DNA of 64,000 bases from Candidatus Eisenbacteria bacterium. GTDB lineage: Bacteria > Eisenbacteria > RBG-16-71-46 > JAFGJU01. Each line of letters begins with the position of its first letter. Position 1 is the first letter of the stretch. Shown here piece after piece: positions 1-64,000 of the stretch. The DNA lies in the NCBI GenBank assembly GCA_026388185.1, contig JAPLKG010000003.1, forward strand, positions 62,001 to 126,000. The letters run 5' to 3'. The position numbers and the translations under genes were made by a program. Under the pieces are notes generated by a model. That model did no database searches, was not told where the DNA came from, and saw only the letters and a list, made by a program, of their open reading frames with translations.

Positions 1-540
1 TATGTCTGTGATATTCGGAGTGAGCTTGACCAGCACAGGAACTCTTGCCGCTTTCTTGACCCACGAAGTGATCTTGCGCACGACCGCGGGCTCCTGCCCG
101 ACGGCGGAGCCCATGCCGCGTTCGCACATCCCGTGAGGGCACCCGAAGTTGAGCTCGAGGCCGTCGGCTCCCGCGTCTTCGGAGCGCCGGACCATGTCGT
201 GCCACTCCTTCTCGGAGTCAAGCATGAGAGAGGCAACGACCGCTCTGTCTGGGAAACGCTTCTTCACTTCCGCGATCTCTCTGAAATTCGTCTCGATCGG
301 CCTGTCGCTTATGAGCTCGATGTTGCTCAGGCCGACCATCCTGCGATCGGCTTCGTCCAAGCCTCCGAGCCTGCTCGAAACGTTCACGATGGGTCGACCG
401 ATGGTCTTCCACACCGCGCCCCCCCAACCCATTTCGAAGGCTCGCGCGACTTGCTCGCCGGTGTTTGTGGGCGGCCCGGACGCGAGCCAGAACGGATTGG
501 GACTCTTTATGCCTGCGAAGTTGATGGAGAGATTCGCCAT
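1..540 (-). CDS. preA: Dihydropyrimidine dehydrogenase (NAD+) subunit PreA, C-terminus beyond window
   Basis: The reading frame opens with ATG at 540 and runs off the window edge after 180 codons. It begins MANLSINFAGIKSPNPFWLA and continues with GPPTNTGEQVARAFEMGWGG, the dihydroorotate/dihydropyrimidine dehydrogenase FMN-barrel start. GADGLELNFGCPHGMCERG is the typical substrate and FMN loop containing the catalytic Cys region. PreA with PreT reduces uracil and thymine to the 5,6-dihydro bases using NADH. The C-terminal 4Fe-4S part lies outside the window. The start is 9 bases after the preT stop, so it is the last visible gene of a minus-strand pyrimidine-catabolism operon. The only close alternative is a dihydroorotate dehydrogenase, which the preT neighbour makes unlikely. 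Confidence 0.9.
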   Translation of the reverse strand, partial: MANLSINFAGIKSPNPFWLASGPPTNTGEQVARAFEMGWGGAVWKTIGRPIVNVSSRLGGLDEADRRMVGLSNIELISDRPIETNFREIAEVKKRFPDRAVVASLMLDSEKEWHDMVRRSEDAGADGLELNFGCPHGMCERGMGSAVGQEPAVVRKITSWVKKAARVPVLVKLTPNITDI

Positions 541-549
541 GGACTGCAA

Positions 550-1863
550 CTAGCCTTTCAACGTCTTGTCGATCTCTATGGCCGCACGCTTTCCATCGGC
601 GACGGCATTCACGACTTCCTTCCCGCCGTTTACGCAATCGCCTCCCGCGAAAATCCTGGGATTGCCCGTGCGACCGGTCTTCTCGTCTACGATGACGCGT
701 CCGTTCGAATCACATTTCACGCCAGGAAACTTGGAAACAACGCCTGCTTCTCCCGCCTGGCCGATCGCGATGACGACCATCTGCGCCTCGAATTCGCGTT
801 CCGTGCCGGGAACGGGGCGCGCCTTCTCTGCGCGCGCCACAACGAGCCCCTTCAGTCGTCCTTTTTCCTCGAGTATTCGAACGGGCAAAGTCTTCTCGAT
901 GAATCGCACGCCCGCCGCCCTAGCGGCCTTGAGCTCGTGTGCGTAACCAGGCATCTCACTCTCGGTGCGCCTGTAAAGTATGCTGACGTCCGCGACACCC
1001 AAGTGCGCGAGTTCCCTTGCGACGTCGGTGGCCGTGTTCCCGCCTCCAATGACGGCGGCGCTCTCCAGTCCGTCAAGGCTAAGGCTCGCGTCGAGCTTGA
1101 TTCTTTCGATCATTTCGATCGCGCTGAGAACGCCGGGGACATTCTCGCCGGGTATGCCGAGTGAGCTGTCTTTGCCCATCCCCACACCTACGAAAACCGC
1201 GTCGTATTCCGTGACAAGGCGCTCGCAGGACACGTCTTTGCCTATTTCAACACCGGTCCTCAGCTCGATTCCCGACGAGAGAATCCACTCGGTCTCCCGC
1301 AGGCAGTCGTGAGCGTGCATCTTGTAAGGCGCGATGCCGGACAAGTTGAGCCCGCCAGGAACGGCGCGTTTCTCAAAAATGACGGACTCGTGCCCCAGTC
1401 CGACTAGATGGAAGGAACATGCAAGCGACGCGGGACCCGATCCCACGAGAGCGATCTTCCGTCCGGTGCGCTTCGCGAGAGGCCTTCCGAAAAAGCTCGT
1501 CCCAACGAACGGCTCCGTTGCATAACGCTGAAGACGACCTATCTCGATGGGGGGCCGATACTGAAGGCTCAGAACGCACGCGCCGGCACACAGGACGTCG
1601 ACCGGACACACCCTCGCACAGGAAAATCCGAGCACGTTGGCTTCCAGAATCGTCCTCGCCGCACCCTTCAGGTTTCCGGTTGCAATCTTTCTCACGAAAC
1701 CCGGTACGTCAATCCGCGTAGGACAAGCTTTCGTGCAAGGAGCGTCGTAGCAATACAGGCAGCGCTGAGCCTCGGCGAGCGCCTCGGCGCGAGAATAGAG
1801 CGCCTTTAAATCTGCGAAGACGAGTTCCGTTCTCTGAGAACGAAGCTGGAAACGATCGCTCAT
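550..1863 (-). CDS. preT: Dihydropyrimidine dehydrogenase subunit PreT (FAD/NAD, Fe-S)
   Basis: A 437-aa glutamate-synthase-small-subunit-like flavoprotein. The N-terminus has CLYCYDAPCTKACP (about residues 36-49) and later CARVCPVDVLCAGACV, the Cys sets for two 4Fe-4S clusters. An FAD-binding GSGPASLACSFHLVGLG and an NAD(P)-binding IGGGNTATDVARE follow, and the C-terminal IFAGGDCVNGG closes the FAD fold. It passes electrons from NAD(P)H to PreA. Length and domain order are as expected for PreT. It lies 9 bases from both the aminotransferase upstream and preA downstream, so it is cotranscribed. A generic GltD-like oxidoreductase is the alternative, but the preA neighbour decides. Confidence 0.9.
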   Translation of the reverse strand: MSDRFQLRSQRTELVFADLKALYSRAEALAEAQRCLYCYDAPCTKACPTRIDVPGFVRKIATGNLKGAARTILEANVLGFSCARVCPVDVLCAGACVLSLQYRPPIEIGRLQRYATEPFVGTSFFGRPLAKRTGRKIALVGSGPASLACSFHLVGLGHESVIFEKRAVPGGLNLSGIAPYKMHAHDCLRETEWILSSGIELRTGVEIGKDVSCERLVTEYDAVFVGVGMGKDSSLGIPGENVPGVLSAIEMIERIKLDASLSLDGLESAAVIGGGNTATDVARELAHLGVADVSILYRRTESEMPGYAHELKAARAAGVRFIEKTLPVRILEEKGRLKGLVVARAEKARPVPGTEREFEAQMVVIAIGQAGEAGVVSKFPGVKCDSNGRVIVDEKTGRTGNPRIFAGGDCVNGGKEVVNAVADGKRAAIEIDKTLKG

Positions 1864-1872
1864 CGGCCTGCC

Positions 1873-3213
1873 TTAACCTGTTTTCATCGCCGCAAACGCC
1901 TCACCCAGAATCTCGATCGCCTCTTCCACCTCCTCCTTAGACACCGTCATTGGCGGAGAAATGCGGATGGCGTTGCCGTAGAGTCCGCCCTTGCCGATGA
2001 GCAAGCCGCGCTTCTTCGTTTCTTCGAACAGCTCGAGCGTTGCTTTGGTGTTCGGAGTCCTGTCCTTCTTGCTCTCGTCCTCCACAAGTTCTATCGCCTG
2101 CATCAGACCCATGCCGCGCACGTCACCGATGACTCGCGGATGCTTGTCCTTGAGGCGCACCAGGCCGGACCGCAGCACGGCGCCGACCTGCTCGACGTGA
2201 GCGGCCAATTTCTCTTCGCGGATGACCGCCAGCGTGGCGTTTGCAGCGGCGCACGAGACCGGGTTACCGCCGAACGTGGAAATCGTGAGACCCTTGAGAG
2301 AATCCGCCACCGCGGGAATCGCGGTCGTCACGCCGAGAGGAAATCCGTTGGCCACTCCCTTCGCCATCGTCATTATCTCCGGTAGAACGCCGTAGTGCTC
2401 GATGCCGAACATTTTTCCGCCCGTTCGCCCGAACCCCGTCTGGACTTCATCACAAATGAAGACGCCGCCGTAGCGCCTCACGATCTCGACGGCGATCTTG
2501 AAGTACTCTTTCGGGGGAGTCACAAATCCACCCACACCTTGGATCGGCTCCGCCAGGAATCCCGCGATCTGCCCGACGGTGGTCGTGCGTATCAATTCCT
2601 CGATGTCGCGGGCACATTTCATGTCGCACGAAGGGTAGTTCAATCCAAACGCGCACCTGTAACAGTACGGAGAGACGGCGTGCTTTATGGCGCCCACCTG
2701 GGTGGGCAGGACTCTCCACGGCGCGTGGGCCGTGAGTGCCTGGGCAAGCATGGACCTGCCGGAATACCCGTGGCGTAAAGCTACGATTTCCTGGCGCCCC
2801 GTGTAGACCTGGGCCAGCATGACGGCGGTTTCGTCCGCCTCCGTTCCGGAAGCGGTGAAGAAAGATTTCTTGAGCTCTCCCGGCGTGATCGCGGCGATCG
2901 TCTCTGCGAGCTCGACGGCGGGAATCGTCTGGTACAGGGTAGAAGTGTGCACCAGCTTGTCGATCTGCTCTTTCGCCGCGGCGGATACGCGCGGATGCGC
3001 GTGCCCGATCGAGACGGTCAGAATTCCTCCGAAGAAGTCGAGATACTCCGTTCCTTCCACGTCGGTGACGTGCCTGCCCTTTCCCTCGACGAGCACGAGA
3101 GGGTCCTTGTAGTAAGTGATTACGCTCGGGAAGAGGAACTGTTTTTGTTTCTCGTGTATGTTCTGCGCGCTGCCCACGATTCCGCTACCCGCTCCCTGCT
3201 TCTGTTGTGCCAT
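1873..3213 (-). CDS. Class III PLP aminotransferase, probably beta-alanine/3-aminoisobutyrate transaminase
   Basis: A 446-aa class III (omega) aminotransferase. FICDEVQTGFGRTG is the PLP-ring Asp region and MAKGVANGFPLG carries the Schiff-base lysine. TISTFGGNPVSCAAANATL is the usual GGNP motif. An unusual Cys-rich stretch, YCYRCAFGLNYPSC, sits mid-protein and resembles the AGXT2-like/4-aminobutyrate branch. Its place between dihydropyrimidinase and preT suggests it deaminates beta-alanine or 3-aminoisobutyrate to (methyl)malonate semialdehyde. This substrate is inferred from context. The start ATG at 3213 is preceded by a purine-rich GGAGG-type site. Alternatives are GABA or alanine-glyoxylate transaminase. 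Confidence 0.82.
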   Translation of the reverse strand: MAQQKQGAGSGIVGSAQNIHEKQKQFLFPSVITYYKDPLVLVEGKGRHVTDVEGTEYLDFFGGILTVSIGHAHPRVSAAAKEQIDKLVHTSTLYQTIPAVELAETIAAITPGELKKSFFTASGTEADETAVMLAQVYTGRQEIVALRHGYSGRSMLAQALTAHAPWRVLPTQVGAIKHAVSPYCYRCAFGLNYPSCDMKCARDIEELIRTTTVGQIAGFLAEPIQGVGGFVTPPKEYFKIAVEIVRRYGGVFICDEVQTGFGRTGGKMFGIEHYGVLPEIMTMAKGVANGFPLGVTTAIPAVADSLKGLTISTFGGNPVSCAAANATLAVIREEKLAAHVEQVGAVLRSGLVRLKDKHPRVIGDVRGMGLMQAIELVEDESKKDRTPNTKATLELFEETKKRGLLIGKGGLYGNAIRISPPMTVSKEEVEEAIEILGEAFAAMKTG

Positions 3214-3252
3214 TTCAAACCTCCGTTACGAACCGAATGTAGGTTTTCACCA

Positions 3253-4632
3253 TCACCTCACGGGTCTCTTCATGAATCGACCGGCTCCCCTATCAACCTT
3301 CAGGCCGGCCTCGGAGAAGGCGACCCTGCCACCGAGAATGACTCGTGCAACGCGTCCTTTGACGGCGAAGCCTTCGTAAATGTTGCGGTCACACCTCTGG
3401 TGGTGAGTAGAGGCGGAAATCCTGGTCTCGCCCGACGGATCGTAGACGACGATGTCCGCGTCCGCCCCGACCAAGAGAGAACCCTTGCGCGGATAGAGAC
3501 CGAATATCTTTGCCGGTCGCGTCGAGACGAGATCTACAAAGCGATTCAGATCGATCTTGCCCGCGCATACTCCGTAAGAATAGAGAAGCGCCAGCCTGTC
3601 CTCGACGCCGGCGGCGCCGTTTGGAATCTTCGTGAAATCGTTTCTTCCCATCTCCTTCTGACCTTTGAGATTGAAGGGACAGTGGTCGGTGCCGACGGTG
3701 TCGATTATGCGCGCTTGAATGCCTCCCCAAAGTGCGTCTTGATGCCCCTTCGGCCTGATCGGAGGGGACATGACGTAAGCCGCTCCCTCGAAATTCGGTT
3801 TCTTGTAAACCTCGTCGTCAAGAAGCAGGTATTGAGGGCAGGTTTCGCCGTACACCTCCTGGCCTCTGAGCTTTGCTTCGGTCACCGCCTCCAGCGCTTC
3901 GCGGCAGGTCATGTGAACGACGTAGAGCTTCTGCCCAACGGCACGGCCGATCATTATGGCGCGATGGGTGGCCTCACCCTCGACAAAGCTGGGCCTCGAG
4001 ATGGGATGATAATACGGCTCGGTCTTGCCTTCGCAGATGAGTCTCCTCTGGAGGTTGGCGACGACGTCTCCGTGCTCGGCGTGGATCATGGTCAAGCCTC
4101 CCGCCATGCGGGTGAAGCTCATGATCTTGAATAGCTCGTCATCATCCACGCCGATGGCGCCCTTGTAAGCCATGAAGCTCTTGAACGAAGTTATGCCCTC
4201 GTCCCGCACGCAACTTGCGATTTCCTCGCCGGTCTTCTCTCCGAACCAGGTGACGGCCATGTGCAACGCGTAATCGCTCACCGCCTTCTGGGCCCTTCCC
4301 ATCCAGACTTTGAGACCTTCGTGAAGCGACTGGCCGCGGCCGGGAATGGCCACGTCGATGATTGTCGTCGTTCCGCCGGCGACCGCTGCCGCGCTTCCGG
4401 TCTCGAAATCGTCGGAAGATTCGGTTCCCATGAACGGGAGTTCCATGTGGACATGAGGGTCGACACCTCCGGGAAAGACAAGCGCTCCCGACGCATCGAC
4501 GACGTCGTCCTTCGCGCTCCGCTTCTCGATGGACGGACCGATGGCGGCTATCTTCCCGTTCTCACAGTAGATGTCTCCGACGAAACGCTCGGCGGCAGTA
4601 GCGATTTCGCCATTCTTTATGAGAAGACCCAT
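3253..4632 (-). CDS. hydA: Dihydropyrimidinase / D-hydantoinase
   Basis: A 459-aa cyclic amidohydrolase of normal family length. The metal ligands are visible: HVH in FPGGVDPHVHMELPFMG, the carboxylated lysine in SFKSFMAYKG, His in TMIHAEHGD and YVVHMTCREAL, and Asp in VGTDHCPF. It opens dihydrouracil or dihydrothymine to N-carbamoyl-beta-amino acids. It sits between the mmsA-like gene (52 bases upstream) and the aminotransferase (39 bases downstream). Together with preTA this fixes the reductive pyrimidine pathway. A pure hydantoinase role cannot be excluded from sequence, but context favours dihydropyrimidinase. Confidence 0.92.
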   Translation of the reverse strand: MGLLIKNGEIATAAERFVGDIYCENGKIAAIGPSIEKRSAKDDVVDASGALVFPGGVDPHVHMELPFMGTESSDDFETGSAAAVAGGTTTIIDVAIPGRGQSLHEGLKVWMGRAQKAVSDYALHMAVTWFGEKTGEEIASCVRDEGITSFKSFMAYKGAIGVDDDELFKIMSFTRMAGGLTMIHAEHGDVVANLQRRLICEGKTEPYYHPISRPSFVEGEATHRAIMIGRAVGQKLYVVHMTCREALEAVTEAKLRGQEVYGETCPQYLLLDDEVYKKPNFEGAAYVMSPPIRPKGHQDALWGGIQARIIDTVGTDHCPFNLKGQKEMGRNDFTKIPNGAAGVEDRLALLYSYGVCAGKIDLNRFVDLVSTRPAKIFGLYPRKGSLLVGADADIVVYDPSGETRISASTHHQRCDRNIYEGFAVKGRVARVILGGRVAFSEAGLKVDRGAGRFMKRPVR

Positions 4633-4684
4633 TTGGACACTTCCTTTCCGAGATTCACGCGGCTGGCCGCAAAACCGGCAATCC

Positions 4685-6139
4685 CTAGAACCAGCGCGAT
4701 ATGATGACCCGTTTGTCTGTGAAAAACTCTATGGAATCGCGTCCGTGCGCCTTGAGATCTCCGAAGAACGAACCCTTCGATCCGCCGAACGTAAAGAACG
4801 CCATCGGAGCGGCGATGCCGATGTTTATCCCGATCATGCTTATTCCAACGTTGTACGCGAATTTTCTCGCGTGACCGCCATTCTGCGTGAATATGGAGGT
4901 CGCGTTTCCAAACTCCGACCGAGAGATCATATCGAGGGCTTCCTGGAGCGATTTGGCCCGCATGAGGCACACAACCGGTCCAAAGATCTCTTCCTTCGCG
5001 ATCGACATGGAGGGAGTGACTTTCTCAAACACGGTCGGCCCGACAAAGTAACCCTTGGGACAATCCGCGACCTTGCATCCCCTGCCGTCAAGAAGAAGCT
5101 TTGCGCCTTCGCGCACCGCAGAGTCAATGTGGGCCACGATCTTGTCTCTGTGCTTCTTCGAGATGACGGGGCCCATCGTCGTCTTCTCGTCGAGTCCGTT
5201 CCCCACGACGATCTTTCGTGCCGCCCGGAGAAACTTCTCTTTGAAGGCTTCATACACGTCTCCGACAGCCACTATGAGACTCCCGGCCAGGCAACGTTCT
5301 CCGGCGCATCCGAAACAGGAATCAATGAGTGTCGCGACGGTATTGTCAAGGTCGGCATCGGGCATCACGACGAGAAAATTCTTTGCCCCACCGAGCGCCT
5401 GGACGCGCTTGCCGTGTAGAGAAGCGGTAGAATAGACGTAGCGAGCCACGGGGCTCGACCCCACGAAGGAGATGCCGCACACATCCGGATGTTCAAGAAG
5501 CGCATCGACCGCCTCCTTCGCTCCGTTCACGAGGTTCACCACTCCCGGCGGAAAGCCGACGTCGTGCATGAGCTCGAAGATGCGGTTCTGACAAAGCGGG
5601 GTCTGCTCCGACGGCTTCACGACGAACGTGTTGCCGCAGGCCATGGCGTAAGGAAAGAACCAGAGGGGCACCATTGCGGGAAAATTGAAGGGCGTCACGC
5701 AAGCGAACACGCCGAGAGGCTGCCGCATGGCCACGCAGTCGATATCCTTGGCAATATCTTCCAGGCTGTAGCCCATCATGAGAGACGGAATCCCCGCGGC
5801 GACTTCGACGTTCTCGATTGCCCTGCGCACGCTGCCACGCGCTTCCGGCAGGGTTTTTCCGTTTTCTTTCACAAGAAGCCGCGAGATGTCCTCGAAGTTC
5901 TCTTCGAATAGGTTCTTGAACTTGAAAAAGTAACGGGCACGAACCAGGGGCGGAGTCTCTCTCCACTGCGAAAACGCTTTCCGGGCAAGAGAGACGGCTT
6001 TGTTGACCTCTTCCCGCGTCGAGAGAGGAACGCGCGCAATAATCTCGTCCGTGGCCGGATTTCTTACGTCGAGCGCCTTCGTGGACTTTGAGCTGACCCA
6101 CTTTCCTCCGACGTAGTTGCGAATGGTTTCGATTGGCAT
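4685..6139 (-). CDS. mmsA: CoA-acylating (methyl)malonate-semialdehyde dehydrogenase
   Basis: A 484-aa aldehyde dehydrogenase from MPIETIRNYVGGKWV. That start has AAGAGGT just upstream, whereas an ATG 39 codons earlier (6256) falls at the predicted transcription start. The catalytic cysteine is in SCFGCAGERCLA. The usual general-base glutamate motif is replaced by LGGAKN, which marks the CoA-dependent MMSDH subfamily. TPFNFPAMVPLWFFPYAMA is also typical of that group. In this operon it would convert malonate semialdehyde to acetyl-CoA, or methylmalonate semialdehyde to propionyl-CoA. It is the first gene of the five-gene minus-strand operon. Confidence 0.88.
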   Translation of the reverse strand: MPIETIRNYVGGKWVSSKSTKALDVRNPATDEIIARVPLSTREEVNKAVSLARKAFSQWRETPPLVRARYFFKFKNLFEENFEDISRLLVKENGKTLPEARGSVRRAIENVEVAAGIPSLMMGYSLEDIAKDIDCVAMRQPLGVFACVTPFNFPAMVPLWFFPYAMACGNTFVVKPSEQTPLCQNRIFELMHDVGFPPGVVNLVNGAKEAVDALLEHPDVCGISFVGSSPVARYVYSTASLHGKRVQALGGAKNFLVVMPDADLDNTVATLIDSCFGCAGERCLAGSLIVAVGDVYEAFKEKFLRAARKIVVGNGLDEKTTMGPVISKKHRDKIVAHIDSAVREGAKLLLDGRGCKVADCPKGYFVGPTVFEKVTPSMSIAKEEIFGPVVCLMRAKSLQEALDMISRSEFGNATSIFTQNGGHARKFAYNVGISMIGINIGIAAPMAFFTFGGSKGSFFGDLKAHGRDSIEFFTDKRVIISRWF

Positions 6140-6261
6140 TTTTACCTCTTTCTTGGAATCTGCCCTTGCCGGTCCTAGATCGCTCTGACTGGCGCGGAAT
6201 CCATCCTTGCCGGCGTACGGTTTGCAAGAAGCGGCCCCAGAAAGGGCCGACCTCATCTTTC

Positions 6262-6290
6262 ATGCTAAGTTGGTCGTCCTCTGAAGTCAA
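6262..6290 (-). promoter_or_regulatory. Sigma70-like promoter for the pyrimidine operon
   Basis: On the minus strand TTGACT (6290-6285) and TAGCAT (6267-6262) are separated by 17 bases. Transcription would begin near 6255, about 115 bases before the mmsA start at 6139. This rules out the longer N-terminus as coding. Confidence 0.5.
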
Positions 6291-6402
6291 GACCGAACAT
6301 GTGGATAGCTGTCTGAAGCGCACGGCCACTAGCGAACCGGTGCAAAGTCAGTGCCGCCCAGGATCGAACTTATGGATGGCGTAGGTTATCGCAAGATTGT
6401 TA

Positions 6403-6432
6403 TTGACTTACGAGGTCAAGGTGTCGTATAAT
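6403..6432 (+). promoter_or_regulatory. Strong sigma70-like promoter
   Basis: TTGACT (6403-6408), an 18-base spacer, and a perfect TATAAT (6427-6432). The predicted start is near 6438-6440, about 400 bases before the next coding start at 6843. It directly precedes a segment that can fold into a long stem-loop. Confidence 0.7.
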
Positions 6433-6606
6433 CGCGGTCGCTTGCGGGTCACAAATGACTGGCCCTGTGCGCCTGGGGAGCACCCTGTAGAGATCGCGTA
6501 AGCGGCTGACGCATTCCGCAGCAGCCGTGTGTCGCCAACCTCCGTTACTGGCGCGTAGCTCTCTGCTCCCGCTGGTGTAGCTTCCTCGAATTCTCACGCG
6601 ACTGTG
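6433..6606 (+). ncRNA. Candidate structured small RNA (possibly 6S-like)
   Basis: No credible ORF lies here, yet a strong promoter reads into it. Bases 6433-6441 (CGCGGTCGC) can pair with 6598-6606 (GCGACTGTG, two G-U pairs). Further in, CGCC at 6470-6473 pairs with GGTG at 6573-6576, and GGGAGC at 6476-6481 pairs with GCTCCC at 6565-6570. An apical CGGCTG/CAGCCG hairpin lies around 6503-6526. The result is one extended, interrupted hairpin of about 170-175 nt, the shape of 6S RNA. The outermost pairs would precede the predicted start (about 6438-6440), a weakness of the model. It could instead be the long 5' leader of the gene at 6843. I do not recognise conserved 6S primary sequence. Confidence 0.35.
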
Positions 6607-6842
6607 TAATGCCCTGTCACAGGAGGAGGCTTCCGTCTTGCCTGCACACAGTTCCGGGATACCTGCGCAATTTGGACAACAGATCGACAATCGACTTCAA
6701 CGCGCTTTCCGTCTGGCATTCGTTTCTGCGAGGGAGGTGATCCGGCGTAGAGGAAAATGCTTCAGTTTTCGCCGCGTGTTGTATCACATCACTCTAACAG
6801 TGCGTACGAATCCGGGATTTCATGGATTCGGGAGGTCAAATC

Positions 6843-8039
6843 ATGAAGGGAAGAACCTTGGTGACGGGGATTCTGGGGTTGGCCCTGCTGCTATTTTCTT
6901 TTCCGGCGTCGGCGCAGCCAATGGCCGACTATGGGGATGCGCCTGATCCGGCGTTCCCGTCGCTCTTCGCCAGCAGCGGCCCCCGGCACACGAATGTAGG
7001 GGATTGCTTTGTTGGGTGGACGTCAACAACGGAGCCAAACGCCCTGATTCCGGACCTGGACGCCGATGACGGCGCCCCGCTGATATTCGCAAACTACACA
7101 CCCTCGGGCTGGACGGCGTGGGTCTACGTGCCGATCACGATCGCCCAAGGCGCTCAGGCGAAGCCCCGTTACTTGAACGTCCTTCTTGACGCGAATTCCA
7201 GCGGAAGCTGGTGCGACGTACCTGGAGAGTGGATTGTCCGCAATTTCCCACTTCCGACAACATACTACTATGTCCACTTTCCCGGGCAAACGGTGTGGTA
7301 CTGCATAGGCGGCTACACCGGCGTGGCTAACTACAGTGGCATGCACTGGCTGCGTGTCACGCTCAGTGACGCGATGGTCACCCCCGATCTCCCGATGATG
7401 GGATGGAGTGGGCGCGTCTCGAGCAGTTTCCTAATCGGTGAGACCGAGGACTGGCTGCTTCAGTGGTACTACAATCCTCCTAAACCACCGGACCCACCCA
7501 ATCCTCCGCCCAACACGGGCATACCGCCACTCCCGGCACCGGTTCCTGAATGCAACAAGACGGGCGCCGTTTACCAGTCGCCCCCTCCGACGCACGTCGG
7601 GCACTCGGGGACTTTCGACATCGTCGTCGAGAACTCGAGCGTCAACCATCCGATGCACATAGTTGAGGGGCCGTTCGCGACTGACGTCAACGGGAGTCCG
7701 ATTGATATCGGTCTGGAGAGTCTAGAAAGCACTTACCTGAACCCGGGACAAAAGGCCACCTCCCACGGGAGCTGGGATTTCGATAACCCGGGTTCTAACC
7801 AGGCATGGTGCAACTGGGACGTCGTGGTCGACCCACAGGGACAGTACATTGTCGTCGCTAACGTGGGCGATTACGTTGACGCCACCGGCAATCAGCCGAC
7901 CGGCGGCAGCTTCCAGGAATCAACACCCACCAAGGTTCCCCTGACGACTCGGACAGGGCTTGTCGTGCTTCTCGTTACGCTCGGCCTGGTTTCCGCTTAT
8001 TTCATCGTGAGGAGGCGTGCCCTCGCGTCAGGAAAATAG
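6843..8039 (+). CDS. Secreted GEVED-domain surface protein with C-terminal membrane anchor
   Basis: A 398-aa protein starting at MKGRTLVTGILGLALLLFSF, which has GGAGG at 6831-6835. An ATG at 6822 has no such site. A signal peptide ending ASA is followed by DYGDAPDPAFPSL and ARHTNVGD-like sequence, and later GETEDW. This DYGDAPD...GEVED pair typifies GEVED-domain proteins of surface or adhesive type. A Pro-rich linker (NPPKPPDPPNPPPNTGIPPL) separates a beta-rich module. The C-terminus, VPLTTRTGLVVLLVTLGLVS then RRR, resembles an IPTL/PEP-CTERM sorting anchor. Function is unknown. A perfect terminator follows, so the gene is probably monocistronic. Confidence 0.75.
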   Translation: MKGRTLVTGILGLALLLFSFPASAQPMADYGDAPDPAFPSLFASSGPRHTNVGDCFVGWTSTTEPNALIPDLDADDGAPLIFANYTPSGWTAWVYVPITIAQGAQAKPRYLNVLLDANSSGSWCDVPGEWIVRNFPLPTTYYYVHFPGQTVWYCIGGYTGVANYSGMHWLRVTLSDAMVTPDLPMMGWSGRVSSSFLIGETEDWLLQWYYNPPKPPDPPNPPPNTGIPPLPAPVPECNKTGAVYQSPPPTHVGHSGTFDIVVENSSVNHPMHIVEGPFATDVNGSPIDIGLESLESTYLNPGQKATSHGSWDFDNPGSNQAWCNWDVVVDPQGQYIVVANVGDYVDATGNQPTGGSFQESTPTKVPLTTRTGLVVLLVTLGLVSAYFIVRRRALASGK

Positions 8040-8072
8040 TGATATCCTTTGACTATCGGTGAGGGAAGAATC

Positions 8073-8109
8073 GATGGCGGCGGCCTCAGTTCCGCCGCCA
8101 TCAGTTTTT
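8073..8109 (+). terminator. Rho-independent terminator
   Basis: The 11-bp perfect stem GATGGCGGCGG (8073-8083) / CCGCCGCCATC (8092-8102) has an 8-base loop and is followed by AGTTTTTG. It ends the GEVED gene transcript. Confidence 0.92.
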
Positions 8110-8132
8110 GTGAGCTGTCGTTAGGGTTTTCT

Positions 8133-8161
8133 TTGCCTCTGCGTGCAGCGCATGATATTAT
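8133..8161 (+). promoter_or_regulatory. Promoter for the beta-propeller gene
   Basis: TTGCCT (8133-8138), a 17-base spacer and TATTAT (8156-8161). Transcription would start near 8168, so the first ATG of the downstream frame (8162) is probably not used. Confidence 0.5.
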
Positions 8162-9493
8162 ATGTGGTTTCAGTATCGAAGCGTGAATCGCTCCCGGAAC
8201 GACGGGACCCTCTACGAGTCGATAGTCTCACCGATCAACCTCCGTGAGGGCCAAACGAGAGTTCAGTTGAATCGCCATAGCGGTGCCGCCACAAGCGACC
8301 GCCCGACGGCCTTCGGCCAAAACCAACCTGGATTGTCATTCACGCTTGGCTCCCTGCTGTGCGTCCTTCTGCTGGCGGCGCTCTCCGTTCCTCGAGATGC
8401 CGTATGCGGACTGGCATGGTCTGAGGCCGAGGTCGTGAACAAAGACGTGATGGCGGCTTTCGCGACTCCGAACAATGCCCGTTCGATCGAGGTCGATGCA
8501 GCGGGCGCGGCCCACATCGTTTTCTCCGGAAACATAGACTTTTACTACAACATTTTCTACAGACAACGCAGCCGCTCGGGCTGGGGAAGACTTGAGCAGG
8601 TAAACGTAAGCGCCTCCACGTCCACCACGCCCACCTTGGCAATCGGGCCCGGAGACGCTGTCTACGTGGTATGGTCCGACAATGTGACCGGAAACGGCGA
8701 CCTCTACTTCTCCGCTCGTCTCGGCGGCAGGTGGACAATCCCCGAGAACTTGACCGCCGATTCGACTTCTTCTCTCTTCCCCGCTCTCTGCCGAGTCGGA
8801 GGCGGAAGACTTCACTTGGTTTGGGAGGACAGGCTGGGAGAATCGTCAAGAATCCTCTATTCTTCTCGATTCGGCTCGGAGTGGACTCTCCCCGTTTGCC
8901 TGAGCCATGCGGGACGCGGCGCGACCTCACCCGCAATAGACGTTTCGCCTGACGGAACTATTCATTGTGTCTGGACCGAAGAGGCGAAGGGAAAGAAAGA
9001 AATAGTCTACAGAGAGTTCTCAAAGAGATCTTGGAAGAAGTCCGTGCGATTGAGCGAGCCGTCGAGCTCTGCCAATAGACCCTCTCTGGCCGCAGACAAG
9101 GACGGCGGAGTCCACGTCGTCTGGGAAGACCACAGATTTCGCTTGCCCGCAATCTGCTACAGGGAAAGGAGTGCGAAACACTGGCAACAGGACGTTCTTC
9201 TCACGGACGGAAGCTCCAAGGCGTTTAGACCCGCAATCGCAACGGGACCGCGCTCGACTCTTTGTGTCGTGTGGTATGATAGTAAGTGGGGCGCCACCGA
9301 CGCGGTCTACCAGAGCAGAAAAGATAGAACCTGGAGTCAACCCTTCAGGCTATCCTGCTCCCCGGCTCCCACTTATTTCGCCTCGGTAGCTGCGGGCGAC
9401 GACGGCTGCGTGCACGCGATCTTTCAGGATCGACAGAGAGGCAACTACGACGTGTATTACAGGAAGGCCGTGCCGGCAACACAAGCTGAGTGA
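8162..9493 (+). CDS. Exported seven-repeat beta-propeller (BNR/sialidase-like fold) protein
   Basis: A frame of 443 codons. A hydrophobic signal segment (FTLGSLLCVLLLAALSV) lies about 60 residues in, so the true start is uncertain. GTG at 8183 or a TTG further in are possible, because a promoter overlaps the first ATG. After the signal come about seven repeats of the form hHhVWxDxRxGxxDIxYR, for example GVHVVWEDHRFRLPAICYR and CVHAIFQDRQRGNYDVYYR. This is the pattern of BNR/Asp-box-like propellers that report or bind glycans or act as scaffolds. I see no catalytic sialidase Arg triad, so an enzymatic role is not claimed. It is followed 21 bases later by a P-loop protein. Confidence 0.65.
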   Translation: MWFQYRSVNRSRNDGTLYESIVSPINLREGQTRVQLNRHSGAATSDRPTAFGQNQPGLSFTLGSLLCVLLLAALSVPRDAVCGLAWSEAEVVNKDVMAAFATPNNARSIEVDAAGAAHIVFSGNIDFYYNIFYRQRSRSGWGRLEQVNVSASTSTTPTLAIGPGDAVYVVWSDNVTGNGDLYFSARLGGRWTIPENLTADSTSSLFPALCRVGGGRLHLVWEDRLGESSRILYSSRFGSEWTLPVCLSHAGRGATSPAIDVSPDGTIHCVWTEEAKGKKEIVYREFSKRSWKKSVRLSEPSSSANRPSLAADKDGGVHVVWEDHRFRLPAICYRERSAKHWQQDVLLTDGSSKAFRPAIATGPRSTLCVVWYDSKWGATDAVYQSRKDRTWSQPFRLSCSPAPTYFASVAAGDDGCVHAIFQDRQRGNYDVYYRKAVPATQAE

Positions 9494-9514
9494 TTTCCAC
9501 CAGGGAGGAAGAAG

Positions 9515-10237
9515 ATGCAAGAGACATTTGAAGTGATCATCCTCGTAGGAAGACCCGCTGCCGGAAAAAGCGAGATCATCGACTACTTGAAGAAGGAAAG
9601 CGTTGAGAGGAGGAAAGAGCGTTTCAGAATCGGAACGTTCGAGGAGATAGACGATTTCCCATTTGTGTGGGAGACTTTCGAGATTGACGACATCCTCTCG
9701 AAACACGGACGCGAGCGTATCTTCACGACGCCCGACTATTACTTCAAGGACCCCTTTACTTGGAATCTATTCATCGAGAGAATAAACCTCGAGTTCGCGA
9801 AGAGACTCGCAGGGAATCCGAACTATCTGAGAGACACGACCTCGATAGTCGAGTTTGCTCGCGGAGGAGAAAACGGCTTCGGAGAGGCGTTCTCTCTTCT
9901 TTCCGACGAGATACTCACGCGCGCTGGGGTCGTGTACATAAACGTCTCCTACGAAGAATCCTGCCGCAAGAACAGACGCAGATTCGACCGGAAACAAGCC
10001 CACAGCATCCTCTTTCACTCCCTACCCGACGAGAAGATGGAGTTTTACTACAAGATGAATGACTGGCACAAGATCGCCCCGGGCAATGATGGGTACCTCA
10101 CGATCAGGGGACAGGCCGTTCCCTTCTCTGTGTTCAACAACGAACCAGAGGTAACCGACAAGCCTGAGGAACTTGGCCGGGCATTGGAAGACGTCTTTGG
10201 AAAACTCTGGACGAGGCTGCAAGAAAGGCATCGGTGA
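9515..10237 (+). CDS. P-loop nucleotide kinase-like protein of unknown substrate
   Basis: A 240-aa cytoplasmic protein. IILVGRPAAGKSEIIDYLKK at residues 9-28 is a clear Walker A of the adenylate-kinase/APS-kinase type. The start has GGGAGG nine bases upstream. Later stretches such as VVYINVSYEESCRKNRRRFD resemble the LID/Arg-rich region that precedes a second phosphate-binding set. I do not recognise a named family. It may share the transcript of the propeller gene (21-base gap). Convergent transcription with the next membrane gene leaves only 27 bases between stops. Confidence 0.65.
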   Translation: MQETFEVIILVGRPAAGKSEIIDYLKKESVERRKERFRIGTFEEIDDFPFVWETFEIDDILSKHGRERIFTTPDYYFKDPFTWNLFIERINLEFAKRLAGNPNYLRDTTSIVEFARGGENGFGEAFSLLSDEILTRAGVVYINVSYEESCRKNRRRFDRKQAHSILFHSLPDEKMEFYYKMNDWHKIAPGNDGYLTIRGQAVPFSVFNNEPEVTDKPEELGRALEDVFGKLWTRLQERHR

Positions 10238-10264
10238 CAGCCCCGTTCGCCCACGGTCTGGTGT

Positions 10265-11398
10265 CTACGTTCTGGTGGGTGCGCCGGAACTCGCAGCGTG
10301 TCCGGCGGCAACGTCAATCTCGTGTGCCGCCACGAGTTCGGCCACACGCTTCCTCTCGGCCACAGTCAAAAAGCCCACCGCAACGAGGATGAACGCAAGA
10401 GAAAACCAGTCCTGGATTTTGGGGAAGCTCCCTCCGCAGGCAAAGCAGAAAACCAGCGTGGCAGCAGTGCCGGCAACAAGCGAGGTGAGCCGGTTCACAA
10501 GACCGGCGAAGGTTGCCGTCCTGCCTTTGAACATGAAGATGAAGACCGAGAAGAAGGCGACCATGCCGTAAGCCATGCCGGCCAGGATCGCCCACGACCA
10601 CATCGGCCTGGGATTGGTTAAGGCCCCTCTGAAAAGTCCGAGCTGGGCGCTCTCCCACCCGAAATGCCGAGGACCGTAGAAGAGAAACAACCCAACCACC
10701 ACCATGGTTGTGCAAGCAGCAATCTGCTCGATGGAAAAGAACCACTTATTGTCGAGCTTCATCCCTTTGGCGCGCGTGTTCTTGTAGTAGTTCATTATGT
10801 AGATGCGGATGGCGTAAGCTGTGATGTAGCTGCCGAGAATCGTCATGGCCACGCCCGAACGCGCGAAGTCGAAGTCCCCCTCCTTGCGCCAGAATATCTG
10901 CACGCTTGCTGCAATCAACGCAAACACAACGCCTATGTTTTCTTCAACGTAGACCTTCTTATGAAGTATGCCCTTTTGAATCTGGACTGCGTCCACGGCG
11001 CGACTGATCACTATAATGCTGGCCCGCATGATCACCATCGCAACCATGACCGAGATGGGAAGGGAATACATGAGCGTCGTGGTCGGGATCACAACCGCCG
11101 TGCATACACCGGACGGGATTATGTACAAGTACTCCCGCGGAAAACTGAGAGCGCCCCAATGAACCAAGTTGGTCGATTTGGTTCTAAACCAACGCAGAAC
11201 CAACACGACGGCCACGCACAGGCTGGTTCCTCCCAAAGTGCTGTAAACCAGAAACTCGGTTTGCGTCATCCCCGGGAACCCGAGCTCCGGCTTACCCGTA
11301 AAGTACTTCACGGTGAATCCCGTGATGACGTAGAAGAAGAAATAGCTAAAGCACAACTGGAGCAGTCTTCCCGTACTACCTTCGGTTGTCTTCCACAT
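10265..11398 (-). CDS. Polytopic membrane protein, DMT-transporter-like
   Basis: 377 aa from MWKTTEGSTGRLLQLC. A longer frame begins at 11470, but the added 24 residues are unlike a membrane leader. About ten hydrophobic segments are visible, including LQLCFSYFFFYVITGF, LPISVMVAMVIMRASIIVIS, ENIGVVFALIAASVQIF and AFILVAVGFLTV. The layout of paired helices with a mid-protein SLPISVMVAMV-RAS segment resembles drug/metabolite transporters, but no diagnostic motif is seen, so transport function is inference. It is a single minus-strand gene with no obvious partner. Confidence 0.6.
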   Translation of the reverse strand: MWKTTEGSTGRLLQLCFSYFFFYVITGFTVKYFTGKPELGFPGMTQTEFLVYSTLGGTSLCVAVVLVLRWFRTKSTNLVHWGALSFPREYLYIIPSGVCTAVVIPTTTLMYSLPISVMVAMVIMRASIIVISRAVDAVQIQKGILHKKVYVEENIGVVFALIAASVQIFWRKEGDFDFARSGVAMTILGSYITAYAIRIYIMNYYKNTRAKGMKLDNKWFFSIEQIAACTTMVVVGLFLFYGPRHFGWESAQLGLFRGALTNPRPMWSWAILAGMAYGMVAFFSVFIFMFKGRTATFAGLVNRLTSLVAGTAATLVFCFACGGSFPKIQDWFSLAFILVAVGFLTVAERKRVAELVAAHEIDVAAGHAASSGAPTRT

Positions 11399-11592
11399 AT
11401 TCACTCGTCCTGTTCTGGAGGCAGAAGGCCAGGCGTCAGAGAAACCCGCAGGTCTTGACGCCAGCGACACGGAATCAAAAGACTACTCCACTCCGCTTCT
11501 GAAGTCGAGATATTACTTGTCGAGCGCCCGGCCCTTTCTTCGCGTCAATTGAAGAAAAAACGCTTCGTGGACTCGTCCAGTAAGCCTCGGCG

Positions 11593-11620
11593 CCAGGTTA
11601 CTGCCGCGGCAGTAACCTGG
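11593..11620. repeat. 28-bp perfect palindrome overlapping a stop codon
   Basis: CCAGGTTACTGCCG is immediately followed by its reverse complement. The palindrome covers the last codons and stop of the 51-aa gene on the minus strand. There is no U-run on either side, so it may be a transcript-protecting hairpin, a processing signal or a protein-binding site rather than an intrinsic terminator. Confidence 0.75.
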
Positions 11621-11753
11621 TCATGACCAGCCACGGGAGACAGAGCCCCACACCCCAGACAACGTAGCGCCACGGCGCCACGAGGGCGTTGTCGCCGATG
11701 ATTACGCCGCCCACGATTAATGTGAGCAGAAATGACACTCCCGCTTTGCTCAT
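11598..11753 (-). CDS. 51-aa membrane protein, candidate immunity partner
   Basis: Starts MSKAGVSFLLTLIVGGVII, with GAGGTG about five bases upstream. It begins 8 bases after the stop of the Cys-rich gene, so it is likely translated from the same message. Two hydrophobic segments (FLLTLIVGGVIIG and VVWGVGLCLPWLVM) fill most of it and the C-terminus is basic (RLLPRQ). Small two-helix proteins encoded just after a secreted Cys-rich peptide often give self-immunity to bacteriocins. That role is inferred from context only. Confidence 0.6.
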   Translation of the reverse strand: MSKAGVSFLLTLIVGGVIIGDNALVAPWRYVVWGVGLCLPWLVMTRLLPRQ

Positions 11754-11761
11754 CTGACACC

Positions 11762-12490
11762 TCACTCTTTCATGGCGATGTAGACACACACGGCCGCCGC
11801 CACCCCGCAACACGAACCAGTGCATTTCAACCACAGAGGGCCGGTGAAGGCACATCCGGCTATGCACGGACCGCACGTGGCCACGAAACAATCGGCCCAC
11901 TTCTTCTTGTTGAACTTGATCGCTTGCTCTTCAACGTCCGACTCATCGTCGGCAGAAACCAACTCCGTCAGCTCATTGGTGGCCGTGTCCACGGTCATTG
12001 CAAGGACGCTTCCGTCTTCTTCCCGGTAGAGCATGGCAGTGGCAAACCTGTCACCTCTTGGATTTATCATGGGCACGACGAAGTATCCAGGACCGGAACT
12101 CCCGTCGGGCTCAGAAAGCTCAAAGGCCTGTTCGGGCAGTTCCACCATTCCGAGCGCCCGGCAGCGTGCGAGAATTTTGCCCGCCTTCGGCAACTCCAGC
12201 ACCTGTCTCGCCCTATCTGGACCGGAGTCCACCGACGGCCACGGATTCGGGTTTACCTTTTCCCGCTGCTCTCTTGAGGTATCCGTCCACTGATAGGTTG
12301 AGTGAAAGCCTGCTGTTGCCGTTGCGCGGCCGCTATGATAATCGCGACCTGCCACGGTGTCAAACGGATTGACAGAGTGTATGTCGGCCCTTGCTGCGGC
12401 CGCCACTGCGAGGGCGGGCACGACTGACACGCAGGCAATGAAGAAAACCGAAACGACTACCGACGGCGTCGAAAATCTCCTTGTTCTCAC
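11762..12490 (-). CDS. Exported precursor with C-terminal 8-Cys peptide, bacteriocin-like
   Basis: GTG at 12490 is chosen because AGGAGG lies eight bases upstream; a 28-codon upstream extension has no support. The 242-aa product has a signal segment (TPSVVVSVFFIACVSVVPAL), a charged middle part (residues about 35-195), and a C-terminal domain of about 45 residues with eight cysteines (201, 206, 209, 213, 223, 227, 228, 235) spaced in small hydrophobic residues (WADCFVATCGPCIAGC, KCTGSCCGV). A long propiece plus a compact Cys-rich hydrophobic tail recalls halocin-C8-type bacteriocins. I cannot show homology. The downstream 51-aa membrane protein supports a toxin/immunity pair. Confidence 0.6.
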   Translation of the reverse strand: MRTRRFSTPSVVVSVFFIACVSVVPALAVAAAARADIHSVNPFDTVAGRDYHSGRATATAGFHSTYQWTDTSREQREKVNPNPWPSVDSGPDRARQVLELPKAGKILARCRALGMVELPEQAFELSEPDGSSGPGYFVVPMINPRGDRFATAMLYREEDGSVLAMTVDTATNELTELVSADDESDVEEQAIKFNKKKWADCFVATCGPCIAGCAFTGPLWLKCTGSCCGVAAAVCVYIAMKE

Positions 12491-12942
12491 CACAGCCACC
12501 TCCTCTTTCCAGAAACACCACGGACATGAGACAAACTCAGGGGGAACAACGGCCGCGCGCCTGCACCCTCTCACTGCGATCTGCGTTTACTCTGGACGAA
12601 GACAGGACAGAAGATCGACCGGCCCGAGGGCCTTCTGTTTCACGAAGCCGGACTCACACTCCGGCAAGCGCCGTGCCACGGCGACTGGAGTCGCGCTCGG
12701 GCTTGCTGAATGCTGTAACCAGGGTCGTGTGGTGGAGTTGTAGGGGCGGCCCGAGGCGGCGCGGGGCGCCTCGCGACGTTACCGCCGCCGCGCCCTGTAA
12801 ACTTTGGAGGCGCCTCTGTCGACGAGAGTGACGGGAGCTGGGCAGGTGGGCCGTGGCGCGCATACAGGCCGCCCCTCGAGAAATCGGCTCATGCCTGCCG
12901 CGCATGCGGCCGACGGCGGCGCCCGCAATGAAACGCGAGAGA
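12491..12942. other. Intergenic region without recognised gene
   Basis: About 450 GC-rich bases lie between the PTS gene and the Cys-rich precursor gene. A CGAGGCG/CGCCTCG inverted repeat lies at about 12750-12772. No RNA gene or convincing promoter was seen. Confidence 0.5.
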
Positions 12943-13446
12943 TTATTCGAAGCTTCGGATCACTCTGAGTATCTCGTGTGGGTCACTCGCGCTTCGCAGC
13001 TCCTGGACGGCATTCTCGAAACGCAGTAAATCGGCGAGAGACTTGTAAACCCTGAGATAGAACACGTCGTCGCTGGGAGGGGCCGCCATCGGAAAGAAAA
13101 CGTTCACTGGCTTTCCGTCGAGCGCCTCGAATTCCAACCCCTTGTCCGAGCGCGCGAACGCGATTACGAATTCTTTTACCTGGACGGTTCTTACGTGAGG
13201 GAGAGCCACGCCGCCTCCGATGCCCGTCGTGGCCTTCTTCTCACGGTTGTGCAAGTCGCGGAAGAGGCGACGAGAATTTCGCACGTTCCCCGAGCGGTCG
13301 AGGAGGTCTGCCAGGGCGGTCACTATTCTCTCCTTCGTTTCCCTGACCACTCTTTGAGGGCTCATTTCCTCGGGAAAATCAAGAGTCACGAGAGAATCAA
13401 GGTTGAGCTCAACAAGCTCGGGAGTCAGATACCTCGAAAGTCGCAT
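12943..13446 (-). CDS. ptsN: PTS EIIA (nitrogen/fructose type) domain protein
   Basis: A 167-aa single-domain EIIA of the Ntr/fructose class. GGGVALPHVRT carries the phosphorylatable His84, and the preceding REKKATTGIG matches the family's 'R...TG.G..A.PH' block. EIIA-Ntr relays phosphate from EI-Ntr/HPr and regulates potassium, nitrogen and envelope functions by protein contact rather than by sugar transport. Its ATG overlaps the TGA of the O-antigen ligase gene (TGATG), so it is translationally coupled to exopolysaccharide assembly. No EIIB/EIIC genes are nearby, which favours a regulatory role. Confidence 0.85.
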   Translation of the reverse strand: MRLSRYLTPELVELNLDSLVTLDFPEEMSPQRVVRETKERIVTALADLLDRSGNVRNSRRLFRDLHNREKKATTGIGGGVALPHVRTVQVKEFVIAFARSDKGLEFEALDGKPVNVFFPMAAPPSDDVFYLRVYKSLADLLRFENAVQELRSASDPHEILRVIRSFE

Positions 13447-14975
13447 CAGATGTCTCCCAAGGCCGGCGGCTGCGTGTCGCTCAAGCTATGCCGCGTCAGA
13501 CGGTGCGCTCGGGTCGCTCGGGTCGCGGCGGAGCCTCCAACGGAGGGCGCCATCACGAGGCACGCCGAGACAATGGCGGCGTTCAAGTACCAGTTATATC
13601 GCATCATGTTGTGACCGAACAGACCGAGTAAAAGCAAGAGCCAATAGGCGGCCAAACAGGCACGGCAGACGGCACTGATACCCTTCGCTTCGGGAGTGTC
13701 CACCGAGGACAACAACGACCCCGCCCGTGCGGCCCCCCTCATACAGACAATCACAAAGCCTGCAAACGCGATCAGGCCGAGTATTCCGGTCTCACCGCCT
13801 ACCTGTGCCAACAGATTGTGCGCCTCGAACCAATTGCGGTTCTGCGGGGGCGAATAGATCATGCCGTGCGCGATGCCGAAATCCCCAATTCCTACGCCCA
13901 GGAGCGGTCTGTCCATGAACATCTGAGATCCGACTCTTAACCCTTCGATTCGTCCCATCGCAGATTCGGCCGCGGAAGCGTTCTTTTGGAACTCAAAGAT
14001 GGTCAAGAATCTCTCCTTGTACTGCATAGGCATGGCAACCCATGCCCCCACGGCGACCAGCATGACTATGATGCCCGTCAGCATCCTTCTCTTGTGCGTG
14101 ATCCACATGTAGAACAACAGGAACAGAACGCCCAACATCCCTGACCTGGAACCAGTGAGAACCACAACGACGCTCCCGGCGCAGATGACGCCAAGCCAGC
14201 ACAGCCGCCAGAAGAGGTTTCGATTCGCTCCGATGCAATACAACCCGAAACAGACGGCGAGAACCAAGCTGGCGGCAAGCGAGTTCGGGTCCCCCCTCGA
14301 AAGAGAGTCGGTGGTCGCCCTGACGATGCCCATTGCAGTGTAGTTATAGCCCACGGAGTAGTAGAGCCTCAAGCTCTCCGCTGCCATCCACACATGCCCC
14401 AGCGCAAAAACCGACAAGAAGACAAAGAGCCTCCTTGGAGTATTCACCATTTGCGAAGTGAGAAAGGCAAGAACCCCCAACTTGAGAAGCTCAATCCATG
14501 CAGTGGCGGCCCCCAACTTCCACACCGCCGTGAAAACGGAGAGAAAACACACGACCACGAAGACGAGAAGCCACGAAGCAATGCCGCGCGAAACCGGCCA
14601 GAACCTTCTCCCCGCGGCAACCTGAAATCCCCAACCAACCGCGGCCAACACCGCGCACAACCTCTCGACGTGCAACGGCTCGAGCTGCACTATACCTTCT
14701 TGCGGCCTCACGGCGACGAGAAGCATGAAGAGTAGCAAGGCTGGAAAGGGGTTGAAGAGAAACCACAGTGATGCGTAGAGTGCCACCGCAATCAAGAAGA
14801 CCAGCAGAGGATCAAAAAAGAGAAGCATAAGTCCTGCGGTCACCGGTATCACAAACACCGCGAATATCTTGAAAAGCGTGCCAGGGTTTATCGGCGGTCG
14901 CGGGCCCGCACCCCGCACCCGTCCCGACTCAACCCGGACAGGCTCTCTTCCGTCTTCCGTATCGTGCTCGTTCAC
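13446..14975 (-). CDS. O-antigen ligase / Wzy-type polymerase
   Basis: A polytopic membrane protein of about 509 aa when started at GTG 14975 (GGGGGAGA upstream). The open frame extends to 15188 but would overlap the glycosyltransferase gene. About ten to twelve helices are visible, e.g. LLVFLIAVALYASLWFLF. The Wzy_C hallmarks are present: LTGSRSGMLGVLFLL, RPLLGVGIGDFG, and EAHNLLAQVGGETGILGL in the periplasmic loop. Such proteins polymerise lipid-linked repeat units or ligate glycan to lipid A or protein. It sits after the GT2 gene and is coupled to the EIIA gene. Polymerase versus ligase cannot be told from sequence. Confidence 0.85.
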   Translation of the reverse strand: MNEHDTEDGREPVRVESGRVRGAGPRPPINPGTLFKIFAVFVIPVTAGLMLLFFDPLLVFLIAVALYASLWFLFNPFPALLLFMLLVAVRPQEGIVQLEPLHVERLCAVLAAVGWGFQVAAGRRFWPVSRGIASWLLVFVVVCFLSVFTAVWKLGAATAWIELLKLGVLAFLTSQMVNTPRRLFVFLSVFALGHVWMAAESLRLYYSVGYNYTAMGIVRATTDSLSRGDPNSLAASLVLAVCFGLYCIGANRNLFWRLCWLGVICAGSVVVVLTGSRSGMLGVLFLLFYMWITHKRRMLTGIIVMLVAVGAWVAMPMQYKERFLTIFEFQKNASAAESAMGRIEGLRVGSQMFMDRPLLGVGIGDFGIAHGMIYSPPQNRNWFEAHNLLAQVGGETGILGLIAFAGFVIVCMRGAARAGSLLSSVDTPEAKGISAVCRACLAAYWLLLLLGLFGHNMMRYNWYLNAAIVSACLVMAPSVGGSAATRATRAHRLTRHSLSDTQPPALGDI

Positions 14976-15010
14976 TGGCCGGTGTCTCCCCCAAACATCA
15001 TCGCCGTCCG

Positions 15011-16048
15011 TTATCGCTCTGCAGGACTCCGGGCCGGACGCCCGAAGCCGATCATACCTCTCCAAAAACCGGCGAAAAGCCCCGCGTGAGTGATTAGCAG
15101 CGCCACGAAGATCGAGGGCATCAGCCGTAACCCGTGTCTCAAGGAGAGGACAAGAGAAGCCGATGCTATCAAGAGAACGTACGCGCACGCCAGGAAAAAC
15201 AAGGCTTGTCCGGCTGCCATGAAAAACAGTGCGAGCACGGCGAGGGCAACAACAATGACGAGTGGCGTTCCAAGCAGAATCGGGCCCGAGGTCGCATCTC
15301 TGGGATGCTTCAGGAACAGCCTGGCGCGACCCGCACCGTAACGCGCCATCTGTCTAAACAGAGGGCCAAGATCGTCTCTGGCATGGTAGCGGACCATCAC
15401 GCGCGGGCTGGTGAAGGCCCTCAGCCCCGCCTTCCTTGCTCTTAGATTGAAGTCAACGTCCTCGCACGCATCCAGTCTTTCGTCATAGTACCCTATTCGC
15501 TCAAACACGCGACGCGTGTAGGCTGCGCCGGAGCTGTCTGGATCGACGAGGTCCTCCTTCGCAGTAGAGAAAATCAGCGAAGAAGGATTGTGGCCGAGCC
15601 ACGAGGTCCTCGCGATGACTATGGCCCTCTGGACGTCGCCCGATCCAGTCCACTCCAACGGCTGAGGTCTGCATATCACGTCTGCCGACGTCGTTCGAAA
15701 AAGGTCCGCCAGATTCCTGAGCAGAAACTCATCCGGAATCTCACAGTGACCATCTACAAACAAGACTGCGTCCCCCCTGGCCGCTCTGGCTCCAACGTTT
15801 CTCCCAGAGCTCGACAGACGCCGGGGGTTCTCGAGCACGCGGATGTTCCGATGAATCTTGCTCAGGCCTGCGGCGACGGACACGGTTTCGTCGGTAGAAC
15901 CCCCGTCCACCACGAGAAGCTCAAATCTGTCTGGCGGAAACTTCTGCCTGCACAGTGCTTCCAGAACGCCGCCTATGTGCCTGCCTTCGTTCAGCACGGG
16001 AAGGACAACGCTGATGAAGATGGGCTCGGATGTGCCGTTGCTCTCCAT
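15011..16048 (-). CDS. GT2-family glycosyltransferase with C-terminal membrane segments
   Basis: 345 aa. The GT-A fold is clear: ISVVLPVLNEGRHIGGVLEA, LLVVDGGSTDET, and DAVLFVDGHCEIPDEFL (DxD-like). The acceptor region is near CEDVDFNLRARKAG. Two C-terminal hydrophobic segments (LVIVVALAVLALFFMA, FLACAYVLLIASASLVL) suggest membrane attachment, as in ExoA/succinoglycan-type enzymes that extend lipid-linked sugars. It lies 6 bases downstream of the GT4 gene in a minus-strand operon. Confidence 0.88.
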   Translation of the reverse strand: MESNGTSEPIFISVVLPVLNEGRHIGGVLEALCRQKFPPDRFELLVVDGGSTDETVSVAAGLSKIHRNIRVLENPRRLSSSGRNVGARAARGDAVLFVDGHCEIPDEFLLRNLADLFRTTSADVICRPQPLEWTGSGDVQRAIVIARTSWLGHNPSSLIFSTAKEDLVDPDSSGAAYTRRVFERIGYYDERLDACEDVDFNLRARKAGLRAFTSPRVMVRYHARDDLGPLFRQMARYGAGRARLFLKHPRDATSGPILLGTPLVIVVALAVLALFFMAAGQALFFLACAYVLLIASASLVLSLRHGLRLMPSIFVALLITHAGLFAGFWRGMIGFGRPARSPAER

Positions 16049-16054
16049 GAATCG

Positions 16055-17293
16055 TCACGCCCTCTCTACTGCGAGAGTCTTCGTGTAAACCTCCGTCAGG
16101 AGTCGGAGCTGTCCTTCGAAGGAATGTGATCTACGAATCGCTTCCTGCCCGGCTTGCCCCATGGCCCTGGCAAGTCCGGGATCAGACAACAATTCAGTGA
16201 TCGCCCTCGCCAATTGGCCGCTCTCTCCGGGCGAGACAAGAATCCCGGTCTCTCCGTTAACGACAATTTCGGGGACGCCGCCAACCGCGGTCGCTATCAC
16301 CGGCGTTGCCGCAGCAAGAGCCTCGAGGAGCACGTTCGGAAGCCCTTCCGTCAGAGAAGGAAGAACGAACAAGTCAACGTTCCTGAGAGATGAAGCAAGG
16401 CCCGGGACATGGCCAAGGAAATGAATCGAATCGGCGCACCCAATCTTTTCCGCAAGTCTCGCGAGATGGTCTCGCAGGGGACCGTCACCGAAAACCAAGA
16501 GTACTGCCTCCTTCTCGCTGGCGAGCACGCGCGGCATGGCCTCAATGAGGTACTCTTGCCCCTTTTCGGGCGAGAGCCTCCCCGCGGTTGCGATTATCGT
16601 TTTCCCGCAGAACTTGCTGAACAGCGCCGAGAGTCCGTCGTCCGATCCCGCGTCCGCCGGCACATCGCACTGCGCGGCCTCGCCTTCGTTTCGACGGTGC
16701 TCTGCGCGGTCATCCTGTTTCTCTCGTTCTACAGACACGGCATTGGGGACGAGCGAGACTTTGTTTTCCGGCAGACCTCGTGACGCCAGAACGTTCTGTT
16801 GCTCTCTCGAAACGACGACAACGTGATCCATCCGTCTCAGAAGCCAATTCTCGAGTTTGTAGTAGAGAGCAACCTTCAGATTCTCCCTCGTCGTCCCTCT
16901 CCAGAACGCAATCTGCCGCGCGGGAAGCCCCGCTCGTCCGACAAGACAGAGAAAAGTGGATCGATAGTCGTGCGTGCAAATCAGTTCGGGTCTCTGAGTC
17001 TTGAAGAGCTTTCTCAAACGAAGAACCTGCGTCGGATCGTAGGCGCTAATACACGGAACAGAGAAGGACCGTATCCCTAGAGCGTTAGCCCTCCGGGCAA
17101 GCTCTGTCTCCTTGCCGTTTTCGTAGAAGCTGCACAGTAGGGCCTCAATCTGAGTTCCCCGGAGCAGCTTCAGGTGCTCGACTATCTGCTTCTCGGGCCC
17201 CCCGAAAAAGTTGCTCGCGCGCACGTGCATTACTTTGACCTTGAGCGAGCCGATCATCCTGGACGAGCCGATTCCGTCGGCAGAACCAACCAT
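16055..17293 (-). CDS. GT4-family glycosyltransferase
   Basis: 412 aa, GT-B fold. The N-terminal KVKVMHVRASNFFGGPEKQI has the acceptor-side glycine-rich loop. The C-terminal half carries TAGRLSPEKGQEYLIEAM and the retaining GT4 motif LPSLTEGLPNVLLEALAAAT, followed by AVGGVPEIVVNGETGILV. Sugar specificity cannot be read. The start may be 12 codons later (MIGSLKVKVMHV). About 30 residues with Asp/Glu/Arg-rich sequence (KQDDRAEHRRNEGEAAQCDV) are inserted between the two Rossmann domains, which is unusual. Confidence 0.88.
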   Translation of the reverse strand: MVGSADGIGSSRMIGSLKVKVMHVRASNFFGGPEKQIVEHLKLLRGTQIEALLCSFYENGKETELARRANALGIRSFSVPCISAYDPTQVLRLRKLFKTQRPELICTHDYRSTFLCLVGRAGLPARQIAFWRGTTRENLKVALYYKLENWLLRRMDHVVVVSREQQNVLASRGLPENKVSLVPNAVSVEREKQDDRAEHRRNEGEAAQCDVPADAGSDDGLSALFSKFCGKTIIATAGRLSPEKGQEYLIEAMPRVLASEKEAVLLVFGDGPLRDHLARLAEKIGCADSIHFLGHVPGLASSLRNVDLFVLPSLTEGLPNVLLEALAAATPVIATAVGGVPEIVVNGETGILVSPGESGQLARAITELLSDPGLARAMGQAGQEAIRRSHSFEGQLRLLTEVYTKTLAVERA

Positions 17294-17343
17294 GTTCCTC
17301 TACTTTCAAACGTCTCCGGTCCACGAGGACCATGATCCTGACG

Positions 17344-19545
17344 CTAGCTACCTTTCGGTATTGAACCACTCCTGGGTTGCATCAGTCTCCAGTAAAGACA
17401 CCACAACTGTCTGAGCGCGTCCCTGAACAGGAATTTCTGATCCGCCTCCATTCTCGCGTGCGACCCCAGCCACGTACGCAGGTGAGAGTCCCTGAGAAGC
17501 CTCAGTATTCCCCTCCCGAGCATGGCGGGATCGTCCGACTGAACCAGCAAGCCGCTTTCACAGTCGGCCACTATCTCAGCATTTCCACCCACGTCAGTTG
17601 CGACGATGGCGGAACCGGCAGAGCAATACTCCAGCAGGGCGTTGGCGCAGCCCTCGCTTCTCGAAGAAATCACCGCCACGTCAAAGCCTGGAATCAGTGT
17701 ATGTGCGTCCCGCCTGAAACCGAAGAACGTCACTGCCCCAGCGATGCCCAGTGACGAGGCAAGATTCTCCAGCTCTTCGCGAAGCTCTCCCTCCCCGAAT
17801 ATGCAGAAGCGTGACAGGGGCTCTTCCTTGAAGACGACCGACGCCGCTGCGATAAACACGTCCACGCCTTTCACGTATCTGAGATTGGCTACCATCCCCA
17901 CGCAGAGTTCTCCCGGCTTGAGTTCAAGCCCCAGCTTGGCCTCGTGTGCCGGCAGTGCCACGCCCTGAGGCGCAACCATACCGTTGTGAATCACCAGAGC
18001 TTTGTGCCGGGGGATCTTCTCGTCTGCCCGCACGGATTCTTCTACGGCGTGCGAGTTGGAGAGAACGCACGTGGCGAGCGTATCGAGCATTCTGACGAAC
18101 ACTACCTGCGGCCACGTGAACGCGAGACTTCTGATGCCTCTCCTGCTGGTTATTATCACCGGTACTCGCGCCAGACGCGCCGCCAGAGTGCCCAGCACGA
18201 CGGAGTCAAAGAACGACAGGTGGACAACGTTTATTCTTTGCTTCCTCATCAGTCTGGTCAGACGCCACAGACCCGAGACAAAGCCGGGGTCGAGTAGCTT
18301 GGCGACTCCAAGTATCGTTACCGGGCATTTGAAATCGGACGTAACGACGCCCCGAAGGGTGCACAGGAAGGGATTCACTAGATCCCTGTCGGCGTTGCTG
18401 ATGGTGCTTTCGAGTTGAGTCTCCGTTCCACCCGCATATTGTGGATGCAGAGAGTCAATTACGTAAAGCACGTTGATTCGCCCGTCGTGCGCGGCCAGAG
18501 ATTTCAGTGTCCTTTCGCGTTTCGCACATAGGACTGACTCGACGGCGGAGAGACACGAAAACACAGGCAGCGGTAGTTCCTCGTATCCGCCGGGTGCCTC
18601 GATGCGCGGGAGAAGGAACGCGCCACTGGACAGCCTCACGACGCCACGCACGGTTGACAAGACCGCACGATACCCGGCTTCCCGAGCGAGAGAAACGTCG
18701 AGCGGCCGGAAATCCGCTCTTGTTCCACTCGGAAATGCGAAACAGTCCACCTTCTTCCCGGCAATTTCCTCGAGAATGTGCTTGGACGTGAGGAGCTCAC
18801 TCCTGGCCTCTTCTTTGGAGAGCAAGGAGAAGACTTCATGAGAGTGACTGTGAGAACAGATCTCCATCCCCGATTCAAGCAGTTGGAGTACGTCTTCCCG
18901 GGAGAGATAGAGTCGCGAGCAGGGGAGTTCCCTTTCCTTGACGTCGTTCACTCTGAGCAATTCCCTCACCGCAGCCTGCCTCCTGCGGGCAGGAAGATAT
19001 CGGAGATACGCTTTGAGTCTTATTACTGCGGCCCTCTTGAGCGGGAAAGTGCCGGTTTCGAGTGACTCAACGTAGTCAAGATACTTGGGAAGACGCACAT
19101 TCTCCAAGCAGGCCACGAGCTCCTCCACCAAATCGGTCCATATAACGAAGGAAGGCTCAAGTGTTTTTGTGACTATGGAAACCGCCGCGCTGACGCCGTG
19201 ATTTCGCAGAACGGGAACCGCATGAGTGAGAAAACTCCTTCTACCGTCGTCGAAGGTGATCGCAAGTGCCGGGGGCGTGAGTTCCCTCTTGCCCTCTATT
19301 GCGTCAAGTACGTGGCTCAGAGGAACCACGTTAAAATGTTTGGTGACGTAGCGGATACTCTCTTCGAGCGCCTCAGGCGAGATGCCGTAGGACAGTTCAT
19401 CGCCCCTGGCCCAGACGTCGTGAAAAGTGACGATCGACGCTTGCGGGCCGGAGATCAAAGGGCCGACACGCGACGTTACGAATGGAAAGACGCCCGACTT
19501 CTCGCCCAGTCGGCAAAAACCACGCACCATGCGACGACTTTTCAC
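17344..19545 (-). CDS. Polysaccharide deacetylase-glycosyltransferase fusion
   Basis: 733 aa with two enzymes in one chain. Residues about 35-340 form a NodB/CE4 deacetylase: ALAITFDDG at residues 93-101 with the catalytic and metal Asp, SHSHSH at 231-236 for the metal His pair, and FAFPSGT. Residues about 357-720 form a GT4 glycosyltransferase: NVLYVIDSLHPQYAGGTETQ, VGMVANLRYVKGVDVFIAAA, and VISSRSEGCANALLEYCSAG then ATDVGGNAEIV. No signal peptide is seen, so both act in the cytoplasm, perhaps on one lipid-linked sugar. It lies 50 bases upstream of the next GT4 gene. Confidence 0.88.
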   Translation of the reverse strand: MKSRRMVRGFCRLGEKSGVFPFVTSRVGPLISGPQASIVTFHDVWARGDELSYGISPEALEESIRYVTKHFNVVPLSHVLDAIEGKRELTPPALAITFDDGRRSFLTHAVPVLRNHGVSAAVSIVTKTLEPSFVIWTDLVEELVACLENVRLPKYLDYVESLETGTFPLKRAAVIRLKAYLRYLPARRRQAAVRELLRVNDVKERELPCSRLYLSREDVLQLLESGMEICSHSHSHEVFSLLSKEEARSELLTSKHILEEIAGKKVDCFAFPSGTRADFRPLDVSLAREAGYRAVLSTVRGVVRLSSGAFLLPRIEAPGGYEELPLPVFSCLSAVESVLCAKRERTLKSLAAHDGRINVLYVIDSLHPQYAGGTETQLESTISNADRDLVNPFLCTLRGVVTSDFKCPVTILGVAKLLDPGFVSGLWRLTRLMRKQRINVVHLSFFDSVVLGTLAARLARVPVIITSRRGIRSLAFTWPQVVFVRMLDTLATCVLSNSHAVEESVRADEKIPRHKALVIHNGMVAPQGVALPAHEAKLGLELKPGELCVGMVANLRYVKGVDVFIAAASVVFKEEPLSRFCIFGEGELREELENLASSLGIAGAVTFFGFRRDAHTLIPGFDVAVISSRSEGCANALLEYCSAGSAIVATDVGGNAEIVADCESGLLVQSDDPAMLGRGILRLLRDSHLRTWLGSHARMEADQKFLFRDALRQLWCLYWRLMQPRSGSIPKGS

Positions 19546-19555
19546 GTTCGAGATC

Positions 19556-20215
19556 TCACCGTCCTTTCGACTGGCTCATCCACATCTTTTCGGGTGGGAA
19601 GCTGAAGAAACTCAAACCAAGAAGAGCAAACCAAGAGATGACTCGCACCGGCTTGAAACTACATTTCTGATAGGCCTTTATTGACGCCAGGTTCTTGACG
19701 CGAATGTGACAATAAATCTCCGTGTATCCCTTCTCCTTCATGAGCCCGGAAACTCTATCGATCAGAAAGGGAGCAACGTTCTTTCCTCTCAGCCTCGGGT
19801 CCACGTAGGTATCATAGATGAAGGCCACGCCGGGCGGGAGGTCGAACTCTTTCTTGAAGTCCAGAACGTAGACTCGCTCGAACCCGATCTTCATGTATCC
19901 CACGATCTCGCCTTCCATTCTAACGTGGGGCAAGAGATGCCTTAGCTTCTCGGCAAGCTCTAGCTCCCTGGGGTCAACGGTTCCCGGCATGTGTTGTCTC
20001 AAGAGCCAGGCCGTCGTCTCCTCCGGCCGGGAAAAATCTATCTCGACCGGAGCCGAGGTCGTGTTTGCAGGAAAAGTTACCGACAAGTCCCTCACCATCC
20101 AGATCGCTCTCTGGTAGTTCCAGATTCTCCGACGGATTTCTCGCAGGAGCGCCCGTGCACCTTCGTTTCTGCGGGTCTCCAGAGCCCTCTCGACTAGCGA
20201 ACTGACCCAAACCAC
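19556..20215 (-). CDS. GNAT-like acyltransferase
   Basis: About 219 aa if started at GTG 20215. The frame is open to 20368 but that part overlaps the radical SAM gene. The C-terminal half shows a GNAT core: FIYDTYVDPRLRGKNVAPFL (acetyl-CoA loop R/Q-x-x-G-x-A/G type, here RLRGKN), then YTEIYCHIRVKNLASIKAYQ, the usual N-x-x-S-I-x-x-Y ending of the fold. It probably acylates an amino sugar or small substrate. The 20-base overlap with the radical SAM stop implies coupling. Confidence 0.72.
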   Translation of the reverse strand: MVWVSSLVERALETRRNEGARALLREIRRRIWNYQRAIWMVRDLSVTFPANTTSAPVEIDFSRPEETTAWLLRQHMPGTVDPRELELAEKLRHLLPHVRMEGEIVGYMKIGFERVYVLDFKKEFDLPPGVAFIYDTYVDPRLRGKNVAPFLIDRVSGLMKEKGYTEIYCHIRVKNLASIKAYQKCSFKPVRVISWFALLGLSFFSFPPEKMWMSQSKGR

Positions 20216-21342
20216 CTTCGCGGATTCCTCATGAAACGGTAGGTTCTCTCCAGCAAGAGCTGCCGGAAGGTCCGGTTTCTTTGCACTCCCAGAATGCAGT
20301 GCCTGCAAAAACCCGACCAAATCTTGCCAAGATTTCGTATGAAACTGAGATGCTTCTCGTTCCGCCATATCCGTGCCAGGTCTTCGTTCCGGATGTTTCC
20401 CAAATGATAGTCACCGAAAAACGGACAAGGCAGCACATTGCCGTAGGGGTCAACGGTGACCTTGAAGCGGGCGACGTAGCATTTCTTGTTGCCGAATCGG
20501 CCCGTGACCAGGTTTCGGGCCTTGAGACAATCCACGTTCTCGGTCATCAGAGCGATCCTCATGCCGCGCGCTTCCTTTTTCAGTTCACGCACTTTCCGCT
20601 TCAGCGTCCGGGCTTGTGCTTGATCGACTAAGATGGAGTCTCCCTGGAAAATGTAATATGGATTGGGTCTGATACCATTTATGCTTGCGTGATCGACCAT
20701 CTCCGGAAGGAATTCGCCTGCGTATTCCAAATGCATCAAATCCAGGCCCACAGCCTCTGCAAAGGATAGGACCTTCTCGAACGCGTCGACGTTGAACTTG
20801 GAGATGGTGGTGTTGCAGTGTAATAACGGGCGCTTCTTCTCACCTCGGGCTCTCTTGACCGCTTCTATGCAGTTTAGCACCTTGTCGTAGGAACCGTCTT
20901 TACCTCTTACGAGGTCTTGACTCTCCCCAACTCCGTCGACGGACAGCCACAGGTCATCCAGACCGGCTTGAACCAAGCCCTCCGCCGTGGCCCGATCCAT
21001 AAGATTACAATTCGTGACCAAATCGGCTTCTATGGGGTATTTCTTGATATGAGAAATCAAAGGAATCACGACTTCCTTTCGCAGAAGCGCATCTCCCCCA
21101 AAAAGCTCGATGTACTTTACTCCCAGGCCATAACACATATCTACGGTTCGTTGCCACTCTGCCAGGCTAAGCTCCTCCCCGGTTTGCCTCCTCTGCCACA
21201 TACTGCAAGTCTTACAGCCGGAGGTGCAGCGATACGTGATGAAGAAGAGCGCGTCTCGCGGTTTGACGAGATGGTAGTCTATCTCTCGCCGAGAAAGATA
21301 TCCCAGTTGCCGAGCGACTTTTCCGAAAAAAGTTGAGATCAC
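20194..21342 (-). CDS. Radical SAM/SPASM-like enzyme
   Basis: 382 aa. The CxxxCxxC cluster motif is RCTSGCKTCSMW (Cys39, 43, 46), and GGDALLRKEVV follows as the SAM-contact GGE-like motif. The C-terminal region has Cys residues in NKKCYVARFKV, GNVLPCPFFG and GFCRHCILG, which look like an auxiliary cluster as in SPASM/twitch enzymes that modify peptides or sugars. In this glycan locus it may act on a sugar nucleotide, or modify a small peptide. The substrate is unknown. It precedes and overlaps the GNAT gene. Confidence 0.85.
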   Translation of the reverse strand: MISTFFGKVARQLGYLSRREIDYHLVKPRDALFFITYRCTSGCKTCSMWQRRQTGEELSLAEWQRTVDMCYGLGVKYIELFGGDALLRKEVVIPLISHIKKYPIEADLVTNCNLMDRATAEGLVQAGLDDLWLSVDGVGESQDLVRGKDGSYDKVLNCIEAVKRARGEKKRPLLHCNTTISKFNVDAFEKVLSFAEAVGLDLMHLEYAGEFLPEMVDHASINGIRPNPYYIFQGDSILVDQAQARTLKRKVRELKKEARGMRIALMTENVDCLKARNLVTGRFGNKKCYVARFKVTVDPYGNVLPCPFFGDYHLGNIRNEDLARIWRNEKHLSFIRNLGKIWSGFCRHCILGVQRNRTFRQLLLERTYRFMRNPRRWFGSVR

Positions 21343-21414
21343 TCTGATTCCTCCGGCTGCCGGCCTTCACCGAGCCTCCGACAGAACCCCCGACGCTGCA
21401 AAGCGTGAGTCAGG

Positions 21415-22536
21415 TCAAGTGTTGGACAAAACCATCTTCTTGAGCCGCACGAGAATCCCGAACCTCCTGAGATAGTCTCTCAGTCTGAAGTCGAGCCAGA
21501 AAGGCATTCGCGCGTAAGCTCTGTTCTTCAGGATGTAGTACCTCACGTGTCTGTGGACCGATTCAGTCCAGCACATCTTGTAAGGATCGTCGTAACCCAG
21601 GAGGTCGTACGTCTTCAACCCTCGGTCGAACAGACTCTCTACGATGAATTGGTCCAACACGCCCCCCGGCGAACCCTGCTTGAAGCGTTCATCATATTCC
21701 GCCTTGAGACCGAACTCCGTTTGACCACTACGCAGGTGGTATTCATACGCTATGGGAATGGAATTCAATATCAATAGCCACAACACCAGGAATCGCTCCT
21801 GATTCGCCCATCTAGCTAAGTTAACGTAAAAATTCAGACTTTCCTTAGTGGAAAAAGCGGAGCTGCCTCTGCCGCCCTGCCAGCTTTTTCGGGTGACGTT
21901 CTGAATTTGCGCCAGCAGGCCGTCAAGATCGTCTATCTGTGAGTGCTCCTCTATTCTAAAGTCCCCCGATTCTCCCAGTCGCCGCTGTCGATTTCTCATG
22001 TTCTTTCTGAATTTCCTGGAGCGTGTGGCCAGAAAGCTGTTCCAATCGGATTGAATGGAAATGTAGGGGGACAGGCGGATCATTCTCTTGCCCCAGAGAA
22101 GCCGGGCGTCTCCGCACTTCTTCTCGATCAGATCGATGACCGGCGAACTCTCCAATATGTCTTCCAGCTTGAGCAGATCCCAGTTGTTTCTTCTCCACAG
22201 ATGGTCGAGAATCTTCTCCGCGCCGGCCGTATTGTCCGGCGGAAAGATGAAGTCGATCTTGGGCGACTGGTGGTTGGCCATGAATTCGATGATCCTCATG
22301 GGGAATCCCATGTAGGACCCTCTCGAGATCATCAGCGGAGCTATGGCCAGGACCTTCTGCTCCTGCCTGGCAACCAGAACATAGAGTTTTTTCTTCGTGC
22401 CGAAGCTGTCCCACCAGATCCTGAACCACTGATGCATGTAGAACGGCTTTTCGTCCGAGTGGCCGCGCAAGAGTCCGTTCCATTCGGATTCCAGTCGTAG
22501 AAAACTCTCGTAATCGGTGATTTCGACTATCTGCAT
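21415..22536 (-). CDS. CelD/BcsL-family GNAT acyltransferase
   Basis: 373 aa. The N-terminus has EWNGLLRGHSDEKPFYMHQW then FRIWWDSFG, typical of the CelD/BcsL (Acetyltransf_6) group; the C-terminal half has SIPIAYEYHLRSG and YDERFKQGSPGGVLDQFIVE, the donor-binding part. These proteins decorate extracellular glycans or peptidoglycan precursors, by analogy with cellulose and FemAB-like enzymes. Its ATG directly abuts the stop of the GT4 gene upstream (TAG then ATG). A paralog is encoded at 23657-24793. Confidence 0.82.
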   Translation of the reverse strand: MQIVEITDYESFLRLESEWNGLLRGHSDEKPFYMHQWFRIWWDSFGTKKKLYVLVARQEQKVLAIAPLMISRGSYMGFPMRIIEFMANHQSPKIDFIFPPDNTAGAEKILDHLWRRNNWDLLKLEDILESSPVIDLIEKKCGDARLLWGKRMIRLSPYISIQSDWNSFLATRSRKFRKNMRNRQRRLGESGDFRIEEHSQIDDLDGLLAQIQNVTRKSWQGGRGSSAFSTKESLNFYVNLARWANQERFLVLWLLILNSIPIAYEYHLRSGQTEFGLKAEYDERFKQGSPGGVLDQFIVESLFDRGLKTYDLLGYDDPYKMCWTESVHRHVRYYILKNRAYARMPFWLDFRLRDYLRRFGILVRLKKMVLSNT

Positions 22537-23670
22537 CTAATGGTCTAGAAGTTGACGAAAACACTCTCGATGACGGTCTATCATCTGCGTCAGAGAGAAC
22601 TTCTCCCGGACGATTCTTTGATTTGTCTTCCCCATCGCGTTTCTGAGTCCGGCGTCATTCAGAAGCAACGTGATCTTCTCGGCCAACGCCGCGGAATCGT
22701 CAGGCGGAACCAGGAAACCACCCTCTCCCTCTACCACGAGCTCCGGCGTGCCCCCGACCGACGCAGCTACGACGGGCAACCCGCTGGCCATATACTCCAG
22801 GATGGTGTTGGACAGTCCCTCAGATCGAGAAGACAAGACGCCCAAATCCAACACGTCAAGATAGGGAGTCACATCCTCAACAACTCCCGTCCACGTTACC
22901 TTCCGTCCTATTCCCAAGTCATCGGAGAGCCGTCTCAGTCGCCGAGTTTCTGCCGCTTCCCCGTCGCCCACTATCAGGAACCTGGCTTGAGGAACGTCCC
23001 CGGCCACTTGGGCGGCCGCGCACAAGAAGCCCTCGATATTCTTGATCGGCCGCAAATTCGACACTAGCCCCACGGTCAGTTCCCCGTCTCGAACACCCAG
23101 TTCTTGTTTGAGCTCGTTGGGCGACTTGTCGGTAACTCTTCCGAATTTCTGATATTCTATTCCGTTGTAGATGACGCCCACCTTGTCTCGAGGAACGCCC
23201 AGCTTCAGAATCAAGCTCTCCCTGACCGCCTGGCAGTTGACCAGGTAGCGATCCACCCTGGTACTCACTACTTTCAACGCAAGGATTCGACTGCGATTCA
23301 GATCGTGTCCCAGGTTGCGTTGGGTGGAGACGATTTTCCTCGCCCTACCCCATCTGGCGGCCATCACGCCCGCCAGATTCGAATCGGGAAAATAGGTTTG
23401 CACTATGTCGAACTTCTCGTTCCGTATGAAGGCTACCAGTCGTCGGATCTTCAGCCAGGCGCCGGGATTCCTGAAGGAAGTAATTCCTACGACGAACTTG
23501 GGACAGTCGAAGTAACCGGTCTCGATCCAAGAGCTGTGCCTAAGCACCGCCAGATGCACTTCAAATTCATTCCGATCCAGACCGTTGACGAGTTTCGAAA
23601 GCTGCCCTTCCGTTCCACCGCCAATGTGACCGACGTGATCGATGACGAACAGTATCTTAGTTCTTCTCAT
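22537..23670 (-). CDS. GT4-family glycosyltransferase
   Basis: 377 aa from MRRTKILFVIDHVGHIGGG; the open frame continues to 23844 but that overlaps the previous gene. The start overlaps the end of the CelD-like gene by 14 bases. Motifs: GGGTEGQLSKLVNG, VGLVSNLRPIKNIEGFLCAA, and the retaining signature VLSSRSEGLSNTILEYMASG with ASVGGTPELVVEGEGGFLV. It is similar in layout to the GT half of the fusion protein at 17344-19545. Sugar specificity is unknown. Confidence 0.88.
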   Translation of the reverse strand: MRRTKILFVIDHVGHIGGGTEGQLSKLVNGLDRNEFEVHLAVLRHSSWIETGYFDCPKFVVGITSFRNPGAWLKIRRLVAFIRNEKFDIVQTYFPDSNLAGVMAARWGRARKIVSTQRNLGHDLNRSRILALKVVSTRVDRYLVNCQAVRESLILKLGVPRDKVGVIYNGIEYQKFGRVTDKSPNELKQELGVRDGELTVGLVSNLRPIKNIEGFLCAAAQVAGDVPQARFLIVGDGEAAETRRLRRLSDDLGIGRKVTWTGVVEDVTPYLDVLDLGVLSSRSEGLSNTILEYMASGLPVVAASVGGTPELVVEGEGGFLVPPDDSAALAEKITLLLNDAGLRNAMGKTNQRIVREKFSLTQMIDRHRECFRQLLDH

Positions 23671-24793
23671 GAGAGACTTCCGATTTGTGTGGAAGGAACA
23701 GTCTTTTGATTCGCTCCTTGACCGGCCACCACACGAGCAAGGGCAGACCGGCCAGGCCGCGCTGGAAGCCGCAGAAAAGCACAGTTCGACGGAACTCCTT
23801 CGTCCAATGCCACTTGTACTCGTGTTCTCCGCGCAGGAAATCAAACTCTCGGACGGACTTTGCTATCAGGTCTTCCACAACGTAGCCAAGCATGGCCGCG
23901 CCCACTCGATTCTTCTCGAATTGAGGGTCATAGCCGGTCTGATAGTCATAGTACTTCGAACCATAAAGGTAGCCGTAACGGAATGCAACCGGACGCTGAT
24001 CGACCTCGAGGAAAGCCAAGTAGAGCCAACCGTTGCCGGCAATGACCTGAGACAGTTTGAGATGAAAGGCCAGGTAGTTCTTTCTACAAAAGTTACCCGT
24101 CTCACCCTTTTTCTGCCGTGACAGACGGTGCAGGCGAGCCGCCTGTTCAAAGGCGTGGGGCAGAGAAGCGGGGTCTTCTGCGAGAACGAGCTTGACTGCG
24201 GAGGAACTCTCCAGTTTCTTGCGCGTCCTCTTGACGGCGCTTCTCTTCTTGTAGGAATACGAATTCAAGAGCTCGTCCAAGCTTGAGGGCAGTCTCAAGT
24301 AAGGACACACATTGAAATTTCTCTGCCACACGAACACGTTCCCGCCGGAAAGGAGCTTCTTGAGCAAAGGCAAGACCGGGGAGTTTGCGTCTACATCTGA
24401 GAGATATAGAACGTCCCAGCTTTCCTTGTTTCTCATCAAGGCCTCGACTATTTCCGTCACTATCTCTTCATAATCCTGCTCGGCCACAATGAAATCCAAA
24501 TATTCCGGCGAAACCGGTGAACCGTACCCGATGAACTCAAGTAGTCTTACCGGAAAAAGACCGAGCGTCTTTCGTGAGCTTATCTTCAAGGGGGCAAGAC
24601 CGACCAGTTTCCCGCCGGCATCCCTGACCGCGACTACAAAAAGAACGGAGTTCGTCCCAAAAAATTCCCACCAGGTCGAAACCCATTCCCAGGTCAGAAA
24701 GATGTTTGCGTTGCTCCGGGACAGGAGCTGATTCCACTCTGCCCTGTAAGCTCCAAGCTCGTCAAAATTGGAAATGATGTCGGCGTGGAACAT
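23657..24793 (-). CDS. CelD/BcsL-family GNAT acyltransferase (second copy)
   Basis: 378 aa, same family as the gene at 21415-22536: YRAEWNQLLSRSNANIFLTW then EWVSTWWEFFG at the N-terminus, and RPVAFRYGYLYGSKYYDYQT then AMLGYVVEDLI at the C-terminus. It begins the minus-strand glycan block; 212 bases separate it from the protease gene. Two copies around one glycosyltransferase suggest two acyl additions, or two acceptor positions, on one repeat unit. Confidence 0.82.
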   Translation of the reverse strand: MFHADIISNFDELGAYRAEWNQLLSRSNANIFLTWEWVSTWWEFFGTNSVLFVVAVRDAGGKLVGLAPLKISSRKTLGLFPVRLLEFIGYGSPVSPEYLDFIVAEQDYEEIVTEIVEALMRNKESWDVLYLSDVDANSPVLPLLKKLLSGGNVFVWQRNFNVCPYLRLPSSLDELLNSYSYKKRSAVKRTRKKLESSSAVKLVLAEDPASLPHAFEQAARLHRLSRQKKGETGNFCRKNYLAFHLKLSQVIAGNGWLYLAFLEVDQRPVAFRYGYLYGSKYYDYQTGYDPQFEKNRVGAAMLGYVVEDLIAKSVREFDFLRGEHEYKWHWTKEFRRTVLFCGFQRGLAGLPLLVWWPVKERIKRLFLPHKSEVSHEKN

Positions 24794-25005
24794 GCGATTG
24801 CCTCAAGAATCCCTTACGCGTCGATCCATGGTCTGACTTTCCGGGGGGTACTATAACAGAGGAAGCCAAAAGCGAACAGAGGAAGATGCGTCACTCAGCA
24901 TGGCGGCGCCGGCTTGGGGACGTCGGCTTGCGGACATCGGTCTGATGATCGGAGGTGAATCGCTATCTCAGATCAAGAATCCGGGTGACGCCGGAGAGAT
25001 CTGTC

Positions 25006-27663
25006 TTATCTGAGGACCACCAGTTTGACCGCCCGGGACGTCCGGTCCGTCTCGAGGCGGCAAAGGTATATCCCGCCCGCGACCTGGGAACCGCGCCTGT
25101 CTCGCCCGTCCCAACGCACTTCGTACAAGCCGGCTGGAAGTACCTTGTCCACCAATCGCTTGACGAGACGTCCGCTCACATCACAAATAAAGAGATGTGC
25201 CGGACCCTCGTTTGCCGCAACGGAAAACTTGATGGTCGTGAGCGGATTGAAGGGATTGGGATAGGCGGCGAGGAGACTTGTAGGAACCTCCGGCGGCGAT
25301 TGTTCGGACACGGACGTGAGCTGTGCGTTGGTGAGGGCGACATCGTCGATGTACCAGCCTCTGTACGTCTCGGCGACGTCGGTCCCGAATCTGAATCTCA
25401 CTCTCGCCGGACCCGGGTAGCCGGAGAGGATGAACCGCTCGTATTTCCAGACGCCCGAGATGCCCGAGAAACACGGAGTCCCGGCCGGGAAAGGACTGTA
25501 GCATTCTGGGCACGCCTTCATTGTGTAGGGATAGCCGCCGGACGGAGTGATGATTTGCCACGGCCCTCCGGCCACCGAGATTTCGACCACGCCGCCGTCC
25601 CAGGCGACAGAGGCGTTGTAGTATTCGGCTTCCATCCAGTGCCAAAAGGTGAGCTCGGTGCCTTCGGTGACATAGAACGGAGTGGTGTAGAGCGCGGCGT
25701 CCATCAGATTGGCGTAGTTGTCGAGAACCGTGCTGCCGCACTTCCAGCAGCTTGCATCGCCGGTCGTGTGGTTCTTCTCAGTACTCAGATGCCACTGGTC
25801 TTCATACCCATCCTTAACGGCCGAGTGACCCCAGTCGTAGAAACCCACGGTGTCTCCCACGCCCACGAAGAACCTTCTGGAGACGGAATAGTCGGGCGAG
25901 CCGGAAATATTCATGTCAAGAATGATGCCGTGGGGAATGGGACAGGTTGACGAGAGAGAAAGCTCGAACGGTACCTCGGGAGATCTGATTTCATTCGCAG
26001 GAATCGCTCCGTACGCGCTTGTGTCCGAGATCAGAGTCACAAAAACATCAGACGTATGAAGTCCGGCTCGCACATCTTCCGCGTCGATACCGTAGTTGTT
26101 GAGTTCGACAGAGAGGTCTATCGTCTCGCCCGGATCGAGTATTCCGTCGCCGTTTCCCGAGCCGAGTGCGAGAGTATCATGCACCGCTTTGCCGCTGATC
26201 TTGATTGCGGGCAACGTCTCTACCGTCACCCCCATCTGAACCACACCGCCGGCGAGAGTGATGCCGTCCATGGCAACCTGCGTGTCGTTGTCGGAATAGT
26301 CCCTGCTGTTCGGAGTAGAAGAATAGTCGAAGACATGGTTGGGGTTATTCGCCCCGCCGGAGCCCGGGAAGGGATCCCCCGTGTCGCCGGAATTCGTGTT
26401 GTTTTCGAGATCGCACTCGCCGTCAGCCTGTTCGACGGCCACGATGCAGTGCAGGACACACGCTCCGCAGCATTGGCTGTTATTGCCGAGGGCTTCTTCG
26501 TCCACGTGATAGACGACGAGTCCGGAACCCAAAAGGTAGGAGTCGAAGAGAGTCTGCTGCCGGTTCTCGACCATGAAATACTCCCTCGAGTAGACGCCGT
26601 TCGTCCAGACGACGTAGGAGGTCGGCGACGTCTCGGCGTTCGGAAGAGAGACCGCCGCCACGTTCGTCGTGCACACCTGTGGCGTCACAAAACCCAGCTT
26701 GCTCTTCGACCACGCGTCAAAGTGTGTGGGCGTAAGCCCGCCGTTTCCCCACGAACCACCGGCCATGACGGACCAGTATCCTAACCCTCGTGCGTCGTAG
26801 CCGCTGTCGTAGAGGTCCGGCAGACCGAGCACGTGGCCGAACTCGTGACTAAACACTCCTATCTTGCCGTTGTCGGGCTCCATCGAGTAGGTGGAAACCT
26901 TCACCCCATCCACCGTGATCGGGCTCTTGGTGGACCACTGGTGCGAATGGATGTGGTTGGGATTGAGAGTTTCTTCGTATCCCTTCCCGGCGTGTACGAC
27001 AAAAACTGCGTCCACGTAGCCGTCGTCGTCGCCGGAATTCGGGACGCCGTCGGGCCCGTCGTTGTCAAACTGGGAGAAATCCACGTAAGCGTCTGCGGCC
27101 AGCACGGCGTCTTCCGCGAGCTTCCGCGCGTTATTGGGATACGCTCCGAGTAATCCGCGCTGCCCGTCAACGTAGTAGGCGTAAGTCTGTGGCATCCGAA
27201 GCCATTGCGTGACCGCCCCTCCGACGGCAAACTGCCCGTAGGAGTTCTCGATGTAGTAGTCTCTCATGCTGCGCGTGGGATAACTGTCTTCACTAAAGAG
27301 CATCTCGCTGTAGTGTGACGGGGGGTAGGTGGCGGTACTGGCCGTGTTATCTGAGAAATCAACCAGTATTACGATCGCGTTTCTTTCCACCGTCAGCGTG
27401 GCCGAAGTGCCCAGGAGTCGCTCGGGCGACGGAGACGCCTGGATAAGAGGTCGGACTGCGGGCGGGTGGTTCACGCCTCTGTCATAGGCTTCCCTCGCAA
27501 TTCGGCCTTCTTCCTCAAGCCGTCCCTCGGCCTTGAGTCTATCCACGAGGTCGGGTCTTAAGGGCATCGACAAGCATGAAGGGGCGAAAAACGCAGAAAG
27601 CGGGACGCACAGAAACGAGGTATACAAACAGAAGATGGACAGGATGAGTTTCCGCCGGCTCAT
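25006..27663 (-). CDS. Secreted M6-family metalloprotease with FlgD-like C-terminal module
   Basis: 885 aa from MSRRKLILSIFCLYTSFLCV; GGAGGAG precedes that ATG, and the promoter lies inside the longer open frame, so the upstream extension is rejected. A signal peptide is followed by a propeptide-like part, then the zinc site FSHEFGHVLGLPDLYD (His273, Glu274, His277, Asp283), as in immune-inhibitor-A proteases. The middle has CARDB-like and jelly-roll beta domains. The C-terminal 90 residues (AYPNPFNPLTTIKF, VRWDGRDRRGSQVAGGIYLC) form the FlgD-like Ig module used as a sorting or anchoring domain in FCB bacteria. It probably degrades external protein. Confidence 0.9.
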   Translation of the reverse strand: MSRRKLILSIFCLYTSFLCVPLSAFFAPSCLSMPLRPDLVDRLKAEGRLEEEGRIAREAYDRGVNHPPAVRPLIQASPSPERLLGTSATLTVERNAIVILVDFSDNTASTATYPPSHYSEMLFSEDSYPTRSMRDYYIENSYGQFAVGGAVTQWLRMPQTYAYYVDGQRGLLGAYPNNARKLAEDAVLAADAYVDFSQFDNDGPDGVPNSGDDDGYVDAVFVVHAGKGYEETLNPNHIHSHQWSTKSPITVDGVKVSTYSMEPDNGKIGVFSHEFGHVLGLPDLYDSGYDARGLGYWSVMAGGSWGNGGLTPTHFDAWSKSKLGFVTPQVCTTNVAAVSLPNAETSPTSYVVWTNGVYSREYFMVENRQQTLFDSYLLGSGLVVYHVDEEALGNNSQCCGACVLHCIVAVEQADGECDLENNTNSGDTGDPFPGSGGANNPNHVFDYSSTPNSRDYSDNDTQVAMDGITLAGGVVQMGVTVETLPAIKISGKAVHDTLALGSGNGDGILDPGETIDLSVELNNYGIDAEDVRAGLHTSDVFVTLISDTSAYGAIPANEIRSPEVPFELSLSSTCPIPHGIILDMNISGSPDYSVSRRFFVGVGDTVGFYDWGHSAVKDGYEDQWHLSTEKNHTTGDASCWKCGSTVLDNYANLMDAALYTTPFYVTEGTELTFWHWMEAEYYNASVAWDGGVVEISVAGGPWQIITPSGGYPYTMKACPECYSPFPAGTPCFSGISGVWKYERFILSGYPGPARVRFRFGTDVAETYRGWYIDDVALTNAQLTSVSEQSPPEVPTSLLAAYPNPFNPLTTIKFSVAANEGPAHLFICDVSGRLVKRLVDKVLPAGLYEVRWDGRDRRGSQVAGGIYLCRLETDRTSRAVKLVVLR

Positions 27664-28013
27664 CACTCCTCCGTCCGAGGACGAACGCACGGTTGGTGGC
27701 TTCCAGTCTGGTGGCACAATACCGAATAAACAATCAGCACGCTCGCAGAGACAGCCGCGGCAACAGTTACCGCGACGCTCATCCTTGCTATCATACCGCA
27801 AGTTGCGGCCTCTGTCAACCGAAAGAAACGGCGTAACCTATCGGTCGAAGTGACTAAGAGTGCTTTTGGGGCTGGCTTCCTGCCACCCTCATAACATCTG
27901 TCTGGACATGGGCGGGACTCTTGAAGTACATTCAGCAAGGACATGGCTGGTTTGTGGTCCGGTATGGGAAGTGTGCTTTATCAGGAAGAGCGACATCGAA
28001 CTAGCGAGAAACG
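27664..28013. other. Divergent intergenic region
   Basis: 350 bases between the minus-strand protease and the plus-strand deacetylase. It holds the protease promoter near 27790-27818. No second gene or plus-strand promoter was convincing. Confidence 0.5.
27790..27818 (-). promoter_or_regulatory. Sigma70-like promoter for the M6 protease gene
   Basis: On the minus strand TTGACA (27818-27813), a 17-base spacer and TATGAT (27795-27790). Transcription would start near 27783, about 120 bases before the chosen ATG at 27663. Confidence 0.72.
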
Positions 28014-29021
28014 GTGAGCAAGATAAAAGGCTTCATTAGAAGCTCTTTGTTGAAGATTGACTTCAGTGGATTGGTCCAACGAGTCAGAGGCCCCGGCATC
28101 GTCATTCTCAGGTATCATTCCGTTAGAACCGATCCCGAGGCCTGTCGAAACACCATCGGCCTGGGCATCATTCATCCTGCCCACGTGTTTGAGCAACAAA
28201 TGCAGTTTCTATCGCGGAACTACGAGATCTTGAACATGGAGGATGTGTTCCGCTTCGTTACGGGCGACAGGTCCGTAGACAGGAAATCCGTTGTCGTGTC
28301 GTTTGACGACGGCTTTGACGATAACCATAACGTGGCGGCTGCAATCATGGCGAAACACGGAATCAGGGGGACATTCTACGTGACGGTCGATAATGTCGAC
28401 CGCAGAAAGCCGCTCTGGTTCGTCAGGCTTCGCACGGCATTCTACGGAACCGCTTCTCCAGCGTGGACGTGCTTCACTACCCGAAAGGAGTTCCCTCTCG
28501 ACAATGAAGCCGACAGGAACAGGGCCTTTGTTCATGCCTGCCGCCTCTGCGCCCCTCTTTCGGGATCGGAAAAAGAGGCCTTTCTGGTGAGAGTGGAGGG
28601 AGACATCGGAACAACGAACCGACAAGACGAATGCTTCATGCTCGAATGGGATCACGTACGCTCCTTATCCTCGGCGGGTCACACAATCGGATCTCACACA
28701 ATGACCCATCCGAATATGGCATACGTCGAAAACGCGGATACGCTGAAGTTTGAGCTTCAGTCTTCAAAGAATCGACTTGAGGCCATACTTCAGAAACCGG
28801 TTCAGGATTTTTCTTATCCGTCGCCAATCTTGGAGCCCCATTGGAACGAGAGAACAGCAAAAGCCGTCCGAGAGGCCGGCTACAAGACGGCAGTCACATG
28901 CGTTCCGGGGGTGGTTCGGGAAGGAAGCGATCCCTTGTGTTTGAGAAGAATATCGGTGCCTTTCGACTTGAGCGAATTCGCATGGAAGATAGAGGGCAGT
29001 CTTGCTGGATTCAGGATCTGA
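28014..29021 (+). CDS. Polysaccharide deacetylase (CE4/NodB)
   Basis: 335 aa, GTG start. ILRYHSVRTDP, VVVSFDDGFDD (residues about 93-103) and GSHTMTHPNM give the motif-1 Asp pair and the metal His pair of CE4 enzymes. YKTAVTCVPGVVREGSDPLC is the usual C-terminal part. No signal peptide is seen, so it may act on a cytoplasmic lipid-linked sugar or be a PssD-like factor. It opens a plus-strand block with the GNAT gene 12 bases later. Confidence 0.85.
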   Translation: MSKIKGFIRSSLLKIDFSGLVQRVRGPGIVILRYHSVRTDPEACRNTIGLGIIHPAHVFEQQMQFLSRNYEILNMEDVFRFVTGDRSVDRKSVVVSFDDGFDDNHNVAAAIMAKHGIRGTFYVTVDNVDRRKPLWFVRLRTAFYGTASPAWTCFTTRKEFPLDNEADRNRAFVHACRLCAPLSGSEKEAFLVRVEGDIGTTNRQDECFMLEWDHVRSLSSAGHTIGSHTMTHPNMAYVENADTLKFELQSSKNRLEAILQKPVQDFSYPSPILEPHWNERTAKAVREAGYKTAVTCVPGVVREGSDPLCLRRISVPFDLSEFAWKIEGSLAGFRI

Positions 29022-29033
29022 CATACGGAAACC

Positions 29034-30074
29034 ATGAATAACGACTATAGGCTCGAATACTATTCAACAGATTCAGACGTATCCCTCCGGGAGTTTTGGC
29101 AACGCTCGTGGATGCCCCCACCCGTCGAGAAAAGTGCAACTTGGTTCCCTTGGATCGTGCGCGAGAATCCTAACACACCTGAGGGTTATGCCCCGCTATT
29201 GCTGGCGAAACAAGGGGAGAGGACCGTGGGCCAACTTGTACTGATGCCTACCCTGCTATTCCATCGGGGTAGGACTTACAGCGCCTGCTGGGGGAGAGAT
29301 ATGTATGTCGAAAAGGAGCACCGGCGAAACAAGATCGCCAGTCGTCTTTACGACAGGTGGGTTGACGACTTTGAGGTCGCCCTGGCCTCCGGACAATCGC
29401 CGGAGGCGCGAGAGCTCCAGAACAAGTACGGCTGGACCGTTATCAGTCTAATCCATCAGTATGAGAAGCTCTTTTTCAGGCCTCGGTATCTGGCCGATTC
29501 CCTGAAGAACGGAATATATATCGCCGGGAAACGGCTTCTCGCAATGATGTTCTCGGAGGCCTATCGCCTCAGACCATCTGCGACTCCTGACGTAGAGGTT
29601 AAGGTCGGACGAACGTTCGACCCTCGCGTTGACCAACTTTGGTCGGCATGCAGGGAGCAATATTCCAACATCTGCATGAGAGATCATGCAACGTTGCGTT
29701 GGCGCTTTGAGAGGCATCCGTACGCGAACTACTTCGTGTTCGAGGCGTTCGATAAACGCGGCACGTACGGAGGGTATTGCGTAGGAAGGATCGAGGACGA
29801 CACTGCCTTCCTGATCGATTTCCTGACGGAAAGGGAGGGAATGGGCCGCCAAATGCGGAGGGCTTTGATTCACGCCGCGGAATCACATTTCAGGAGCCTT
29901 GGAGTCGTACGCGTGGTTTGCCGTTGCCTCTCCCCGGACTTCGAAGCCAGTCTACGTGAGGCGGGGTACCTGCCGACGCTGTACACCGGTGCCATGGCGA
30001 TAAAGAGTCGGCTTGAAAACTTCCCAAGAGATGAATGGTACGTGACCGCGGCGGACTCGGATCTCGATCGTTAG
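29034..30074 (+). CDS. GNAT-family acetyltransferase
   Basis: 346 aa. The donor-binding loop is visible as MYVEKEHRRNKIASRLYDRW (residues about 84-103, with R-R-N-K in the Q/R-x-x-G/A position). A second GNAT-like stretch, FLIDFLTEREGMGRQMRRAL, lies in the C-terminal half, so this may be a two-lobe GNAT. It is encoded between a deacetylase and a CapK-like ligase. The likely role is amino-sugar acylation in the exopolysaccharide pathway. Confidence 0.78.
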   Translation: MNNDYRLEYYSTDSDVSLREFWQRSWMPPPVEKSATWFPWIVRENPNTPEGYAPLLLAKQGERTVGQLVLMPTLLFHRGRTYSACWGRDMYVEKEHRRNKIASRLYDRWVDDFEVALASGQSPEARELQNKYGWTVISLIHQYEKLFFRPRYLADSLKNGIYIAGKRLLAMMFSEAYRLRPSATPDVEVKVGRTFDPRVDQLWSACREQYSNICMRDHATLRWRFERHPYANYFVFEAFDKRGTYGGYCVGRIEDDTAFLIDFLTEREGMGRQMRRALIHAAESHFRSLGVVRVVCRCLSPDFEASLREAGYLPTLYTGAMAIKSRLENFPRDEWYVTAADSDLDR

Positions 30075-30117
30075 CGGGCCGGGCAGAGCGCGGGAATCCA
30101 GTAGGATGTTTCTGACA

Positions 30118-31512
30118 ATGCAAACCGAGAAATTTGAGGCAGACTTCTTCTCAATAATCGTAAGGAACGTTGTTGCTCCCTTGTGGGCGATGAAGGAACG
30201 CACCCCCTATCTCAAACACCTTAAGTATCTGGAAGAATCGCAGTTCCGTCCCCTGAATGAAGTAAGAGAGGATCAATGGAGAAGGTTCAAGAGGCTTCTC
30301 AGGCATGCGTACGACAACACAGAGTACTACTTTGAAAAGATGGAGAGCGTGGGCGCTACTCCGGATGACATCAGATCGTGGGACGACCTGCACAGGCTGC
30401 CTTTTCTCACAAAAGACAATATTAGGGCAGACAAGAACAGAATGGTCGCGAAGAACATCTCCAGAAGTAAGCTCGTATCGAAAAAGACCTCGGGTTCCAC
30501 CGGTGTTTCTCTTGAGCTTTTTTGGGACGAAGACAGCCGCCAGTGGAAGAGGGCATGTACCATACGACACGATAGGTGGACGGGTTGGAACCTGGGGGAA
30601 AAGGTCGGAGCGATCTGGGGAAATCCAGGCCACCTGAGAAGCTGGCGCGGACGCCTGAGAAACCTTCTCCTGGAGAGGTATTCCTACCTGGACACCCTGG
30701 AAATGGATGAAGAGGACATAGCGGATTTCTGCCACCGGATAAAGAAAGGCAGGCCCACTCTCCTCTTCGGGCACGCTCATTCGCTGTATCTGGTCGCCAG
30801 ATTCCTCAATTCGAAAGGCCCGGCAGACATCAGACCCAAGGGAGTGATTAGTACTGCCATGGTCCTTCACGATCACGAACGCAGGGAAATAGAAAAAGCT
30901 TTCGGTTGCAGCGTGACCAACCGATACGGGTGTGAAGAGGTCAGCCTCATAGCTTCCGAATGTGAACAACACGATGGACTCCACACAAATGTGGACACAC
31001 TGATTGTGGAGATCGTCCAACAGGGCAAAGCCGTTCTTCCCGGTCAGCCTGGCGTCATAGTAGTCACGGACCTGACGAACTACGGCATGCCGTTCATAAG
31101 ATATGCAATCGGTGACGTGGGTGTCGCTTCGGACAGGGCGTGCAGGTGCGGGCGCACACTTCCGCTCATGGAATCCCTCCAGGGGCGCGTCGCCGACTAC
31201 GTCACCACGCCGGAGGGGAAATTTGTGTCCGGCATATCGCTCACGGAGAACTTCGCGATGTTGCTCAGTGGGATAAAGCAGTTTCAGATCGTGCAGGAGC
31301 GGATAGATCATCTGGTCCTGAGGATCGTCAGGGCCCAGGATTTCACCGAGGTCACCGAACACGAGATCGCGCGCCTGGTGAAAGAGCGTTTCGGCGAGAA
31401 GATGGGGTACTCCATCCAGTACGTCGAGAGCATTCCCTCGGAGAGATCGGGCAAATATCGTTTCTGCATCTCGAAGATAGAGAATCCCTTTTTCACGGTC
31501 GGTGGTGCCTGA
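30118..31512 (+). CDS. CapK/PaaK-like AMP-dependent ligase
   Basis: About 464 aa; ATG 30118 is preferred over 30106 for its TAGGA-type site. KKTSGSTGVSLELFWDEDS is the ATP-binding P-loop of PaaK-like adenylating enzymes. RYGCEEVSLIASECEQHDGL is the adenine/acyl motif, and YGMPFIRYAIGDVG then CRCGRTLP match the metal-binding C-lobe pattern seen in capsule-associated CapK proteins. They are thought to activate acyl or sugar-linked acids for glycan decoration. The terminal RSGKYRFCISKIENP carries the family's last lysine. Confidence 0.83.
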   Translation: MQTEKFEADFFSIIVRNVVAPLWAMKERTPYLKHLKYLEESQFRPLNEVREDQWRRFKRLLRHAYDNTEYYFEKMESVGATPDDIRSWDDLHRLPFLTKDNIRADKNRMVAKNISRSKLVSKKTSGSTGVSLELFWDEDSRQWKRACTIRHDRWTGWNLGEKVGAIWGNPGHLRSWRGRLRNLLLERYSYLDTLEMDEEDIADFCHRIKKGRPTLLFGHAHSLYLVARFLNSKGPADIRPKGVISTAMVLHDHERREIEKAFGCSVTNRYGCEEVSLIASECEQHDGLHTNVDTLIVEIVQQGKAVLPGQPGVIVVTDLTNYGMPFIRYAIGDVGVASDRACRCGRTLPLMESLQGRVADYVTTPEGKFVSGISLTENFAMLLSGIKQFQIVQERIDHLVLRIVRAQDFTEVTEHEIARLVKERFGEKMGYSIQYVESIPSERSGKYRFCISKIENPFFTVGGA

Positions 31513-31724
31513 GGAGGTCTTTCTTCAAGTTGCAGGTTGCATCGCAGTACTGGATCTCGCATCGGCCGTAACACGATTCCTCGGCAGGAAGGCGTGTAAC
31601 CCCAGGTGGCGTCACGAGAACGCCCAGGGTCATTCTGGCGTGGAATTTGCTAGTAAAACGTGGTAATATAGGCACTAGCCTTCATTGGTGTCGTTTTTTC
31701 AGTGGGGACTCAAGCCAATCCGAA

Positions 31725-33893
31725 ATGAAAACGAAGACGTGTGTTTCTGATCCAAATCGATCCGACGAAACGCTGCGCCGGCTCGCCCAATTGAGAGAAA
31801 CGGTTTCTCGCTGCGATTGCGAGTCCTGCCGCAAGCCACGTCGGACGAGGAAGGCCTTCTTCCGTTCCTCGTTGGTGTTCGCCCTATTGCTTCTGACAAC
31901 GGCAGGCGGAAGTCTGGCCGCGACCGACCCGGTTCCTTCCACCTATTATCAAAATCTTGTCGAGCTCTTTAACCGTAAGTCCATGAGCGTATCGAAACCG
32001 AGTGCACTTCTCGTTGAAAGCAACAACTGGCAAAGCGAGAGGGTCATTTTCCGTGACGTGACGTATGGCACAGAGATGTGGAAACTGACAAACGACCCCG
32101 ACTTCAGCAGACACAATAACGGCATAAACAAGACTCCGTGGAACTGCGACGGATCCCGTATTGCCTTCGTGTCGCCGCGCCGCGCGCCGGGCGAGCTATA
32201 CGACGGAGACCCGGATTGGTACATTATGAACGGTGATGGCAGCGGATTTCGCCGTCTCCTGCCTTACGGGGTTACCAATGCCTCGTACATTCCTCCATAC
32301 ACAAGAATTGCGGCCTGGGACAGGGTGAATGCATCTTTTATATACTTCGGGTACTTTGACGGTCTCTACAAGGTGAATTTGGCATCGGGGGACCTGATGA
32401 CACTCGAAGAGAGCTTTCCAGAGACGACCAGAAGAAAAGAAATAGACACCTATCTCTCGGAAAACAACAGGGTGATGGTGATTGACCGCAACCAATACAT
32501 CCGGGATGGTTCATTTTATCCTAACGTATACATGGTAGACCTCAACAAGGCAAAAGGAGCACCGGGTAGACTTGTCTCCTACAACTTGCACTTCAACCTC
32601 ACGGGTATCACGGGCCACTCCGTTTCAAACGAATGCTGCTACCATGATGACGGCACGACGTTTATGAGAACGGCTGACGATAGCTGGCAACTCACGTACG
32701 AAGCTCCCGAGGGTGGCGAAGCCCTGATGTTCGAGATTCCTTACAGTGGAAATAGAGATAGTATTACAGTCATGATGAGTCGACCTGATCCTGCTCTACC
32801 TTATTACTCTCACCCTGCTTGGGGAATGAACAATGAAGTGGTCTATTATGATTCAGACGGGGACAATGACTATGGTTTAATACTTAGAAATAACAGGACT
32901 AAGACCTTTCTACGACAATTGGTAGCCATGCCTTATGCTGGTGGAGGTCATACCGCTTGGGATGGCTACGATTCAACCTGGGTATTTACAGCCCCTACTA
33001 TTGGATATACTTGGGGAGGTACGATTGTTAAAGCTAGAACTGATATGACATATGCTGCCCCAATTGCAAATACCTATTCATTTATAAATGGGGGTGCTGG
33101 AGATTACTCAGCAAATCCTAGACCTGCCCAGAGTCCTGATGCGACAAAGGCGTTTTTCACGTCAAGCATGCTTCAGACCTCCGACGACAGAGTTGACATG
33201 TATGTTGCCGTGTCGAGACACCCCTACCCTCCTGCGAACGTCAGAGCATTGTCTCTATCGCAGAATCAGGTCACACTGGCCTGGAACCGTCCGCAAGTCG
33301 CCCGAGAGATCAAGGGGTTTCACGTATATCGCTCCGTTGATTCAGACAACAACTTCCTCGAAATCTCCCCGGCCGTGATAACTGATCAGGAATACGTGGA
33401 TAACACTGTTTCTGCCGGACATTCGTACTACTATGCCGTGACTTCTGAGGAAAACTCGGGATTGGAATCCGATTATCTTTCCAATGTGCTGATGGTGACC
33501 GTCTCGAGTGGCTCGGCTACCTGGAACAACTACCGTGCAGAAGGTCTGACTGGATGGGACACCACGCATCCCGGAAAGGCAAACAGTCTGTCTGTCTCGC
33601 AGGTTTCTGCCGGCGTATATCAACTGACTTGGCAGGGTCCCACTGATAAGGACGTCCGTTACTACAACATCTACTATTCGGTGGCAGGAGCCCCGGCATG
33701 CACTCCACAAAGATTGATCGCATCACCTGGCGCCGCGGCGACCAAGTTCGTAGACTGGCAAGCCAATTCCAGTTACTCTCCTTATTACGCTGTGACGGCA
33801 ATGGACAGGGCGGGAAACGAATCGCTCCCGACCTACTTTCCTTCCTCAGGTTCCGACACAACCCCACCGGCCCCGGTCGGGGATCTTCGCTAG
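31725..33893 (+). CDS. Secreted TolB-like propeller protein with Fn3 modules, apparently truncated
   Basis: 722 aa from MKTKTCVSDPNRSDETLRRL, with an open frame back to 31647. A Cys-containing N-terminus precedes a signal-anchor (SSLVFALLLLTTAGG). Residues about 80-500 show WKLTNDPDFSRHNNGINKTP, CDGSRIAFVSPR and YHDDGTTF, which recall oligogalacturonate-lyase/TolB PD40 propellers. Two Fn3 domains follow. The chain stops at TTPPAPVGDLR, where another Fn3 or a FlgD-like module would normally begin, so the C-terminus looks lost. The part at about 32740-33130 has clearly lower GC and different codon use. The exact role is unknown; a glycan-binding or lyase role is possible. Confidence 0.65.
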   Translation: MKTKTCVSDPNRSDETLRRLAQLRETVSRCDCESCRKPRRTRKAFFRSSLVFALLLLTTAGGSLAATDPVPSTYYQNLVELFNRKSMSVSKPSALLVESNNWQSERVIFRDVTYGTEMWKLTNDPDFSRHNNGINKTPWNCDGSRIAFVSPRRAPGELYDGDPDWYIMNGDGSGFRRLLPYGVTNASYIPPYTRIAAWDRVNASFIYFGYFDGLYKVNLASGDLMTLEESFPETTRRKEIDTYLSENNRVMVIDRNQYIRDGSFYPNVYMVDLNKAKGAPGRLVSYNLHFNLTGITGHSVSNECCYHDDGTTFMRTADDSWQLTYEAPEGGEALMFEIPYSGNRDSITVMMSRPDPALPYYSHPAWGMNNEVVYYDSDGDNDYGLILRNNRTKTFLRQLVAMPYAGGGHTAWDGYDSTWVFTAPTIGYTWGGTIVKARTDMTYAAPIANTYSFINGGAGDYSANPRPAQSPDATKAFFTSSMLQTSDDRVDMYVAVSRHPYPPANVRALSLSQNQVTLAWNRPQVAREIKGFHVYRSVDSDNNFLEISPAVITDQEYVDNTVSAGHSYYYAVTSEENSGLESDYLSNVLMVTVSSGSATWNNYRAEGLTGWDTTHPGKANSLSVSQVSAGVYQLTWQGPTDKDVRYYNIYYSVAGAPACTPQRLIASPGAAATKFVDWQANSSYSPYYAVTAMDRAGNESLPTYFPSSGSDTTPPAPVGDLR
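32740..33130. other. Low-GC mosaic patch inside the propeller gene
   Basis: Bases 32821-32940 contain 48 G+C of 120 (40%), while 33241-33300 contain 33 of 60 (55%). Codons such as CCT, GCT, TTA and ACT are favoured only here. The frame is uninterrupted. Edges are approximate. Confidence 0.7.
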
Positions 33894-33998
33894 CGCCTTC
33901 GTACACCCTATTTCGCAAGACTCCAATCTTCACTCAGCGAGCAAACGATTGAGTTGCGTGCCTCCAGCGCACCTGTTAGTCTCCCGAAGAGTTATGAT

Positions 33999-35528
33999 AT
34001 GCGAACATGGACTAACGTAGCATCCAACTGGGCCTTCTATATTCTGAATATTGGAGTCGCATTCTATCTGTCCCCTTTCATGGTGCGCATGCTCGGCGAC
34101 TCTCAATTCGGAGCCTGGAATATTCTCGTATCGCTTACAGGATACATGGGTCTGGTGGACCTCGGCGTCAGGTCGGCCGTGGTCAAGTATGCTGCAGAAT
34201 ATTGGACAAAGAAGGATTATGCAAGGCTGACCTCACAATTCTATTCTTCGTTTCTTTCTCTTGTTATTGGCGGCTCTGCTCTACTGATAGTTGCTTTGGC
34301 TGTCCGCGATCATCTTGCTCTATGGTTGCACATAGGTGGTTCTCTCGGGGAACCATTTGCTGCTTCCATCCTCCCGAGCGCGTTGGCTGTGATTTTTTCC
34401 ATAGGCAGCGGGCTAATAAGTGGCTACATGTACGGCGTCGGTCGGTATGACATTTCCAATCTGGCCGGTACGATCACGCTTGTTCTTAGAACCACGGGAA
34501 TTGTACTTGTTCTTTCACGCGGAGGCGGCCTTCCGGAGCTTGCCTGGGTGGTGGCTATCACAGCGATCTTGAGTTGTCCCGTGTCGTTTCTAATGCTTCG
34601 CCCCCTCATCCCATCTCTCAGGTTTTCAACCGCTTCTTTCAGTCTGGAAAGCTGGTTGGAGGTTGTTCGTTATGGTCTCTTCGCGTTCCTGGCCCAAATA
34701 GCGGCAAGAGTCTCGCAAGAGACCGGCAACATCATAGTGGGGGTTGGAGTCTCCACCACGGCTACCGCTTACTACGCCATAGGCTTGAGCCTCGCTGGGT
34801 ATCTGAGAGCCTTCACTTCTTCGGCCGCAGTCGTAGCCATCCCGCTTACCAGTGGAATGGCTGCGCTCAAAGACATGGCAGGAACGCGGCGAGTCACAAT
34901 TTTGGGGACAAGATTTGCAGTAGGTTTTGCATTGTGTGGGTTTGTCAGCTTCTTCTTCTTGGGGCGCGACTTCCTCCTGATCTGGTTGGGAGAGCGGTTT
35001 GCAGCCAACACGTGGCCCACCGGTCTTGTGTTGCTCCTCGCACTTGTATTCCTCTCAGCTCAGCAGTTCTCGTACGCAATGCTTTTTGGCCGGGGCAAAG
35101 CAAAGCTCCCTGCCTTCGCGATGGTGGCCTCTGCCATTGCAAACGTCTTGTTAGGCGTTTTCCTTGTTCACAGGGTGGGCGCAATAGGGGTCGCGCTTGG
35201 CAGTTTGATTCCTGCGGCTGTAATAGAATTTGGGTTTATCTCATGCTACTTTGCTCCTAAGGAACTGGGAACTACGCGGCTCTCTTACCTCAAACAGACA
35301 TGGGTCGGGCCGCTCATTTGCGTTTTCCCATGTGTGTTGAGCGGCCTATTGGCACGAAGCCTTGTCGAAGTCTCCGATTTCCCGAGATTGATACAAGCGG
35401 GACTATTCTTGCTGGGCGGCTACTTCATTCCCGCATGGTGGATATGTCTGGAAAAGGAAGAGCGAACCTCAATCGGCACCAAGGTGACAACCCAGCTCAG
35501 GCGCGTGGCAACGATCGTCTCAAGATAG
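33999..35528 (+). CDS. Wzx-type polysaccharide flippase
   Basis: 509 aa from MRTWTNVASNWAFYILNIGV; the frame begins at a TTG at 33954. About 12-14 helices, with the MOP-family start (FYLSPFMVRMLGDSQFGAWN, then ILVSLTGYMGLVDLGVRSAV) in which PxxxxxLG-x-xxFGxxN and GLxDLG are typical. It would flip the undecaprenyl-linked repeat unit made by the nearby glycosyltransferases. It is alone on the plus strand, 105 bases after the propeller gene. Confidence 0.88.
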   Translation: MRTWTNVASNWAFYILNIGVAFYLSPFMVRMLGDSQFGAWNILVSLTGYMGLVDLGVRSAVVKYAAEYWTKKDYARLTSQFYSSFLSLVIGGSALLIVALAVRDHLALWLHIGGSLGEPFAASILPSALAVIFSIGSGLISGYMYGVGRYDISNLAGTITLVLRTTGIVLVLSRGGGLPELAWVVAITAILSCPVSFLMLRPLIPSLRFSTASFSLESWLEVVRYGLFAFLAQIAARVSQETGNIIVGVGVSTTATAYYAIGLSLAGYLRAFTSSAAVVAIPLTSGMAALKDMAGTRRVTILGTRFAVGFALCGFVSFFFLGRDFLLIWLGERFAANTWPTGLVLLLALVFLSAQQFSYAMLFGRGKAKLPAFAMVASAIANVLLGVFLVHRVGAIGVALGSLIPAAVIEFGFISCYFAPKELGTTRLSYLKQTWVGPLICVFPCVLSGLLARSLVEVSDFPRLIQAGLFLLGGYFIPAWWICLEKEERTSIGTKVTTQLRRVATIVSR

Positions 35529-35828
35529 GACATCTCGGACCTCTGTTGCAAAACCACCCCCGCCGGCGTGCAGAAGGCATCGGAAGAACCCTCGCGAAAG
35601 CGGCGCTCACTCGCTACGCAGGGAGCGACGCTTCAACGACCTGGCATACGAGGAGTTACGCCGACCAGCTCAGCACGCTCCGTGGCACAGTTCCTGCTCC
35701 CCAAAGGACTTGGCTATCGGCTCTTTCATAGGCTACGTTTCCTTGAAAAGAGCAAACCAGTCGAAAGACTGGGACGCAGAGCACCGGGGCTGTGAAGAGG
35801 CGAAGTCGTCGCCCCTTCTGTTCGCCGA
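35529..35828. other. Intergenic region without recognised gene
   Basis: About 300 bases follow the flippase. Short open frames here lack ribosome-binding sites and familiar motifs. The segment ends in a strong terminator. Confidence 0.5.
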
Positions 35829-35873
35829 GCCGCCAAGGGAACTTTACACAAGTTCTTCTGGCGGCTTTTTTCT
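35829..35873 (+). terminator. Rho-independent terminator
   Basis: GCCGCCA (35829-35835) pairs with TGGCGGC (35859-35865); most of the bases between also pair (AGGGAACTT with AAGTTCTTC, loop TACAC). A run of six T follows. It lies just ahead of the Fn3 gene at 35901, separating it from the flippase transcript. Confidence 0.85.
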
Positions 35874-35900
35874 TTGGCTCGCCGGGAGGAGGATGACGCG

Positions 35901-36521
35901 ATGAACTTTTCCACTAGAGTACTAATGGGATTGACGACTCTCTTGGTGCTTGCAGCTTCAACGGTAATGTGCGCCGTGGGCGAAGCAGCGGACTGGAATG
36001 CCATCACGCTGACGTGGACGGCCCCCGGCGACGACGGGTCGACGGGTCTGGCCTCGCAATACGACATCCGGTACTCCGTGTCAAGCATCAGCGGCACTGA
36101 CACCACAACGTGGTGGAGCCAGGCGACGCAATGTACCGGTGAACCCACTCCCCATACCGCAGGCACCACCGAGACCTTCATGATCACAGGATTACAGGCG
36201 TCCAAGACCTATTACTTGATGGTCAAGACTGCAGACGAGGTGCCCAACTGGTCTGGGTTCTCTAACGTGGCGGTGCGTGCCACTACCGCAGCGCCCGATA
36301 CCATCGCTCCGGCCGCGGTGAGAAACCTTGCCCGCCTGGAGCAGAATTTTGGACGGTACGAAGATTTTTTGCTTGTGCTCGCGGACGCATGTGCTAGTGT
36401 GGCTCCCGAGACGCAAGGGAGGGTCAGTTTAGCTCAGGAAGAGACTGAAGTCCTGAGCGGCTGGCCTATTCTGTTAGAAGAGCCTGCGAGAGACTACAAA
36501 ACATTCGGCGGAGTCGTGTAA
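35901..36521 (+). CDS. Secreted Fn3 protein, truncated paralog of the next gene
   Basis: 206 aa; AGGAGG lies upstream of ATG 35901. A signal peptide (LMGLTTLLVLAASTVMCAVG) is followed by one Fn3-type domain: ITLTWTAPGDDGSTGLASQY, GTDTTTWWSQ, and TYYLMVKTADEVPNWSGFSN. The same blocks occur in the next gene. After IAPAAVRNLA the sequence changes to about 60 residues without similarity to Fn3 or FlgD modules, which suggests a fused or degraded tail. The stop overlaps the start of the next gene (TAATG). Confidence 0.7.
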   Translation: MNFSTRVLMGLTTLLVLAASTVMCAVGEAADWNAITLTWTAPGDDGSTGLASQYDIRYSVSSISGTDTTTWWSQATQCTGEPTPHTAGTTETFMITGLQASKTYYLMVKTADEVPNWSGFSNVAVRATTAAPDTIAPAAVRNLARLEQNFGRYEDFLLVLADACASVAPETQGRVSLAQEETEVLSGWPILLEEPARDYKTFGGVV

Positions 36522-37546
36522 TGCGTGCCTTGAGAGGTAGACGTCTTCTCATAGCATTGGTGCTGGCAGTGTCTCCGATCTTGTCGGCGACGAGCGCAAC
36601 GTTTTGCCATGCGGCCTGGCCCACTCTCGCCTCCGTCAGCGCGACGAGCGCGACGTTCAAGTGGACTGCTCCAGGTGATGACGGAACCGTAGGAAGGGCA
36701 AGCCAGTACGATCTGCGTTTCTCGAGAAACCAGATTCAAGGCACGGATTCGCTGGGCTGGTGGATCGCGCCTACCACAGCGACATGTGCGGGTCTCCCGG
36801 TGCCCGGCGAACCAGGAAACACGGACAGCTTCGTCGTGGCCGGCCTCGCGCCGGGTAACACCTACTATTTCATTTTGAGAACCGCCGACGAAGTGCCGAA
36901 CTGGTCCTTTTTCTCAAACATAGCAGTCGTAACGACTGCCGCCTCGCCGGACACAAACACGCCGGGTGACGAGACTCCCCCACCTCCAGTCGCTGGACTT
37001 ACGGCCACGACAGTGGCGGGCGGCATCATGCTTACCTGGAGCCAGTCTTCTGCCGCCGACGTTGAAGGCTATTTGATCTACCGCAGTTATTCCCAGTACG
37101 AATACGAAGCGATAACTGCGGAATTAGTGTACGCGACTACTTATCTAGACAAGGACGTCATTGCGGGCCTGAGCTACAGCTACAGCGTGACGGCCGTTGA
37201 CAATTCCGGCAACGAAAGCGCCCTCGCGGAGGCAACCTCCGCAACTGCTCCGTCTGTTCCGCCCGTTGCGACCAGGCTTTTGGCTCCATTCCCAGATCCG
37301 TGTCTGAGCGAGGTCGTATTGAGATACGAGATCGCCGATGACGAGATCCTGGGGACGATTAGGATTTTTGACATACATGGGAGACTTGTGCGTGGTCTAA
37401 GTGAAGGCAGGATGGAACCGGGTCAGTACGCGGTGATCTGGGACTTGAAGACCGACAACGGAGAGAGGGTGGCTCCCGGCATATACTTCTGCGTACTTGG
37501 CTCGAGGGAACTGAGCAGCGCAAGGAAAATCGCCGTATTGAAGTAG
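36521..37546 (+). CDS. Secreted Fn3 protein with FlgD-like C-terminal module
   Basis: 341 aa. A signal peptide (RRLLIALVLAVSPILSATSA) precedes two Fn3 domains: TFKWTAPGDDGTVGRASQYD, then YYFILRTADEVPNWSFFSN, and a second at VAGLTATTVAGGIMLTWSQS. The C-terminus (PFPDPCLSEVVLRYEIADDE, then VIWDLKTDNGERVAPGIYFC) is the FlgD-like Ig module also seen in three other secreted proteins of this window. It is probably a surface or extracellular adhesin or scaffold. Translation is coupled to the preceding paralog. Confidence 0.8.
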   Translation: MRALRGRRLLIALVLAVSPILSATSATFCHAAWPTLASVSATSATFKWTAPGDDGTVGRASQYDLRFSRNQIQGTDSLGWWIAPTTATCAGLPVPGEPGNTDSFVVAGLAPGNTYYFILRTADEVPNWSFFSNIAVVTTAASPDTNTPGDETPPPPVAGLTATTVAGGIMLTWSQSSAADVEGYLIYRSYSQYEYEAITAELVYATTYLDKDVIAGLSYSYSVTAVDNSGNESALAEATSATAPSVPPVATRLLAPFPDPCLSEVVLRYEIADDEILGTIRIFDIHGRLVRGLSEGRMEPGQYAVIWDLKTDNGERVAPGIYFCVLGSRELSSARKIAVLK

Positions 37547-37594
37547 AGCTCCGAAGGCGATCCTGCCCGTCTTAGAGATCACCGCTCGCTGGAA

Positions 37595-38581
37595 CTACGA
37601 ACCCGCGATTATTACCACGCTAGCCGCGGCTGACAAGAGGGTGGCCAATCCTGCAAAGCTAAACACGGTCCCGAGGACACTTCTCTTTCTGGGGACCGTG
37701 ATGGTGTCACCTGACCTGAGGTCCGGATTGCCCGAAGTCAAACCTTCCTTGAGGAATTTTTCCAGGTTTACCTTGAACACGGTGGATGCCGTGGCCGCCC
37801 TGCGCACGATCGTCACCTTTTTCAGGTCGGCCGTCTCTGTGGGGCCGCCTGAAGCCACAACGGCGCCCACAAGATCCCTCACCATGGCGACATCGTAGGT
37901 GCCAGACATTTTTACCTCGCCCAAGATATAGATTACGTAACCTTCGGGAGAGGCGGTGGTCCTGCTTGGGACCCTGATCGTATCGCCCGGCTGCAGTTTC
38001 ACTTGCTCCCTTGCGTCGCCGCTCAGCATTCTCCTGACATCAACCGTGATCGTCTCACCCGTGCCGGCACGAATAATCTGCACTGCGTTGAGAAGGGCGC
38101 CCGCAGTTGGTCCGCCGGCCTCGCTAAGAACGTCCCAGATCGAAGGAATGGCGGAGAAAGTATACTTGCCGGGTTTGGCAACCTCCCCTATCACAAATAT
38201 CTTGCGACTGTTGTACGCGACAACAGTCACGACGGTTTCGTTCACACGGAAGACCGCCAGCCTTCTGCTCAGATCCTTAGAAAGCTGGGAAGGAGTGAGA
38301 CCTGCCGCCTTCACGTCTCCCAACAAGGAAAAAGCTATCGTCCCTTCGGGGGTCACGATAAAGGTCCCGGACAAATCGGGGCGCTCGCGTGTCACGACCG
38401 AAAGAACGTCGCTTGGGCCGATCACATATTCCGGTTCGTCTGCCGCCTCACAAAAGCTCGGCGCGAAAATTCCGACAGTCTTGGTGAAGCACGGAAGCAC
38501 CGGGGCCACGGCTTGCATGAATGGAAGCGACAACATCCAGAAGACCAGGCTCGCAGAGAGGATGATCGGAAATCTTCTCAT
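37595..38581 (-). CDS. Wza-like polysaccharide export protein (Poly_export plus SLBB)
   Basis: 328 aa with a signal segment (SASLVFWMLSLPFMQAV). The Poly_export domain starts at EYVIGPSDVLSVVTRERPDL and includes SLLGDVKAAGLTPSQLSKDL. Two SLBB domains follow (FVIGEVAKPGKYTFSAIPSI and YILGEVKMSGTYDVAMVRDL). The C-terminus ends in a hydrophobic segment (TVFSFAGLATLLSAAASVVI), which is longer and more membrane-like than classic Wza. No lipobox Cys is seen at the mature N-terminus. It would form or gate the export channel for the glycan. It is monocistronic with its own promoter. Confidence 0.87.
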   Translation of the reverse strand: MRRFPIILSASLVFWMLSLPFMQAVAPVLPCFTKTVGIFAPSFCEAADEPEYVIGPSDVLSVVTRERPDLSGTFIVTPEGTIAFSLLGDVKAAGLTPSQLSKDLSRRLAVFRVNETVVTVVAYNSRKIFVIGEVAKPGKYTFSAIPSIWDVLSEAGGPTAGALLNAVQIIRAGTGETITVDVRRMLSGDAREQVKLQPGDTIRVPSRTTASPEGYVIYILGEVKMSGTYDVAMVRDLVGAVVASGGPTETADLKKVTIVRRAATASTVFKVNLEKFLKEGLTSGNPDLRSGDTITVPRKRSVLGTVFSFAGLATLLSAAASVVIIAGS

Positions 38582-38683
38582 GGGTCTTTCTCCCCCGCCT
38601 ACCCGCCTACGGAAACACTCAATCTCAGAAGGGCGCGTGCGCGCGACAAAATCCAGAGATGCGCAAGCAGGTCAACGGGCGGC

Positions 38684-38712
38684 ATTCTAGCATCGCCCCC
38701 CCACCCTGTCAA
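38684..38712 (-). promoter_or_regulatory. Promoter for the Wza-like gene
   Basis: On the minus strand TTGACA (38712-38707), a 17-base G-rich spacer and TAGAAT (38689-38684). Transcription would begin near 38677, about 95 bases before the start codon. Confidence 0.75.
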
Positions 38713-38809
38713 ACACATAAAAGGGGCAACGACACGGGGACGAAGGCGTCACTCGTTGGCAAAGGTGATCGCCTTGCCGAGCGAGAGACAAAACAACGAG
38801 GTAAACATC

Positions 38810-38838
38810 TTGACGTCTGGCGAATAATATTGTGGAAT
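38810..38838 (+). promoter_or_regulatory. Possible promoter for the GTPase gene
   Basis: TTGACG (38810-38815), a 17-base spacer and TGGAAT (38833-38838), about 100 bases before the GTPase start at 38941. The -10 box is weak. Confidence 0.4.
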
Positions 38839-38940
38839 AGATTCGGCATGAGATGGATGCCACCGTGCTGTGAACGTGAACGCCAATCCCTTCGGTCTAG
38901 AAGCAACCGATTCTCTGGAGTGCTCGATCTAGCGGACATC

Positions 38941-40038
38941 ATGCCTGCGAATTTACCTCCTCAGTATCATGAAGTTGAGAGAAAATTCAGAGAGGCCAAG
39001 GAGCCGGCTGAAAAGCTGGCCTTCTTGCGCGAGATGTTTGCCGTCTTGCCGAAGCACAAGGGTACCGACAAGCTTCAGGCCGATCTCAAGAGAAGAATCT
39101 CCAAGTTACAGGACAGCCTCCAGAAATCTCACAAGGTAGGAAGAAGACCGTACGCTTTCTCCGTCGAACGAGAAGGGGCCGCACAAATTGTGCTTCTCGG
39201 CGTTCCCAACTCCGGCAAGTCTAGTATTTTGAGGGCATTAACGCATGCCGAGCCCGAGGTCGCCGCGTATCCGTTCACCACAAGAAAACCCACGCCCGGT
39301 ATGATGCCGTTCGAGGACATTCAGATACAACTCGTCGACATGCCGCCGATCGTCGAGGAAGGAGTTGAACACTGGTTTCCTCAACTGGTGCGAAGTGCGG
39401 ACGCGGCCCTCATAGTGGCGGACGTGACTTCCCCAACGTTGTTCGAGGATATCGAACTGATTCATAGCGAAATGGGGCGATACGGCATTTCGCTGGTAGG
39501 CAGACTGCCGGGGAAATCGCAGGAGAGTGCGTCCGCGGAGCGTGCGTCGGAGCATGCGCCTACGACCGTGGATGCGCCGCCGGAGGCTCGCTCTGCGTCT
39601 TCACAGGAGCCCACGGGGGAGGTCGCGGCGAGCGAAGCCAAGGCCGTTAGGAAGGCGCTCGTGGTCGCCAACAAAGTAGATGTGACGGTGCAATCTGAGA
39701 CTCTGACGCTAGTTAAGGAGTACCTGGGACAGAGCATGAAAGTAGTCCCGTTCTCTGCTCTCACTGGAGAGGGCACCGGCACCCTTGGCTCGCAGGTTTT
39801 TGAGATGTTGGCCCTTGTAAGGGTATACACAAAGGTGCCCGGCAAGAAGCCTGACTTGAACAGGCCATTTGTGTTGCCGGGTGGAAGCACCATACTTGAC
39901 GTGGCCAGGCTGGTCCACAAGGATTTCGCTGCGAATCTGAGATTTGCCAAGACATGGGGTGCGGGGGTCTTCGACGGCCAGTTCGTCGAGAGAGACCACG
40001 TCGTGAGCGATAAAGACGTGGTAGAACTGCACTTGTGA
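38941..40038 (+). CDS. DRG/Obg-like GTPase with C-terminal TGS domain
   Basis: 365 aa from MPANLPPQYHEVERKFREAK; the longer frame to 38659 covers the promoter region. A helical N-terminus is followed by LLGVPNSGKSSILRALTHAE (G1), FTTRKPTPGMM (G2), DMPPIVEEG (G3, DxPP rather than DxxG), NKVDV (G4) and the SAL motif (FSALTGEG). A Ser/Ala/Glu-rich stretch of about 50 residues is inserted before G4. The last 75 residues (RVYTKVPGKKPDLNRPFVLP then ILDVARLVHKDF) form a TGS domain. This is the DRG-like branch, thought to act on ribosomes or translation. Confidence 0.85.
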   Translation: MPANLPPQYHEVERKFREAKEPAEKLAFLREMFAVLPKHKGTDKLQADLKRRISKLQDSLQKSHKVGRRPYAFSVEREGAAQIVLLGVPNSGKSSILRALTHAEPEVAAYPFTTRKPTPGMMPFEDIQIQLVDMPPIVEEGVEHWFPQLVRSADAALIVADVTSPTLFEDIELIHSEMGRYGISLVGRLPGKSQESASAERASEHAPTTVDAPPEARSASSQEPTGEVAASEAKAVRKALVVANKVDVTVQSETLTLVKEYLGQSMKVVPFSALTGEGTGTLGSQVFEMLALVRVYTKVPGKKPDLNRPFVLPGGSTILDVARLVHKDFAANLRFAKTWGAGVFDGQFVERDHVVSDKDVVELHL

Positions 40039-40053
40039 GGATTGCCAAATAGC

Positions 40054-40082
40054 TTGACAGTTGGCCTTCGGAGGAGTATAAT
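40054..40082 (+). promoter_or_regulatory. Perfect consensus sigma70 promoter
   Basis: TTGACA (40054-40059), a 17-base spacer, then TATAAT (40077-40082). Transcription starts near 40089, giving a leader of about 100 bases before ATG 40190. It implies strong constitutive expression of the Cys-repeat surface protein. Confidence 0.9.
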
Positions 40083-40189
40083 ATCAGAGTGTTCCATCCC
40101 GTTTTGTGGTCAGCCGTCGGATTTTCCTATCCTCTCGGCTAGGGGTTTGTGGGGGTGCTCTTGCCTCCAACGCTGAAAGGAGCGTGCCT

Positions 40190-41926
40190 ATGAGAGCGTG
40201 TGCGAACGTGTTCTGTGTTGTCCTCTCTGTCTTTCTTGGGATTCTTCTTCTGCCGACCCTCGTCGCTGCCAGCCCATCGGTGGTCAATGCGACGGCAGCG
40301 CTTAATTATGTTGGGGGTGAGCCCGGCAACCAGACGTATCGTTTGGACTACACAGTCGAGAATGTTGACGTACAACCGTCTCTCTCAGGCTTTGTTGTCT
40401 TCTTCGACAGCGACGGTCTCAATCGCTCGGACTTCGTCTCTTACGAAGCCCCTGCCGGCTGGGAAGACGTGTTTGTTACACCCGAGGCACCGGACGGCTC
40501 ATGGAACCTGGAGTGGGACGAGCTTTACGGAACTAATCGGATTCTTCCCGGAGGGACCCTGGGCGGCTTCTCGATAACATTCACCTGGAACGATCCCAAC
40601 TCTCTGCCCAGCGTCCAGTTCTTCGAGGCCTGGAACGGCGACGCCCACGAGGGCTACACGGTCGTTGTACCTGGTTCAAGCCTCCTGGGCGGCATCGAAG
40701 GCACGATTGTAACGGTCTGCGGGGGCACGTGCGGCGGTGGTCAAACAACGGCGCCCGCGGCCGGTGTGACTGTTGACCTCTTCACAACTGACAACGTGCT
40801 GCTTGAAGGCATCCCAACAGACGTGAACGGTCACTATTCCTTCATAGGATTGGCAATCGGCGATTACAACATAACGGTTGTTACTCCGGCCGGCTTTGTG
40901 GCCGATCAAGAGACCAAGACGACTTCTGTTTCCATGGGGCAGCCCACCGTCGTTGACTTCCAGCTTAGTTGTCTGCAGATCAAACCCGACGCCCGAAGCC
41001 ACGGTTACTGGAAGCACCAGCTCAACTCCTTCTCGTGCGGCAAGTGCGGGAAGTGCGGCAGGGATAAGACCCCCGAGAGCCGTCTCGATTACTTGTGTCA
41101 CAAGTGCGGGAAGTGCGGCAACTGCGGCAAAGGTGAGGCCTACCAGACCTTTGACAATTACTTGTGTAGCCAGTGCAGCAGGTGCGGGAGGTGCGGCAAG
41201 GGTAAGGAACACGAGACCCTTGACGATATGCTCTACTACATCGAAGAGATCGACGCTCACTTCAACAGGAACCTGCTAAATCCAGTGAAGATGATCTTGA
41301 TCGACCCAGAAACTGGAGAAGCTGATCAGCTGAAAGTGCTGGACAAGCTACTTACGGTGAACAGATACAGCACGATGCGTGATAAGGCCAAGATGCAGGC
41401 GCTTGCCCTGTTGCTCAACGTTGTTTCGCTCAAGATCTCTCAGGCTCAAGTCATCAGTGCCGACGGTGCCAACGTAAGTCAGGCAGTTACGTATGTGAAT
41501 GAGCTCATCATGGACATGGTAACGTCAAATGATGAGAGAGCGAAGGACATTGCCGAGTACATCAACAACGGCAGGAGGGTGCCGTCTGGCTGGATCCCGA
41601 CCAGTACGCCTGTCATCTACTACGAGCGTGACCGGTACGGATCGATAGACTATCTGGGCAAGGGATTCCCGAACCCATTCTCCAGCACCGCGAGCATTTC
41701 CTTCGGTCTCAAGGGTGACGGTGCGGTTCCTGTTGACCTCAAGGTGTTCGACGTGACTGGTAGAGTGGTTAAGACTCTCGTGAGCGATGCTCTCCAGCCT
41801 GGCCAGCACTCGGTGTCCTGGAACGGAATGAGTGAAGAAGGTGCAAAGGTAAGCTCAGGCATCTACTTCTACGAACTTAAGACGCCGACGGGTGTCGCGA
41901 CAGGGAAATTGGTTTACAGGAGGTAG
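40190..41926 (+). CDS. Secreted surface protein with Cys-triplet insertion and FlgD-like C-terminus
   Basis: 578 aa with AAAGGAG upstream. A signal peptide (FCVVLSVFLGILLLPTLVAA) is followed by a cohesin/beta-type domain and a prealbumin-like repeat (GVTVDLFTTDNVLLEGIPTD). Then the surface domain SHGYWKHQLN runs on to ALALLLNVVSLKISQAQVIS and SQAVTYVNELIMDM. Inside that domain lie three Cys clusters (Cys283, 286, 289; 303, 306, 309, 312; 326, 329, 332, 335), all in CxxC steps with Gly/Lys spacers. The C-terminus (GFPNPFSSTASISF, VSWNGMSEEGAKVSSGIYFY) is FlgD-like. Probably an abundant cell-surface protein; the Cys clusters could bind metal or crosslink. Confidence 0.8.
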   Translation: MRACANVFCVVLSVFLGILLLPTLVAASPSVVNATAALNYVGGEPGNQTYRLDYTVENVDVQPSLSGFVVFFDSDGLNRSDFVSYEAPAGWEDVFVTPEAPDGSWNLEWDELYGTNRILPGGTLGGFSITFTWNDPNSLPSVQFFEAWNGDAHEGYTVVVPGSSLLGGIEGTIVTVCGGTCGGGQTTAPAAGVTVDLFTTDNVLLEGIPTDVNGHYSFIGLAIGDYNITVVTPAGFVADQETKTTSVSMGQPTVVDFQLSCLQIKPDARSHGYWKHQLNSFSCGKCGKCGRDKTPESRLDYLCHKCGKCGNCGKGEAYQTFDNYLCSQCSRCGRCGKGKEHETLDDMLYYIEEIDAHFNRNLLNPVKMILIDPETGEADQLKVLDKLLTVNRYSTMRDKAKMQALALLLNVVSLKISQAQVISADGANVSQAVTYVNELIMDMVTSNDERAKDIAEYINNGRRVPSGWIPTSTPVIYYERDRYGSIDYLGKGFPNPFSSTASISFGLKGDGAVPVDLKVFDVTGRVVKTLVSDALQPGQHSVSWNGMSEEGAKVSSGIYFYELKTPTGVATGKLVYRR

Positions 41927-41932
41927 TATGGT

Positions 41933-41965
41933 GGAGGGGGCGGCATTACGACTGCCCCCTCCAAT
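41933..41965 (+). terminator. Hairpin after the surface-protein gene
   Basis: An 11-bp stem (41933-41943 with 41952-41962, one G-U pair) lies just after the stop. The T-run is short, so read-through into the gene at 42031 is likely. Confidence 0.55.
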
Positions 41966-42030
41966 CTTGCTCGTGTTCAACGTTGGTCCGTTCTTGGTTC
42001 AGGGTCCCCACCGGGAGAGGGGTTGATACT

Positions 42031-42603
42031 ATGACCAAAATGCTACCGTTTCTTCTGACTGTGCTATTGGTAGGGTTTCTTCTGGTTCCTCTATCAGCTG
42101 ATGCCTTACCTGAGACAGACGTTCAGTACAAGCTGTACCATCAGGGGGACTCTGGTTGGGTGAGGCATAACCCGGGCGATCCGTTCCCGTCTGGGGGAAA
42201 CGTGTGGAAGTACGAGTACTCGGCGGCGAACTACCAGTTTGCGTACGGTGTTGAGCAGTTCATCATTTTCTTTAACTCTAACAACGTTCTCAGGTCAACA
42301 TATTCATCTGCGCAGGCGCCGACGGGCTGGGCGGCGATCACATACTTTCAACCGATTGCGCCTAACAACAACTGGAAGGTGAGGTTTAGGCCGTCGTCGA
42401 GTTCATACTACATTGCGCTGGGCAGTTCGCTTGCTGGGTATGTTGTACAGTTCACGTGGGCCGTTTCCGATACAGTGCCTGGGTCGCAGAACTATGATTT
42501 GAAGACTAGTTCCACTTCTGACGCTGATGTGACGCACGAGGCGCCACCGGACATGACTTCTGTGGAGGCGACCACCTGGGGAAGGATAAAGGCACTTTTC
42601 TAG
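42031..42603 (+). CDS. Small secreted protein of unknown function
   Basis: 190 aa; GAGAGGGG precedes ATG 42031. A signal peptide (LPFLLTVLLVGFLLVPLSAD) is followed by one beta-rich domain whose YSAANYQFAYGVEQFIIFFN and VQFTWAVSDTVPG resemble the N-terminal domain of the preceding 578-aa protein (LDYTVENV... FVVFFDSDG... ITFTWNDP). It lacks the FlgD-like module and ends in SVEATTWGRIKALF, a short tail that may itself be a conserved signal. It probably shares the upstream transcript. Confidence 0.7.
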   Translation: MTKMLPFLLTVLLVGFLLVPLSADALPETDVQYKLYHQGDSGWVRHNPGDPFPSGGNVWKYEYSAANYQFAYGVEQFIIFFNSNNVLRSTYSSAQAPTGWAAITYFQPIAPNNNWKVRFRPSSSSYYIALGSSLAGYVVQFTWAVSDTVPGSQNYDLKTSSTSDADVTHEAPPDMTSVEATTWGRIKALF

Positions 42604-42656
42604 AGGTAAGCGACTGCTAGGCTTTGCTTCAGACAGGTATGCCTCGCCTGAAAGTG

Positions 42657-42698
42657 AGAGGCAGGAGCGCAAAACCACTCCTGCCTCTTCTTTGTTTC
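42657..42698. terminator. Terminator between convergent genes
   Basis: A perfect 11-bp stem AGAGGCAGGAG (42657-42667) / CTCCTGCCTCT (42678-42688) is followed by TCTTTGTTT. It ends the plus-strand pair and may also work from the minus strand. Confidence 0.85.
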
Positions 42699-42762
42699 CC
42701 AAGCAGCCCCGAGCCCGCACGGCGCTGGAGCGAGTCGAGCACGGCAGCCCCGAAACCTCCGA

Positions 42763-45700
42763 CTAGCGCAGCAACACCATCTTACGCAAGGCCGTCTTGC
42801 TCCCGGCCTCAAGCCTGCATACGTAGATTCCTGAAGCCACGGCCATTCCAGATTCGTCTTCCCCGTTCCACGTGGCGTTGTGCCTGCCTGCAGACATGCT
42901 CTCCTGCACGAGTGTTCTCACGACTTTGCCGGATATGTCGTAGATTCTCAGGGAAACCCTGGCCTGTTCGTCCAACCCGAATTCTATACGAGTCACGGGA
43001 TTGAACGGATTCGGATGATTCTCCAGCAGACCAAACTTGGCGACCTCCGCAATCGGATTCACGCCCATGGGGCTACTTATGGTGAAGATGGCATCGCTGA
43101 TATCTTCCGCAGTGTTCAGAGAGCCGTCGTACGCGACAATCTTCACGACACAACTGTCCGAAGGCGTGTCCGGAACCGTCCAGGCATAGACAGAATCGTT
43201 CGCCTCTCCCGTCGCAACTGTGTATGGGAAGGTCGCGCCGGCGTTGATAGAGTAGTAGATGCTCACTGAATCGACGCCGATGTTGTCCGAGGCAATCCAC
43301 CTGATGGTATCCGGAGAATCTGAGTAGAAGACCTCGCCGCCGTTCGGCCTGACCACTGTTATGGACGGCGATGTTGTGTCTGGTGGAGGAGCTATGGTGA
43401 AGAGGGCATCGCTCACGTCTTCTGTCTCATTGAGGGAGCTGTCGTACGCGACCACCTTGACCACGCAACTGTCCGAAGGTGTGTCCGGAACCGTCCACGT
43501 GAAGGTGGAGTCGTTCGCCTCCCGCGTGGCAATCGTGTAGGGGAAGGAGGCTCCGCCGTCGGTAGAATAGTATATGCTGACAGAATCCACGGTCGCGTTA
43601 TCACCGGCAATCCACCCGATCTGCTGCTCAGTGTCGACTTCCCATTCCTCACCGCCATTAGGAGAGGTCACGGCGATGCTCGGCGGCTGATAGTCCTGGG
43701 GCGCGAGGAGCCAGTCCACGACTCTCTTAATGACTGTCGCGCGGTTATTAGGAGCCGTACCGTTTGCAACCGCCTCGAACGGGAAAGCAAAGAACACAAC
43801 CTTGTACGCCGCGGTTCCCGAGGCGGGATACCGCAAGGCGCCAGGATTGGAGGTCGAGTTTGTCAAGATCGCACCGGCATTGGGCCCGGGAGTGACGTCG
43901 TCGGAGTAGTTGTAGAAGGGATAACTCGTGGTCAAACTCAGACCGTTTGATATCGGATCGCCGGAAACACCCGTCTCGGAGGTGCTGGCGACATCCGGGA
44001 TGAAATCCTGGACGTGGAGGTAGTTCTGTGCGAACGTTTCGAATCTCTCAGTCAAGTAGTCCTGCGACGAGAAGAAAAGCGTGCCACCGGCGTTCAGATA
44101 GCTCTGCAAGTTCGTCTCGTCCAGACCCGTGAGCGTGACGCTCGACTGCAAAGACGTGAACCAGATCACGATTTCTCTCTTGTTTAGCTCGGAGAGCGAC
44201 GGCGAACCCTGTGTTTTCACTACCCAATTCGCGTAGGTGTAGCCGTTCGCATCCAGGGCCGCCTTGTAGTAGCTCTCGTAGGAGGACCCGCCATCATCGT
44301 CGACGAGAAGAATCGGCGCCACACCAACCTGAATTGTGACAGTCGCCGTCGTATCGTAGCTCGCCCCGATGATGGTCAGTGTGAACGTCACCACGTGGGC
44401 GGGGGGAGTGCCCGACGAGGCGGTGAAAGCGTAAGACGTATTGCTCGTGGCCTTCCCATCCAGAGCCATGTCCGAATACGTAGAGTAGTTATTGGAAATC
44501 GTGATGTACGAATCCGTTGTGGAAAGGAACGCAGATACATTGGTTACGGGCAGACCCCAGTTTTTCAACGTCACAGGCATCGTTACGCTCTCGCCGGCAT
44601 CGACCACGCCGTTGTTGTTGCCGGTCGGATCGTGGATCACGTGCGAGTAATACTTCACGATCGGCCCGTCCAGCCAGCCCAGGTGCCCGGGAGTGAAGGC
44701 GCAGAGGAGTGTATCCGTTTGCTGCAACCTCATCATGCACCCCACTGCTTGAGAGTTGCAGTATTGGCAATTGCCGTTGTTGATGCCGTGGCTGCAAAGA
44801 CCACAGCTCGTGCACCCACCGTAGCCGGCCTGATAGTACTCATCGCAGGCCCAGAAAACATGACCAGTCTCGTGGGAGAAGACGCCGTTGAAATCAGGCC
44901 AACCGTCGTTTCTATAGAGAAGGTTTACGTACCCGCCAAAGTAGGCCCACGCAAAGTAGTTATCCGTAAAGCGAGTAGAAGCGGGCGAGGGATTGTACTC
45001 GATGAACGCTGAGAAGGCCCAGTCGGTACCGTAATTTGATCTCGCCCACGTATCGTAAGCACGCACCCTGTCCAGGTGAGAACCTGAGGAGTAGCCGAAG
45101 CTCGCCATTATTTCTGCGATCCAGTCGGGCGCGTCAGAGGAAGAATGAAGTATGGGCTCGTAGCCGGTCTGGCATCGCACGTCCGTGCCTGGGTAGTAGT
45201 AGACCGTAAAAGAGAGGGGTTTCCCGTAGCGGGCGGCCTTGTTGGACCACCAAGAAAGACCTGACGTCGCGCTGTTGACGGCGTAAGTCACGGCGCTGGT
45301 CGTCCACGTGTATGTGTTCGGGTCCATCGAGCCGTCGCTTTCCACAAAGAACAGAGTCACCGTGACCGTGCCAATCATGTCATCACTGTTGCCCAGGGCG
45401 GCGAGCGCAGGGCTGAGACCGGAGAGCCCCTTTACTCCCTTGTCAGCATCAAAACCGACTGAACGAAGGTTCTCGAGGTACGCGTCTACGTCAAGAGGCG
45501 GGGCATCCCACGCGTCATTTATGAGCGGTGTCAACTCCGTCTCTCCTCGCAGCTCTTGTGCCTCTCTCGCCTCTTCCATCTCCTGTCTTAGTTGACCCGA
45601 GACGACCGAGTTGAAGAACCGCACATGTGCGAGCGTGACTTCATCCATTCCCGCAAGCATTGCCTCTGGAACGGGCTCTGTAAAGACGCCCTTTACTCCC

Positions 45701-45975
45701 GGCAACGCCGCGACCGTAGAAGAAAGCTCGGGCGGCACCCAACCCAACATCACCCCTGGAGGAAAGGCCACCGCAACGCGTGCACCGGTGCCCTGGACGG
45801 CGTCCCTGACGGATGCGAATGTTCGCGCGTCGTCTGTGGTCAGAAGCACCAGCGAGTAACCAACCATCCAGTCTTGGGAGACCTGTTGTGAGCTTACAGA
45901 GGCAGAAGCACTGAGAGGCAGGAGACAAGCGACACATAGAAGCACACTCGTGGAGAGACGCAACACCCGACGCAC
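42763..45975 (-). CDS. Large secreted HExxH protein with tandem Ig repeats and FlgD-like C-terminus
   Basis: 1070 aa, GTG start with GGAGGTGTAAC upstream. A signal peptide is followed by an N-terminal region, then FSHETGHVFWACDEYY (His368, Glu369, His372, Asp378), a zinc-metallopeptidase-type site. A Cys-rich loop follows (CTSCGLCSHGINNGNCQYC). A GATase-like/ThuA-like domain follows (ILLVDDDGGSSYESYY then GGTLFFSSQDYL). Two 105-residue repeats (SPNGGEEWEV..., RPNGGEVFYS...) of Ser/Thr-rich Ig type precede the FlgD-like end (HPNPFNPVTRIEFGLD). Probably an extracellular protease or gliding/adhesion protein; the zinc site is not proven active. Confidence 0.82.
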   Translation of the reverse strand: MRRVLRLSTSVLLCVACLLPLSASASVSSQQVSQDWMVGYSLVLLTTDDARTFASVRDAVQGTGARVAVAFPPGVMLGWVPPELSSTVAALPGVKGVFTEPVPEAMLAGMDEVTLAHVRFFNSVVSGQLRQEMEEAREAQELRGETELTPLINDAWDAPPLDVDAYLENLRSVGFDADKGVKGLSGLSPALAALGNSDDMIGTVTVTLFFVESDGSMDPNTYTWTTSAVTYAVNSATSGLSWWSNKAARYGKPLSFTVYYYPGTDVRCQTGYEPILHSSSDAPDWIAEIMASFGYSSGSHLDRVRAYDTWARSNYGTDWAFSAFIEYNPSPASTRFTDNYFAWAYFGGYVNLLYRNDGWPDFNGVFSHETGHVFWACDEYYQAGYGGCTSCGLCSHGINNGNCQYCNSQAVGCMMRLQQTDTLLCAFTPGHLGWLDGPIVKYYSHVIHDPTGNNNGVVDAGESVTMPVTLKNWGLPVTNVSAFLSTTDSYITISNNYSTYSDMALDGKATSNTSYAFTASSGTPPAHVVTFTLTIIGASYDTTATVTIQVGVAPILLVDDDGGSSYESYYKAALDANGYTYANWVVKTQGSPSLSELNKREIVIWFTSLQSSVTLTGLDETNLQSYLNAGGTLFFSSQDYLTERFETFAQNYLHVQDFIPDVASTSETGVSGDPISNGLSLTTSYPFYNYSDDVTPGPNAGAILTNSTSNPGALRYPASGTAAYKVVFFAFPFEAVANGTAPNNRATVIKRVVDWLLAPQDYQPPSIAVTSPNGGEEWEVDTEQQIGWIAGDNATVDSVSIYYSTDGGASFPYTIATREANDSTFTWTVPDTPSDSCVVKVVAYDSSLNETEDVSDALFTIAPPPDTTSPSITVVRPNGGEVFYSDSPDTIRWIASDNIGVDSVSIYYSINAGATFPYTVATGEANDSVYAWTVPDTPSDSCVVKIVAYDGSLNTAEDISDAIFTISSPMGVNPIAEVAKFGLLENHPNPFNPVTRIEFGLDEQARVSLRIYDISGKVVRTLVQESMSAGRHNATWNGEDESGMAVASGIYVCRLEAGSKTALRKMVLLR
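43082..43690. repeat. 315-bp tandem repeat in the HExxH gene
   Basis: Two copies begin at 43082 and 43397, each encoding an Ig-like module. Large blocks are identical at the DNA level (for example GCATCGCT and GTGTCCGGAACCGTCCA), pointing to fairly recent duplication. Confidence 0.85.
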
Positions 45976-46031
45976 GTTACACCTCCGTTTTGCATCTGTC
46001 TATTCACTGCTAACGCCAAGGAATCACACAG

Positions 46032-46060
46032 ATTATACCACTAAAGCCCGCGATTTACCA
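46032..46060 (-). promoter_or_regulatory. Promoter for the HExxH gene
   Basis: On the minus strand TGGTAA (46060-46055), 17 bases, and a perfect TATAAT (46037-46032), about 60 bases before the GTG start. The -35 is weak. Confidence 0.55.
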
Positions 46061-46154
46061 GCGAAAAACGAATTGCAGTGGATCAATTGTATGGATGCCT
46101 CACCAGGAGACGATAGCCTACGAGTCGTCCTGATTTCAAGGAGTCGTGCCGATC

Positions 46155-47300
46155 TCAGGATGAACGAGCAAGAGGTTCAGCGCCAGCCTTTCCTAACGAA
46201 GACATAATCTCGACTGCCGCGGCAAGCACGGTCGTCTCTGCCAGCTCCTCCATCTTGGAACCGGGGGCGGTGAGCGCTCTCACTCGGTCTGTGCGCGGTG
46301 CCCAGCGAAGGGGATCGGTGGGTCCGAAAAGCGCGAGCGTGGGACAACCTACGGCCGCAGCAACGTGAAGGACCCCGGTGTCATTGCAGATGAATAGCGA
46401 GAGTCTCTTAATGAGGGCGGCGACTCTGCCGATGCTCTCGCCGGTTAGGACTGCGGGAACAAATTCCAGCTCCTTCAGCATGGCGTCAACCAGCTCTGAA
46501 TCGGACGGACCTCCTATCACGACTATCTGAGCTCCCTGGTCTGTGTGCAGTGCCTTCGCGACGCCGGCAAACCTCGAAGCCGGCCACCGATTATTCGTCT
46601 TCCCTGCTCCCGGATGGACGCCGACAATGACCACCCGGCCTCCCGGGCGAAGCGAACGTTCTAACATAAACTTGACCGCGAACTTTTCGTCCTCTTCGGT
46701 CGGCACCATTATCGGAGAGAGGTCCGCCGTCGTCACTCCAAAACGTTCGAGGAGCCTGAGGCCGAGCTTCGTCTGGTGCTCGCCTTCATCACCAAGCGGA
46801 ACCGTGACGTGAAACGCTCTGTCAACAAACGCCAGGCCGTAGCTCTCGCCGCTGTAGCTGACCCTGTATCGAGCCGAGCTGGCGAGGCAGAGCAGAGAAC
46901 TCGTGACGGAGAAAGAAACAGTCGAGAGCACGACGCAGATGTCGAAATCCCTCCTCCGGAGGGCACGGATGAATCTGATTAGGGCGAGGGGACTTTTTCT
47001 GAAGGCCCTCTTATCGTAGACAAGGACTTCGTCCACGTGTGGATTGTTGCGCACGACGGCCTCGTTCTCACGGCTAGCGAGAAGCGTCAGCCGGCTCTTG
47101 GGCAGGCTCTGCCTCAGCGCTCTCAGGCAGGGAGTGGCAAGAAGCATGTCACCCATCTGATTCTGTTGGCGAACGACGAGTATCCTTGCGTTTGGACCGC
47201 AGAGTTCAAAGGGGTTCTCACTGATGGTGTGAGTCTTCAATAATCTGAAGAAGAGCGCAGCCAAAGTCAGCCTGAGTCTTCTGGATGGTCTGCTTCCCAA
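46155..47300 (-). CDS. GT9-family (heptosyltransferase-like) glycosyltransferase
   Basis: 381 aa. ILVVRQQNQMGDMLLATPCL is the N-terminal GT9 start (R-x-x-x-x-GD-x-L-x-x-P). IVGVHPGAGKTNNRWPASRF and FICNDTGVLHVAAAVGCPTL are the ADP-sugar-binding motifs of WaaF/WaaC-type enzymes, with FGPTDPLRWAP after. The first 40 residues are more basic and hydrophobic than usual. It likely adds a heptose or similar sugar to the lipopolysaccharide core. It is separated from the glycan locus by about 7 kb, and a weak promoter-like pair lies at 47459-47487. Confidence 0.88.
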   Translation of the reverse strand: MGSRPSRRLRLTLAALFFRLLKTHTISENPFELCGPNARILVVRQQNQMGDMLLATPCLRALRQSLPKSRLTLLASRENEAVVRNNPHVDEVLVYDKRAFRKSPLALIRFIRALRRRDFDICVVLSTVSFSVTSSLLCLASSARYRVSYSGESYGLAFVDRAFHVTVPLGDEGEHQTKLGLRLLERFGVTTADLSPIMVPTEEDEKFAVKFMLERSLRPGGRVVIVGVHPGAGKTNNRWPASRFAGVAKALHTDQGAQIVVIGGPSDSELVDAMLKELEFVPAVLTGESIGRVAALIKRLSLFICNDTGVLHVAAAVGCPTLALFGPTDPLRWAPRTDRVRALTAPGSKMEELAETTVLAAAVEIMSSLGKAGAEPLARSS

Positions 47301-47595
47301 CGGCCTGCTTCCCCACGCTCCATTTCACGATGGTTCACGGCGATGCCCGAGACACATCGGCACGCCTCGGTTCCCACTTTCCTCACCGGCTCCCCGTTGC
47401 ACCAGACATCGCTCGCGACGTGATTCGGCGCTTTCCCACGGCGACGGGGGCCTTTTTTACCGTAACGGACGCTATTGCCGTTGTCAAGCCGGCGTCTCGT
47501 TGGCTACCAGTGATCGGAGCGGCGCCCGGGCAACCAAGCCAACAGGGGCAGGTGTCGGGTGATTACCATCACTGCACACGGGCACGACTCCCGGC

Positions 47596-47784
47596 TTACC
47601 CCTGCACAATCCAGCCTCGCCCGGTCTCCTCTCCATCACCCATCGCAACCGCCACAATCGCACACGCGATCCAGTCCGACAACTTATTCGTCTCCCTCGC
47701 ACGCTCACACCACAGATTGACACCCGCCGACACGCAAGCGGGTACCACCAACGACAGCAGCACAACAACAATCAGCTTCTTCAC
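47596..47784 (-). CDS. Small exported protein of the triplicated cassette (unit C)
   Basis: 62 aa, GTG start with AAAGGAGG six to seven bases upstream, 16 bases after the stop of the large partner. A signal peptide ends at CVSA (MKKLIVVVLLSLVVPACVSA), leaving about 42 residues with WCERARETNKLSDWIACAIV. The matching protein of unit A has ACEYAAETGKLADWLWCGMI in the same place, with Cys and Trp conserved. No known family recognised. Confidence 0.65.
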   Translation of the reverse strand: MKKLIVVVLLSLVVPACVSAGVNLWCERARETNKLSDWIACAIVAVAMGDGEETGRGWIVQG

Positions 47785-47800
47785 GGCAACTCACCTCCTT

Positions 47801-48370
47801 TCACCTGGTCTCTCGGTAGGTAGTGTCCTCGATCGCCCCGACCACCTCGAACTCAACTATGTCCTCCATCCGAAAACTACCCTCAGCAAACTTAACCACA
47901 CCGCACGGCCGCCCTGCGTCCTCCTTACTCCAAACCGACTTTCTCGTCACGACCACCGGCTTCTTCCTCGCGTCATACACCTCCGTCTGCATCAGGTCGG
48001 GCGTGAACAAACATGCCTCACTCTCGTAGCGCTTCCCGCCCTTGTCGATCAACACAATCCTAGTGCTCTTGGTGAACACTACCTTTTCAACCGCACCAAA
48101 CTTTATCGAGAAACCCAACCACACACCCGGCTCAGCAACCATAACCCCGTACATCTTCGCAGCCTCTACCCCAGCCGGTATCTTCGACAGCACATCAGCA
48201 AGCCTAACCAGGCGCCACGCCTTAAACTCAGAATACATCTCCCATCCACCACCGCCAGCCATCCACACCACCGCACCCTTCTCCCCCACACGGAAACCAC
48301 CATCACCACACGGCGCCCACAACACCATTAGGCAAACAACGATCAACACCGCTCCCATCGCTCTCCTCAT
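47801..48370 (-). CDS. Secreted protein of unknown family, cassette unit C
   Basis: 189 aa with a signal peptide (AMGAVLIVVCLMVLWAPCG). The body has a pattern shared with the copies at 48884-49462 and 49859-50425: VEKVVFTKSTRIVLIDKGGK, ESEACLFTPDLMQTEVYDAR, and FAEGSFRMEDIVEFEVVGAI. The conserved core ends in DTTYRETR. No motif of a known enzyme is visible; a beta-rich secreted domain is likely. It is followed by its small partner. Confidence 0.65.
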   Translation of the reverse strand: MRRAMGAVLIVVCLMVLWAPCGDGGFRVGEKGAVVWMAGGGGWEMYSEFKAWRLVRLADVLSKIPAGVEAAKMYGVMVAEPGVWLGFSIKFGAVEKVVFTKSTRIVLIDKGGKRYESEACLFTPDLMQTEVYDARKKPVVVTRKSVWSKEDAGRPCGVVKFAEGSFRMEDIVEFEVVGAIEDTTYRETR

Positions 48371-48687
48371 CTCGCACTACTCCCTCCAACCCCGGTCCGA
48401 TCAACAACACCCTTGAACATGTGGGCTCCACCGCTCGAGATGACATCTGGATCCTAGCACTCGCAACCTGTGACCTGGTCGCACCAATCTTCTTGTATCG
48501 CACAACTCGTGCCAGGACGCAACTAATGTTGTGATATTGCCGCGATCCCTACCTACTCGCCCGTCAACGAGTTATGTGACCGAGTAAATGCCCGCACTCA
48601 TCGCGACCCACGCCCGCCCACTCAGTTTTGCGACCAAAGTCACCAGTCAGCGTGGGAGAGGTACAACTCTGTGAAACGCAACGCAGT
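48371..48687. other. Upstream region of unit C
   Basis: About 320 bases without a gene. The 25 bases at 48386-48410 match 50442-50467 upstream of unit A with one indel, so a piece of the shared upstream element is kept; the 108-bp element of units A and B is not found here. Confidence 0.5.
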
Positions 48688-48858
48688 TCAGTGGGTACGA
48701 GATAGCCACGTTCTTGGCGACCTGGGTAACAGATTTTTGTCTTCTCTGATCTTGTTCCAAACAGAAGGGCGCGTTTGGCGAGAACCAAGCGCGCCCTGTT
48801 TGTTCGGATTCTGTCCCTCTCTTCTCTCGAAAAGGCCGGCCACCACAGCACGCTTCAT
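48688..48858 (-). pseudogene. Remnant of the small partner gene in unit B
   Basis: GGAGGTGGGTTGGC then ATG matches the ribosome site and start of the small genes in units A and C (both AGGTG-G/A-GTT...), and the first few residues (MKRAVVAG) are like theirs. After that the frame reads LFERREGQNPNKQGALGSRQ without a signal peptide or the Cys/Trp block, so the gene appears to be disrupted by a deletion or replacement. Confidence 0.5.
48766..48797. terminator. Strong hairpin after unit B
   Basis: AGGGCGCG (48766-48773) pairs with CGCGCCCT (48790-48797), and the inner bases TTGG/CCAA extend the stem. The sequence past it on the minus strand is TCTGTTTGG, a weak U-tract. Confidence 0.6.
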
Positions 48859-48883
48859 GCCAACCCACCTCCTCTCACTCCAG

Positions 48884-49462
48884 CTACATCCCTCCTCCGT
48901 CCGCGATCGCTCCAACAACCTCAAAACCCACTATGTCACCCAGCTTCACACTCCCCGCCCGGAACTTCACCGCGCCACACGGCCCCCAACGGTCCGACCC
49001 GCACCACACAGCATTACGCGACACAACAACCGGCGACGTCCTCGAGTCATACACGCTCGTCTGCGACCGATCCGGCCAGAAACACACCCCCTCACTCTCA
49101 ACCCTCTTCCCCTCTCTGTCCCTCACAACGATCTTCGTGTTCCTAGTGAACGTCACACTCTTAACATGAACAAGGTCCACTCGAAAAGCCAACCACACAC
49201 CCTCATTCTTCGCTATCTCCTCAAACACCAGCCACCCAACAACCCTGTCCGGCCTCCCCTCAACAGACTTCCGGAGCCTCTCACGATCGAACAGCCGAAA
49301 CCCGATCACCCTCCACGAGCTGTCCGGCGCCGCCCAACTCACTCTCTTCTCATCAGCTCTCCAAGCCTCGACGTCGCCACACGGAACAACAAGCCCCAGG
49401 AACCCACCGACCACAAGAGCAACACCCACACACGCACACAACACAGAACGCGACAGTCCCAT
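48884..49462 (-). CDS. Secreted protein of unknown family, cassette unit B
   Basis: 192 aa from MGLSRSVLCACVGVALVVGG, which has GGAGGGAGGTGG upstream; the longer frame to 49546 runs into the duplicated upstream DNA. It has a signal peptide, then a body with VKSVTFTRNTKIVVRDREGK, ESEGVCFWPDRSQTSVYDSR and FRAGSVKLGDIVGFEVVGAI. Length and blocks match units A and C. The first 30 residues after the signal differ most. Function unknown. Confidence 0.65.
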   Translation of the reverse strand: MGLSRSVLCACVGVALVVGGFLGLVVPCGDVEAWRADEKRVSWAAPDSSWRVIGFRLFDRERLRKSVEGRPDRVVGWLVFEEIAKNEGVWLAFRVDLVHVKSVTFTRNTKIVVRDREGKRVESEGVCFWPDRSQTSVYDSRTSPVVVSRNAVWCGSDRWGPCGAVKFRAGSVKLGDIVGFEVVGAIADGGGM

Positions 49463-49482
49463 CTCGAGCCACCTCCCTCCAG

Positions 49483-49590
49483 CCCCCTGAGAATGCAAGC
49501 CGGCGCGATGAGTGCGCGCGATCGACCACCGCACGCCCATCACCAACTCGACCTTTCAGCGAGCCAAGACGCGCCGGCCACCAATCACAC
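49483..49590. repeat. 108-bp upstream repeat, copy 2
   Basis: By hand, 101 of 108 positions match copy 1 at 50467-50574. It lies just before unit B, in the same position relative to the start codon as copy 1 relative to unit A, so it is probably a duplicated promoter or leader. Confidence 0.9.
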
Positions 49591-49644
49591 GCTGCACCAG
49601 GAAGACTGGCTGACGCCAGTTTTCCTCATGCAACAGCCGCACGG

Positions 49645-49842
49645 TCAATACTGCCAATCAACCGGGATACCGTCACCACTATCCGCCTGAATACAACGCA
49701 CTACGAGGATCATCCCGCACCACAACCAGTCAGCTAACTTTCCGGTCTCCGCAGCATACTCGCACGCCAGCGGCAGCGCCACAGCCACACCAACCGGCAC
49801 CAAAAACGACAGCAGCAGAACCACAAGAATCACCTTTCTCAC
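49645..49842 (-). CDS. Small exported protein of the triplicated cassette (unit A)
   Basis: 65 aa from GTG 49842, with GAGGAGGTGG upstream, 16 bases after the stop of its large partner, the same spacing as in unit C. A signal peptide (VRKVILVVLLLSFLVPVGVA) is followed by ACEYAAETGKLADWLWCGMI and a polar tail (QADSGDGIPVDWQY). The open frame continues upstream to 49935 but lacks a site. Unknown family. Confidence 0.62.
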   Translation of the reverse strand: MRKVILVVLLLSFLVPVGVAVALPLACEYAAETGKLADWLWCGMILVVRCIQADSGDGIPVDWQY

Positions 49843-49858
49843 ACCAACCCACCTCCTC

Positions 49859-50425
49859 TCACTCAGTATCTCGATACGTGCTGTCCCCGACCGCACCCAC
49901 CACCTCAAACTCGACGACGTCCTTAGGACGCACACTGCCCTCAGCGAACTTCGCAGTCCCTAGAGCCGTCGTATCGGCAGCCCGACAGTACACAGAGTGC
50001 ATCGTCACAACCACGCTCATCTTCCGCGTGTCATACACCTGGCTCTGCGCCTCATCCGGACAGAAGAACAACCCCTCACTCTCGTGACGATTCCCCTTCC
50101 TATCCACCACAACGATCTTCGCACCCTTCGTGAACACCACCTTCCGCACACTCCTAAACCCCACACCAAACTTCAGCCACTCACCAGGCTCCTTAACCAT
50201 CAACTCAATCAGCCTAAGCCCCTCCTGACCAGCAGGTCTCTCAGGCATCACCATGGGCAATTTCTCAACAGCCCACCTACCGAAACCACCAACCGCCCAC
50301 CCCTCTCCGGCCGGAACCCACACCTTCGCACCCTTCTCACTCACGTAGAACCTGGCATCACACAACGACACAAGCGACGCCACCACCAACGGCGTCACAA
50401 TCAACATCAGCCCCAGCTTCCTCAT
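49859..50425 (-). CDS. Secreted protein of unknown family, cassette unit A
   Basis: 188 aa with a signal peptide (LGLMLIVTPLVVASLVSLCD). The body repeats the shared blocks: VRKVVFTKGAKIVVVDRKGN, ESEGLFFCPDEAQSQVYDTR and FAEGSVRPKDVVEFEVVGAV, then DSTYRDTE. Units A and C are closest. The chain is moderately basic and beta-rich in appearance. Followed by its small partner after 16 bases. No known family recognised. Confidence 0.65.
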   Translation of the reverse strand: MRKLGLMLIVTPLVVASLVSLCDARFYVSEKGAKVWVPAGEGWAVGGFGRWAVEKLPMVMPERPAGQEGLRLIELMVKEPGEWLKFGVGFRSVRKVVFTKGAKIVVVDRKGNRHESEGLFFCPDEAQSQVYDTRKMSVVVTMHSVYCRAADTTALGTAKFAEGSVRPKDVVEFEVVGAVGDSTYRDTE

Positions 50426-50466
50426 CCCTCACTCCTTCCTACCAACCCCGGTCCGATCAACCAACA

Positions 50467-50574
50467 CCCCCTGAGAATGCAAGCCGGCGCGACGAGCACG
50501 CGCGATCGACCACCGCACGCCCATCACCAACTCGACCTTTCAGCGAGCCAAGACACGCCGGCAACCAGCCACAC
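50467..50574. repeat. 108-bp upstream repeat, copy 1
   Basis: Direct repeat of 49483-49590, 984 bases apart and in the same orientation. It sits immediately upstream of unit A and carries no ORF. Confidence 0.9.
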
Positions 50575-51487
50575 GCAACGCAACAATGCGCCACGAAACA
50601 AGCTGTGCTCCACGAGATCGCGCCAGGCAACAGAACCTCGCCGCAAAAGATCGTGCCGCACGAAGCTCGCACCCTACTCGGTGCGACAATATCACTTATT
50701 TAGAGTACCCCGTAGAACAGATGCTTCCTCAGCAACCGCCACGCGGCTAGCAGAGCCGTTCTCCAGGCACGAGTCACCCACGCCGGGCTCGCGCCGTCCC
50801 ACCACATCAGCACCGGTCACACACCTCCCTAGGCGTCACGCCAAGAGATCGCTTGGATTCACCTGCACAGTGGCCGCGTGCGTCTCCCCGTCTCCTTATC
50901 CCCCTTCCCTCTCTGTCCGCTCCACCTGTTCTGTCGACTGAGCGGGTCAGGGGCGGGGCAGGGTGACCTTAAAGAGCGGCGACGATGGAGGTCTTGGGAC
51001 GGTAAACTCGGAAGTCCCTCGTGTGCGCATCATCCGTGCTCTCTTACCGCAATCGCTCTGGTTGCAGTTGCGGGGTCACCCTTTGAACCCCGGTTGCTGT
51101 GGAACACCAACCGCTGTCAAGCACTTCAAAACTGTCTTCAATGCAGAAAATGACCTCGTTTGATCTGCCGAGCATATTATTGCACATACGCAAATACTTG
51201 TCAATAGGAAAGTGCCGCGCCCCGTGTCGCCTTCGCGTGCGGCCGGTTTTGCCCACTCGGCTGACGACGCGAATGAGCGCAATGGCTAAAACCAACGCCT
51301 CGGGCAAGCCCGCGGTGTCTCCGCTGAACCCACAGCACGCCACCGAGCCGACTACGCCCTTGCCGACGCCGACACCGCCTGCAAATGACTCCAGTCGGCA
51401 CGGCCAACTGTTGCCGAAACTCGTCATTAGCGATACAATCCCATCGACCGCATCGTGCCGGGAGCGTCTCGTCCGTGGGGAGTAACC
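50575..51487. other. Long intergenic region
   Basis: About 900 bases between unit A and the methyltransferase pair. Several open frames exist but lack ribosome-binding sites and familiar motifs. A GTGATATTG-type sequence near 50684-50692 (minus strand) is echoed on the plus strand at 48531-48539. No RNA gene was recognised. Confidence 0.5.
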
Positions 51488-52159
51488 TTGGAAGAACCCA
51501 ATCGCTATACCGATTTCTCTGTCAGTACGGACCTCGATGATGTATTGCGCCTGCTGGGCTACGGGCGGGACAAGAAACCCGGCGGGGCACTGGCAAGGAT
51601 GCTGGGGGGAGCGATACAAGAGGCAGAGGGACTTGCGCGACCCTCCGGGATAGCTTCCGTATTTGAGAAACACAGCTTTCCTAAAGGCTCTTTTCTTTCC
51701 GCGCTCTTTGAAGAGGACAACTCGCCCGCCATAAAGATCGCCCTGGCGGTCTGCACGATCGGGCCGCTACTCGAGGAAAGCGTTTCGAGATACTCCGATT
51801 CCGGACAACTTACCCGCGCTCTCGTGATTGACGCCGCGGGTTCATCGCTAACCGAGACAGTATGTGATTTCGTCAATGAGAGGATATGCCAGACGGCAGC
51901 GGGAGGCACACTTTATCCTGCTCCCAGGATAAGTCCCGGGTACGGACACTGGAAAATCGAAGAGCAAGAAATCATATTTGGGCTTCTTCCGGCCGAGTCG
52001 GTTGGAGTCTCTCTCACAGAATCGTATATGATGATCCCGAGAAAATCCGTGTCTTTTGCCGTGAAACTGCTCGGCGAATCGTCACCCGAGGGATCAACCT
52101 CGGCGTGTAAACGATGCGGAAGAAGTGATTGCCAATTCAGACGCGAGCCCCGAGGATAA
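51488..52159 (+). CDS. B12-dependent methionine-synthase-activation-domain-like protein
   Basis: 223 aa; TTG 51488 is preferred because GGGGAG precedes it, while GTG 51455 has no site. The fold resembles the MetH reactivation domain: IALAVCTIGPLLEESVSRYS, ALVIDAAGSSLTETVCDFVN, PRISPGYGHWKIEEQEIIFG and SVGVSLTESYMMIPRKSVSF. The C-terminus has CKRCGRSDCQFR, an added Cys cluster found in stand-alone versions that reactivate corrinoid proteins of methyltransferase systems. Next gene is MttB, so it probably serves that system. Confidence 0.78.
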   Translation: MEEPNRYTDFSVSTDLDDVLRLLGYGRDKKPGGALARMLGGAIQEAEGLARPSGIASVFEKHSFPKGSFLSALFEEDNSPAIKIALAVCTIGPLLEESVSRYSDSGQLTRALVIDAAGSSLTETVCDFVNERICQTAAGGTLYPAPRISPGYGHWKIEEQEIIFGLLPAESVGVSLTESYMMIPRKSVSFAVKLLGESSPEGSTSACKRCGRSDCQFRREPRG

Positions 52160-52253
52160 GCAGCCCGCGAGAACGAGCAGAGTGCTGAGACCGGTTGCCC
52201 GCGGATGCCGTTTCCCGATGACAACTGAGGAACGTGACTCCAGGAGGTACGAC

Positions 52254-53711
52254 GTGAACAGCGCAAGAACCCCGCTTGTTGAATTTCTGTCCGGCGGCGA
52301 CATTACGCCAATAATCGAAGAGGCCAAGTATCTCTTGGAGCAAACGGGCGTTTTTGTCGAGAACGAAGAGGCCTTACGACTTCTCAAAGACGCGGGCGCA
52401 ACGTCTGACACCGAGAGAAAAAGGGTGCTCTTCCCTCCCGAGCTTGTCGAGAAATGCCTCGAGACCTGCCCGCGCCGAATCGAAATCTACGACAGGCAGG
52501 GGAACCCTGCGCTTGACCTCTCCGGAAACAACACGTATTTCGATCCAGGGTCTGCAGCCCTCAAGATTTTCGATTTCGAGAAGGGCGTGAGCAGACCTCC
52601 GCTCGTGGACGACGCCATAAAGCTCGGAAGACTGGCGGACAGTCTGGCCCACATCCGCGCACAGAGCACCGCCATCGTTCCGAGCGACGTCCCCGAGGAG
52701 ATGTCGGACAGATTGAGACTGTACGTGGCACTGCGATGTTCCACCAAACCCGTCATCACCGGGACCTTCGTCAAGGAGAGCTTCGCCGTGATGAAGGAAA
52801 TGCTCGTCGCTGTCAGAGGAAGCGAGGCGGCGCTCAAGGCAAAGCCATTGGCGATTTTCGACGCGTGTCCGTCTCCACCCCTCAAGTGGAGTGATCTGAC
52901 GTGTCAGAGTCTCATCGATTGCAGCAAGTCGGGGATCCCCTCGGAACTGGTTTCCATGCCGTTGTCCGGCGCCACCTCTCCCGTTACACTCGCCGGCTCG
53001 CTCGTCCAGCACACTGCAGAGAATTTGAGCGGAATTGTGATTCACCAGCTTGCGCGTCCGGGCTCACCTATCATTTACGGCGGCTCGCCCGCTTTCTTCG
53101 ACATGCGCAACGGCACGACCCCCATGGGAGCGATCGAGACGATGATGATTGATTGTGCCTTCTCTCAGGTAGGAAAGTCCCTCGGCGTTCCCACTCACGC
53201 ATACATGGGATTGAGTGATTCGAGAACCGTTGACTATCAGGCGGGGCTCGAGAGCGGCCTCGGAGCAGTACTCGCCATGCTGGCCGGCATCAATGTCGTC
53301 TCTGGCGTAGGGATGATGGAATTCGAGAAATGCCAGAGCCTGGAGAAGCTCTTTCTGGATAACGACATTTGCGGAATGGCTTACAGGCTCAGGGATGGTA
53401 TAACGGTGAATGAGGAAACCCTGGCCCGAGAGGTCTTCAAGGAAGCGACTCTCGACACTTCTTTCCTCAGATCCAAGCACACTCTGAAATGGTTCAAGAA
53501 GGAAGGTTTCTTCCCCGGAGCGGGTATCGATCGTTCAGCCGGAACAGAAGGTAAGCCCGTCACCGCCTTCGAGAGAGCGTCGGCGGAGGTGAAGAGGATC
53601 CTCGAGACTCATATCGTTCCCCCCATGCCCCAAGAGGTTCTTTCTCAACTGAAGAGCATCGTGGACAGAGACCTCTCGGCCCACGGAATCAAGAGAGAGT
53701 GGAAGTTCTGA
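52254..53711 (+). CDS. MttB-family corrinoid methyltransferase (non-pyrrolysine type)
   Basis: 485 aa from GTG 52254; AGGAGG lies six bases upstream. The family core is clear: LLEQTGVFVENEEALRLLKD at the N-terminus, NTYFDPGSAALKIFDFEKGV, KPLAIFDACPSPPLKWSDLT, and IIYGGSPAFFDMRNGTTPMG. No in-frame TAG is present, so it lacks pyrrolysine, like MtgB-type enzymes that demethylate glycine betaine or other quaternary amines. It would pass the methyl group to a corrinoid protein, which is not in the window. Substrate unknown. Confidence 0.88.
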   Translation: MNSARTPLVEFLSGGDITPIIEEAKYLLEQTGVFVENEEALRLLKDAGATSDTERKRVLFPPELVEKCLETCPRRIEIYDRQGNPALDLSGNNTYFDPGSAALKIFDFEKGVSRPPLVDDAIKLGRLADSLAHIRAQSTAIVPSDVPEEMSDRLRLYVALRCSTKPVITGTFVKESFAVMKEMLVAVRGSEAALKAKPLAIFDACPSPPLKWSDLTCQSLIDCSKSGIPSELVSMPLSGATSPVTLAGSLVQHTAENLSGIVIHQLARPGSPIIYGGSPAFFDMRNGTTPMGAIETMMIDCAFSQVGKSLGVPTHAYMGLSDSRTVDYQAGLESGLGAVLAMLAGINVVSGVGMMEFEKCQSLEKLFLDNDICGMAYRLRDGITVNEETLAREVFKEATLDTSFLRSKHTLKWFKKEGFFPGAGIDRSAGTEGKPVTAFERASAEVKRILETHIVPPMPQEVLSQLKSIVDRDLSAHGIKREWKF

Positions 53712-53724
53712 GACGGGACGGAAC

Positions 53725-55101
53725 CTAGGAGGGCTCGGGCACAGCGTCAGGCACAACGTCAGGCACAGTGCTCAGACGCGTATTAAGCCTATTTCTTATT
53801 TCTTCCCTGTGGTGCATGAGGGTTCTGTATTGCATCTGGAAAATCAAGAGCGGAAGCATGCTCTTCCATTTCTTGTACGCGCGCAATACTCGCTTCGCTA
53901 TCTTCTTCCGCGAATAAAACTCTCTCCATGCCCAGTGGTAGCCTTCCTGTAGCTTCTCCGGCGAAATCCTCTTGGGCTCGTATACTACCTCGTCAACCCC
54001 GTACTTGCTCCAATCACGATTGAATATCCTGCCCTCACCATCGAGCTTGGAAAATAGCTCGGTGCCGGGAAACGGCGTGAGTATACTGAACTGGGCCGCG
54101 TCTACTGCAATCTTGTCGGCAAACTCGACGGTCTCTTCGAAAACCGTCTCTTCGTCGGAATCGAATCCGACTATGAAGGCACCTTCCACCATGATGCCGT
54201 GGTCGTGGAGATAATCGATTTTCGCTCGAAATTCCTGCGGGCGAAGCCATTTTTTCTTGGCCTCTTTCAACGAAGACGGATTCGAAGACTCCAATCCTAT
54301 GAAGAGCGCCTTGCACCCGCTCTTTGCCATGAGCGGCACCATGCCAGGCATGTCCACGACGTCAAGCGAGGACTGACCCGCCCACATGATATGCAGTGGG
54401 ACGAGCTTCTGGAAGAGCTCCACGGAGTACTTTTCATCGCCCGCAATGTTGTCGTCCAGGAATCCAAAGAAACGACTCCATCCGGAAGAACCTCTGAGGA
54501 ATTCGATTTCTTTAACCACCTCTTCGACGGGTCTCATTCTGTAGCTGCGACCGAAAAACCGAGAGACGGAACAAAAGCTACAGTTGAACTTGCATCCCCT
54601 GAATACCTGGATGGTGTTCTTGAACAAGTAGCCTTTGTTGTCGAGCAATTCCCTTCGTGCAATCGGCATGTTTACGAGGGAGGGCCTGACGTCCTGGGTG
54701 TAGATCGACTGCAGTCTATTGTCGCGGAAGTCGTCAAGCACGCGCGACCAGATTGTCTCAGCTTCGCCCACCACGACGGCGTCCGCATAGCGTGCAGCTT
54801 CGTCGGGCAGAGCCGTCGGATGAATCCCGCCGATCACCACCTTCGCACCGCGCTTTCTCATCTCCGTGGCGATCTCATACGCTCGCGGAGCCTGGGCGGT
54901 CATTGCCGTGATACCGACGAGGTCTGCCATCTTCTTGTCATAATCCCAGTGTTCGATGTTCTCATCCACTATTTCGACGTCCACTCCGGGAGGAGTAAGC
55001 GCGGCAATGATCGGAAGGTTCAGGGGAGGAAACGCAAAGATCTTTTGCTTTGTGAGGCCGAAGTCACGATTGAACGACGGCGAGATTAGCGTCAGTTTCA
55101 T
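53725..55101 (-). CDS. B12-binding radical SAM enzyme
   Basis: 458 aa from MKLTLISPSFNRDFGLTKQK. An N-terminal Rossmann cobalamin-binding domain (IIAALTPPGVDVEIVDENIE, then VVIGGIHPTALPDEAARYAD) precedes the radical SAM core, whose CxxxCxxC is RGCKFNCSFCSVSRFF (Cys170, 174, 177). FIGLESSNPSSLKEAKK and EGAFIVGFDSDEETVFEETV follow. The tail is basic with MLPLLIFQMQYRTLMHHREE. It is of the BchE/HpnJ-like class that methylates or rearranges unactivated carbons. The substrate is not evident; hopanoid or lipid work is possible. Confidence 0.88.
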   Translation of the reverse strand: MKLTLISPSFNRDFGLTKQKIFAFPPLNLPIIAALTPPGVDVEIVDENIEHWDYDKKMADLVGITAMTAQAPRAYEIATEMRKRGAKVVIGGIHPTALPDEAARYADAVVVGEAETIWSRVLDDFRDNRLQSIYTQDVRPSLVNMPIARRELLDNKGYLFKNTIQVFRGCKFNCSFCSVSRFFGRSYRMRPVEEVVKEIEFLRGSSGWSRFFGFLDDNIAGDEKYSVELFQKLVPLHIMWAGQSSLDVVDMPGMVPLMAKSGCKALFIGLESSNPSSLKEAKKKWLRPQEFRAKIDYLHDHGIMVEGAFIVGFDSDEETVFEETVEFADKIAVDAAQFSILTPFPGTELFSKLDGEGRIFNRDWSKYGVDEVVYEPKRISPEKLQEGYHWAWREFYSRKKIAKRVLRAYKKWKSMLPLLIFQMQYRTLMHHREEIRNRLNTRLSTVPDVVPDAVPEPS

Positions 55102-55140
55102 TGGGTTCCCGTTGTTTGCTGAAATCAATATTTTCGCACC

Positions 55141-55169
55141 ATATTACTCTTCCTACTACGGTGTGTCAA
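55141..55169 (-). promoter_or_regulatory. Promoter for the B12 radical SAM gene
   Basis: On the minus strand TTGACA (55169-55164), 17 bases, and TAATAT (55146-55141). Transcription starts near 55134, some 33 bases before the ATG at 55101. Confidence 0.6.
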
Positions 55170-55256
55170 TGAGAGAACAAACAAGAAACGGTTGGACACG
55201 CTCTTGGGGCGCCCCCAAAGAGTTCGACGGTCTCGGTCCTCGAACGCCGTTTTCTG

Positions 55257-55285
55257 TTGACAGGCGTTGTTGACTTACCTAGTCT
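55257..55285 (+). promoter_or_regulatory. Possible promoter for the membrane module
   Basis: TTGACA (55257-55262), a 17-base spacer and TAGTCT (55280-55285), about 57 bases before ATG 55342. The -10 box is weak. Confidence 0.35.
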
Positions 55286-55341
55286 TTGAGGGTCTTCTCA
55301 TTCTTGTTTTTTCGTCTGGGGTTCTGCAGCACGGAGAACGC

Positions 55342-56676
55342 ATGGCTCCCTGTAGCGGGAAGCGAAACAGGAAGCGTAATTGCCGCCCACGAGTCCTTAG
55401 GCTTGCTCTTGTCTTTCCATTAGCATTTCTCACAATAGCATTTATTCTTGTCCGGCCCGGCTCTCTCGTTTTTGCCAGCGCCACCGCAACCACGACAGGT
55501 TCAGCAAAGGCGAGCCCCGGCCCCACGGCAGTCGTTCCGGAATCCATCCTGGTCCCGCCCCCTGCCCCTCCCACGAGCGTCGAAGCCTTCGACTCCCCGA
55601 GCGATCAAGGCGGAATGATGACCATCCACTGGACAAAATCAGTGGATGATATTCCTATCACGGGAAGAGTCAGGGGATACGTCATAGCGAGGTCGGAGGC
55701 GCCAGACGGCAAGTTCGAACCAGTGAGCACCGTTGCTTTGCAGATCGAAGAGTATTTGGACACTTCTGTCCAGGACCAGGTTCCTTACTACTACAAGGTG
55801 GCCGCAATCGGTGACGGAGAGGTCTTGAGTTTCTCCGGCGTCGTAGGCCCCGCGGTGTCAAAGCAGCAGTGGTTCAGTACGCGCAAGGCGAACTTGCTCG
55901 TAATATCTCTCATCATCGCAGTGGCCATACTGTTGTACGTGTATCAAGCCAAAGCCGGAAAGAAGCTGTACATACGAAGAATCGCCGGCATCGAGGCGGT
56001 TGAAGAAGCGGTCGGAAGAGCGACGGAGATGGGAAAACCCATTCTTTTCATTCCCGGCATCCAGGACATGGACAACGTTCAAACCGTAGCGGGCCTTAGC
56101 ATTCTTGCGAGTGTGGGAAAGCTGGCGGCGCAATACGAAACGAAGCTGGACGTGCCCGTCAGCCGCTCGCTGGTCATGAGCACTGCCAGGGAAACTCTCA
56201 AGCAGGCGTACCTGAGCGTCGGTAGACCCGACCTCTACAACGACGACTCCGTTTATTACATCACGGACGAGCAGTTCGGTTACGTCGCCGCCGTCGACGG
56301 AATAATGGTTAGGGAAAAGCCCGCCGCTTGCTTCTACATGGGGGCCTTCTTTGCGGAATCGCTCATCCTTGCCGAAACCGGGAACTCGATAGGCGCAATT
56401 CAGATCGCCGGCACCGCCATGCCCACTCAGTTGCCGTTTTTTGTGGCAGCGTGCGACTACACGCTCATCGGCGAGGAACTCTTCGCGGCAAGCGCGTACC
56501 TTTCCAAGGACGAAAGAATGATCGGAAGCCTGAAGGGTCAGGACGTGGGCAAGGGCATTGCAATGTTCTTCATAATCCTTGGGACGCTTGTGGCAACCGT
56601 CGGAGCTCTCACTGAAAACGGGACGGTCGTCGGCATTAGCGACTGGTTGAAGAACCTTTTCTCTTTGAACTTCTGA
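55342..56676 (+). CDS. Membrane protein with Fn3 ectodomain, gene 1 of a four-gene module
   Basis: 444 aa. The N-terminus is basic, then a signal-anchor (LALVFPLAFLTIAFILV). An Fn3-type domain (PPTSVEAFDSPSDQGGMMTI, RGYVIARSEAPDGKFEPV) faces outside. After a helix (LLVISLIIAVAILLYVY) a cytoplasmic domain follows: KLYIRRIAGIEAVEEAVGRA, GKPILFIPGIQDMDNVQTVA, and EKPAACFYMGAFFAESLILA. A last helix (GIAMFFIILGTLVATVGALT) ends it. The domain is not one I can name with certainty. It starts a tightly spaced plus-strand block of membrane genes. Confidence 0.7.
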   Translation: MAPCSGKRNRKRNCRPRVLRLALVFPLAFLTIAFILVRPGSLVFASATATTTGSAKASPGPTAVVPESILVPPPAPPTSVEAFDSPSDQGGMMTIHWTKSVDDIPITGRVRGYVIARSEAPDGKFEPVSTVALQIEEYLDTSVQDQVPYYYKVAAIGDGEVLSFSGVVGPAVSKQQWFSTRKANLLVISLIIAVAILLYVYQAKAGKKLYIRRIAGIEAVEEAVGRATEMGKPILFIPGIQDMDNVQTVAGLSILASVGKLAAQYETKLDVPVSRSLVMSTARETLKQAYLSVGRPDLYNDDSVYYITDEQFGYVAAVDGIMVREKPAACFYMGAFFAESLILAETGNSIGAIQIAGTAMPTQLPFFVAACDYTLIGEELFAASAYLSKDERMIGSLKGQDVGKGIAMFFIILGTLVATVGALTENGTVVGISDWLKNLFSLNF

Positions 56677-56759
56677 CGTGAACGCGCGCAGAACCGTGAG
56701 CACCACTGGAGTGACACATTGGAGATGAGATCAACACTCGCTAGGTTCTTGAAGCGACC

Positions 56760-57443
56760 ATGAGAGTACAAGTTCCTCTTGTCATAACCTTCGTCGTTGG
56801 CTTCGCCCTGATAGCAGCCATCTTCGTGCCGCACGATCCATTCCACACGATGGATCAGAATTTCTCCATCTATTTTGATCTCATTGCAGTGTTCGCCTTC
56901 ATTCTTGGCGGCGGCAACCTCCTCAAGATTCACGGAAACAAGATCTGGAGGCGCGCGAGGGATTGGAAGTACAGCATCGTGACCGTCGCGGGATTCATGG
57001 TGATGATGATCGTGGGCACCTTCAAGATCGGCGGGCCGCCGGGACTCACGGGCGACGTGACCGCAGACGGGAGCTGGTTCAAGTTCCTGTACGACGCTAT
57101 GTTTGTGCCGCTCCAATCGACCATGTTTTCTCTACTCGCCTTCTTTGTTGCGTCGGCCTCATACAGGGCCTTCCGCGCAAAGACCAGGGAAGCAACGATT
57201 CTCCTGGTCGCGGCGTTCATCATACTGATAGGCCGGACACCGCTCGGTCATTCCCTGACTGCCTGGCTCCCTCAGCCTTTGCAGTTCCTTCACATACCGA
57301 ACCTGAGCAACTGGATCCTCTCGTTTCCTAACATGGCCGGGCAGCGAGCCATCATGATCGGAATAGCCCTCGGCATCATCTCGACTTCGCTCAAGCTGGT
57401 CTTGGGAATCGAACGCTCCTACCTCGGCGGAGAAGGAAAATAG
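56760..57443 (+). CDS. Integral membrane protein, gene 2 of the module
   Basis: 227 aa with about six hydrophobic segments: PLVITFVVGFALIAAIFV, IYFDLIAVFAFILGGGNLLK, VTVAGFMVMMIVGTF, MFSLLAFFVASASYRAF, TILLVAAFIILIGRTPLG and RAIMIGIALGIISTSLKLVL. A periplasmic loop carries GGPPGLTGDVTADGSWFKFL. No known transporter motif is visible. The start is 83 bases after gene 1. Confidence 0.65.
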   Translation: MRVQVPLVITFVVGFALIAAIFVPHDPFHTMDQNFSIYFDLIAVFAFILGGGNLLKIHGNKIWRRARDWKYSIVTVAGFMVMMIVGTFKIGGPPGLTGDVTADGSWFKFLYDAMFVPLQSTMFSLLAFFVASASYRAFRAKTREATILLVAAFIILIGRTPLGHSLTAWLPQPLQFLHIPNLSNWILSFPNMAGQRAIMIGIALGIISTSLKLVLGIERSYLGGEGK

Positions 57444-57515
57444 AGATGCGAGAGGCGTGTCACACAGCATTTAGATGGCGTGAAAGACTCTGTGATGTCG
57501 GAGAGCGAAAATAGG

Positions 57516-58403
57516 ATGGCGAAGGGCAAGCGCGACATAATCGACATACTGAACTCGATAGACAGGCGAATCATTTTCTTCCTCATCGCTCTCGCCGTCA
57601 TCATTCCTCTCGTATTCCATTTGGTCTTCACCATACGTACCTCTCCCATCGTGGAGGCAATCTTCGACAAGATGGAGGCGCTCCCCCCGGGCTCGAAAGT
57701 GCTCGTGAGCTTTGATTACAGCCCGAGCACGGCTCCGGAAAACCAGCCGATGGCCGAGGCCATAGCGCGCCACGCGCTCCAGAAAGACTTGAAACTCTAT
57801 TTCATGGCCGTGTGGGCGACCGGGCCGCCGCAAACCGACGTCCTGATTGCCAACGTAATCAACACGGATTTCCCCAACAAGGTTTACGGCAAGGATTGGA
57901 TAAACCTGGGCTTCAAGGCGGGAAACCAGGGACTCATCAACGCAATACTTCTCGACTTGAAGGCCATGTACACGACAGACGTTCACGGCACTCCAATCGA
58001 CAACTTCGAGATGATGAAGGACGTTCAGAATCTCACTGACATGTCACTCATCGTCTGCATCGGAAGCGGCTTCCCCGGCGTGAGGGAGTGGGTGCAGTTC
58101 GCGGGCGACCCCGGAGACATACCGGTCGCAGCCGGGGTCACCGCCGTCGAGGCGCCCCTGCTCTACCCTTACTACCCGAGGCAGTTGCTCGGCCTAATGG
58201 GCGGGCTTCAGGGCGCGGCGGAATACGAGGCGACCCTCGTCAAAACATATCCGCAGTACCAGGGCAAGGCCAATTGCGCGCAGGCCGTCCAGTTGATGGG
58301 ACCGCAGACCATCGCGCATCTTGTGATAATAGCTTTTGTGATAATAGGCAACGTCGCCTTCTTCGGCGAACGAAGAAAACGGGCTCGAGCTAAGAAAGGT
58401 TAG
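57516..58403 (+). CDS. Membrane protein with Rossmann-like ectodomain, gene 3 of the module
   Basis: 295 aa from MAKGKRDIIDILNSIDRRII (GGAGAG ten bases upstream); an earlier GTG at 57480 is also possible. One N-terminal helix (FFLIALAVIIPLVFHLVF) and one C-terminal helix (IAHLVIIAFVIIGNVAFF) frame a soluble domain with alternating strands and helices: KVLVSFDYSPSTAPENQPMA, LKLYFMAVWATGPPQTDVLI, and VAAGVTAVEAPLLYPYYP. No nucleotide-binding motif is evident. The stop overlaps the ribosome site of gene 4 (gap of three bases). Confidence 0.68.
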   Translation: MAKGKRDIIDILNSIDRRIIFFLIALAVIIPLVFHLVFTIRTSPIVEAIFDKMEALPPGSKVLVSFDYSPSTAPENQPMAEAIARHALQKDLKLYFMAVWATGPPQTDVLIANVINTDFPNKVYGKDWINLGFKAGNQGLINAILLDLKAMYTTDVHGTPIDNFEMMKDVQNLTDMSLIVCIGSGFPGVREWVQFAGDPGDIPVAAGVTAVEAPLLYPYYPRQLLGLMGGLQGAAEYEATLVKTYPQYQGKANCAQAVQLMGPQTIAHLVIIAFVIIGNVAFFGERRKRARAKKG

Positions 58404-58406
58404 GAA

Positions 58407-59078
58407 ATGGCCCACACCGTTGAACTCTGGTTGGGTGCGCTGCTCACGCTGATGATATTCAGCTTCCTTTACAAGGACAACCCATTCTACAAGTTCGCAG
58501 AGCATCTCTTCGTGGGCGTCTCCGCCGCCTACTGGATGGTGATAGGCATCTGGACGACGCTAATGCCCAACCTCGTCGCCCGCATCTGGCCGTCCGCCGT
58601 GAAGAGCATCGTCAACATGCCCGAGGACGCGAGACCTCAGTATCACTTCATCATCCCCGCGGTCTTCGGTCTTCTCATGCTGACGCGACTTGTGGAAAAA
58701 ATCAGTTGGCTTTCGCGGTGGGCGATGGCCTTCGTCATCGGTTACGCCGCGGGGACGAATTTCACCAGATACCTTCAGTCCGATTTCGTGGGACAGATAT
58801 ACAACACAATGCTCCCGCTCGTCGTGAAAACAAACGGAGGAATCTCGATCGGCGCCATCCTTTCGTCGGTGGTACTCCTGGTCGGCGTCATATCCGCGCT
58901 CATTTACTTCTTCTTCTCCAAGGAGCACTCTGGAGCGTTCGGTGCCGCGTCCCGCCTCGGAATATGGTTCCTGATGGTCACGTTCGGCGCCGCATTCGGT
59001 TACACGGTGATGGCAAGAATTTCGCTACTCACGGGAAGGATGCAGTATCTCGGTGACTGGCTGGCGACGATGTTCTAG
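58407..59078 (+). CDS. Integral membrane protein, gene 4 of the module
   Basis: 223 aa with five or six helices: ELWLGALLTLMIFSFLYK, HLFVGVSAAYWMVIGIWTTL, FIIPAVFGLLMLTRLVEKIS, WAMAFVIGYAAGTNFTRYL, IGAILSSVVLLVGVISALIY and LGIWFLMVTFGAAFGYTVMA. Its GAAFGYTVMARISLLTGRMQ end is polar. AGGTTAGGAA is the ribosome site and also contains the stop of gene 3, so the two are coupled. No known family recognised. Confidence 0.65.
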   Translation: MAHTVELWLGALLTLMIFSFLYKDNPFYKFAEHLFVGVSAAYWMVIGIWTTLMPNLVARIWPSAVKSIVNMPEDARPQYHFIIPAVFGLLMLTRLVEKISWLSRWAMAFVIGYAAGTNFTRYLQSDFVGQIYNTMLPLVVKTNGGISIGAILSSVVLLVGVISALIYFFFSKEHSGAFGAASRLGIWFLMVTFGAAFGYTVMARISLLTGRMQYLGDWLATMF

Positions 59079-59193
59079 GAAAGCATGCGCCGGAGGAGCG
59101 AACCGACGTTTGGGCGGGCCAGCGAAGCAAGCTAACGTGACAGTGCGAGCCGTAGCGTAGACCGGATACTTGAGGCCGCTGAAGAGCGTGCCT

Positions 59194-60069
59194 CTACGGC
59201 AGGTCTTCTACCAGCTCCATGTATGCGTCAGGCCGCCTGTCCCTGTAGAACTGCCAGGTTCTCCTCACTTCCAGGATAAGATCGAGGTCGAGATCGGCGA
59301 CGACAAGCTCGTCTTTGTCCTTGCTGCCCTGAACGAGTATCTGTCCTCGCGGGTCGCAGAAGTAGCTCGAACCGTAGAATTCTCCTATGTTCCAGGGAGC
59401 CTCGACGCCCACCCTGTTGATTGCGCCCACAAAGTACCCGTTGGCCACCGCATGCGCGGGTTGCTCCAGCTTCCAGAGATATTCCGACAGACCGGCGACC
59501 GTCGCCGAAGGGTTGAAAACAATCTCGGCTCCGGCAAGACCTAAGATGCGCGCGCCTTCGGGAAAGTGTCTATCGTAGCAGATGTAGGCGGCAACCTTGC
59601 CGTACGCGGTCTCGAAGACCGGATAGCCCAGATTGCCGGGACGGAAATAGAACTTCTCCCAGAACCCGGGCAGGCAGTGAGGGATGTGCGTCTTTCTATA
59701 TTTCCCGAGGAACTTCCCGTCGGCGTCTATAATTGCAGCCGTGTTGTAAAAGACTCCTGTAATCTCCTCTTCATAAACGGGAACGACAATAACCATGCCA
59801 TTCTCTTTCGCCACCTTCTGCATCAGCTTAGTCGTCTCGCCGTCAGGCACCCGTTCAACGGCGTCGTACCATTTGATGTCCTGCTCGGCCGGGAAGTACG
59901 GAAGCGTGAAGAGCTCCTGGAAGCAGAGCACCCTGACGCCTCGCTTGGCAGCATCTTCGATGAGGGGCATCTGCTTATCGAGCATTGCCTTCTTGATGGC
60001 GGGGATTGTCTTTCCCGAGGTGTTCACGCATTTACACTGTATGAGACCACATCTAACGATTCTTGCCAT
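59194..60069 (-). CDS. Beta-ureidopropionase (nitrilase superfamily)
   Basis: 291 aa with the nitrilase triad: Glu in LCFQELFTLPYF, Lys in KYRKTHIPHC and Cys in AAYICYDRHFPEGARI. FNPSATVAGLSEYLW then QPAHAVANGYFVGAINRVG closely match the eukaryotic-type beta-ureidopropionase signature (NPSAT-x-LSE-LW...A-ANHCFT-AINRVG). The enzyme hydrolyses N-carbamoyl-beta-alanine to beta-alanine, CO2 and ammonia, the step missing from the operon at the window start. Alternatives are N-carbamoylputrescine amidase or D-carbamoylase. Its ATG overlaps the stop of a zinc-ribbon gene (TAATG). Confidence 0.82.
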   Translation of the reverse strand: MARIVRCGLIQCKCVNTSGKTIPAIKKAMLDKQMPLIEDAAKRGVRVLCFQELFTLPYFPAEQDIKWYDAVERVPDGETTKLMQKVAKENGMVIVVPVYEEEITGVFYNTAAIIDADGKFLGKYRKTHIPHCLPGFWEKFYFRPGNLGYPVFETAYGKVAAYICYDRHFPEGARILGLAGAEIVFNPSATVAGLSEYLWKLEQPAHAVANGYFVGAINRVGVEAPWNIGEFYGSSYFCDPRGQILVQGSKDKDELVVADLDLDLILEVRRTWQFYRDRRPDAYMELVEDLP

Positions 60070-60365
60070 TAGGTTCCCTCCTGGTCTTTGCCGAATAGTT
60101 GGTCCAGTTTCTTCCTAGCCGAGCCCTCTCTCGAGACTCCGCCCTTCCCGGGTCGACCCGAGAATCTAAAATACTCGCAGAAGTTGGCGCGATCCTTCTC
60201 TTTCACCCACTCTGCCTGCGGCTCCCTGCACTTGTTGTGAGCCCCCTCGTCGTAGAAGATGCAGTTGAGGCACACTTTCACGTCTCTGCCGCATGAAGAG
60301 CAGACGTCCGTCCTCACCGGCTTACGATTTTCGAGCTCAGCCCCGCAGAAATGACAAAACGGCAT
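60069..60365 (-). CDS. Small zinc-ribbon protein
   Basis: 98 aa. CHFCGAELENRKPVRTDVCS then SCG forms a CxxC...CxxC zinc ribbon (residues about 4-25), followed by CLNCIFYDEGAHNKC and NFCEYFRF, a second Cys set. The C-terminus is basic and polar. It is translationally coupled to beta-ureidopropionase by a TAATG overlap. It is probably a regulator or chaperone-like partner; no specific role is proven. Confidence 0.75.
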   Translation of the reverse strand: MPFCHFCGAELENRKPVRTDVCSSCGRDVKVCLNCIFYDEGAHNKCREPQAEWVKEKDRANFCEYFRFSGRPGKGGVSREGSARKKLDQLFGKDQEGT

Positions 60366-60431
60366 CGTGCAGTCCAGTTAGATCGTGTAGCCCCAGTAGA
60401 GGATCGGCAAAACAGGCCCTGGCGAGAGACC

Positions 60432-60986
60432 TTATTGCGTCTGGCGAAGGATTTTCCGGAACGTCCGTGAGAAATCTTCCTTGAGGGATTCGTCAAACTC
60501 CCCCAGCCACTTCCTGATGTAGCCTTTATCATAGCGCCGGTTCTTGAGGAGAATGCATTTCACGTCTTCCAAATCCCTCGCTCTGCCGGCGATTATCTTG
60601 TGTATAACAACATCCTCAAGAGCTGCAAACTTGACCACTGACCGACCGAATGTTACGTCAACAGCTCGTTCAATAGCCTGCTTCTCGTAGAGGGAGAATG
60701 AGAAGATAAAGTTCACTCTTATTCCTGTCTTGTCATACATTACGGGTAGCACCATCGTCTTTGAGACAAATTCCGCCGGATTATCAACCAGAGTTCTAAG
60801 ACCAAGTTTCCGGGTAACGCCTCGCAGTTTCTTCAAGCCCTCGGTTCCCATACCCAAGGTAATATCGATGTCCTTTGTCAGCCGAGGCTCGCCGTAGAGA
60901 AGCACTGCTTGACCCCCTATTACCATGTAGGGTATCCGTTGTCTCTTAAACTCGTTCGCTATTCTTGTGAGTAGTCCTTGAAACAC
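60432..60986 (-). CDS. AbiEii-like nucleotidyltransferase
   Basis: 184 aa if started at GTG 60986; the frame is open to 61031. PYMVIGGQAVLLYGEPRLTK then DIDITLG is the GS/x-D-x-D pattern of the MNT/AbiEii class, here GGQAVLLYG and DID. YDKTGIRVNF and FAALEDVVIHKIIAGRARDL complete the fold (K in VIHKII). Such proteins pair with a small partner as toxin/antitoxin or antiphage modules. It overlaps that partner by 41 bases. Confidence 0.8.
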   Translation of the reverse strand: MFQGLLTRIANEFKRQRIPYMVIGGQAVLLYGEPRLTKDIDITLGMGTEGLKKLRGVTRKLGLRTLVDNPAEFVSKTMVLPVMYDKTGIRVNFIFSFSLYEKQAIERAVDVTFGRSVVKFAALEDVVIHKIIAGRARDLEDVKCILLKNRRYDKGYIRKWLGEFDESLKEDFSRTFRKILRQTQ

Positions 60987-61176
60987 AGTTGACCGCCTTC
61001 GCAATTCTGATCGCAACGTCCAACCCCTCACACGGGTGCCTCAGTGGAAGAATCCCGAGTGCAACTGCTTCTTCATACATTGCTTCAACAATGCGGAAAT
61101 TCTTGGCAACGTCCGTTCGCTCTCGCCTGAGCAGCTCTCTCTCTAGCATCTGAAGTCGTTTGGGATTTTGTATCAC
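60946..61176 (-). CDS. Small partner of the nucleotidyltransferase
   Basis: 76 aa, upstream of and overlapping the nucleotidyltransferase. LERELLRRERTDVAKNFRIV, EAMYEEAVALGILPLRHPCE and LDVAIRIAKAVNCV match the small helical protein that commonly precedes AbiEii-like genes. The possible antitoxin or cognate role is inference. Confidence 0.75.
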   Translation of the reverse strand: MIQNPKRLQMLERELLRRERTDVAKNFRIVEAMYEEAVALGILPLRHPCEGLDVAIRIAKAVNCVSRTTHKNSERV

Positions 61177-61291
61177 GGGGCCTCCTCGACCGTTTCTCCT
61201 GCTGTTGACGATGCGCCTAACGGCATCTGTCTCTCGGGTCTGTAATGGAATCCGAGGCTCAACAACGCCCCACCTTTACGGCACGCCTCTA

Positions 61292-61320
61292 GAATACACG
61301 TCAGCGCAACGGGTGTCAAT
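61292..61320 (-). promoter_or_regulatory. Promoter for the nucleotidyltransferase pair
   Basis: On the minus strand TTGACA (61320-61315), 17 bases, TATTCT (61297-61292). The start would be near 61285, about 110 bases before the small gene. Confidence 0.55.
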
Positions 61321-61446
61321 CGGGCGCGCTGATTGGGCAAGAGACAGATGGTTTGCCGTAGGTCGCTGGTTAGTAGCGGGCCCCCGCTACCAACCCGAGA
61401 CCGCGGTGCGTCGAGCCTCGCCTGAGCGGATCGGGTCACGCAGACA

Positions 61447-61480
61447 GAAGCCCCCGAACCCAGGCAGGTTCAGGGGCTTC
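61447..61480 (-). terminator. Terminator after the lipoprotein gene
   Basis: GAAGCCCCCGAACC (61447-61460) pairs with GGTTCAGGGGCTTC (61467-61480), 13 of 14 positions. The tail on the minus strand is TGTCTG, so termination may be incomplete. A further strong GTAGCGG/CCGCTAC hairpin lies near 61372-61390. Confidence 0.7.
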
Positions 61481-61549
61481 AGCTACATTCTTGGGTACAA
61501 GTTGTCGCCGCGAGCGGCAGGCCGTGATGACCGCCACGCAGGGTCTACG

Positions 61550-62464
61550 CTATTCCGGGCAAACGGTGTTGTACTGATGCGTGTCCCAGCAGGACTTCTC
61601 GCCGTTTCTGTAATCCGGCCAATCTATGCTCCCGGAGCCGTCCGGGTGCCACGAGATGATTCCCCTTGTGCCGGCTTTAGCATCGACGAAATCGACTGAA
61701 AAGACTGTGGGTAACTCAAGATAGGTGAGAGTAGAGCCTTCTTCGGGTATGCCAGGTTTGTTCACGAGGAACACCAGCTTATGCTCGTTGCCTTCGCGGT
61801 TTTTCCAGTCGATCCTGATGCTCAGGACGCCAGGCGTGGAGAGGGCTTCGGCAGCGCCTGCCATTACCACTCCAGGCGTCATGGTGAGCAGCTCCACTGT
61901 GGGTTCGTAGAATTGCCAGTAGCCTGAGCTGTCGTCCTTTTGCACCTCTCCCTCGAACCAGAGTAAGTGATCCAGAGGAGCCGACGGATCGGTGCTCGAG
62001 ACTTCCATTTTCCAGGCTGTGTAGCTTCCCATGTCCTTACCGTTCAGGAAAATGCTGTACTCGACTGCGTTGTTCACGAAGATGTACGTCCAGAGCCACG
62101 AACCGTCGTCCTGGGGCTGAGGCACAGAGTGAACGGCAACGCCGAACGCCGCAACGGGCTCAACAAGAGCTGCACAGACTACAAGGTTGAGGAAATACAC
62201 TCGCACGGCTGCGTTGAAGAAATTGAGTTTCGATTCGAGGCCTGCCACCGGTTGGATTTCTTTGTACCCCCCGTCCTTTATCGCCTGCGCATCGACCTGG
62301 GCGGATTCGAAGACAGACAAGTCCATTGACATCGTCGAGATGGAGGGTAACGGTGGTGCTGCGGCCGGCTCGGGCGAGTTGACATTGCCCTCCCTGGAGC
62401 AATCGGCCAGGAGCAGGCAAAGGAAAGCGAGCGGAACAAGAACTGCGGTGAGACGTCTCCTCAT
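61550..62464 (-). CDS. Lipoprotein of unknown function
   Basis: 304 aa; AAGGAGG lies before the ATG. The signal peptide ends in the lipobox LLADC (Cys22), so it is lipid-anchored. The mature part has a proline-rich linker (PEPAAAPPLPSISTM), then a beta-rich region with YIFVNNAVEYSIFLNGKDMG and WHPDGSGSIDWPDYRNGEKS. The chain ends in CWDTHQYNTVCPE, with a Cys pair. No family recognised. Probably monocistronic. Confidence 0.72.
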   Translation of the reverse strand: MRRRLTAVLVPLAFLCLLLADCSREGNVNSPEPAAAPPLPSISTMSMDLSVFESAQVDAQAIKDGGYKEIQPVAGLESKLNFFNAAVRVYFLNLVVCAALVEPVAAFGVAVHSVPQPQDDGSWLWTYIFVNNAVEYSIFLNGKDMGSYTAWKMEVSSTDPSAPLDHLLWFEGEVQKDDSSGYWQFYEPTVELLTMTPGVVMAGAAEALSTPGVLSIRIDWKNREGNEHKLVFLVNKPGIPEEGSTLTYLELPTVFSVDFVDAKAGTRGIISWHPDGSGSIDWPDYRNGEKSCWDTHQYNTVCPE

Positions 62465-62789
62465 GATAGAACCTCCTTCGGTTAGTTGGTGACAGTGCCT
62501 TCAATCGGTGCCAGAGACACCTCTACGCAGGTTTCGCGCCAGCCGCCGTTGGCACAACCAATTGCTATTACAGCAGATAGGGTTTTTGGCGGAGACGCGA
62601 AAAGTGTGGTCGAAAATCACAGAAGTGATGATGGATAGACACTGGATGCCTCACACCCAGCACGATAGCCACGCCGCTGCCGGCGATTGCCAAATAGATC
62701 GAGCGTCGCTAATTGCCTGCACGCCCAGTCCTAATCGCGGTCGAAACGGCTTGGGTCGCCCGTGGACACGCCTCCTGCGTCTCCTCTTG
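62465..62789. other. Intergenic region
   Basis: About 325 bases upstream of the lipoprotein gene and downstream of the kinase gene. The lipoprotein ribosome site is at its edge; no clear promoter or RNA gene was seen. Confidence 0.5.
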
Positions 62790-63701
62790 TCAAGCCGGTT
62801 TGGGCATGATCACATGGATGGCTTTGGGGACCAGCTTTATTTCTACCGGCGTGTGACCAATCACTTCGCCATCCGCCTGGACCAATGGGGAACGCCGGAT
62901 GGCATCAATGCGTGCGCTTTGCTTGACCGTCCAGTGTGATAACTTCGCCCCAGGCTTGCCCGGTCGACTGAACAGGTCCCACACCAGCCTCATGTAATCG
63001 CCCAGGTGGCGCGCCGTGACAACGTAGACCTCAAGCTGACCGTCGCTGAGGGTTTCAGGCGGGCCAAAAAGAAAGAGCGGCTTGTCCAGCAAGGTGGTGT
63101 TGGAAATCATCACCTCGGCAGCGCGGAGCGACTGGGGCTGACCGTCTAGCGTTAACGTATACCACTGTAGCTTAAAGATGCTCGACCGTTTGACCATCGC
63201 CAGGGCGTAGGCCAGACGACCAAAGAGTTTCTTGTTCGCCGACTTGGTGTCTTTCGCCATCTCCGAACTAATGCCCACGCTGACATTTGAAAAGAAATGG
63301 CGCTCGCCCACCTGCAGCGCATCCACCTCCATTACGGCGTGATCACTGACCAGCAGCTCCACTGCCTCGTCCAGTTTCAAAGGAATAAGTAAGGCTCGCG
63401 CTAAGTTATTGCCGGTGCCCAGTGGAAGAATGCCTAACGGAACCGGACTGTGTACCAGACCATTCGCGACGCCGACCAGTGTACCGTCGCCGCCGACCGC
63501 GATCACGAGAGATGCGCCGCGTTCGCAAGCCGCACGGCAGAGCGCGGCGACATCCTCCTTGCCGGTTGTCTCGTAGATTTCAGGCGTCCACTGGGGCGGA
63601 ATGAAATGGCGCGCCAACGCCGCGCGAACCTCATCGGCCTGGCCTTCTTTTCCGGCCTTGGGATTGAAAACTACAAAGACTTTTTGACTGGAATTGCCCA
63701 T
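62790..63701 (-). CDS. Diacylglycerol kinase / lipid kinase (YegS/BmrU type)
   Basis: 303 aa. VFVVFNPKAGK opens the catalytic domain, ASLVIAVGGDGTLVGVANGL carries the GGDGT nucleotide-binding loop, and PLGILPLGTGNNLARAL the LGTxNxxAR motif. The C-terminal beta domain has VEVDALQVGERHFFSNVSVG-type sequence and ends in VQADGEVIGHTPVEIKLVPK. It phosphorylates a lipid such as diacylglycerol or a related alcohol with ATP. Length fits the family. No neighbour points to a substrate. Confidence 0.87.
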   Translation of the reverse strand: MGNSSQKVFVVFNPKAGKEGQADEVRAALARHFIPPQWTPEIYETTGKEDVAALCRAACERGASLVIAVGGDGTLVGVANGLVHSPVPLGILPLGTGNNLARALLIPLKLDEAVELLVSDHAVMEVDALQVGERHFFSNVSVGISSEMAKDTKSANKKLFGRLAYALAMVKRSSIFKLQWYTLTLDGQPQSLRAAEVMISNTTLLDKPLFLFGPPETLSDGQLEVYVVTARHLGDYMRLVWDLFSRPGKPGAKLSHWTVKQSARIDAIRRSPLVQADGEVIGHTPVEIKLVPKAIHVIMPKPA

Positions 63702-63823
63702 GGACGAAAGTACCGTGTGGATGGCGAATGCAGCCTGAATTTTCTCTGCCAGCGTCGAGCTGCCCCCGCGCAGCGCTGGCCCATAGTCTGATCACGATCA
63801 AGTGAGCATTACGGAGGGCCATT

Positions 63824-64000
63824 TCACTTACCGGCTACCGGGCCCTGGGGCAGTTCTCTTTGCCCCATCATAACTGAAACCAATAGAGCTTGCTGCTGCT
63901 GGAGGGCATCGACTTTGCCCTCCAATTTCTCTAAGGTTCCGTGGAAAAGGATATAGCTTATAAGTAACCCGGCAACCACTCCCAGAGCGAGTTTCGATAA
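63824..64000 (-). CDS. Small membrane protein with coiled-coil tail, N-terminus beyond window
   Basis: An open frame enters at the window edge and stops at 63824. The 58 visible codons read a transmembrane helix (LALGVVAGLLISYILFHG) followed by a heptad-like charged stretch (TLEKLEGKVDALQQQQALLV) and SVMMGQRELPQGPVAGK. The start is outside the window. No family recognised; it may belong with a gene beyond the edge. Confidence 0.5.
   Translation of the reverse strand, partial: LSKLALGVVAGLLISYILFHGTLEKLEGKVDALQQQQALLVSVMMGQRELPQGPVAGK

What the first reader, a model, noticed from the sequence alone, without database searches (positions are those of the whole stretch)
47596..50425. Triplicated cassette of unknown secreted proteins with small partners
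Three paralogs of 188-192 aa (units A, B, C) share the blocks VVFTK-KIVV-DR-G, ESEG-F-PD-Q-VYD-R and FAEGS--DIVEFEVVGA. In units A and C a 62-65 aa exported protein with a conserved Cys/Trp block follows after exactly 16 bases; in unit B it is disrupted. Repeated cassettes with variable copies suggest a diversified surface, toxin/immunity or stress system. No known family was recognised.
Basis: partly seen in the sequence, partly recalled or inferred. Interest (0 to 1): 0.75.

Follow-up and report, generated by a model that had tools for sequence, protein, structure and literature searches.

The report
Exported protein-plus-tiny-peptide gene pairs
An uncultured bacterium carries six diversified copies of an undescribed exported protein of about 190 residues, usually with an exported mini-protein of about 65 residues encoded right behind it; the same pair recurs, mostly single-copy, throughout a second bacterial phylum, so it is a real conserved system that matches no named family and whose job is still unknown.

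Summary
Three minus-strand genes (189, 192, 188 aa) lie where stated. In A and C an exported 62-65 aa gene follows after exactly 16 bases; in B only its ribosome site, start and about eight codons remain. But it is not a triplet: the genome has six large and four small genes on three contigs. In the phylum the pair is rare (3 of 47 genomes). A profile search reached a second phylum where the large gene is in 17 of 20 genomes; in all 17 an overlapping 48-53 aa exported gene follows, ending in a near-invariant W-x(6)-W-x2-GGWHG[FYM] peptide under purifying selection. No family in Pfam, NCBIfam, PHROGs or PADLOC and no PDB sequence matches. The AlphaFold model of the large protein is mostly beta-strand, well scored, without a firm structural match. 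Copies in this genome are mosaics: the upstream DNA (and signal peptide) of one copy joined to the mature domain of another. Best reading: two exported, translationally coupled products that act together in the envelope, the large one a beta-sandwich that binds or handles the small peptide. Whether the peptide is a fixed subunit, a released signal or an antagonistic peptide is not shown.

The parts
47801..48370 (-). large gene A, 189 aa, signal peptide then mostly-beta domain
   Evidence: profile matches
47596..47784 (-). small gene A, 62 aa, signal peptide, two Cys, GTG start 16 nt after large A
48884..49462 (-). large gene B, 192 aa, premature TAG three codons before the ancestral stop position
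48688..48858 (-). remnant of small gene B: ribosome site, ATG and about eight codons kept, rest unrelated sequence without signal peptide
   Evidence: no small match here
48766..48797 (.). 13-bp hairpin (terminator-like) inside the B remnant
   Evidence: as many terminator-like sites as expected by chance in the region, so weak
49859..50425 (-). large gene C, 188 aa; groups with the single copy of the sister genus G001
49645..49842 (-). small gene C, 65 aa, signal peptide, C-x14-C, GTG start 16 nt after large C; 30 of 64 residues identical to the G001 small protein
49483..49592 (.). 110-bp repeat just upstream of large B (94% identical to 50467-50576)
50467..50576 (.). 110-bp repeat just upstream of large C
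48380..48776 (.). upstream region of large A, 83% identical to the upstream region of the copy on contig C8
49598..49627 (.). inverted repeat after small C, kept after the C8 small gene; possible terminator
   Evidence: read by eye

Best explanation
The cassettes encode a two-part exported system. The large gene makes a mostly-beta (beta-sandwich-like) protein and the small gene, translated in coupling with it, makes a short helical peptide of about 25-45 residues after signal cleavage (one probable disulfide in this lineage, a Trp-rich GGWHG[FY] end in the other phylum). Both leave the cytoplasm by the Sec route and act together in the periplasm or outside, most likely with the small peptide docking on the large protein. 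SHOWN: reading frames, pairing, homology across two phyla, purifying selection on the small frame in the second phylum, mosaic paralogues. INFERRED: export (signal peptides judged by eye), coupling, disulfide, physical binding. NOT KNOWN: the process served. In this genome the pair was multiplied to six large copies and reshuffled, upstream/signal part against mature part, which suggests that different mature variants are useful.
For: Pair in four intact copies of this genome with the same 16-nt spacer; pairs in G001 and two in G003 with overlapping stop/start. Large family in 17 of 20 genomes of another phylum; a profile of the window-phylum proteins alone finds the other-phylum proteins (G143 at E 1e-7, 14 of 16 below 0.005 at Z=100000) and no shuffled or reversed control. 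All 17 genomes have the small gene overlapping the large gene's end. Small frame outside the overlap: pN/pS 0.46, third codon positions least conserved. Large model pLDDT 82, pTM 0.76. Mosaics: A and C8 share upstream DNA and signal peptide (72% aa) but only 22% in the first half of the mature protein, while C8's mature part groups with B (100/96 support).
Against: The small-protein model is poor (pLDDT 66, pTM 0.36). Two large genes here (B and C10 unit 1) and the second copies in the other phylum lack an adjacent small gene, so the large protein can exist without its own partner. The small proteins of the two phyla share position, signal peptide and length class; their profile match covers only the signal peptide, so homology of the peptides is not shown.
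Confidence: 0.45

Rival explanations
1. Secreted-peptide system: the small peptide is the active product (signal or antagonistic peptide), exported by Sec, oxidised where it has Cys, then moved out of the periplasm by a MacAB-type pump; the large protein is its periplasmic chaperone, carrier or neutraliser.
For: A MacA/ATPase/MacB set lies upstream on the same strand in six of the 17 other-phylum loci, within about 0.3 kb in three of them, and MacA plus a MacB-like permease lie about 2-4 kb from the C10 copies here. MacB family substrates include small disulfide-bonded peptides: STII goes Sec, Dsb, then MacAB-TolC, and the Bacillus SDP peptide (42 aa, one disulfide) is countered by the MacB-like YknXYZ (PMC5985334).
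Against: In the other 11 loci no MacAB was found in the stretch examined, nor at C3, C8, G001 or G003. The mature peptides are acidic (net -2 to -7), unlike most membrane-killing peptides. In the other phylum the peptide is single-copy and conserved across genera. How often MacAB lies by chance near a gene in these genomes was not measured.
Confidence: 0.25
2. Toxin/immunity or contact-antagonism family: copies diversify to escape or match partners; orphan large genes are leftover immunity genes.
For: Multi-copy, mosaic, rapidly diverging mature domains (pN/pS about 0.5-0.85); orphan copies.
Against: No PADLOC, PHROG or Pfam toxin or immunity match; not on phages or plasmids; single-copy conservation in the other phylum.
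Confidence: 0.12
3. Only the large protein matters (a housekeeping or stress-linked envelope protein); the small frame is a regulatory or accessory peptide without direct contact.
For: Large genes exist without small ones (B, C10 unit 1, L139-L141). In the other phylum an Rrf2-type regulator lies near in 13 of 17 loci and hybrid cluster protein in 7, a setting known for nitric-oxide/redox stress control (own knowledge).
Against: Small frame kept in all 17 main loci with amino-acid level selection and a conserved C-terminal motif.
Confidence: 0.13

Closest known systems
MPT63-like and other small secreted beta-sandwich proteins (1lmi, 5bxg)
   Same: Exported, small, mostly beta; best structural rows (Z 4.7 and 4.6)
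   Different: Scores lie in the range of unrelated common arrangements; sequence identity 5-6%; no paired mini-protein known to me
MacAB-TolC exported peptides (STII) and SDP/YknXYZ
   Same: Short Sec-exported peptide, disulfide in the window lineage, MacAB-type genes near some copies (PMC5985334)
   Different: MacAB not near most copies; a large paired exported protein with no counterpart that I know of; no toxicity shown
T4 Spackle (PF25676, phrog_1586)
   Same: Small periplasmic protein with signal peptide; one G003 small protein scores 19.3 bits
   Different: Match is residues 1-39, largely the signal peptide, below the 27-bit cut-off and in one of seven members only

Membership tests
Any curated Pfam or NCBIfam family | score above the family's curated cut-off | tested here: not met
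   25 large members: best E 0.043 in Pfam and 0.023 in NCBIfam, each in one member; small proteins: none above cut-off
MPT63-like / other secreted beta-sandwich families | same fold with significant structural score | tested here: inconclusive
   Foldseek none at E<=0.001; VIA-align best Z 4.7, 3.6 A over 103 residues
Known anti-phage defence systems (PADLOC) | profile match of a system protein | tested here: not met
   no match at E<=0.1 for the five window proteins
T4 Spackle | profile match over the mature domain above cut-off | tested here: not met
   19.3 bits against a 27-bit cut-off, N-terminal residues only
MacAB-exported disulfide peptide systems | peptide gene beside a MacA/MacB transporter | tested here: inconclusive
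   six of 17 other-phylum loci and contig C10 here; not at C3, C8, G001 or G003
MacAB-exported disulfide peptide systems | transport of the peptide by MacAB | not testable with these tools
   needs an experiment
Toxin-antitoxin / effector-immunity pairs | one product toxic, the other protective | not testable with these tools
   no sequence match to known toxins

The most novel reading that the evidence does not exclude
A so far unnamed two-gene envelope or secretion system, shared by two phyla, in which a dedicated beta-sandwich protein carries or controls a co-translated secreted mini-peptide (GGWHG[FY] type in one phylum, disulfide type in the other), and which in this lineage has been expanded and reshuffled into a set of variants.
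Probability: 0.45. Interest if true: 0.7.

Novelty: new variant of a known kind. Interest (0 to 1): 0.5.

Why it matters
Exported mini-proteins under 60 residues are routinely missed by gene callers, and more so when, as in the second phylum, they overlap the gene before them. This pair gives two sequence profiles, a clear C-terminal motif and a ready set of loci in two phyla, so that a whole unnamed class of exported peptide with a dedicated partner becomes searchable and testable. The six reshuffled copies in one genome are a natural experiment in how such pairs diversify.

Tried and rejected
T4 Spackle relation of the small protein: signal-peptide-driven, one member only. Known fold for the large protein: Foldseek PDB and viral, and VIA-align, gave nothing firm. 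PDB sequence search: only chance-level hits, T-cell receptor and cupin. Phage, plasmid and viral-contig origin: no match. Rfam: nothing. Sigma-54 control of all copies: a good -24/-12-like site lies 144 nt upstream of A and 141 nt upstream of C8, but not upstream of B, C or C10, and such sites occur elsewhere in the window, so not a shared feature. Homology of the two small-protein groups over the mature part: not shown. First genome-contig scan with the three window proteins found nothing; the other phylum was reached only with the nine-sequence profile in whole genomes. 28 named relatives from several phyla had no match. Two attempts to search with the nine-sequence alignment failed because no stretch was conserved enough. 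Literature searches for such pairs returned nothing.

Full report
OBSERVATION. All are on the minus strand. The 16-nt spacer is exact in A and C and also in the two other intact pairs of the genome. In unit B the ribosome site, the spacer and the ATG at 48858 survive, but the small reading frame is lost after about eight codons; the large gene B also ends three codons early relative to an in-frame TGA at the position where its paralogues stop (my reading of the printed sequence).

NOT A TRIPLET. A profile of the three proteins finds six large genes in the 2.6-Mb genome: three here (contig C3), one on C8, two in tandem on C10. A profile of the small proteins finds four: behind A, behind C, on C8 and behind the second C10 gene. 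The first C10 large gene is followed directly by the second, with no small gene between them.

WHERE IT OCCURS. In the window's own phylum (47 genomes held) only two other genomes have it: G001 of the same family, with one pair, and G003 of another family, with two pairs and an orphan small gene. In G001 and G003 the small gene overlaps or abuts the large stop codon. The orphan in G003 lies beside an IS21-type ATPase gene and beside purM and a sigma-54-type regulator gene, the same two genes that flank the C8 copy here, so that place is old.

A SECOND PHYLUM. With nine sequences the profile reached one genome, G143, outside the phylum (E 3e-8 for one genome of 385 searched; hhalign 95% probability). 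In the phylum of G143, 17 of 20 genomes have the large gene. As that search included G143 itself, I checked with a model of the window-phylum proteins alone: 14 of 16 other-phylum proteins score below E 0.005 at Z=100000, and no shuffled or reversed copy scores at all. In all 17 genomes a small gene starts inside the 3' part of the large gene, in another frame, or overlaps its stop codon. Its product is 48-53 aa: a signal peptide, then about 25 residues with an amphipathic helix and the end W-x(6)-W-x2-GGWHG[FYM] with few exceptions. Outside the overlap the small frame shows pN/pS 0.46 and least identity at third positions, so it is a translated gene. Second copies of the large gene in that phylum (L139-L141) lack it.

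WHAT THE PROTEINS ARE. No Pfam, NCBIfam, PHROGs, PADLOC or PDB-sequence match worth the name. AlphaFold gives the large protein a confident mostly-beta fold (pLDDT 82, pTM 0.76). The best structural rows are small secreted or immunoglobulin-like beta-sandwiches (MPT63 Z 4.7), in the range of chance arrangements. The small protein model is poor and not used.

HOW THE COPIES EVOLVED. By mature protein the copies form three pairs: C with G001, A with C10 unit 1 (96/96), B with C8 (100/96). Upstream DNA tells another story. The 400 nt before A and before C8 are about 83% identical, and so is the signal-peptide part (72% aa), yet the first half of the mature protein is 22% identical. B and C share a 110-bp repeat at 94% just upstream, while their coding regions agree at little more than half of their positions and synonymous sites are near saturation. 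Neutral divergence cannot be 6-17% on one side and saturated on the other without recombination or strong constraint upstream; recombination between copies is the simpler reading, but no formal test was run.

NEIGHBOURS. In the second phylum an Rrf2-type regulator lies near 13 of 17 loci, hybrid cluster protein near 7, and a MacA/ATPase/MacB set upstream on the same strand in 6, three of them within about 0.3 kb. MacA and a MacB-like permease also lie 2-4 kb from the C10 copies here. Several contigs are short, the genomes are related, and no background rate was measured, so this is a lead only. It matters because MacAB-TolC moves Sec-exported, disulfide-bonded small peptides out of the periplasm, and the MacB-like YknXYZ deals with a 42-aa one-disulfide peptide (PMC5985334).

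MECHANISM, GRADED. Shown: genes, pairing, conservation, selection on the small frame, mosaic copies. Inferred from sequence: export by signal peptide, translational coupling, a disulfide in the window lineage. Proposed: the large protein binds the small peptide outside the cytoplasm. Open: whether the peptide is a fixed subunit, a released signal or an antagonistic peptide.

Noticed in passing
L009 (G000:C10) 9239-9562, minus strand: 107-aa exported ORF made largely of RIDDIGF repeats (EEGRIDDIGF...SRIDDIGFSS...EGRIDDIGFARPRIDDIGFAS), beside the C10 cassettes; looks like a repeat peptide precursor.
   Followed up: no
window 47285-48331, 48671-49690 and 49997-50941, plus strand: Long antisense ORFs (348, 339, 314 aa) opposite each large gene, probably a by-product of codon composition.
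   Followed up: no
L097 (G003:C66) 4772-4981 and 5068-5655, minus strand: Small gene without its large gene, directly after an IS21-type istB; purM and a sigma-54 regulator gene adjacent as at G000:C8.
   Followed up: partly
window 48499-48514, minus strand, and L008 about 7673-7688: Sigma-54-like site TGGCACG-N4-GTGCG 144 nt upstream of large A and 141 nt upstream of the C8 copy, beside a sigma-54 regulator gene in C8.
   Followed up: partly
L139 and L140: A second, divergent large protein without small gene near phosphate-uptake type genes (PstB-like, response regulator) in the other phylum.
   Followed up: no
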